Positions 1 to 33,502 of a stretch of 33,502 nucleotides of DNA are shown here, piece after piece. This DNA comes from a bacterium (GTDB lineage Bacteria; Desulfobacterota; S145-22), in the NCBI GenBank assembly GCA_026986155.1, contig JALSPC010000126.1, forward strand, positions 1 through 33,502, written 5' to 3'. A program made the position numbers and the translations under genes. Every line of letters begins with the position of its first letter. Position 1 is the first letter of the stretch. The notes beneath the pieces are model-generated. The model worked only from the letters and a program-made list of their open reading frames with translations. It was not told the DNA's origin and ran no database searches.

Positions 1-25
1 AACAGGAATTCTTAAGGAGAAGGTT

Positions 26-1144
26 ATGGATGTATTTTCAATGAATTCCCTGCTTCTGAAGACGGGGATTTTTCACCTGACGGTGGGCCATGTCGTCATG
101 TGGGCCATTGGGTTTTTGTTCATCTATCTCGGCATCAAGAAGGATTTCGAACCTCTGCTCCTGGTGCCTATCGGGTTTGGCATTTTTATCGTGAATCTCC
201 CGTTGACCCCCCTGGCCGGAAAGGGAGATCTCATCTGGATCTTTTACCACTACGGCCTTGAATGGGAGGTCATCCCGCCTCTCATCTTCATGGGCGTGGG
301 GGCATTGACCGACTTCGGCCCCCTCATCGCCAACCCGAAGACCCTCCTGCTGGGCGCGGCCGCCCAGTTTGGGGTGTACGTGACCTTCTTTGGAGCGATC
401 GCCCTGGGATTCACCGTGAAGGAAGCGGCCTCCATCGGGATCATCGGGGGCGCGGACGGGCCGACCTGCATCTACCTGACGGCGAAACTGGCGCCAAGGC
501 TCTTGGGTGCCAATGCCATCGCCGCTTACTCTTATATGGCGATGGTTCCGCTCATCCAACCGCCCATCATGAAGCTACTGACCTCCAAGAAGGAGCGCCA
601 GATCGTGATGAAACAGCTCCGACCCGTTTCCAAGCTGGAAAAGATTCTCTTCCCCATGATTGCCACCCTCGTCATCTGCCTCTTGGTTCCCGATTCCGCC
701 CCCCTGATGGCCATGCTGATGCTGGGAAACCTCTTCCGTGAGTGCGGCGTGGTCCAGCGGTTGTCCCACGCGGCCCAGAACGAGCTGCTTAACATCGTGA
801 CCATCTTCCTAGGGATCGCCGTGGGAACGACCATGAAGGCGGAAACCTTTCTCAATCCCCAGCCCATCTTCATCTTTATCTTGGGCCTCGTGGCCTTCTC
901 CTTCAGCACGGTGGGCGGGTTGCTGCTCGCCAAGTTCTTCAACCTGTTCCTCAAGGACAAGATTAATCCCCTTATCGGCTCGGCGGGCGTCTCGGCCGTG
1001 CCCATGGCCGCAAGGGTGACCCAACGGGTGGGACAGCAGGAGAACCCGAGAAACTTTCTCCTGATGCACGCCATGGGCCCCAACGTGGCAGGCGTCATCG
1101 GAACGGCGACGGCGGCGGGCATGTTCCTTGCTTTCCTCAAGTAA
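26..1144 (+). CDS. Sodium ion-translocating decarboxylase, beta subunit (OadB/GcdB/MmdB family)
   Basis: 372-aa polytopic membrane protein; motifs [32 protein letters not shown] and [21 protein letters not shown] are typical of the beta subunit; SD AAGGAG 6 nt before the ATG. Confidence 0.95.
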
Positions 1145-1168
1145 CGCTTGACTTCAGGAATGATTGTG

Positions 1169-1206
1169 AATAAAAGGGTGGGGAGAAGCCACCCTTTTAT
1201 TTTTTT
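1169..1206 (+). terminator. Rho-independent terminator between the decarboxylase beta subunit and the carboxyltransferase gene
   Basis: AATAAAAGGGTGG (1169-1181) / CCACCCTTTTATT (1189-1201), 13-bp perfect stem, 7-nt loop, followed by a T tract. Confidence 0.9.
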
Positions 1207-1224
1207 GATTCGAGGAGGAAAAAA

Positions 1225-2718
1225 ATGAATGCGAAAAATCCGGTCAAGATAACCGACACGACCCTTCGTGACGGACACCAGTCCATCTTCGCCACGCGCA
1301 TGCGGACAGAAGACATGATCCCTATCGCGGAAAAGATAGACCAGATGGGTTACCATTCCGTTGAGATGTGGGGAGGCGCCACCTTCGATGTGATGCACCG
1401 GTTCTTGGGGGAAGACCCCTGGGAACGGATCCGCACCCTGAAAAAACTCATGCCCAATACCCCCTTCCAGATGCTCCTGCGGGGTCAAAACCTGGTGGGT
1501 TACCGGAACTATCCCGACGACGTGGTGGAGGCCTTCGTCCAGGCGGCCTGCGACGCGGGTATCGACATCTTCCGCGTCTTCGATTCCGTGAACGATGAAC
1601 GGAACTTCGAAACGAGTTTCAAGATTATCAAGAAAAACGGCAAGCATATCCAGGGAACGGTCTGTTACTCTCTCACCGAGCGCCGGCTGGGAGGTCCCAT
1701 CTACAACGTCGACTATTTCGTGAACAAGGCCCTGAAGATCCAGGAGATGGGAGCCGATTCCATCTGCGTGAAGGATCAGGCGGGCCTGATTTCTCCCTAC
1801 GACGCCTACGAGCTCATCAAGGCCCTAAAGGAAAAACTGGATGTCCCCGTTCAGCTCCACACCCACTTCACCAGCGGCATGGGGGCCCTGTCGCTCCTCA
1901 AGGCCGTCGAGGCCGGGGTCGATGTCATCGACCTGGCGACGGCGCCCTTCGGAATGCGGACCTCCGAGCCCGCCGTGGAGCCCTTCATCGTGGCCCTGAC
2001 CGACACGGACCGGGATCCGGGGCTCGATCTGAACAAGGTGTTCGAGATTGGAAAGTATCTGGAAACCATCATCCCCAAATACAAGCGGTTTGCCGACCAG
2101 ACCCGTTTTTCGGTCATCGACACGACGGTCCTGGTGCACCAGATCCCGGGCGGCATGACGACAAACCTGGTCAACCAGCTCAAGCAGGCCAAGGCCCTGC
2201 ACCGCCTGCCGGAGGTGCACGAGGAGGTGGCGCGGGTCCGGAAGGAGCTGGGGTCTCCCCCTCTCGTAACGCCCTCAAGCCAGTTGGTCGGGGCCCAAGC
2301 GGTAATGAACGTCCTCTTCGGCCGCTACAAGATGATTACCAACCAGACGAAGGATTACGTCTACGGACTCTACGGAAAACCGCCGGTACCCATCGATCCC
2401 GAAATCCAGAAGATCGTTCTGAAGGGTTATCCGCGGGGAGAGACCCCCATTACATGCCGGGCGGCCGATCTTTTGGATCCGGAGCTGGAGAAGGCAAAGG
2501 AGGCCACAAAAGATATCGCCAAGTCGATCGAGGACGTGCTTATCTACGCCCTGTTCCCCGGTTCTGGAATGCAGTTTCTTAAGTGGAAATACGGTTTGGA
2601 ACCCATGCCGGACAGCGTCAAGCCCGTCAGCCTTGAAGAGGTTCAGAAAGAAGAGGAAATGGTTAGGCTGGCGCGCGAGGGAAAACTGATTCGAAAAGAG
2701 GATTGCCCAAAGGCTTGA
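1225..2718 (+). CDS. Oxaloacetate decarboxylase alpha / pyruvate carboxylase B / methylmalonyl-CoA carboxyltransferase 5S-type subunit, no biotinyl domain
   Basis: ITDTTLRDGHQSIFATRMRTEDM, LLRGQNLVGYRNYPDDVVEAFV, VQLHTHFTSGMG; C-terminus ends without a biotin-acceptor (MKM-type) motif; SD GAGGAGG. Confidence 0.93.
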   Translation: MNAKNPVKITDTTLRDGHQSIFATRMRTEDMIPIAEKIDQMGYHSVEMWGGATFDVMHRFLGEDPWERIRTLKKLMPNTPFQMLLRGQNLVGYRNYPDDVVEAFVQAACDAGIDIFRVFDSVNDERNFETSFKIIKKNGKHIQGTVCYSLTERRLGGPIYNVDYFVNKALKIQEMGADSICVKDQAGLISPYDAYELIKALKEKLDVPVQLHTHFTSGMGALSLLKAVEAGVDVIDLATAPFGMRTSEPAVEPFIVALTDTDRDPGLDLNKVFEIGKYLETIIPKYKRFADQTRFSVIDTTVLVHQIPGGMTTNLVNQLKQAKALHRLPEVHEEVARVRKELGSPPLVTPSSQLVGAQAVMNVLFGRYKMITNQTKDYVYGLYGKPPVPIDPEIQKIVLKGYPRGETPITCRAADLLDPELEKAKEATKDIAKSIEDVLIYALFPGSGMQFLKWKYGLEPMPDSVKPVSLEEVQKEEEMVRLAREGKLIRKEDCPKA

Positions 2719-2740
2719 AGGCGTAGTCAACGCCGTTTCT

Positions 2741-2796
2741 GGGGTGGGTATGCGGCAGAGAAGGCTCACCCACCCCTTCTTCCCGCTTTTTGACGC
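2741..2796 (+). terminator. Putative terminator after the carboxyltransferase gene
   Basis: GGGGTGGGT (2741-2749) / ACCCACCCC (2768-2776) perfect 9-bp stem with a long loop, then a pyrimidine/T-rich stretch. Confidence 0.6.
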
Positions 2797-2828
2797 GATT
2801 CACTGCGGGCCATGTGGATGAATCTTGC

Positions 2829-2857
2829 TTGAAAAACGCTCATAAAAAGGCTACATT
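2829..2857 (+). promoter_or_regulatory. Putative sigma70-type promoter for the activase gene
   Basis: TTGAAA (2829-2834), 17-nt spacer, TACATT (2852-2857). Confidence 0.45.
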
Positions 2858-2902
2858 TATGCTGCAGGGAAGTTCTTTTCGGTAGGCTGAGAAGGGAGGC
2901 TC

Positions 2903-5900
2903 ATGGTTTCCATCGGTATCGACATTGGATCCGTAAGCACGGATGTTGCTGTTTTAGACGGTGAAGGAAAAGTCCTCCTAGACCGTTACATTCGCAATTT
3001 TGGAAAGCCCATTCAGACCGCCCTGGGCGTTTTGGAGGATCTGGTCCGGACCTACGGCGCCGGTGGAATCGAGGCCGTCGCATTCACGGGAACCGGCGGC
3101 AAGCTGATGGCGCGTCTGAGCGGGGGTTTTTTCGCCAATGAGATTATCGCCCAGACCAAGGCCGTCACCCGTTTTCATCCGGAGGCCCGAACCATCATGG
3201 ACGTGGGGGGAGAGGATTCGAAGCTGATCCACCTGGAGGAAGAGGGCGGAACGGTCAAGATTCGTGACTTCTCCATGAACACCCTTTGCGCCGCGGGGAC
3301 GGGATCGTTTCTCGACCAGCAGGCCACGCGGCTCGGATACACCATTGAGGAACTGGGCGAAATCGCCATGCGGTCCCAAAATCCCCCACGGATCGCGGGA
3401 CGCTGCAGCGTCTTCGCAAAATCGGACATGATCCATCTCCAGCAGATCGCCACCCCGGACGAGGATATTCTTGCGGGGCTTTGTTACGCCCTGGCAAGAA
3501 ACTTCAAGAGCAGCATCGGGAAGGGGGAGACCTTCAGGCGCCCCGTGGTATTCCAGGGAGGCGTGGCGGCAAACGTGGCGATGCGGAAGGCCTTTACGGA
3601 CGTGCTAGACCTGGCGGAGGGCGAGCTCATCATTCCGGAACATTTCACCGCCATGGGGGCCATCGGGGCGGTTCTTCGCGCCCTGGAAGAAGGCATCCGG
3701 ACGGGGGCGCCGAACCTGGAGGCCGTTCGGGAATACCTTACGAAGATCGAGCGTGACGACAAACCGATGGAACCCCTAAGCCTCTCGTCCAATCACGACA
3801 CCTCGGGGCAATCCCGGAAGAGCGGATCCCGAGAAAACATCCGGGGCTATCTCGGGATCGATGTGGGGTCCATCAGCACCAACCTGGTGGTCCTGGATGA
3901 AAACCTGGAACTGGTCACGAAGCGCTACCTCATGACCGCCGGCAAACCCATCGAGGCGGTGCGATTCGGCTTGAAGTCGATCGAGGAGGAACTGGGCGGG
4001 GACGTGGAGATCCTCGGGGCGGCCACCACCGGCTCCGGGCGTTATCTCATCGGAGACTTCGTGGGCGCCGACGTGGTGCGCAACGAGATCACCGCCCAGG
4101 CGACGGCGGCGGTCCACATCGACCCCAAGGTGGATACCATCTTCGAGATAGGAGGTCAGGACTCCAAGTTCATCAGTATCGACGACGGGGTGGTCGTCGA
4201 CTTCGAGATGAACAAGTCGTGCGCGGCGGGGACGGGCTCTTTCCTGGAAGAGCAGGCGGAACGCCTGGGAATCTCCATCAAGGAAGAATTCAGCGAACTG
4301 TCCCTCTCCGCCCGGCGCCCCGTGCGAATGGGGGAACGGTGCACCGTCTTCATCGAATCGGATCTCGTCCACCACCAGCAGAAGGGCGCCAAGACGGATG
4401 ACCTGGTGGCGGGGCTTTCCTACTCCATCGTCCTCAACTATCTGAACCGGGTGGTGGGCGACCGGAGGATCGGCCGCAATATCTTCTTTCAGGGCGGAAC
4501 GGCCTTCAACAAGGGAGTCGTGGCCGCGTTCGAAAAGGTTCTGGGACGTCCCGTCACGGTACCGCCCAACCACGACGTAACGGGGGCCATTGGAGCGGCG
4601 ATCCTGGCGAAAGAGTACATGGCCCAACAACCGGGCCCCTCCAACTTCAAGGGTTTCGACCTTTCGGAACGCTCCTATACCATTAAGACCTTCGAGTGCA
4701 AGGGGTGTGACAACCGCTGCCTCATCCGGCAGGTGAGTATCGAAAACGAGGCCCCGCTCTACTACGGAAGTCGATGCGAGAAATACGACGTGGTCAAGAA
4801 AAAGAAACGGGTGGACCTCCCCAATCTCTTTGAGGAGCGGGAGCGCTATCTCCTGGAAGAATACGGGGGAGACCCCGAGGATCCCACACGCCCGGATGTC
4901 ATCGGGATCCCCAGGCTCCTCTTCTTCCATGAATATTTCCCCTTCTGGCTCCGGTTTTTCAAGGAACTCGGATTTACCCCCATGATCTCCGCCCCCACCC
5001 GCCGGGATTTGATCCGCAAGGGGGTCGAATCGATCGTGGCGGAGACCTGTTTTCCGGTGAAGGTAGCACACGGCCACGTCATCGACCTGCTGGAGAAGGG
5101 GGTATCGAACCTCTTCCTGCCCAGCGTCATCGACCAGCCCCCGCTGGTGAAAGACGCGGTGAACAGCTTCAATTGCCCCTACGCCCAGACCCTTCCCTAC
5201 ACTCTCCCCTCCGCCATCGACTTCTCCCGGTACCGGACGCGCCTCCTGTCCCCGGTGATTCGCTTCGGGCAGGGCAAGAAGATTCTGAAGGGCGACCTGG
5301 CGAAGTTAGGAAAGATGCTGGGGGTTTCCTCCTCAAGGATTGCTTCCGCCTACGAAAAGGCCTGGCGGGTGCAGCAACGGTTTTACGACAGGCTCATCGC
5401 GCGGGGACGGGAAGTCATGGCGGATCTTGCGCGGAAGGGAGACACGGGGATCGTGGTGGTGGGACGCCCCTACAACACCTGTGACAACGGCGTGAACCTG
5501 AACCTCCCGAAAAAACTGCTCGACCTGGGGGTCCTTCCCATTCCCATGGATTTCATCCGGTTGGATGACTTGCCCGCCACGGAGGGCGTGCGCGATATCT
5601 ATTGGAAGTATGGACAGAAGATCCTGGCCATGGCAAAGAAACTTCGGGAACGCGAAAATCTCTATTCCCTCTACATCACCAATTTTGGGTGCGGTCCCGA
5701 TTCTTTTATCAGTCACTTCTACCGTGAGGAGAGCAAGGGGAAGCCCTATCTCCAACTGGAGATCGACGAACACAGCGCGGATGCCGGTGCCATCACCCGC
5801 TGCGAGGCCTTTCTGGACAGTCTGAGAAACGTGAAAAAGAAGGAGACAAAACCCCGTCCCTGGCGTCCATCCACGGTCAAGGCCCGGAAAGTCGCCCTCG

Positions 5901-7108
5901 GCCTTGCCGACAGGGTTATATACGTCCCCCACATGGCCGACCACGCATACGCCTTCGCGGCTGCGTTCGAGGCCTGCGGCCTGAAGGCGGACGTCTTCCC
6001 GGAATCCTCGGAGGAAACACTGGAATACGGCCGCAAATACACGACGGGCAAGGAATGTTTCCCCTGCATCGTGACCACGGGGGACCTGATACGCATTACC
6101 AAGAAACCGGATTTCGACCCGGAAAAGGTGGCCATATTTTTCCCTTCCGGAAGCGGTCCCTGCCGTTACGGGCAGTATCACCGGTTTCACCGGCTCCTCC
6201 TGGATCAATTGGGATATCCAAACCTTCCCATCTTCGCCCCCGAGCAGGACGAGTCTCTCTACGAGGACGTGGCGGCCCTGGGAAAGAAATTCCAGCGGCT
6301 CGCCTGGCAGGGGATCGTGGCCGTGGACCTGTTGTACAAGATGCTCCACGAAACTCGTCCCTACGAGGTAGAACAGGGCGCCACAGATGAGATTTACCGG
6401 CGTTGTCTCAAGCGCATCTGCGAAGATATCCGAAACGAACGGAATCTCATCGAAACATTCGAGGCGATTATCGAGGATTTCAGGACGATTGAGGTGGACC
6501 GGTCTGTCAAAAAGCCCCTTATCGGAATCGTGGGCGAGATATTCGTTCGTCTGAACCGGTTCAGCAACGAGGACGTCATCCGGAAGGTGGAGGCCCTGGG
6601 GGGCGAGGTGTGGCTTTCCCCCCTCTCCGAGTGGGTCTACTACACCAATTTCACCGCCCGGATGCGCAACAGCCTCCAGAAAAAGTGGCTGAGCAATCTG
6701 AAGCTCTCCCTCGTCGAGCATTTCCAGAAAAAGGACGAGGAAATGCTGATGAATTTCCTCTCCCGGTACCTGCGCAATTCCCACGAACCGGAGACGGAAG
6801 AAATCATCGAGAAGGCCCGCCCCTATCTCCATCCCACCTTCGAGGGTGAGGCGATCCTGAGCGTGGGAAAGGCCATCGATTTGAAGGATAAGGGCGCGAG
6901 TGGTATCATCAACATCATGCCCTTCACCTGCATGCCCGGCACCATCGTCAGCGCCATTCTGAAACGATTCAGGGAGGAAAACCAGCATCTTCCCATCCTG
7001 AACATGGCCTACGACGGACAGGAGCAGACGAATACCTTGACCCGCCTGGAGGCCTTCATGTATCAGGCAAGGGAGTATCAACGACAAAATCAACGTTTAC
7101 AAACGTAG
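2903..7108 (+). CDS. Large CoA-dehydratase activase-related protein: two BcrA/BadF-type ASKHA ATPase domains plus DUF2229/CoA-activase C-terminal region
   Basis: Duplicated IGIDIGSVSTDVAVLD and YLGIDVGSISTNLVVLD; duplicated NTLCAAGTGSFLDQQATRLG and NKSCAAGTGSFLEEQAERLG; downstream Cys motifs CKGCDNRC, AETCFPVKVAHGH, KECFPCIVTTGDL. Confidence 0.93.
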   Translation: MVSIGIDIGSVSTDVAVLDGEGKVLLDRYIRNFGKPIQTALGVLEDLVRTYGAGGIEAVAFTGTGGKLMARLSGGFFANEIIAQTKAVTRFHPEARTIMDVGGEDSKLIHLEEEGGTVKIRDFSMNTLCAAGTGSFLDQQATRLGYTIEELGEIAMRSQNPPRIAGRCSVFAKSDMIHLQQIATPDEDILAGLCYALARNFKSSIGKGETFRRPVVFQGGVAANVAMRKAFTDVLDLAEGELIIPEHFTAMGAIGAVLRALEEGIRTGAPNLEAVREYLTKIERDDKPMEPLSLSSNHDTSGQSRKSGSRENIRGYLGIDVGSISTNLVVLDENLELVTKRYLMTAGKPIEAVRFGLKSIEEELGGDVEILGAATTGSGRYLIGDFVGADVVRNEITAQATAAVHIDPKVDTIFEIGGQDSKFISIDDGVVVDFEMNKSCAAGTGSFLEEQAERLGISIKEEFSELSLSARRPVRMGERCTVFIESDLVHHQQKGAKTDDLVAGLSYSIVLNYLNRVVGDRRIGRNIFFQGGTAFNKGVVAAFEKVLGRPVTVPPNHDVTGAIGAAILAKEYMAQQPGPSNFKGFDLSERSYTIKTFECKGCDNRCLIRQVSIENEAPLYYGSRCEKYDVVKKKKRVDLPNLFEERERYLLEEYGGDPEDPTRPDVIGIPRLLFFHEYFPFWLRFFKELGFTPMISAPTRRDLIRKGVESIVAETCFPVKVAHGHVIDLLEKGVSNLFLPSVIDQPPLVKDAVNSFNCPYAQTLPYTLPSAIDFSRYRTRLLSPVIRFGQGKKILKGDLAKLGKMLGVSSSRIASAYEKAWRVQQRFYDRLIARGREVMADLARKGDTGIVVVGRPYNTCDNGVNLNLPKKLLDLGVLPIPMDFIRLDDLPATEGVRDIYWKYGQKILAMAKKLRERENLYSLYITNFGCGPDSFISHFYREESKGKPYLQLEIDEHSADAGAITRCEAFLDSLRNVKKKETKPRPWRPSTVKARKVALGLADRVIYVPHMADHAYAFAAAFEACGLKADVFPESSEETLEYGRKYTTGKECFPCIVTTGDLIRITKKPDFDPEKVAIFFPSGSGPCRYGQYHRFHRLLLDQLGYPNLPIFAPEQDESLYEDVAALGKKFQRLAWQGIVAVDLLYKMLHETRPYEVEQGATDEIYRRCLKRICEDIRNERNLIETFEAIIEDFRTIEVDRSVKKPLIGIVGEIFVRLNRFSNEDVIRKVEALGGEVWLSPLSEWVYYTNFTARMRNSLQKKWLSNLKLSLVEHFQKKDEEMLMNFLSRYLRNSHEPETEEIIEKARPYLHPTFEGEAILSVGKAIDLKDKGASGIINIMPFTCMPGTIVSAILKRFREENQHLPILNMAYDGQEQTNTLTRLEAFMYQAREYQRQNQRLQT

Positions 7109-7122
7109 GAAAGGTGGAATCC

Positions 7123-9027
7123 ATGTCGAAAAAGATCGCGCTGATCCTCTGTCTCGCCTTGTTCATTCCTCTCGTCACAGGCTGCGGGGAATCCCTGAAG
7201 TTCTGGAAAAAAAAGAGTGAAGTGGAGGTAGTCAACAAGAAACTGCCCCCTTTTGAACAGCTCTTCAACCGAACAGTGGAGATGTACAACGCCAAGCAGT
7301 ACAAGGACGCCATCCAGGCCTTCCTCTTCCTGCGGGAGAACTATCCCAGGAAGGGAAGCTACCAGGCGCGCATTACCCTATACATCGCGGACAGCCATTA
7401 CAAATTGAAGGAGTATCCCGAGGCTATCGCCAACTATGAGGAATTCATCAAGCTCTATCCCACAAGTCCTGATGTGCCCTACGCCACTTTCCAAATCGGC
7501 ATGTCCTACTACAAGCAGCGGCGCACCTACGACCGTGACGCCACCTTCGTCCGAAAGGCCATCACCTACTTCGAAAAGGTCCTGCGGATCTCCCCGCCGG
7601 GGGTTCTCGTCAACGAGTCCATCCGGATGATAGCCTTCTGTCAGCGCGAGCTCTCTCTGCACGAATTTTTCATCGCCGACTTTTACCTCAGAACCCATCA
7701 TTACAAGGCAGCGATCCTGCGCTTCAAGGGTATCCTCAGAAAATTCTACAGCCTGAAGGTCCAGGACCGGGCCCACCTGGGCATCGCCAAGGCCTATCTC
7801 AAACTGAAAAACCGAAACGCGGCCTATCGCCATCTCAGCTTCGTGGCAAAGCATTACCCGCAGACACCTTACGGCAAAGAGGCGTGGAAGCTGCTCCAGA
7901 AGGACTACAAGGTTGCCGCCCTTAAGGACCTGCCTAACGTGACCTTCCCCAGGAAAATGCCGGCGGAGACGGTTCAGGATATCGAAACAACGTCTGAGAA
8001 AAAGGCGATCCACAAGACGTCGGAAGAAACTGCCGCTCCCGAGAAGGAGAAGAAGGAAGCGGCGCCCGCCTCCAAGCCCGCAGCCGTGAAGGTGGCCAAA
8101 AAGGCGCCGGCACCCGCTCCCAAGGTTTACTATCCGCCCGTGGGAAAAACGGTAAAGGTCAAAAAAGAAAAATCCATGCCGGAAGAAAAGACCTCCACCC
8201 CCGCCCCGGCGGCGAAAGAGGTGACGAAAACGGCCACCAAACCAGCGCCGGAAAAGCCCGTCACCGTCCAGCCTAAGGCGGAGAAACCCGTAGCGCAGAT
8301 TAACAAGACCCGGGAATCTGAGGAAGTTACGGCTGAAAAGGAGGCGCCCGCACCCCCCAAGGCTGAGGTAAAGGCGAAGCCTGCCGCCGCGCCGGCACCG
8401 CCCGCCGAGGTCGTAAAAAAGACAAAAGTAAAATCCCCTCCTCCCGCGCCAGAAAAGGGAAAAGCCTCTACCCAGGCGTTACATAAAGCGCCTGAGACAA
8501 AACCATCCAAGGTGGCGAAAGCGGAAAAAGAGACGCCAAAGGTCAAGACCTTGGTGAAAACGGACCGCCTTCCCCCGAAGGGGCGGAAAGCGGCCGGCGA
8601 TAATTCCCTTGGCCCCGTTGGCGCCATCGACACGCGTCTTCCCATTCACATCGCCTCGGATCATGTGGAGGCGCAACAGGGGAAGAACTCCGTGCGCTTC
8701 TACGGGAACGTGGTCGTGACCCAGAAGGACGTAACCATGAAATGCGACGACCTCACCGCCTTTTACGTAGCGGGGGGCAAAGCCATCGACAGGATCATCG
8801 CCCACGGGAACGTCTCCATCTCGCAGCGCGATAAGAAGGTCATGTGCGGCAGGGCCGTTTTCTACAACGCGGCCCGGAAGATCGTCTTGGAAAAATCACC
8901 CACCGCCTGGGACGGAAAAAACAAGTTAAGCGGTAACAAAATGGTCCTGTTGCTGGATAAAAACGAGATACAGATCCTCGGGTCACGGAAGAAACCCACG
9001 GAACTGGTAATCTATCCCGAGAAGTAA
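7123..9027 (+). CDS. Fusion lipoprotein: BamD-like TPR domain, Lys/Ala/Pro-rich linker, LptA/OstA-like C-terminal domain
   Basis: Signal peptide with lipobox LVTGC; BamD-like LFNRTVEMYNAKQYKDAIQAFLFLRENYPR...YPEAIANYEEFIKLYPTSPDVPYATFQIGMSYYKQ; low-complexity K/A/P/E linker; LPIHIASDHVEAQQGKNSVRFYGNVVVTQKDVTMKCDDLTAFY from about 8638 resembles OstA/LptA. Confidence 0.85.
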   Translation: MSKKIALILCLALFIPLVTGCGESLKFWKKKSEVEVVNKKLPPFEQLFNRTVEMYNAKQYKDAIQAFLFLRENYPRKGSYQARITLYIADSHYKLKEYPEAIANYEEFIKLYPTSPDVPYATFQIGMSYYKQRRTYDRDATFVRKAITYFEKVLRISPPGVLVNESIRMIAFCQRELSLHEFFIADFYLRTHHYKAAILRFKGILRKFYSLKVQDRAHLGIAKAYLKLKNRNAAYRHLSFVAKHYPQTPYGKEAWKLLQKDYKVAALKDLPNVTFPRKMPAETVQDIETTSEKKAIHKTSEETAAPEKEKKEAAPASKPAAVKVAKKAPAPAPKVYYPPVGKTVKVKKEKSMPEEKTSTPAPAAKEVTKTATKPAPEKPVTVQPKAEKPVAQINKTRESEEVTAEKEAPAPPKAEVKAKPAAAPAPPAEVVKKTKVKSPPPAPEKGKASTQALHKAPETKPSKVAKAEKETPKVKTLVKTDRLPPKGRKAAGDNSLGPVGAIDTRLPIHIASDHVEAQQGKNSVRFYGNVVVTQKDVTMKCDDLTAFYVAGGKAIDRIIAHGNVSISQRDKKVMCGRAVFYNAARKIVLEKSPTAWDGKNKLSGNKMVLLLDKNEIQILGSRKKPTELVIYPEK

Positions 9028-9034
9028 AAAAGCG

Positions 9035-9745
9035 CTATCCGAGGGCCCATGTCAAGCGGAGTCTGACTCCTTTTTCTCCAGAAATATCGAACGTTATCTC
9101 ACCCGGATGATTCCCGAGAAGCCGTGTCAGGGCGGGGAACACGTCCACTGAGGCGGGATCCGAACAGCCGCTCTTGAGAATTTTTACCTCTTCCTCGGCG
9201 GGAAGGGGTAGGTCATCCTCGAACTGTATGAACACTTCTTTTTCGTCATCCACATCCACTTCCACGACAAGTTTACCGCCGTTTATCGGCTGCGCACGCT
9301 CGATAACCGAGGTTATCCATTCATCAATGAAAGCGGTAAAATGGAAGGGAACCCCGACGATGGGAGGCGTGTGGGGATTAATATTGAAATTCTTGCTCAA
9401 TTTATGCTTGAAGAACATGTCTCCCATCCAAAAGTTAAGATTTTCCTGGGCGAGATCCCCGATCTGAATCGCGATGCGCTTAGTCTGTTCCTCGGCTTTC
9501 ACCTTCCACATCATAGTTTCCGCAATTTTAGATATGACGTTGGCTTGATGAATAATTTCTTCCAAGTGGGCCGAGAATTCCCTGTCTCCCTTCACCTTCA
9601 TGGACAAGAGATCCGCGTTCATCATGATAAGAGAGAGAGGCGTCATAATGTTGTGCCCAATGCCAGCAGTTAATTTCCCCACATGGGCCAACCGTTCCTC
9701 TAAGCCTTTCTCTTCCTTTTTTTGCTTTATCATAATAGCATTCAA
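9035..9745 (-). CDS. Histidine-kinase-like protein with conserved H-box and degenerate ATPase region
   Basis: ERLAHVGKLTAGIGHNIMTPLSLIMMNADLL matches the HisKA dimerization/H-box; no recognisable N-box or DxGxG G-boxes downstream. Confidence 0.7.
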   Translation of the reverse strand: MNAIMIKQKKEEKGLEERLAHVGKLTAGIGHNIMTPLSLIMMNADLLSMKVKGDREFSAHLEEIIHQANVISKIAETMMWKVKAEEQTKRIAIQIGDLAQENLNFWMGDMFFKHKLSKNFNINPHTPPIVGVPFHFTAFIDEWITSVIERAQPINGGKLVVEVDVDDEKEVFIQFEDDLPLPAEEEVKILKSGCSDPASVDVFPALTRLLGNHPGEITFDISGEKGVRLRLTWALG

Positions 9746-9867
9746 AATTATTAAGCGTTTTAATCCGCCATCATTTACCTATTATATTAAAGCCTAAAAC
9801 AATCCAGTGTCAAGCCGAAAAGAGAACTTTCCAAGCTCGAAATTGTAGTTTCTGCAAAATGAAGAAT

Positions 9868-9896
9868 TTTACCTGCCGATCGATTTATGGTATAAA
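9868..9896 (+). promoter_or_regulatory. Putative promoter for the ntrY-like operon (extended -10)
   Basis: TTTACC (9868-9873), 17-nt spacer, TGGTATAAA with TATAAA at 9891-9896. Confidence 0.4.
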
Positions 9897-9930
9897 TTGT
9901 AAAAAAATTCTTTAATCTCAAAAAGTTGTC

Positions 9931-12159
9931 ATGCAGAGAATCATAGATATCAGCAAGAAGGACGCTCAGGAAAAGAAGCGAAGAAAGCGCGAACTCTGGA
10001 TCATTATCGCGGTCTCCCTCCTCTTGGTCGCCTTGGCGTTTATCGAGGTGCATTACCAGAAGTTCGGTGAAGAGATCCCTCTGAGCAACAACATCATCCT
10101 CGTCTCACTGGTCAATATCGATATCATCCTCGCCCTTTTGCTAATCTTCCTTATCACGAGAAACTTCGTCAAGCTCTTTTTTGAAAAGAAACGGAAAGTT
10201 CTGGGAGCAAAGATCCGGACCAAACTGGTCTTCGCCTTCATCTCCCTCTCCCTGATCCCCGCCCTCCTCCTTTTTGTCGCCTCGGTGGGAATCATCACGA
10301 AGAGCACCAAGAAGTGGTTTCGCTCTCAGGTAGAGGCATCCCTGGCTGGCGCCCTGGAGGTGGCACAGACCTATTACACGGAGGAGGCTGAAAACATCGT
10401 TCGCCTGGCCGACCGCCTGTCGAAAGATCCGGTATTTATCGAAAAGGTGCTGATTTCTAAGCCTGAAGCGAGCCAAGCCTATCTGCAGAAACTCATCCCG
10501 TTGTATCATGTGAGTAGTATTATGATTTTTGAGCGCAACAAGCTGATGATGGTGGCTCGGGGTATCGACTCCACCCTTCCCGACGAGGCCCTGGCGCCGC
10601 CTTCCAAGGACGTTCTGAAATTGGGGTTCAAGAAGGGAAAGAGTTTTAGTTACGGGGTTTCATCCTCCTCTGGCCAGATCGTTTACGGCATCGCTCCCCT
10701 GGGGAAGAAGGGACCGGCGTCCAACTACCTTCTGGTAACCGGGTACTTCCTTAAGGGAAACCTGGTCAAGAAGATAAAGGAGATATCGAAGGCCTACATG
10801 GAATACAAGCAGTTGAAGGTGCTAAAAAACCCTGTCAAATCCATCTACCTTCTCTCCTTGTCGCTGGTCACCCTCCTGGTCCTCTTTTCCGCCACCTGGT
10901 TTGGACTTTACTTCTCGAAGCAGATTACCGTCCCCATCCAGGAACTTGCGCAGGCGACGGAGGAGATCTCGAAAGGTAACCTCGACTTCCAGCTGAAAAT
11001 CAAGACGCGGGATGAAATCGCTGTCCTGGTGGAGGCCTTCAACCGGATGACCCAGGAGATAAAGGCAAACAAGACACAGATCGAGACCACGGCGAAAAAT
11101 CTACAAAGACTGAATCTGGAACTGGAGCAGCGCCGCCGCTACATGGAAGTGGTATTGCAGAATATCGCCACGGGGGTTATCTCCCTGGATCAGGAGGAAC
11201 GCATCACCACGCTCAATAAATCCGCCGCCACCCTCTTTGGCATCCAGGCGGAAAGGATCGTGGGCAGGCGTCTTGACGAGATCCTTCATGACCCACAACG
11301 GAAGATCGCTCTCAACCTATTGAGAGAAGTCAAAGAAAGTCCGCTGGGACGTATCGAGCGGCAGATCGATGTTCCCATCGGAAACACACTCCGGACATTG
11401 AGAATAAACCTAACCGTGCTAAAGGAAGAAAACGGGACCTATCTCGGGGTCGTCGGGGTCTTCGAGGACTTGACCCAGGAGCTGAAAGCGCAACGGATGA
11501 TCGCCTGGCGGGAGGTGGCCCGCCGCATCGCCCATGAGATAAAAAACCCCCTGACGCCCATCAAGCTCTCCGCCCAACGGCTTCGACGGCGATACTCGGG
11601 ACATTTTTCAAAGGACGATCCTGTCTTCCTGGAATGTACCAACTCCATTATCCAGCAAGCGGATGAACTCAAGGCCCTGGTCAACGAGTTTTCCCATTTC
11701 GCCCGGATGCCGGAGGCGAATCCCAAGCCCGATGACCTGAACGAGATTATCCGGGACACGTTGAAGATATACCCGGAGGCCCATCCCCACATCACCTTCG
11801 ACATCCAACTGGCGGAGGATATCCCGGAAATGAACCTGGACCGAGGGCAGATATCCCGCGCCATCACCAACCTGGTAAACAACGGGATCGCCGCCATGGA
11901 CGGCGGGGGGACCCTGACGGTTAAAACCAATTTCAACCGTATCCTGAAGATCGTAAAGATCTCCGTGGCGGATACGGGGCATGGTATCCCGGACAGGGAC
12001 AAGGCGCGTCTCTTCGAGCCCTACTTTTCCACAAAAAGAACCGGAACGGGGCTGGGGCTCACCATTGTCAATACCATTGTCAACGATCATAATGGGTATA
12101 TCCGGGTGAGGGACAATAAACCCCAAGGAACAATTTTCGAAATTGAGTTTCCCGTGTGA
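9931..12159 (+). CDS. ntrY: NtrY-like membrane sensor histidine kinase (TM-HAMP-PAS-HisKA-HATPase)
   Basis: N-terminal TM segments, HAMP (SKQITVPIQELAQATEEISKGNLDF), PAS, H-box RIAHEIKNPLTPIKLSAQRLRRRY, N-box NLVNNGIAAMDGGG, G-boxes ADTGHGIPD and GTGLGLTIV; followed directly by a sigma54 response regulator. Confidence 0.9.
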   Translation: MQRIIDISKKDAQEKKRRKRELWIIIAVSLLLVALAFIEVHYQKFGEEIPLSNNIILVSLVNIDIILALLLIFLITRNFVKLFFEKKRKVLGAKIRTKLVFAFISLSLIPALLLFVASVGIITKSTKKWFRSQVEASLAGALEVAQTYYTEEAENIVRLADRLSKDPVFIEKVLISKPEASQAYLQKLIPLYHVSSIMIFERNKLMMVARGIDSTLPDEALAPPSKDVLKLGFKKGKSFSYGVSSSSGQIVYGIAPLGKKGPASNYLLVTGYFLKGNLVKKIKEISKAYMEYKQLKVLKNPVKSIYLLSLSLVTLLVLFSATWFGLYFSKQITVPIQELAQATEEISKGNLDFQLKIKTRDEIAVLVEAFNRMTQEIKANKTQIETTAKNLQRLNLELEQRRRYMEVVLQNIATGVISLDQEERITTLNKSAATLFGIQAERIVGRRLDEILHDPQRKIALNLLREVKESPLGRIERQIDVPIGNTLRTLRINLTVLKEENGTYLGVVGVFEDLTQELKAQRMIAWREVARRIAHEIKNPLTPIKLSAQRLRRRYSGHFSKDDPVFLECTNSIIQQADELKALVNEFSHFARMPEANPKPDDLNEIIRDTLKIYPEAHPHITFDIQLAEDIPEMNLDRGQISRAITNLVNNGIAAMDGGGTLTVKTNFNRILKIVKISVADTGHGIPDRDKARLFEPYFSTKRTGTGLGLTIVNTIVNDHNGYIRVRDNKPQGTIFEIEFPV

Positions 12160-12170
12160 GGTGAATAAAG

Positions 12171-13556
12171 GTGTCAATGATTCTTGTCATCGACGATGAA
12201 CGGAGTATCCTCCAGAGCATGGAGGGAATCCTAAGTGACGAGGGCTACCAGGTCTTCCTGGCGGACAACGGACGGAAAGGCCTTGAAATCTGCGAGCGGG
12301 AGGTCCCCGACGCGATCCTTCTGGACATCGCCATGCCGGGAATGGACGGGATGGAGGTGTTGAAGAGGCTCAAGGAATTTTTACCTTTCGTTCCCGTGAT
12401 CATCATGACGGGACATGGATCCATCGACCTGGCGGTCAAGGCTATCAAACTGGGCAGCTACGATTTCCTCGAAAAACCCCTGGAAATGGACAAACTCCTG
12501 CTTACGGTCAAGAATGCCATCGATTATGGCAAGTTACAGCGGGAAAATCTCCTCTTGAAAGAAAAAATTGAGCGGCAGCACAACCTCATCGGCGAGTCCC
12601 CCCCCATCCAGACCTTACGGAAACAAATCAATCAGGTGGCTCCCACCGACGCCTGGATCCTCATCTTTGGGGAGAACGGGAGCGGGAAAGAGGTGGTGGC
12701 CCATGAAATCCACCGTTTGAGCAAACGGCACGACAAGCCGTTCGTGGAGGTAAACTGCGCGGCCATCCCCGAAGAACTCATCGAGAGCGAACTCTTTGGA
12801 CACGAAAAGGGGGCCTTTACCGGGGCAACCTCCTCGAAACGTGGAAAGTTCGACATGGCCCACGACGGAACCCTTTTCCTCGACGAGATTGGGGACATGA
12901 GTCTCAAGACCCAGGCAAAGATCTTGAGGATTCTCGAGGAACAGCGCTTCGAACGCGTGGGGGGCAACAAGACCATCCAGGTAAACGTCCGGGTCATCGC
13001 CGCCACAAACAAGAACCTGGAGGATGAAATTAAAAAGGGGAACTTCCGAGAAGACCTCTACTTCCGCCTGAACGTTATCCCCTTTACCGTACCACCTTTG
13101 CGGGAACGAGGAGACGATATCCTGCTCCTGGCGGATTATTTCCTGAGGGAGTTTACGGAGAAACGGGGCAAACTCCTTAAGGTTCTAAATGACGAAGCAA
13201 AGAAGACCCTGTTGGGTTACCCTTGGCCGGGAAACGTCCGGGAGCTGAAGAATCTCATGGAGCGCTTGAGTATCATGGTGCCCTCCGAAACCATCACACT
13301 GGACGACCTGCCACCGGAAATGGTCAAAAAACCCGCTTTCAAAGGGCTTTCCCCCATTCCCGAACCGCTTTTCGACGCGGACAACATCAAGGAGGCCGTC
13401 TCCCTTTTTGAGCGCACCTACATCGTGCAAAAGCTGAAAGAAAACGCCGGCAACATTTCCAGGACGGCGGAAAAGATAGGGATTGCCCGGCGTAACCTCA
13501 CCCACAAAATCAAAACCTACGACATCAACATCCAGGGGGAGGTTCTGGAAACGTGA
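12171..13556 (+). CDS. ntrX: NtrX/NtrC-family sigma54-dependent response regulator
   Basis: Receiver DDE...LLDIAMPGMDGMEVL, AAA+ GENGSGKEVVAHEIH, GAFTGA motif (ELFGHEKGAFTGAT), C-terminal Fis-type HTH; GTG or ATG (12177) start. Confidence 0.92.
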   Translation: MSMILVIDDERSILQSMEGILSDEGYQVFLADNGRKGLEICEREVPDAILLDIAMPGMDGMEVLKRLKEFLPFVPVIIMTGHGSIDLAVKAIKLGSYDFLEKPLEMDKLLLTVKNAIDYGKLQRENLLLKEKIERQHNLIGESPPIQTLRKQINQVAPTDAWILIFGENGSGKEVVAHEIHRLSKRHDKPFVEVNCAAIPEELIESELFGHEKGAFTGATSSKRGKFDMAHDGTLFLDEIGDMSLKTQAKILRILEEQRFERVGGNKTIQVNVRVIAATNKNLEDEIKKGNFREDLYFRLNVIPFTVPPLRERGDDILLLADYFLREFTEKRGKLLKVLNDEAKKTLLGYPWPGNVRELKNLMERLSIMVPSETITLDDLPPEMVKKPAFKGLSPIPEPLFDADNIKEAVSLFERTYIVQKLKENAGNISRTAEKIGIARRNLTHKIKTYDINIQGEVLET

Positions 13557-14005
13557 TCGTCGAAACGGCCAAAGTAGTTGGTATCATAAGAGACAAGGCC
13601 ATCATCACCAAGGAAACTTCCTCCGCGTGCGAGGGATGCCACCTGTCCGGATCCTGCATGTCGTCGGGAGACGTGCGTTGCGACAAGACCTTCATCGTAT
13701 TGAACCGTGCGGGGGCGAAGGTTGGCGATCGGGTAGAGGTAAGCCTGACCACCATTGAATTCTTCGTCAGTGTCCTACTCATCTACCTGCTACCCTTGGC
13801 GTTCCTCTTCGCGGGCTTCATCATGGGGGGACGGCTGGCCCCGTTCTTGGCAAGAGAGCTCGGGCGGCCCGTGGACACGACTGCCGCGTCTGTTGTCCTG
13901 GGCGTTGCCCTGCTGGTTGGTTCCTATGTTTTCCTCTACGCCTTCAACCGGTGGTGCAGGGAAAAGGGTCTGTTTCTTCCAAAGGCGATACGCATCATTT
14001 CTTAA
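13553..14005 (+). CDS. rseC: RseC/MucC-family protein (SoxR-reducing system / positive regulator of sigma E)
   Basis: N-terminal ETSSACEGCHLSGSC cysteine motif, two TM helices; GTG start overlapping the ntrX stop. Confidence 0.8.
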   Translation: MIVETAKVVGIIRDKAIITKETSSACEGCHLSGSCMSSGDVRCDKTFIVLNRAGAKVGDRVEVSLTTIEFFVSVLLIYLLPLAFLFAGFIMGGRLAPFLARELGRPVDTTAASVVLGVALLVGSYVFLYAFNRWCREKGLFLPKAIRIIS

Positions 14006-14187
14006 AGCAAGTTAATCTTATAATTTTAATGTAATACTACAAATTATTTCTATATTGTTCTTTTCTAACGAGGAAACTCTTTTCGTGATAAAGCGCACTC
14101 CCGTGCTATTCATATTCACAAACGGACAGATGCTTACGTGGCTCTGCATTATCATGCACACTCAACCTTTGCATTTTCTTAAAAGAC

Positions 14188-14215
14188 TTGACAATTCAGA
14201 AAATATGGCTATATT
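14188..14215 (+). promoter_or_regulatory. Putative sigma70 promoter for the HesB-like selenoprotein gene
   Basis: TTGACA (14188-14193), 16-nt spacer, TATATT (14210-14215). Confidence 0.6.
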
Positions 14216-14242
14216 AGCAAAACCTTACATAAGGAGGATAAC

Positions 14243-14557
14243 ATGCTGGAAGTAACGGATAAAGCCATAGAAATGATAAAAGATTACCTGAAGAAGAATA
14301 ACATGGACCATGCGCTGAGGGTCTACATGTCCCCCGGCGGGTGAAGCGGTCCTTCTTTTGGATTGGCTCTGGATGAGCCAAAAGAGACGGACGAGATTTT
14401 CGAGATCCAGGATATCAAGTTTCTGGTTGATAAGATGCTCAAAAAATACGTGAACGGAATCAAGATTGACTACAACGACGGAGGATTCCGGCCCGGGTTT
14501 TCCATCACTCCGATCTGGTCGGAACGGGATCTCTTTTCCGGGACGTGCAGCATCTAA
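14243..14557 (+). CDS. HesB/IscA-like selenoprotein (TGA at 14342-14344 read as Sec34; 104 aa)
   Basis: SD AAGGAGG (14231-14237) before ATG 14243; translation MLEVTDKAIEMIKDYLKKNNMDHALRVYMSPGG-U-SGPSFGLALDEPKETDEIFEIQDIKFLVDKMLKKYVNGIKIDYNDGGFRPGFSITPIWSERDLFSGTCSI; homology to HesB-like proteins runs uninterrupted through the TGA, at the position of the conserved Cys (GGCSGPSLGMALDEP). Confidence 0.88.
14354..14385 (+). promoter_or_regulatory. Candidate bacterial SECIS element
   Basis: TCTTTTGG (14354-14361) / CCAAAAGA (14378-14385) 8-bp perfect stem, or alternatively TTGGCTC (14363-14369) / GAGCCAA (14375-14381) 7-bp perfect stem; both leave apical loop TGGAT with GG, about 25 nt after the TGA. 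Confidence 0.75.
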
Positions 14558-14592
14558 GCAAAGCAGACTACAGAAAATAATCCGGGCGGGTT

Positions 14593-15156
14593 TCATTTCC
14601 CCGGTTTATCCATAAAGAGGAGGGAACGGAGTTCGTTGAAACGCTTCGTTCCCTCCTCGATTTTTTTCTCAAACCTCCGCAATCTCGGCAGTGTTATTTC
14701 CTCCCAGTCCATCAGGTCGGTCAGGTGGCGTTTCCCCAGGAAATTCAGCCCTACATCCTTCAGGATATCGGAGATTCCCTGGAATATCTCCCTGTCCTCG
14801 TCTGAGTCAAGGGAAGAAAGAACGGCAAGGCAGTTATAAGCGGAACAATAAGCGTAACGTCCCGCGCGGATGTCACACCCGTCCGGTCCCAGGCCGGGCG
14901 GCGGCTCCCGCCGCTGCCACGGGATATCCGCCCCGCCGTAGGTCTCGAAAAGAAACCGGTACCAGGGATTTCTCATGGTCCGGCGGCAGTAACTGGCCTT
15001 GCAACAAACACGTTCGCAGGTAGCGCAAATAGGCCCCACCACCCTATCGATGGTTTCCCGTACCACCCTTTCCAGAGCCACGTAGGAAGCCGAAATTCTC
15101 GACAGCAAGGGTTCTAAATCGGCGGGAGGCATGTCGCGCGTGTTTACTTCCTCCAT
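14593..15156 (-). CDS. Cys-rich protein, possibly related to YkgJ-type metal/Fe-S-binding proteins
   Basis: 187 aa; CATCERVCCKASYC...GPDGCDIRAGRYAYCSAYNC, ordered cysteines; plausible start context (GGAGG). Confidence 0.65.
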   Translation of the reverse strand: MEEVNTRDMPPADLEPLLSRISASYVALERVVRETIDRVVGPICATCERVCCKASYCRRTMRNPWYRFLFETYGGADIPWQRREPPPGLGPDGCDIRAGRYAYCSAYNCLAVLSSLDSDEDREIFQGISDILKDVGLNFLGKRHLTDLMDWEEITLPRLRRFEKKIEEGTKRFNELRSLLFMDKPGK

Positions 15157-15226
15157 GGGACATGGTTAACCATAATCGGATGAACGTTTCAAGCCCTCGT
15201 CACAATCGTCTCAGGGCGAAGACGCC

Positions 15227-15532
15227 ATGAAAGTTAGCACAACCATGCAAGTCGCGGTCATCGAGGCCGATCTGAAACTGGCCATCTACAAGGCCCTGGT
15301 TCCACATATGGGCCATAGCCGTGAACCCTCCCCTCTCCTGGAAGAAAAGGTAAGGCAGGGAAACCTCGGGATGAAAACCGGCGAGGAGTTCTACCGCTGG
15401 ACGGCTCGATCCATCCAGGTCATGAACCGGACACTTCGCATGTGGCTTATCGGCGTCAACCGCCTTGAAAAAAGCTTCGCCGCCTCACGCGTTGAAGATG
15501 GAGAGCCAAAGGACGAAGGTGAAGAGGGATAA
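15227..15532 (+). pseudogene. C-terminal fragment of 3-hydroxyacyl-CoA dehydrogenase (remnant or stand-alone partial domain)
   Basis: LAIYKALVPHMGHSREPSPLLEEKVRQGNLGMKTGEEFYRWT matches the typical C-terminal PxPLLxxMVxxGxLGxKTGxGFYxW; no NAD-binding domain upstream. Confidence 0.6.
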
Positions 15533-16405
15533 GAGAATACTGGTGGTCACCATGGACGAGGCCAGCTCCGGGTCCCCGTGCAGCTCCCGGGACATGATGT
15601 AACAGGTCGTGGCCGCGGGGGCTGACAGAAGCGTGACGCCCACCACCCAGAGGTTCCGTGGAACCGACAAGAGAGTGAAAATCAAGATTCCGAGCAACGG
15701 TAGCGCCACCATCTTCAAGGCGGAGGAGAGAAGCGAGGATTTCAGGTCGATGAAAACCTGACGCATATCGAGGGAACCCCCGATGATGAGCAGGGCCGTG
15801 GGAAGGGCCATGCGCCCCACGATCATCAAGGTTCTCTCCGCTATAATCGGGAGAGAAAGCCTAAAAAAGGAGACACCCAGTCCCGCGAGGGTGGAAAGGA
15901 TGATGGGATTGACTACCAGCCTCCCGAAGGTTCCTCCCCTGCTCCCGCCTCCCTGATCTATCAGGAGATGATAATAGGTCACAGAGAGTATGTTCTGGGT
16001 AATGATGAAAAAACCGGCCAGGACGCCGGCGATACCGAAGTAGCGCTCGTCGAAACTGTAGTAACAGACGGCCAGCCCGATGTAGCCAATGTTCCCGTGG
16101 ATACACCCCTGCAGGAAGGTGGCGAATTTTCCCTTCGAAAAAGGCAGAAAGTGGCCGCCCAAAAGGATGAGCACGCTCATTAGAACAATGGTCACGACAC
16201 ACCCCACGATCAAACTGGGGAAAAAACTCCCATGGAAAGGGGCCGTGGAGATCTTGTGAAACAACAGGCAGGGAATCGCCACCATGTAGAGGATCCTGTT
16301 CCCGGAGGCCATAAAGGGTTCCGTCAACCACCCTTTCCTTCGGGCGGCATAGCCCAGGCCGATGACGAGAAATATAGGGAGGATAGTTTTGAGCGCCGAG
16401 ATCAT
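15485..16405 (-). CDS. AEC (auxin efflux carrier) family permease
   Basis: 306-aa polytopic protein; LKTILPIFLVIGLGYAARRKGWL, GNIGYIGLAVCYYSF, TTCYIMSRELHGDPELASSMVTTSILLSLFTFVLWL. Confidence 0.88.
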   Translation of the reverse strand: MISALKTILPIFLVIGLGYAARRKGWLTEPFMASGNRILYMVAIPCLLFHKISTAPFHGSFFPSLIVGCVVTIVLMSVLILLGGHFLPFSKGKFATFLQGCIHGNIGYIGLAVCYYSFDERYFGIAGVLAGFFIITQNILSVTYYHLLIDQGGGSRGGTFGRLVVNPIILSTLAGLGVSFFRLSLPIIAERTLMIVGRMALPTALLIIGGSLDMRQVFIDLKSSLLSSALKMVALPLLGILIFTLLSVPRNLWVVGVTLLSAPAATTCYIMSRELHGDPELASSMVTTSILLSLFTFVLWLSIFNA

Positions 16406-16449
16406 GATTTTCCAAACTTAAAAGAATCATCGTCAAAAAACAACCATGA

Positions 16450-16492
16450 TTGCACTTTTCCACCATATTGGGTATAAAGAGTCAAAGTGCAT
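16450..16492 (+). promoter_or_regulatory. Putative ald promoter flanked by an inverted repeat (candidate Lrp/AldR-type operator)
   Basis: TTGCAC (16450-16455), 17-nt spacer, TATAAA (16473-16478); TGCACTTT (16451-16458) and AAAGTGCA (16484-16491) are perfect inverted repeats. Confidence 0.45.
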
Positions 16493-16527
16493 ATTTTGTC
16501 AATTTTATGCCCATAAAGGAGGATATT

Positions 16528-17634
16528 ATGCAAATAGGCGTCCCGAAAGAGATAAAATCCGCCGAAAAACGCGTTGCGGCTACCCCAGCCGGTGTTCGCG
16601 CCCTCGTGGCCCACGGGCATAAGGTCTTCGTGGAGAAAGACGCGGGTCTGGGATCGGGTTTCCGCAACGAGGAATACGCCCGGGCCGGGGCCATCATCCT
16701 GGAGAACGCCCAGGACGTCTGGGCGGAGGCCGAGATGATCATGAAGGTCAAGGAACCCATCGGGCCGGAACTGGAATGGATGCGCCCCGGGCAGGTCATC
16801 TTCACCTATCTCCACCTGGCCGCCAACCGGGAACTGACAGAGAAACTCCTCAAGAAGAAGGTTGTGGGTATCGCCTACGAAACCGTTCAGCTGGAAGACG
16901 GGTCGCTTCCCCTCCTCTCTCCCATGAGCGAGGTGGCGGGCAGGCTCTCCGTCCAGATGGGGGCCTACTGCCTCGAGGCCCAGAACGGCGGCATGGGCAT
17001 CCTCCTCTCCGGCATCTCCGGCGTCCGTCCCGCCCGGGTGACCGTCATCGGCGGCGGCGTGGTGGGCTATTCCGCCGCAGTCATCGCCGTGGGGATGGGC
17101 GCGCAGGTCTCCATCCTGGACAATAATCCCCTGCGCCTGCGCTACTTGGAGGACATCTCCGATTTCCGGATGGTTACCATCATGTCTAACCCCGCTAACA
17201 TCGAGGAGGAATGCGTCAACAGCCACCTGGTTATCGGCTCCGTCCTGATTCCCGGCGCGCGGGCTCCGAAACTGATTACCCGGGACATCGTGAAACAGAT
17301 GATGCCGGGTTCCGCCATCGTGGACGTGGCCATCGACCAGGGGGGATGCTGCGAAACTTCCCATCCCACGATCCATGAGGACCCCACCTTCATCGTGGAA
17401 GACGTGGTCCACTACTGCGTGGCCAACATGCCCGGCGCGGTGCCCCGCACCTCTACCATCGCTCTGACCAACGTGACCCTGGCCTACGGCCTGGAGATCG
17501 CCGACAACGGCTACGAGAAGGCCCTGGCGACAGACCCTGCCCTGAGGAAGGGCCTGAACGTGCTCAACGGCCAGGTCTGTTATCCCGCAGTAGCGGAGGC
17601 CTTTGACCTCCCTTGCGTGGACATCACCTTCTGA
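16528..17634 (+). CDS. ald: Alanine dehydrogenase
   Basis: MQIGVPKEIKSAEKRVAATPAGVRALVAHGHKVFVEKDAGLGSGF; GGGVVGYSAAVIAVGMGAQVSILDNN; DQGGCCETSHPTIHEDPTF; SD AAGGAGGA at 16516. Confidence 0.96.
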   Translation: MQIGVPKEIKSAEKRVAATPAGVRALVAHGHKVFVEKDAGLGSGFRNEEYARAGAIILENAQDVWAEAEMIMKVKEPIGPELEWMRPGQVIFTYLHLAANRELTEKLLKKKVVGIAYETVQLEDGSLPLLSPMSEVAGRLSVQMGAYCLEAQNGGMGILLSGISGVRPARVTVIGGGVVGYSAAVIAVGMGAQVSILDNNPLRLRYLEDISDFRMVTIMSNPANIEEECVNSHLVIGSVLIPGARAPKLITRDIVKQMMPGSAIVDVAIDQGGCCETSHPTIHEDPTFIVEDVVHYCVANMPGAVPRTSTIALTNVTLAYGLEIADNGYEKALATDPALRKGLNVLNGQVCYPAVAEAFDLPCVDITF

Positions 17635-17643
17635 CTCCCCGGA

Positions 17644-18813
17644 ATGCAGAGCATGAGACCCGCGTGGATCGAGATTGACTTAAACGCCCTGCGGCACAAC
17701 GTGGCCGCCTTTCGCCGCATCCTCTCTTCCGGCACCCGGATGATGTGCATTATCAAGGCCAACGCCTACGGGCATGGTGCCGTTCCGGTCGCCAGGGTCT
17801 TGCGGCGGGAGGGGATCACCCACTTCGGGGTCGCCCTCCTGGAAGAGGGCCTGGAACTCCGTGAAAGCGGTATCCCCGAGCCCATTCTCCTGCTGGGATA
17901 CACCCCCGAGGAAGACTACGGCCTCGCCATTGAGCACGGGCTGACCCTCACCATCTATACGGAGGCGCAGGCGATCGCCCTGAACCGCGCGGCACAGAGG
18001 GCGGGGAAAAAGGCGCGCGTCCATGTCAAGATCGACACGGGCATGGGGCGAATCGGCTTCCCACCCACGGAGGCCACGCTCCGAATCATTTCCCGCATGT
18101 CTAAACTTCCTCATCTCGCCCTAGAGGGCATCTTCAGCCACCAGGCCTGGGCGGACAACCCCGACGAGACCTTCGCGCGTTCGCAACACGCACGTTTTCA
18201 AAGCTTTCTCGACACACTCGCCAGACGTGGTATCCGTTTCCGCGTGGTTCACCTGGCCAACAGCGCGGCCACCATCAACTTCCCGGAGATGCACTACGAC
18301 CTGGTTCGCGTCGGCATCTCCCTCTACGGCCTCTACCCGGACCCCGTCATGGCGGAAAACCCGAAAATCGGTCTGAGGCCCCTCATGTCGGTCAGGGCGC
18401 GGCTTTCCTACGTGAAGGAGGTGCCGGAAGGCACCCCCCTCAGCTACGGGTGCACCTTCACCACGCCCCGGCCCTCCGTAATCGGGACCGTCCCCATGGG
18501 CTACGCCGACGGGATCCCCCGCCTTTTGTCCAACCGCGGGGAGGTTCTCGTGCACGGCCGGCGCTGTCCCATCGTGGGGCGGGTCTGCATGGACCAGTTC
18601 ATGGTGGATCTGACCGACTTGCCCGAAAGCCCCGTCATGGGAGACGAATTAATCTTCCTGGGCAGGCAGGGAGAGGAAGAAATCACCGCCGATGACATTG
18701 CCGAAAAGGCGGAGACCATCAACTACGAGATCGTCACGCGCATGTCCACCCGCCTGCCGAGGGTCTACCTGGACGGGAAAGCCTCACCGACGGCGATACC
18801 GGGATCCGCGTGA
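17644..18813 (+). CDS. alr: Alanine racemase
   Basis: PLP lysine motif MMCIIKANAYGHGAVPVARVL; KIDTGMGRIGF; VGRVCMDQFMVDLT. Confidence 0.95.
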   Translation: MQSMRPAWIEIDLNALRHNVAAFRRILSSGTRMMCIIKANAYGHGAVPVARVLRREGITHFGVALLEEGLELRESGIPEPILLLGYTPEEDYGLAIEHGLTLTIYTEAQAIALNRAAQRAGKKARVHVKIDTGMGRIGFPPTEATLRIISRMSKLPHLALEGIFSHQAWADNPDETFARSQHARFQSFLDTLARRGIRFRVVHLANSAATINFPEMHYDLVRVGISLYGLYPDPVMAENPKIGLRPLMSVRARLSYVKEVPEGTPLSYGCTFTTPRPSVIGTVPMGYADGIPRLLSNRGEVLVHGRRCPIVGRVCMDQFMVDLTDLPESPVMGDELIFLGRQGEEEITADDIAEKAETINYEIVTRMSTRLPRVYLDGKASPTAIPGSA

Positions 18814-18875
18814 ACGTATTGACAGGAACCGTAAAGTCTCATAGTTTTGGATAAATATCTCAAGGAGTCTCAACC

Positions 18876-19319
18876 GTGAAGATGGATGACACAAACCTCG
18901 CCATCATTCGCCACCTGCGGGACGGACGGAAGTCGTTCCGGCAGATTGCCAAGGCCCTCGGGGTCTCGGAAAACACGGTGCGCGGCCGCGTCAATCACCT
19001 CATCGCCGAGGGGGTCCTGGATATCACGGGACTCGTCAACCCGGAGGCGATCCCCGATCACCGGACGGCCATCATCGGCGTGAAACTGAGCACCATGAAC
19101 CTCATCAGCAAGGCGGAGGAATTCAGCAAGCTGAAGGGGGTGATCTCCGCTTGCGTGGTCACGGGGCGGTTCGACATCATCGTCACCGTCTTGTTCAACG
19201 AGGAATTTCGCCTCCTCGACTTCATCTCGGAAGAGGTTTCGAAGATCACGGAGGTCCAGTCGGTGGAGACCTTCGTGGTCTACAAGGGTTACAACCACAT
19301 GGTCCCTTACCTTCTGTAA
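18876..19319 (+). CDS. Lrp/AsnC-family transcriptional regulator
   Basis: N-terminal HTH (IIRHLRDGRKSFRQIAKALGVSENTVRGRVNHLIAEGVLDI) and RAM domain (GVISACVVTGRFDIIVTVLF); SD AAGGAG. Confidence 0.93.
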   Translation: MKMDDTNLAIIRHLRDGRKSFRQIAKALGVSENTVRGRVNHLIAEGVLDITGLVNPEAIPDHRTAIIGVKLSTMNLISKAEEFSKLKGVISACVVTGRFDIIVTVLFNEEFRLLDFISEEVSKITEVQSVETFVVYKGYNHMVPYLL

Positions 19320-19369
19320 TGGAAAGAATATAAGGTTATTTACTTTTCAAAAACGGCGGACCCGCGCCC

Positions 19370-20083
19370 TCATCCCCCCAGGTAGGCCTTTTTGACCTCC
19401 GGGTCATTGAGGAGGTCCTTCGATTTCCCTTGGATGACCAGGTTTCCCGTCTCGAGAACGTAACCCCTCTGCGCAAACTTCAGGGCCAGGCGGGCGTTCT
19501 GCTCCACGAGGAGGATGGTGGTTCCCTCCCGGCTGATCTCGGCCAGGGAATCAAACATGCTCAACATCAGCTTCGGCGCCAGCCCCATGGAGGGTTCGTC
19601 CAGGAGCATGACCTTCTTGGCGCTCATGTAGGCGCGCGCCACGGCCAGCATCTGCTGCTCGCCGCCGCTCAAGGTTCCAGCCTCCTGGTTCTTGCGTTCC
19701 TCCAGGCGCGGGAAGATGGAGAACATGCGTTTCATGTCCTTTTTTATCTGGTCGGTATCCTTCCGGGCGAAGGTGGCGAGCTTGAGGTTTTCCATGACGG
19801 TGAGGTTTCCGAAGAGCCGCCGACCCTCGGGGACGTGAGAAATCCCCAGTTCGCTGACCACCTTTTCGGGCTTGTATTTGAGCATATCCTTGCCCATGAA
19901 GGTCATCTGGGTTCCCTCTTCCACCTCCACCATCCGGGAAATGGCGCGGAGGGTGGTGCTCTTCCCCGCCCCGTTGGCCCCGATGATGCAGACGATTTCC
20001 CCCTCATCCACCTGGAAGTCTATGCCGTGGAGGGCCTTGATATTCCCGTATGAAACCCGAAGATTCTTCACCTCCAGCAGCAT
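19370..20083 (-). CDS. livF: Branched-chain amino acid ABC transporter ATP-binding protein LivF
   Basis: Walker A GANGAGKSTTLRA, signature LSGGEQQMLAVARA, Walker B KVMLLDEPSMGLAPKL. Confidence 0.95.
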   Translation of the reverse strand: MLLEVKNLRVSYGNIKALHGIDFQVDEGEIVCIIGANGAGKSTTLRAISRMVEVEEGTQMTFMGKDMLKYKPEKVVSELGISHVPEGRRLFGNLTVMENLKLATFARKDTDQIKKDMKRMFSIFPRLEERKNQEAGTLSGGEQQMLAVARAYMSAKKVMLLDEPSMGLAPKLMLSMFDSLAEISREGTTILLVEQNARLALKFAQRGYVLETGNLVIQGKSKDLLNDPEVKKAYLGG

Positions 20084-20853
20084 TATTCCACCTCCTCCTT
20101 TCCAAGGTAGGCCTCGATGACCTTTGGGTTTCGCTGAATCTGCTCCGGGGTTCCTTCCGCGATGACCTCCCCGAAATTCAGGGTCTGGATCTGCTCGCAG
20201 AGTTCCATGACCACTTTCATCCGGTGCTCAATGAGGAAAATGGCCGGGCCGAATTCCTTGTGGATGGTCCGGAAGACCTCCATCATCCCCACCAGCTCCT
20301 CCGGGGTCATCCCCACGGTCGGTTCGTCCAGAAAGAGGATCTTCGGCTTGACGGCCAGCGCCCTGGCCATCTCCACCTTCCGCTGGACCCCGTAGGGAAG
20401 ATTAAGGACGTTCTGGTCGGCGAACTGGGCCACGCCCAGCAGCTCCAGGAGCTCCATGGAATGTTCCTCGATCTCCCCCTCCTCCCGGTAGCGTTTCGCC
20501 GTGCCGAAGAAGGCACCGACCAACCCATAGGTCAGTTTCGAATAGTGGGCCATCTTGACGTGTTCCAGCACCGTCATGTGCCGCCAGAGCCTCATGTTCT
20601 GGAAGGTGCGCCCCAGGCCCCGGGAGGCGATCTCGTGGGGCTGGAGCCCAACGATGCTCTTGCCCTCCAGGAGGATCTCCCCTTCCGTCGGAGTGTAAAC
20701 GCCCGTAATGAGGTTGAAGATGGTCGTTTTTCCCGCCCCGTTCGGCCCGATCAATCCATGAATCTCCCCCGGCTCTATAACCAGGTTGTAGTTGTGGACC
20801 GCCCGCAAACCGGAGAAAAAATGGGTCATGTTCTTAACCTGAAGCAACGGCAT
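20083..20853 (-). CDS. livG: Branched-chain amino acid ABC transporter ATP-binding protein LivG
   Basis: Walker A GPNGAGKTTIFNLITG; Walker B PKILFLDEPTVGMTPEE; NLPYGVQRKVEMARAL. Confidence 0.95.
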   Translation of the reverse strand: MPLLQVKNMTHFFSGLRAVHNYNLVIEPGEIHGLIGPNGAGKTTIFNLITGVYTPTEGEILLEGKSIVGLQPHEIASRGLGRTFQNMRLWRHMTVLEHVKMAHYSKLTYGLVGAFFGTAKRYREEGEIEEHSMELLELLGVAQFADQNVLNLPYGVQRKVEMARALAVKPKILFLDEPTVGMTPEELVGMMEVFRTIHKEFGPAIFLIEHRMKVVMELCEQIQTLNFGEVIAEGTPEQIQRNPKVIEAYLGKEEVE

Positions 20854-20857
20854 CGTC

Positions 20858-22159
20858 TTACACCCTTTCCTTCATTTTCAGTTTCGGCTTCAAGATCTCC
20901 CGTATGTCGAAGTGCTTGAAGGCAATCAGTCCCGTCGGGCGGAAGATCATGACAAGAATGAGCAGGACCGGGATGATAATCCACTTAAAGATCTCCAGGG
21001 GCCGCAACATCTCGCTCAAGAGATTGAATCCCACAGCCCCGACAATGGAGCCAATCACGGAATTCAACCCTCCGAAATAGACCATAGCCAGGACTTCCGC
21101 CAGTTTTTTCAGGCCGAAGGTCCCGGGATTCACGTAGCGCAGGACGTGGGCGAACAAGCCGCCGGCGATTCCCGCCCAGAAGGCACCGAACATAAAGGCG
21201 ATCATCTTGGTCTTTCGAGTGTTGACCGTCATGGCCTCCGCCGCGGCCTCTTCATCCCTGACCGCGTTCAACGCCTTTCCCATGGTGGATTCGACAAAAT
21301 TATTGATGGTCCAGACACACAGGACCGCCCAGATAAAGACGGCCGGCAGGGTCGCCCAGTCCGGCTGCCCTCCCAGACCGCGGGGACCGCCGAAGACTTC
21401 CAGGTTCTCAAATCCGCTCTTGACGATGAACATGAAGGCGAGGGAGATAATCGCCAGGTAATCGCCCCGGGTACGAAACGAGGGGATCGCCACGACAAGG
21501 GCCCCGATTGCGGCAATGGCACCCCCAAGAATTAATCCAAGGGGGAAAACAATCTGGCCCATCCACGAGGGAATGGTTGAAATGAGGGCGTGCCCGAGGA
21601 TGCGGTCGTTCATGAAGAGCCCCACCGTGAAGATGGAGGCCGTGTAGGCCCCCAAGGCCATGAATCCCGGGTGGGAACAGGAGAATTCCCCCATGTAGCC
21701 ATTGATGACATTGAGGCTCAGGGTCAGCATGATGGCAATCAGGGACAGCTTGAGGAGCAACAGCCGATAGTCGCTCATGTCGGCCCAGAGGTCGAGGATA
21801 TAGTAAAGCAAAATCAGGTGGAGAATCGCGGACATCCAGAGGGGTAGCTTCTCGAGGAGAACCGCCAGCCAGTTCATCGCCTTTGAGGTGATCCTCGCGA
21901 TGATGGTCACCGGCAGAACGTAGATCATAAAGACGTAGGCGAACGCCCCGGGAATCGCCGCCGGTTTCTTCAACATAATGACCACGCCAAACAACACCGG
22001 GATCCGGTCAAGGCCCAGCATGTCCGCGAGGGATTCTCCAAAATAATACTCGATGATGACCGCCACGAAGGCGCCCAGCAACCACCCAAGGGCGGGGATA
22101 CCGGAAAACCATTTCCGGATCGTCGAAAACCGCTTGCCGTTCCTTTCTTTCATTCCCAT
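20858..22159 (-). CDS. livM: Branched-chain amino acid ABC transporter permease LivM
   Basis: LSLNVINGYMGEFSCSHPGFMALGAYTASI; TRGDYLAIISLAFMFI; YFGGLNSVIGSIVGAV; extended N-terminus. Confidence 0.93.
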   Translation of the reverse strand: MGMKERNGKRFSTIRKWFSGIPALGWLLGAFVAVIIEYYFGESLADMLGLDRIPVLFGVVIMLKKPAAIPGAFAYVFMIYVLPVTIIARITSKAMNWLAVLLEKLPLWMSAILHLILLYYILDLWADMSDYRLLLLKLSLIAIMLTLSLNVINGYMGEFSCSHPGFMALGAYTASIFTVGLFMNDRILGHALISTIPSWMGQIVFPLGLILGGAIAAIGALVVAIPSFRTRGDYLAIISLAFMFIVKSGFENLEVFGGPRGLGGQPDWATLPAVFIWAVLCVWTINNFVESTMGKALNAVRDEEAAAEAMTVNTRKTKMIAFMFGAFWAGIAGGLFAHVLRYVNPGTFGLKKLAEVLAMVYFGGLNSVIGSIVGAVGFNLLSEMLRPLEIFKWIIIPVLLILVMIFRPTGLIAFKHFDIREILKPKLKMKERV

Positions 22160-22227
22160 TCCTCGTTTCTCAATTTTTTCGGCTTGCTACTTCCATGCGC
22201 ATGATCGCGGGACATGTCTTTACCCCA

Positions 22228-23151
22228 CTACAGCCGTAATTTGGCGCTGTAGGGTTTTCCGAAAAATCCATACGGCCTGAACGTCAGGATGACGAGGACG
22301 ATGGAAAAGGCGATAAGATCCCGCAGGGTCGAGGGAAAGATCATGGTCACGAAGATCTCAATGAATCCCAGCAGGAATCCCGCCAGGGCCGCCCCCATGA
22401 TGGACCCGCGCCCCCCGAGGATCGCGGCGACGAACGCCTTCCATCCGATGAGGATCCCCATGTAGGGATCCAGGACGGGATACGCGATGCCGTAGAGAAC
22501 GCCTCCAGCCGCGGCCAGGGCTGAACCGATGGCAAAGGTCAGCGGCGCGATGACATCGATGGAAACCCCCATCAAGGGCACCACCACGAAGTCGTACGAC
22601 ATGGCCCGCATGGCCATGCCCCACTTGGTCTTGCGGACGAACTGGTCCAGGGCCAGCATCAACCCGAGAGAGACGAGGACCACCAGGATCTTCTTGTTGG
22701 TCACGAAGACCCCACCCATCTCGTAGGTTTTCGTCATGATGAGGGAAGGGAAGCCCAGGCGCCGGGCACCCAGAAGGGCCAGGTTTCCCGTTTCGAGGAT
22801 GATGCCGATCATGAGTCCGGTAATCGCCGCCGAGGCCCTCGGCGCGTTTCTCAAGGGCCGATACCCGATCCGCTCCACGAGGATGCCGAGGAAAGAAGTG
22901 AGGAACATGGATATGATGATGGTCAAAACCAGGATCAGCCAGTGCGGCAGGGAAAAGAACCCGGAGGTGACCAGGTAGAGCAATCCGGTGGCCACGCCGA
23001 ACCCTATGTAGGATCCGGCCATAAAGATATCGCCATGGGCGAAGTTGAAGAGCATCAGGATACTGTAAACCATGGCGTATCCAAGGGCGATGAGGGCGTA
23101 AAAACTGCCCCATTGCAGGGCGTTGATTACATTCTGGAAAAAGTATGTCAT
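22228..23151 (-). CDS. livH: Branched-chain amino acid ABC transporter permease LivH
   Basis: NVINALQWGSFYALIALGYAMVYSILMLFNFAHGDIFMAGSYIGF; GWKAFVAAILGGRGSIMGAALAGFLLG. Confidence 0.95.
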   Translation of the reverse strand: MTYFFQNVINALQWGSFYALIALGYAMVYSILMLFNFAHGDIFMAGSYIGFGVATGLLYLVTSGFFSLPHWLILVLTIIISMFLTSFLGILVERIGYRPLRNAPRASAAITGLMIGIILETGNLALLGARRLGFPSLIMTKTYEMGGVFVTNKKILVVLVSLGLMLALDQFVRKTKWGMAMRAMSYDFVVVPLMGVSIDVIAPLTFAIGSALAAAGGVLYGIAYPVLDPYMGILIGWKAFVAAILGGRGSIMGAALAGFLLGFIEIFVTMIFPSTLRDLIAFSIVLVILTFRPYGFFGKPYSAKLRL

Positions 23152-23227
23152 TGCTTCCGCTCCTCGTTCACTACGATCAAAAACCCGCTTTTATTTAGTT
23201 TGATGACGTAAAAAAGCCAGGGAAATC

Positions 23228-23254
23228 TCTCCCCGGGGTCGCCCCCCGGGGAGA
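23228..23254 (-). terminator. Intergenic hairpin between livK and livH (candidate attenuator / mRNA-stabilizing structure)
   Basis: TCTCCCCGGGG (23228-23238) / CCCCGGGGAGA (23244-23254), 11-bp perfect stem with 5-nt loop; on the minus strand a TTTTTT run lies only further downstream. Confidence 0.6.
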
Positions 23255-23267
23255 AACAGGCACAACC

Positions 23268-24449
23268 TTACGGGCAAACAGACTTATAGAACCTGTATTC
23301 GCCCTTGTCGCTGATCTTGACAATGACGGCGCACTTGATGGGGTCGCCCTCCTCCGTGAAGGTCATCTTCCCGGTGATTCCCTGGAAGTTCTTGATCTTG
23401 GCCATGGCGTCACGAACGGCCTTGCGGTCGACCTTGATCTTTCCGGTCAGTTTCCCACAGGACTCGATGGCCTTCTGGATGATGTGGAGCGAATCCCAGG
23501 TCAGGGCCGCCACGTCATCCGGCACGTAGCCGTATTTCGCCTTGTAGCGGTCAATGAAGGCCTTGGTGGCACCCTTGGCGCCCGCCGCGGCATAGTGCGT
23601 GCAGAAGAAGCAGCCGTAGCAGTCCTTCCCGCAAAGCTTGACAGTCTCGGGAGATCCCCAGCTGTCGCTACCCACGATGGGTTTCTTCCAGCCAAGGGCG
23701 TGGGCCTGCTGGACAATCAAAGGAACCTCGTTATAATACTGGGGTAAAAAGAGGAACTGCGCGCCCGACTTGATGATCTTGGACAGCTGGGAGCTGAAGT
23801 CCGTGTCCTTCGTGGTGAAGCTCTCGTAGGCCACGACGGAACCGGCACCATGGAGCTTTTCCCAGGCCTTCTTGAAGAACTCGGCCAGGCCCTTGGGATA
23901 ATCACTGGCCACGTCGTAGAGCACCGCCGCCTTCTTGAACCCGAACTCCTGAGTCACGAAGTTCGCCATCACGGGTCCCTGGAAAGAGTCGAGGAAACAC
24001 CCGCGGAAGACGTAGGGACGATCCTTTGTCGTGGCGGGATTGGTGGACCACGGGCTGATCATGGGGCACTTATAGTTGTTGCAGACTTCCCCGGCGGGAA
24101 CGGCCTGCTTGGAAGACTGGGGTCCCACGATGGCCAGGACACCGTCTTCGGTAATCAGCTTGGTGGCCACAGAGACAGCGGAATCCGCCTTGGACTCGTT
24201 GTCCTCGATGACCAGCTTCACCTTGTAGGTCTTGCCTCCTACCTTGAGCCCGCCGGCCTTGTTGAGGTCTTCCAGCCACATCTGCCCCGCGTATTTGCTA
24301 CTTTCGCCGACCTTGGGGATGTCGCCCGTCAGGGGGATATTCATCCCGATGAAGATGGTTTTCGCCTGGACGGCGGGGGCATGGGTAAACCCGATCCCAA
24401 CCATCAGCAGGGCCAGCACAAACGTTACAGCCAAAAATCCCTTCTTCAT
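23268..24449 (-). CDS. livK: Branched-chain amino acid ABC transporter substrate-binding protein (LivK-type)
   Basis: Signal peptide; IFIGMNIPLTGDIPKVGESSKYAGQMWLEDLNKAGGLKVGGKTYKVKLVIEDNESKADSAVSVATKLI; VAIVGPQSSKQAVPAGEV-type ligand-binding region. Confidence 0.93.
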   Translation of the reverse strand: MKKGFLAVTFVLALLMVGIGFTHAPAVQAKTIFIGMNIPLTGDIPKVGESSKYAGQMWLEDLNKAGGLKVGGKTYKVKLVIEDNESKADSAVSVATKLITEDGVLAIVGPQSSKQAVPAGEVCNNYKCPMISPWSTNPATTKDRPYVFRGCFLDSFQGPVMANFVTQEFGFKKAAVLYDVASDYPKGLAEFFKKAWEKLHGAGSVVAYESFTTKDTDFSSQLSKIIKSGAQFLFLPQYYNEVPLIVQQAHALGWKKPIVGSDSWGSPETVKLCGKDCYGCFFCTHYAAAGAKGATKAFIDRYKAKYGYVPDDVAALTWDSLHIIQKAIESCGKLTGKIKVDRKAVRDAMAKIKNFQGITGKMTFTEEGDPIKCAVIVKISDKGEYRFYKSVCP

Positions 24450-24487
24450 AAAAACCCTCCTTTAAAAAAGTTTTTGATTAGGCAGAA

Positions 24488-24517
24488 AACATATCCTTAT
24501 CCAAGCCCACTTGTCAA
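24488..24517 (-). promoter_or_regulatory. Putative promoter of the liv operon
   Basis: Minus strand TTGACA (24512-24517), 18-nt spacer, TATGTT (24488-24493); -35 lies within palindrome ACTTG-A-CAAGT. Confidence 0.45.
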
Positions 24518-24555
24518 GTTGGGTTTCTCCATCCAAAATCCCGCGGTCAAGGGTG

Positions 24556-26022
24556 TTACCCATGGATCCCCCGATCGAGCGCCTTGTAGGCCGCCTCCTG
24601 CATCACTTCCGAAAGGGTGGGGTGGGGGTGAATCGACCTGGCAATGTCCGAAACGGAACACTCCGTTTGAACGGCCAGGACCCCCTCGGTGATGAGGTCG
24701 GTCACGCGGGGGCCGATCATGTGAACCCCCAGGACACGGCCGGTGCCCCTTTCCGAGACGATCTTGACCTGGCCGGCGATCTCGCCGATGACCTGGGATT
24801 TCCCGATGTTCCGGAAGAGAAAGGTATCGGAACGAACCTCCCATCCATCCTCACTCGCCTGTTTTTCCGTCAATCCCACCCCTGCCACCTCGGGAGTGGT
24901 GAAGATGGCACCCGGCACGGCCCCGTAATCCATCACCTCCGAACCGCCCAGGGCGTTTTGAGCCGCCACGATTCCTTCGTGGGAGGCCACGTGGGCCAGC
25001 ATGACCCTTTCTGGGCCCAGGACATCCCCGATGGCGTAGACGCCCGCCGCGCTGGACTCCATCCGGTCGTTCACACGGATCCAGCCCTTTCCGTCCGTCT
25101 CCACCCCGAGGGCGGCAAGCCCGAGTCCTTTCGTGTTGGGAACTCTCCCCACGCAGACAAGGAGCTTCTCCGCTGTCAGGACCGAATCGGCGGGGGCTTT
25201 GCCCGCGTCCGGCACGAAGGGTGACGGTCCCAGTTGAACGGCAAGCCCGCCGTCCGCCTCTTCCACCCGTGCCACCACCCGGCGGGCGATAAACCGTATC
25301 TTCCGCTTCTTCATCTCACGAAGCAGGATCTTGGAAGAATCCTCATCCACGGAGGGCAGCGGCAGGGGACGCGCCAGGGCTTCCACCACCGTCACCGCCG
25401 TTCCGAAGGACGAAAAGATACAGGCGAATTCGCAGCCGATGACTCCCCCGCCCACGATGACGAGCGACCGGGGAATCTCCTTAAGAGAGAGGGCGTCGTC
25501 ACTGGAAAGGATCCGCCGCCCGTCGAAGGGAAACGCGGAAATTTGAAGGGGCCGCGACCCCGTGGCGATAATCAGGCGGTCCCAGGAAAGGGTCTCCTCT
25601 CCCTCCGGGCTCCGAACGACGAGCACCCTGCCTTCTTCAATGCGGGCTTCTCCCTGAACGAGGCGGACCTTGTTTTTCTTCAAGAGCCCCGCGATCCCCC
25701 GCCGCTGGGACTCGAGGATCCGTTCCTTGCGTTCCTGCAGGGCCGCGGGGTCGAGACGAGCCTCCCCCTCGACAACGAGGCCAAAAGACCCGGCATTACG
25801 GACAGCTTCCAGGTGTTCCGCCGCCGTTTTCATGATTTTTGAGGGGATACATCCCCGGTTCAGGCATGTGCCGCCTAACCTCGCGCGTTCAACGAGGGTT
25901 ACAGCCGCCCCCAGGCCAGCCGCCCGAATCGCGGCCACGTATCCGCCGGGGCCTCCTCCGAGAATGACAAGTCTTGCCGCCACGCGCCTCCTTTTGCCAA
26001 AACATTCAGGTAAATCTCTCAA
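24556..26022 (-). CDS. lpdA: Dihydrolipoyl dehydrogenase
   Basis: ARLVILGGGPGGYVAAIRAAGLGAAVTLVERARLGGTCLNRGCIPSKIMKTAAE (redox CxxxxC); HPHPTLSEVMQEAAYKALD; true start may be internal near VAARLVILGGG. Confidence 0.95.
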   Translation of the reverse strand: MRDLPECFGKRRRVAARLVILGGGPGGYVAAIRAAGLGAAVTLVERARLGGTCLNRGCIPSKIMKTAAEHLEAVRNAGSFGLVVEGEARLDPAALQERKERILESQRRGIAGLLKKNKVRLVQGEARIEEGRVLVVRSPEGEETLSWDRLIIATGSRPLQISAFPFDGRRILSSDDALSLKEIPRSLVIVGGGVIGCEFACIFSSFGTAVTVVEALARPLPLPSVDEDSSKILLREMKKRKIRFIARRVVARVEEADGGLAVQLGPSPFVPDAGKAPADSVLTAEKLLVCVGRVPNTKGLGLAALGVETDGKGWIRVNDRMESSAAGVYAIGDVLGPERVMLAHVASHEGIVAAQNALGGSEVMDYGAVPGAIFTTPEVAGVGLTEKQASEDGWEVRSDTFLFRNIGKSQVIGEIAGQVKIVSERGTGRVLGVHMIGPRVTDLITEGVLAVQTECSVSDIARSIHPHPTLSEVMQEAAYKALDRGIHG

Positions 26023-26154
26023 CGAGACGTGAGATTATATTGCATATTTCTTCAATTATGTCAATATGAATTTAGCAAATAAACCGGATTTATTTTTAAA
26101 CTTGACATTTTCGTCAAAAAAGGTTAGTAAATCCGAAAAGAAACGCACAAAACA

Positions 26155-27429
26155 ATGAGGTTCCTGAACATGAAGAAAACCCCCTTGCACGCATGGCATA
26201 GAAACAACGGCGCCAACATGGCGGAATTCGGCGGCTACGAGATGCCCCTCTGGTATGGTTCGGCGCGGGACGAACATCTGTCCGTCCTCACGAAGGCGGG
26301 CATGTTCGACACCAGCCACATGGCCGTGGTGGCCGTCGAGGGCGGCGACGCCTTCGCCCTTCTCCAGAGGTGTTTCTCGAGGGACCTCACCCGGTGCGTC
26401 GGCGCCCTGGGCAAACCCCTCGTCCCGGGACTCTGCGTCTACGGGGTCTTCCTGAACGCGTCAGGCGGGGTCGTGGACGACGCCATCGTCGACCAGGTGG
26501 ACGAAAGGCGCTACCTCTGCGTGGTGAACGCGGGGATGGGCGGCGTCATCGCCCGCCACCTGTCGGAACACGCGGGGAAACTGTCCGTGGAAATCCGCGA
26601 CCTCACGGACCAGGTTGGCAAGATCGACCTCCAGGGACCCGCCTCCGCGCGCATCCTCAAGAAGGTCCTGCTAGACCCTGATACGATCTTTAAGGGGATG
26701 CGTTACTTTAGTTTCAAGGGCCATTTCGAGGATTCCCCGGCCGCAACGGGAACAGTTCGCCTGAAAAACGGCCTGCCCGTCCTCTTGTCCCGGACCGGCT
26801 ATACCGGGGAATTCGGCTTCGAGATATTCTTTGAACCCTCCCGCGCGCCCGAGGTCTGGGAGATGCTCCTCGACGCGGGCGCTGACGAGGGGATAACCCC
26901 CTGCGGATTGGCCGCACGGGACTCCCTCCGGGCCGGGGCCGTTCTCCCCCTTTCCCACCAGGATATCGGCCCCTGGCCCTTCCTCCGAAACCCGTGGGAC
27001 TTCGCCCTCCCCTACAACGATGACCGGACGGGTTTCACCAAGGATTTCGTGGGCGGGGAGGCCCTCTTGAACGCCCGGGACGCGGACTACACCTATCCCT
27101 TCATCGGTAACGACCTTCGCAAGGTTCCCGTGACAGAGGAAACCGCCGTCCTGGACGCCGGGGGAAATCCCCTCGGCACCGTGTTGACCTGTGTCTCCGA
27201 CATGGGCATCGGGAAGGCGGGCGGCAAGGTCTACAGCATCGCCAGTGCCGACAAGCCCGAGGGATTCACGCCGAGAGGGCTGAGCTGCGGCTTCGTCAAG
27301 GTCGCAAAGGCCCTCAAGACGGGGGAAACCATTGAACTGCGCGAGGGGCGGCGCGCCATCACCGTCGCCATCACTTACGATATCCGGCCGGACCGGACGG
27401 CGCGCGTGCCGATTCAGTCCATGCTGTAA
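26155..27429 (+). CDS. gcvT: Glycine cleavage system T protein (aminomethyltransferase)
   Basis: KKTPLHAWHRNNGANMAEFGGYEMPLWYGSARDEHLSVLTKAGMFDTSHM; SRTGYTGEFGFEIFFEPS; AARDSLRAGAVLPLSHQDI; start may be 26170. Confidence 0.94.
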   Translation: MRFLNMKKTPLHAWHRNNGANMAEFGGYEMPLWYGSARDEHLSVLTKAGMFDTSHMAVVAVEGGDAFALLQRCFSRDLTRCVGALGKPLVPGLCVYGVFLNASGGVVDDAIVDQVDERRYLCVVNAGMGGVIARHLSEHAGKLSVEIRDLTDQVGKIDLQGPASARILKKVLLDPDTIFKGMRYFSFKGHFEDSPAATGTVRLKNGLPVLLSRTGYTGEFGFEIFFEPSRAPEVWEMLLDAGADEGITPCGLAARDSLRAGAVLPLSHQDIGPWPFLRNPWDFALPYNDDRTGFTKDFVGGEALLNARDADYTYPFIGNDLRKVPVTEETAVLDAGGNPLGTVLTCVSDMGIGKAGGKVYSIASADKPEGFTPRGLSCGFVKVAKALKTGETIELREGRRAITVAITYDIRPDRTARVPIQSML

Positions 27430-27478
27430 TAATTCCATCCCCTCGAACCCGCGAACAACAAAACAAAAAAGGAGAAGG

Positions 27479-27880
27479 ATGATGAAGGAACTCAACGAGC
27501 TGATTTTGCCGGACGATGTTCGATTCACCGAGGACCACGAGTGGGCCCGCCGGGAGGGAGAGACCGTCCGCGTGGGCATCTCCGACTACGCCCAGGACCA
27601 GTTGGGCGATATCGTCTTTGTGGAGCTGCCGGAGGCGGGAAGCACCTTCGGCAAGGGAGACGAGTTCGGCACCGTGGAATCGGTCAAAACGGTTTCCGAG
27701 CTCTACATGCCGGTGGGAGGCGAGGTCGTCACCGTCAACGAGGAGTTGGTGGACCATCCCGAATACGTCAACACGGACCCCTACGGCAAGGGCTGGATGA
27801 TCGAGGTCAAGCCCGACGACCTTTCTGAGATGGATGCCCTGCTGGACAGGGACGCCTACCTCAGGCAATTGGAGGGATGA
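27479..27880 (+). CDS. gcvH: Glycine cleavage system H protein
   Basis: LPDDVRFTEDHEWARREGETVRVGISDYAQDQLGDIVFVELPEAG; lipoyl-lysine motif GTVESVKTVSELYMPVGG. Confidence 0.96.
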   Translation: MMKELNELILPDDVRFTEDHEWARREGETVRVGISDYAQDQLGDIVFVELPEAGSTFGKGDEFGTVESVKTVSELYMPVGGEVVTVNEELVDHPEYVNTDPYGKGWMIEVKPDDLSEMDALLDRDAYLRQLEG

Positions 27881-27884
27881 ACCC

Positions 27885-29219
27885 ATGAGATACCTCCCGC
27901 ATACCGGGGAAGAAATCGACGAGATGCTTCGCGTTGTCGGGGCGAAGGACCTGGACGACCTCTTCTCGACCATCCCGAAGGACTGCCGGAGGACCCGCGA
28001 TCTGGTTCTTCCGGGCCCCCTGACGGAATGGGAGCTCAACGACCGCATGGACGCCCTGAGCGCCCAGATGCGCGTCCCTCCCCAGGTCAAGACCTTCCTG
28101 GGGGCGGGAAGCTATCCCCACCACATCCCCGAGGCCGTCCGGCAGCTCCTCCTCCGGAGCGAGTTCTACACCGCCTACACCCCCTACCAGCCGGAGATAA
28201 GCCAGGGAACCCTGCAGGCCATCTACGAGTACCAGACCCTGGTCACGCGCCTTTTGGGCATGGAGGTGGCCAACGCCTCCATGTACGACGGGGCAACGTC
28301 CCTGGCGGAGGCCCTGCTGATGGCCATCCGCGTGACCCGGCGGAAGAAGGTCGCCGTCTCCCGGCTCATCCACCCCCACTACCGGCGGGTCGTCGAAACC
28401 TACCTGCTGGCGTCCGGGCACGAGATCCTCTACCTCCCCGCCCTGGCGGACGGCACCACCGATCTCTCCGCAACGGGAGACCTTTCGGAGCTGGCCGCCG
28501 TCGCCGTCCAGTCCCCCAACTTCTACGGCTGCATCGAAAACCTGGCGGCCGCCGGGGAGACGGCGCATGCCGACCCCAAGACCCTGTTCATCGTCACCTT
28601 CACCGAGCCCCTCGCCTACGGCCTGCTGACGCCGCCGGGCGAGTTCGGCGCCGATATCGTCTGCGGGGAGGGCCAGAGCCTTGGGCTTCCCCAGTCCTTC
28701 GGGGGTCCCGGGCTCGGCATGTTCGCCTCCCGGAACAAGTATGTCCGGAGCATGCCGGGACGGCTGGTGGGACAGACCGTGGACAAGGACGGGAAACGGG
28801 GATTCGTTCTAACCCTCGCCACCCGGGAACAGCACATCCGCCGGGAACGGGCCACCTCCAACATCTGTTCCAACGAGGGACTCTGCGCCCTCGCCTCGGC
28901 CATGTACATGGCCTGCCTGGGGAGGACCGGCATCCGGGAACTGGCGCGGCTCAACCACGACAAGGCGGAATACCTCAAGGCGGGCTTGAAGGCGGCCGGC
29001 GCCGAGATTCCCTTTGCCGCGCCAACCTTCAACGAGTTCGTGGCAAAACTGCCCCCGGGCTTCGGAGAGAAACACGCCCGTCTCCTGGAAAAGAACATCG
29101 TGGCGGGGCTCCCCCTCGAGACGTATTTCCCGGAACTGCGGGATCACGCCCTCTTCTGCGCCACGGAGACGGTGAGCAAGGAAGACATGGACGCCCTCAT
29201 CAAGGAGATTGCATCATGA
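27885..29219 (+). CDS. gcvPA: Glycine dehydrogenase (decarboxylating) subunit 1
   Basis: RYLPHTGEEIDEMLRVVGAKDLDDLFSTIPKD; FLGAGSYPHHIPEAVRQLLLRSEFYTAYTPYQPEISQGTLQAIYEYQT; in-frame ATG at 27885. Confidence 0.95.
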   Translation: MRYLPHTGEEIDEMLRVVGAKDLDDLFSTIPKDCRRTRDLVLPGPLTEWELNDRMDALSAQMRVPPQVKTFLGAGSYPHHIPEAVRQLLLRSEFYTAYTPYQPEISQGTLQAIYEYQTLVTRLLGMEVANASMYDGATSLAEALLMAIRVTRRKKVAVSRLIHPHYRRVVETYLLASGHEILYLPALADGTTDLSATGDLSELAAVAVQSPNFYGCIENLAAAGETAHADPKTLFIVTFTEPLAYGLLTPPGEFGADIVCGEGQSLGLPQSFGGPGLGMFASRNKYVRSMPGRLVGQTVDKDGKRGFVLTLATREQHIRRERATSNICSNEGLCALASAMYMACLGRTGIRELARLNHDKAEYLKAGLKAAGAEIPFAAPTFNEFVAKLPPGFGEKHARLLEKNIVAGLPLETYFPELRDHALFCATETVSKEDMDALIKEIAS

Positions 29220-30670
29220 AGGAAGTCATCGGAACCACCGGACTGGTTATGAACGAGCCCCTCCTGTGGGAGAAAGGGGTCGCGGGAAGGATCGGCTTTT
29301 CCATGCCCCGGCGGGATGTCCCGGAGGCCCCGCTGGACGCCTCCCTCACGGGGGAAGGCCCCGATTTCCCCGATCTGAGCGAGGTGGACGTAGTGCGCCA
29401 CTACACGCGGCTGTCCCAGTGGAACTACGGGGTGGATACGGGGATGTATCCCCTGGGCTCCTGCACCATGAAATACAATCCCAAGACCCACGAGCGTCAG
29501 GCCGCCCTTCCGGGATTCGTCAACGCCCACCCCATGCTGCCCGCGTCCATGGCCCAGGGGATCCTCGCTCTCATGCACGAACTGGAGACCTGCCTGGCCG
29601 AGATCACGGGCCTTCCCGCCGTCACCCTTCAGCCGGCGGCCGGGGCGCACGGGGAACTCACGGGGATGATGGTGGTCCGCGCCTATCACAACGACCGCGG
29701 AAAGCCCCGGCACAAGATCCTCATCCCCGACACGGCCCACGGAACCAACCCGGCCAGCAGCGCCTTGTGCGGTTTCACCCCCGTTCCCGTCTCTTCAAGC
29801 GCGCGGGGGGTCCTCGCGCAGGAAACCATCGCGGCGGTCATGGACGAGGACACGGCGGGCATTATGATCACCAACCCCAACACCCTGGGACTGTTCGAGG
29901 AAAATATCCGGGCCATCGCCAAGATTGTCCATGACAAGGGCGGGCTGGTCTACGTGGACGGCGCCAACATGAACGCCATGATGGGCATCGTCAGCATGGG
30001 AGCGATCGGGGTGGATGTCATGCACCTGAACCTTCACAAGACCTTCTCCACCCCCCACGGGGGCGGCGGACCCGGCGCGGGGCCGGTCTGCGTCACGGAG
30101 GCCCTGGCGCCCTTCCTGCCCGTCCCGAGGGTGGTCAGGGAAGGCGACGCCTACGCCCTCTCCTACGACTTCCCCAAGTCCATCGGGAAGGTTCACGCCT
30201 TCTACGGCAACGTGGGCGTGCTCATCAAGGCCTACTGCTACATCCTCAGCCTGGGGAAAGACCTCAAAAGGGTCAGCCAGCTTGCCGTATTGAACGCCAA
30301 CTACGTCAAGGAACGGCTCAAGGACACCTTCCATCTCCCATACGACCGGCCCTGCATGCACGAGTGCGTCTTCACGGACAAAAACCAGGAGGCCCACAAG
30401 GTCACGACCCTGGATATGGCCAAGCGCCTCATCGACTACGGCTTCCATCCCCCCACCATCTACTTCCCCCTTGTCGTCCACGGCGCCATCATGATAGAGC
30501 CGACGGAGACGGAATCGAAGGAAACGCTCGATTCCTTCATCGCGGCCTGCCGGGCCATCGCGACAGAGGCGGCGCAGTCCCCGGATACCCTGCGCGAGGC
30601 ACCCACCAAGCCCAAGGTGAGGCGGCTGGACGAGACCCTGGCGGCCCGCCACCCGCACCTGGCGGGATAA
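29216..30670 (+). CDS. gcvPB: Glycine dehydrogenase (decarboxylating) subunit 2
   Basis: YPLGSCTMKYNPKTHERQAALPGF; PLP site MHLNLHKTFSTPHGGGGPGAGPV; ATGA overlap with the gcvPA stop. Confidence 0.95.
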   Translation: MKEVIGTTGLVMNEPLLWEKGVAGRIGFSMPRRDVPEAPLDASLTGEGPDFPDLSEVDVVRHYTRLSQWNYGVDTGMYPLGSCTMKYNPKTHERQAALPGFVNAHPMLPASMAQGILALMHELETCLAEITGLPAVTLQPAAGAHGELTGMMVVRAYHNDRGKPRHKILIPDTAHGTNPASSALCGFTPVPVSSSARGVLAQETIAAVMDEDTAGIMITNPNTLGLFEENIRAIAKIVHDKGGLVYVDGANMNAMMGIVSMGAIGVDVMHLNLHKTFSTPHGGGGPGAGPVCVTEALAPFLPVPRVVREGDAYALSYDFPKSIGKVHAFYGNVGVLIKAYCYILSLGKDLKRVSQLAVLNANYVKERLKDTFHLPYDRPCMHECVFTDKNQEAHKVTTLDMAKRLIDYGFHPPTIYFPLVVHGAIMIEPTETESKETLDSFIAACRAIATEAAQSPDTLREAPTKPKVRRLDETLAARHPHLAG

Positions 30671-30697
30671 CGCCCCGGCGGCCCTGGAGGAGATACC

Positions 30698-31393
30698 GTG
30701 CCCGACCTGAGAATTGTCAACCTGGAGGGAACCCGGCGATACATTTCCCTCCTCCGCGCGCAGCACCGGCTGATCGCCGCGCGCCGTGAGGGAACCTTGT
30801 CTTCGGACGTGGCCCTCGTCCTGGAACACGCCCCCGTCTTTACCCTGGGACGCAACGCCACGCGCGAGCACCTCAAGGTTTCAGAGACGTTCCTGACGGA
30901 ACGGGGAATCCAGGTGGTTCAGGCCGAACGCGGCGGAGACATCACCTACCACGGCCCCGGACAGGTGGTCGCCTACCTCATCTTCGACCTGCGCGCCGCC
31001 CGCATGCGGATTCCCGATTACATCTCCCGCCTGGAAGAGGCCATGATCCGCGTCGCCCGCGATTTCGATGTCCCCGCCGGGCGGAACCCGCTCAACCCGG
31101 GGGTCTGGGTCGGCAACCGCAAACTGGGCAGCATCGGCATCGCCGTCCGGCACGGAATCGCCTACCACGGGTTGGCCCTCAACGCGAATCTTTCCCTCGA
31201 GCCTTTTACCTGGATCCATCCCTGCGGGCTCACGGGGATCTCCATGACCTCCTTGAAGGAGGAAAGGGGCCGTGATATAAAAATTGAGGACGTCAAAAGC
31301 GCCCTTTCCGGTCACCTGAAGGACCTCTTCGAGGGGCGCGGTATTGCCGTCAACCCCATGAGTTCGCTTGGAGAGATAGCCATCCGGCCATGA
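30698..31393 (+). CDS. lipB: Lipoyl(octanoyl) transferase
   Basis: LGRNATREHLKVS; ERGGDITYHGPGQVVAYLIFDL; GNRKLGSIGIAVRHGIAYHGLALN; HPCGLTGISMTSL; GTG start. Confidence 0.94.
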   Translation: MPDLRIVNLEGTRRYISLLRAQHRLIAARREGTLSSDVALVLEHAPVFTLGRNATREHLKVSETFLTERGIQVVQAERGGDITYHGPGQVVAYLIFDLRAARMRIPDYISRLEEAMIRVARDFDVPAGRNPLNPGVWVGNRKLGSIGIAVRHGIAYHGLALNANLSLEPFTWIHPCGLTGISMTSLKEERGRDIKIEDVKSALSGHLKDLFEGRGIAVNPMSSLGEIAIRP

Positions 31394-32280
31394 ACGCGCC
31401 TGAAGCCTTGAAAATCGGGGAAGCGACGAATCCCGCGAGGAAACCGGCGTGGCTGAAGAAACGCCTCCCCCGGGGACCCGACTATGAAAACGTCCGGGAG
31501 ATGCTCTCCAGGAACCTCCTTCATACCGTCTGCCAGGAGGCCCGGTGTCCCAACATCTGGGAATGTTTCTCCAGGCACACGGCGACCTTTCTCATCCTGG
31601 GAGATCGGTGCACCCGCGACTGCCGCTTCTGCGCCATCGGGCACGGCCCCATCGCGCCCCCTGACCCCCGGGAGCCCGAGCGCGTGGCGAGGGCCGCGGA
31701 ACACCTCCGCCTCGATTATGTCGTCGTCACCTCCGTCACGCGGGACGACCTTTCCGACGGTGGGGCGAGTCTCTTCGCGGAGACCATCCGGACCGTCCGA
31801 AGGCGCCTGCCCCGCGCCCGGGTGGAGGTGCTCATCCCCGATTTCGGGGGGGACGCCAAGGCGCTCGCGACGGTGCTCGACGCCCGGCCCCACGTGCTGA
31901 ACCACAACGTGGAAACCGTACCCCGGCTCTATCCCCGGGTCCGTCCCCAGGCCGACTACCGCCGCTCCCTTATCCTGCTCGAACGGGCCGCGCGGAGCCA
32001 TCCCCGCATCCCCGTCAAGTCGGGGCTCATGCTTGGGCTCGGGGAAACGGCCTCCGAAATCGAGGAGACCCTCCGGGACATCCATGCCACGGGGTGCCGG
32101 CTGTTGACGCTCGGGCAGTACCTCCGGCCCTCCAAGGAGCACCTTCCCGTGGCCCGTTACGTGCCGCCGGAGGAATTCGAGGCATGGAAGGCGCGCGCCC
32201 TCGAAATCGGTTTCACCGCCGTTTACAGCGGCCCCTTCGTGCGCAGCTCCTACCACGCGAAGGAAATGATAGACGGATAA
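31390..32280 (+). CDS. lipA: Lipoyl synthase (radical SAM)
   Basis: CQEARCPNIWECFSRHTATFLILGDRCTRDCRFCAI; LNHNVETVPRLYPRVRPQADYRRSL; KSGLMLGLGET; ATGA overlap with lipB stop. Confidence 0.96.
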   Translation: MNAPEALKIGEATNPARKPAWLKKRLPRGPDYENVREMLSRNLLHTVCQEARCPNIWECFSRHTATFLILGDRCTRDCRFCAIGHGPIAPPDPREPERVARAAEHLRLDYVVVTSVTRDDLSDGGASLFAETIRTVRRRLPRARVEVLIPDFGGDAKALATVLDARPHVLNHNVETVPRLYPRVRPQADYRRSLILLERAARSHPRIPVKSGLMLGLGETASEIEETLRDIHATGCRLLTLGQYLRPSKEHLPVARYVPPEEFEAWKARALEIGFTAVYSGPFVRSSYHAKEMIDG

Positions 32281-32311
32281 AACCGGAATCGTTACAGGGA
32301 GGAGATATCCC

Positions 32312-32866
32312 ATGCGAAAGAGATTCATCATGACGGCCTTCGGAAAGGACCGCCTCGGATTCGTGGCGGAGGTGGCCCGGGTCATCTACGAAAACGGGTG
32401 CAGCCTCGAGGACTCCACCATGACAAACCTGTCGGACGAATTCGCCATGATCTTCCTCGTGGAAGGGGAGGACGCCGGCTCCGGGGCGGAGCCCCTCCTC
32501 AACTGCCTTGAACGGGAATGCCGGCGACTCGAGATGGAACGGGGCATCTCCGCCTTCGTCCGCCCCATCAGCCGGAGCGGCGGCTCCCCGAGGAAGGACG
32601 TCACGCCTTACACCCTCCACGTGGAGGGCCTCGACCAGGCGGGTATCGTCTACAAGATAAGTCGCTTCCTGGCCGACAACGAAATCAACATCACCCACTT
32701 CGAGTCCAAGAGTCTCCCGTCCCCCCAGACGGGCGCGGCCCTCTACACCATCCGGCTCGACATCGAGGTCCCCAAAAACCTCGGATTAGAGAAAATCGAT
32801 GAGGGGCTCTCGGACATCGGCGCCACGTTGAACGTGGACATCACGATAGACGGGGGGCATCGGTAA
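32312..32866 (+). CDS. Double ACT-domain protein, GcvR-like (putative glycine cleavage regulator)
   Basis: Two ACT-like segments (FIMTAFGKDRLGFVAEVARVIYENGCSLEDSTM and YTLHVEGLDQAGIVYKISRFLADNEINITHFESK); location at the end of the gcv/lip cluster. Confidence 0.82.
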   Translation: MRKRFIMTAFGKDRLGFVAEVARVIYENGCSLEDSTMTNLSDEFAMIFLVEGEDAGSGAEPLLNCLERECRRLEMERGISAFVRPISRSGGSPRKDVTPYTLHVEGLDQAGIVYKISRFLADNEINITHFESKSLPSPQTGAALYTIRLDIEVPKNLGLEKIDEGLSDIGATLNVDITIDGGHR

Positions 32867-33051
32867 CAATGTTTCTTGCCCTTCCCCCATAACGAAGATA
32901 TTGGATAATGAATTTGTGGCGCTTATTCCTTGAAGCAGCTTTCCACAACAATTTCACCGGATCCAGAGACCGTGAGGGAGTTGAAGATCGAAAATATGGT
33001 TCCTCTCTCATTCGTTAAAACCAAGTATTCGGGGAGTGAAAGGTATTTGTT

Positions 33052-33502
33052 TCACAGGACCTTCAAGTGCCGCAGCCGCAGGATGACGTAAACGCGCGCG
33101 CCCGGCTCCAGCCGGTACAGAGCCCCTTCCCCCCGGCGCACCTCCGCCTGGATCCGCGCTCCCGACACGTTTACGGTCAGGCGTTTCAGGACACCGTCGT
33201 CCCTGGCCTCCTCCACGATTCCCGTGAAACGGTTGACGTCGGGCCCGGGCGGTTTTTCGAGGGAGAGGTAAACGTGCCTGGAGGCGATGGCCACCTTGCG
33301 GATTTTCTTCTTCTCATCCGGGACGAGGAGGGAAAGCCTGCCCGTTTCCACCCGCGCCAGGCCGTTGCCGATGGAACGGCTGGAAACGCAGTCGAGAATC
33401 GTGTGGGAACCCATAAATTCGGACACCAGGGGATGGTCCGGGGCGATGAAGACCTCGGAAAAACTCCCCGCCCGGAGGATGCGCCCCCTGTCCATGACGG
33501 CG
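33052..33502 (-). CDS. ABC transporter ATP-binding protein, C-terminal part with TOBE/Mop-like domain (molybdate/tungstate-type likely); truncated by window edge
   Basis: MDRGRILRAGSFSEVFIAPDHPLVSEFMG is the typical end of an ABC ATPase; VAIASRHVYLSLEKPPGPDVNRFTGIVEEARDDGVLKRLTVNVSGARIQAEV is TOBE-like; frame stays open at 33502. Confidence 0.75.
   Translation of the reverse strand, partial: AVMDRGRILRAGSFSEVFIAPDHPLVSEFMGSHTILDCVSSRSIGNGLARVETGRLSLLVPDEKKKIRKVAIASRHVYLSLEKPPGPDVNRFTGIVEEARDDGVLKRLTVNVSGARIQAEVRRGEGALYRLEPGARVYVILRLRHLKVL

Follow-up and report, generated by a model that had tools for sequence, protein, structure and literature searches.

A BamD lipoprotein with a tethered LptA-type domain recurs in Desulfobacterota and may couple outer-membrane protein insertion to lipopolysaccharide transport

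Introduction

BamD is a lipoprotein that, as part of the BAM complex, helps to insert proteins into the outer membrane, and LptA is a periplasmic protein of the lipopolysaccharide (LPS) bridge. The two are normally separate proteins of separate machines, both of them antibiotic targets, and the only link commonly seen between outer-membrane protein (OMP) insertion and export of LPS is the folding of LptD by BAM. In E. coli BamD, residues R197 and Y62 matter for substrate recognition, and BamD recognises the beta-signals of its substrates (PMC10945584). LptD is a slow substrate of BAM, and LptD intermediates stall on BAM touching BamD (PMC13067283). The OstA domains of the Lpt bridge pair with each other across it, and proteins in which as many as four OstA domains are fused are known (PMC3944529). 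Also, an outer-membrane lipoprotein, LptM, acts in the maturation of LptDE (PMC10567701).

Here we analyse a predicted lipoprotein, encoded in a 33,502-nucleotide stretch of DNA (the window), in which a BamD is continued by an LptA/OstA domain. With BamD (YfiO; TIGR03302/PF13525) it has in common the lipobox, the TPR repeats, the arginine equivalent to R197, the single copy in the genome and the fold; however, canonical BamDs of Desulfobacterota mostly have 230-300 residues, whereas the window protein continues with a 240-residue tether and then a complete domain of the LptA type. With LptA (TIGR03002/PF03968) it shares a complete beta-taco with both edge strands, the hydrophobic pattern and a fold match to 2r1a. 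In contrast to the usual LptA, a soluble periplasmic protein encoded with lptC and lptB, the fused domain is attached to BamD on a lipid-anchored protein without lpt neighbours, is extra to the LptA of the genome without being its closest relative, and scores below the equivalog cut-off. As in the multi-OstA fusions (PMC3944529), OstA is joined to another envelope domain, but those proteins combine several OstA domains, whereas in the window protein OstA is combined with a subunit of BAM. LptM (PMC10567701) would resemble the fusion as an outer-membrane lipoprotein acting on maturing LptD, but it is small, has neither a beta-taco nor a BamD part and is at most a functional analogue. We found no description of a BamD-LptA/OstA fusion in the open-access literature, and within that literature the statement of the initial annotation that the architecture is not known to have been described holds.

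Results

One open reading frame joins a lipid-anchored BamD to an LptA-type domain

The gene is a single unbroken reading frame of 634 codons at positions 7123-9027 of the forward strand, encoding a lipoprotein of 634 amino acids. There is an in-frame GTG at 7114, and the ATG at 7123, with AGGAAAGGTGG just 5' of it, is preferred as start; it lies 14 bases past the stop of the upstream reading frame. The features of the gene product are collected in Table 1. The lipobox residue Cys21 is invariant across 26 aligned fusions, and the OstA domain is full length, running from an N-terminal PIHI edge strand to a C-terminal VIYP strand. The four-part reading of the frame given by the initial annotation (lipobox, BamD, linker, LptA/OstA) is thus confirmed by the open frame, by profile matches and by fold matches, and the K/A/P/E-rich linker, put there at roughly 200 residues, turned out to be a disordered tether of 240 amino acids, 62% of them P, A, K or E, with a net charge of +22.

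Table 1. Features of the fusion gene (coordinates of the window) and the evidence for each.
Feature	Position	Strand	Basis
Shine-Dalgarno-like AGGAAAGGTGG, before ATG 7123	7107..7117	+	read from sequence
Lipoprotein signal peptide MSKKIALILCLALFIPLVTG, followed by C21; lipobox VTGC, Gly at +2	7123..7185	+	sequence
BamD domain, residues 30-262, five TPR-like helix pairs	7210..7908	+	TIGR03302, PF13525, AlphaFold2, Foldseek
Arg200, equivalent of E. coli BamD Arg197	7720..7722	+	alignment with E. coli BamD
Disordered K/A/P/E-rich tether, residues 263-502	7909..8628	+	pLDDT, composition, within-family divergence
LptA/OstA beta-taco domain, residues 503-634	8629..9024	+	PF03968, TIGR03002, phmmer, Foldseek

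Structure prediction with AlphaFold2 yielded two confidently modelled domains and, between them, a stretch of about 220 unstructured residues, with pLDDT values mostly above 90 for BamD, mostly below 50 for the tether and mostly 82-93 for OstA, which was modelled as a 12-stranded beta domain. Neither in the first model, made from an alignment of 26 fusion proteins, nor in the second, made from the window and related loci, did the BamD and OstA domains take up a fixed mutual arrangement (pTM 0.45 and 0.54).

The window is one contig of a draft genome of 197 contigs, a circumstance that might favour an artefact in which two genes were joined by misassembly or by a misread stop. However, the same fusion occurs in four other genomes of the family of the window and also in eight other families, its frame is open throughout, and in the three of those four genomes whose flanks were read the fusion gene likewise follows an acyl-CoA dehydratase activase gene and precedes a histidine kinase gene. 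These independent genomes rule out an assembly error, which the initial annotation had named as a possible source of the fusion, and we regard the probability of an artefact as negligible. The fusion gene adjoins metabolic and two-component genes and its neighbourhood varies between lineages; neither lpt nor bam genes lie beside it in the window, and no conserved neighbourhood with lpt genes was seen among the fusion loci whose flanks were read. The reading frame directly upstream (window 2903-7108, forward strand), whose position is conserved in the family, encodes a protein of 1401 amino acids in which two stretches are of the acyl-CoA dehydratase activase type (TIGR00241) and the C-terminal part is long.

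The N-terminal half is the only BamD of the genome

Profile searches matched residues 7-234 to BamD (TIGR03302) with 175.9 bits, at a cut-off of 81.4, and residues 45-212 to YfiO (PF13525) with 104 bits. The relatives of solved structure found by sequence were the BamDs of Rhodothermus and E. coli, and Foldseek aligned this half with the solved BamDs 3qky and 7nri_D (TMt 0.73-0.90). In an alignment of the E. coli BamD of the MG1655 record with 36 BamDs from fusions and 69 unfused ones, the position equivalent to Arg197, a residue tied to the genetic interaction with BamA as well, was occupied by arginine in every one (36/36 and 69/69), and that of Tyr62 by tyrosine or phenylalanine in all fusions, tyrosine in the window protein. 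A generic TPR protein is therefore ruled out as the identity of the N-terminus by the TIGR03302 match, the fold match and the kept equivalents of R197 and Y62, and the same evidence bears out its initial assignment to BamD. A stand-alone bamD was looked for and is absent, TIGR03302 finding the fusion gene only in this genome; the other YfiO matches are CpoB/YbgF-like proteins, one of them adjoining tolB-pal, and a large TPR protein. By these characters the window protein is a real BamD, predicted to be a working one.

The C-terminal half is an LptA-type domain additional to LptA

Residues 509-613 match LptA/LptD_N (PF03968) with 54.9 bits (cut-off 20.4), and residues 503-633 match LptA (TIGR03002) over positions 5-142 of the 142 of the model (61.7 bits, E 6.5e-17), narrowly missing the equivalog cut-off of 71.7. 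With 61.7 versus 12.6 bits, the domain is of the LptA type and not of the LptC type. A phmmer search matched it to E. coli LptA (2r19) and Foldseek to LptA 2r1a (TMt up to 0.81), so that profile and fold assignments both support the beta-taco that had been proposed for the C-terminus. The TIGR03002 scores of other fused domains were 76.7 (family f20), 71.2 (f8), 70.8 (f23) and 37.5 bits (f11). Comparison of the hydrophobic pattern with that of LptA gave 30 agreeing and 8 discordant columns, and both edge strands are present; the kept edges and pattern may allow pairing and perhaps LPS binding. A conserved cysteine pair was sought in the fused OstA domains, most of which have one cysteine or none.

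The genome also encodes a full set of Lpt and Bam components apart from the fusion. A stand-alone LptA of 183 amino acids lies on contig C76 in the run lptC-lptA-lptB-rpoN, LptE and BamA were both found, and LptD is located on the ends of two contigs of this draft genome, its first piece having an N-terminal OstA domain of its own. A separate LptA-type gene occurs in 27 of the 28 fusion genomes, and the fused OstA therefore comes on top of LptA. The initial annotation had asked whether the genome also encodes a stand-alone lptA; it does, so the fusion does not replace LptA. In genome G084 (95% complete), alone among the fusion genomes, a search for a separate LptA found none, which may be due to a gap or to the fused OstA standing in. 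Substitution for the OstA domain of LptD is ruled out by the presence of that domain, and substitution for LptE by the presence of LptE, which went undetected in 1 of 21 fusion genomes.

The fusion recurs in at least nine families of Desulfobacterota

The spread of the fusion was mapped by a census of 168 genomes of Desulfobacterota, many of them drafts, followed by reading of the long BamD frames; counts are from the frames listed, and one fusion (G116) was read in part. At least 28 of the 164 BamD-bearing genomes, and at least 9 of 73 families (f1, f8, f9, f11, f20, f23, f24, f42 and f54), carry the fusion. Named records with the fusion include Syntrophaceae UBA1163, UBA2188, UBA2208 and L.E.D.62 and Deltaproteobacteria RBG_16_49_23 and CG03_45_14, and in the same scan BamD was unfused in Smithella, Desulfobulbus, Desulfovibrio and Syntrophobacteraceae. 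Tether length across the fusions ranges from 28 to 301 residues, with 169-301 within the family of the window and 28-50 in f11, f23, f24 and f54. The long flexible tether described initially therefore exists in the window protein, but it is not a general feature of the fusions.

Other additions were observed around BamD. In the f20 proteins L020, L187 and L191, a second low-complexity stretch is followed by a third, NTF2-like domain (Cds6_C, PF24125; residues 766-866 of L020 with 72 bits, L187 and L191 matching Cds6_C by sequence), so that BamD, OstA and NTF2 are found in one chain. Directly 3' of bamD, a small gene for an NTF2-like (DUF4440) lipoprotein is located at L063:5107-5508, L064:7872-8273, L117:6509-6907 and L032:2211-2612, overlapping bamD by four bases in three fusions and lying close behind an unfused bamD in L032. 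The downstream lipoprotein and the fused NTF2-like domain of f20 suggest a functional link of such domains to BamD. Two BamDs of family f59, L201 (genome G149) and L202 (G122), carry another kind of C-terminal extension, about 200-250 residues long, which in L202 gave a weak AMIN match (E 0.0036, below the cut-off). The C-terminus of BamD thus seems to be a recurrent site of added domains in Desulfobacterota. Separately, five frames of 360-425 residues without BamD (L051, L052, L053, L054 and L056) have OstA at their C-terminal side, and L051 seems to be another kind of envelope protein that bears OstA.

The fused OstA domain is conserved whereas the tether drifts

Within the family of the window, amino acid identities amount to 74-87% for BamD, 69-87% for the fused OstA and 79-91% for the stand-alone LptA, whereas the tether reaches 25-48% with 11-55% gaps. 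Synonymous sites were saturated, dN/dS was not usable and dN alone was compared, giving 0.07-0.21 for the fused OstA versus 0.46-0.97 for the tether. Since OstA is conserved while the tether drifts, the OstA domain is under selection, and such a contrast in divergence marks a functional domain carried by a spacer.

A tree built from 62 OstA domains placed the fused ones apart from the LptA encoded in the same genome, which rules out a recent duplication of the genome's own lptA. A single clade of fused OstA domains was not rejected (p-AU 0.43), and 5 label changes were needed on the OstA tree and 6 on the BamD tree, one of the latter stemming from a protein cut by a contig end (L070). The fusion is thus old or has arisen a few times, a single and a multiple origin both being compatible with the trees.

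Discussion

The physical coupling of OMP and LPS biogenesis that had been suggested at the outset is plausible and fits the evidence. We propose that the tethered beta-taco on a BAM-docked BamD pairs with LptD and couples assembly of the LPS translocon to BAM, and we give this specific reading a little less than an even chance. As in BAM complexes elsewhere, the N-terminal lipid and the BamD body would be bound to BamA on the inner side of the outer membrane, and the beta-taco would pair edge to edge with the N-terminal beta-taco of LptD during insertion by BAM or just after, LptA being a possible further partner. Such pairing might hold or template the periplasmic domain of LptD, block LPS delivery to an unfinished translocon, or hand LptD over to the LptA bridge, and the outcome would be assembly of the LPS translocon at the site of BAM. 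The partners that this would require (LptD with a beta-taco of its own, LptE, LptA and BamA) are all encoded in the genome. The recognition residues kept in the BamD half, the completeness of the OstA domain and its conservation within the family also speak for this reading.

The place of action is suggested by the fusions with short tethers. In f11, f23, f24 and f54, the 28-50 residues between the domains correspond to at most about 10-18 nm when stretched (at 0.36 nm per residue), and therefore the general mechanism cannot depend on reaching the inner membrane; OstA most likely works near BamD, on the outer-membrane side. At the outer membrane, the beta-taco of LptD, whose stalled intermediates touch BamD (PMC13067283), would be its natural partner, with LptA beyond it, given that pairing of one OstA with another is known from the Lpt bridge (PMC3944529). 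LptM offers a precedent for an outer-membrane lipoprotein with a part in LptDE maturation (PMC10567701). On the other hand, the gene has no lpt or bam neighbours and its surroundings differ among lineages, the models give the two domains no fixed arrangement, and most families of Desulfobacterota lack the fusion, which the process therefore does not generally need.

The protein could instead serve the LPS side, with the BamD half as nothing but an outer-membrane anchor. OstA would then be one more LptA-like subunit, or an acceptor of LPS, where the bridge ends at the outer membrane, and would supply fresh LPS to the sites of protein insertion by BAM. An OstA of LptA type and not LptC type, complete at both edges and with its hydrophobic pattern kept, would suit such a role, and the tethers in the family of the window are long enough to cross the periplasm. 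However, the short-tether versions could hardly span it, nearly all fusion genomes have a separate LptA-type gene, and the supposed anchor keeps the substrate-recognition residues and is the only BamD of the genome; we consider this explanation rather unlikely. That the beta-taco acts as a chaperone, catching unfolded beta-barrel substrates by strand pairing and feeding them to BamD and BamA, with LptA ancestry being incidental, appears clearly improbable to us: conservation of the LptA pattern at the edges and in the hydrophobic columns goes beyond the need of a generic strand-pairing surface, even if BamD recognises substrate beta-signals (PMC10945584), a flexible arm beside BAM would be apt for holding substrates, and other BamDs of Desulfobacterota have long C-terminal additions, one of them possibly AMIN-like.

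An OstA domain that binds another envelope lipid, a glycan or a partner unrelated to Lpt is, in our view, slightly less probable still. Some fused domains are quite divergent, as in f11, and the fused domains form lineages apart from the LptA of each genome, but most of those tested score near or above the TIGR03002 cut-off (f20, f8 and f23). Pairing with LptD next to BAM is the preferred reading. In its broader form, the fusion would be a built-in, selected coupling device between BAM and Lpt in at least nine families of Desulfobacterota, with the OMP inserter bearing a beta-taco docking site of its own for the LPS bridge and one polypeptide coupling insertion of LptD to assembly of the LPS bridge, a view that we put forward tentatively.

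That nature has repeatedly kept a BAM subunit joined to a beta-taco is evidence from genomes for a use in having the two machines close together, and the fusion provides a directly testable protein for studies of LptD maturation, LPS export and the outer-membrane barrier. In several lineages of Desulfobacterota, a single protein may form a physical connection between two machines of envelope assembly that otherwise stand apart.
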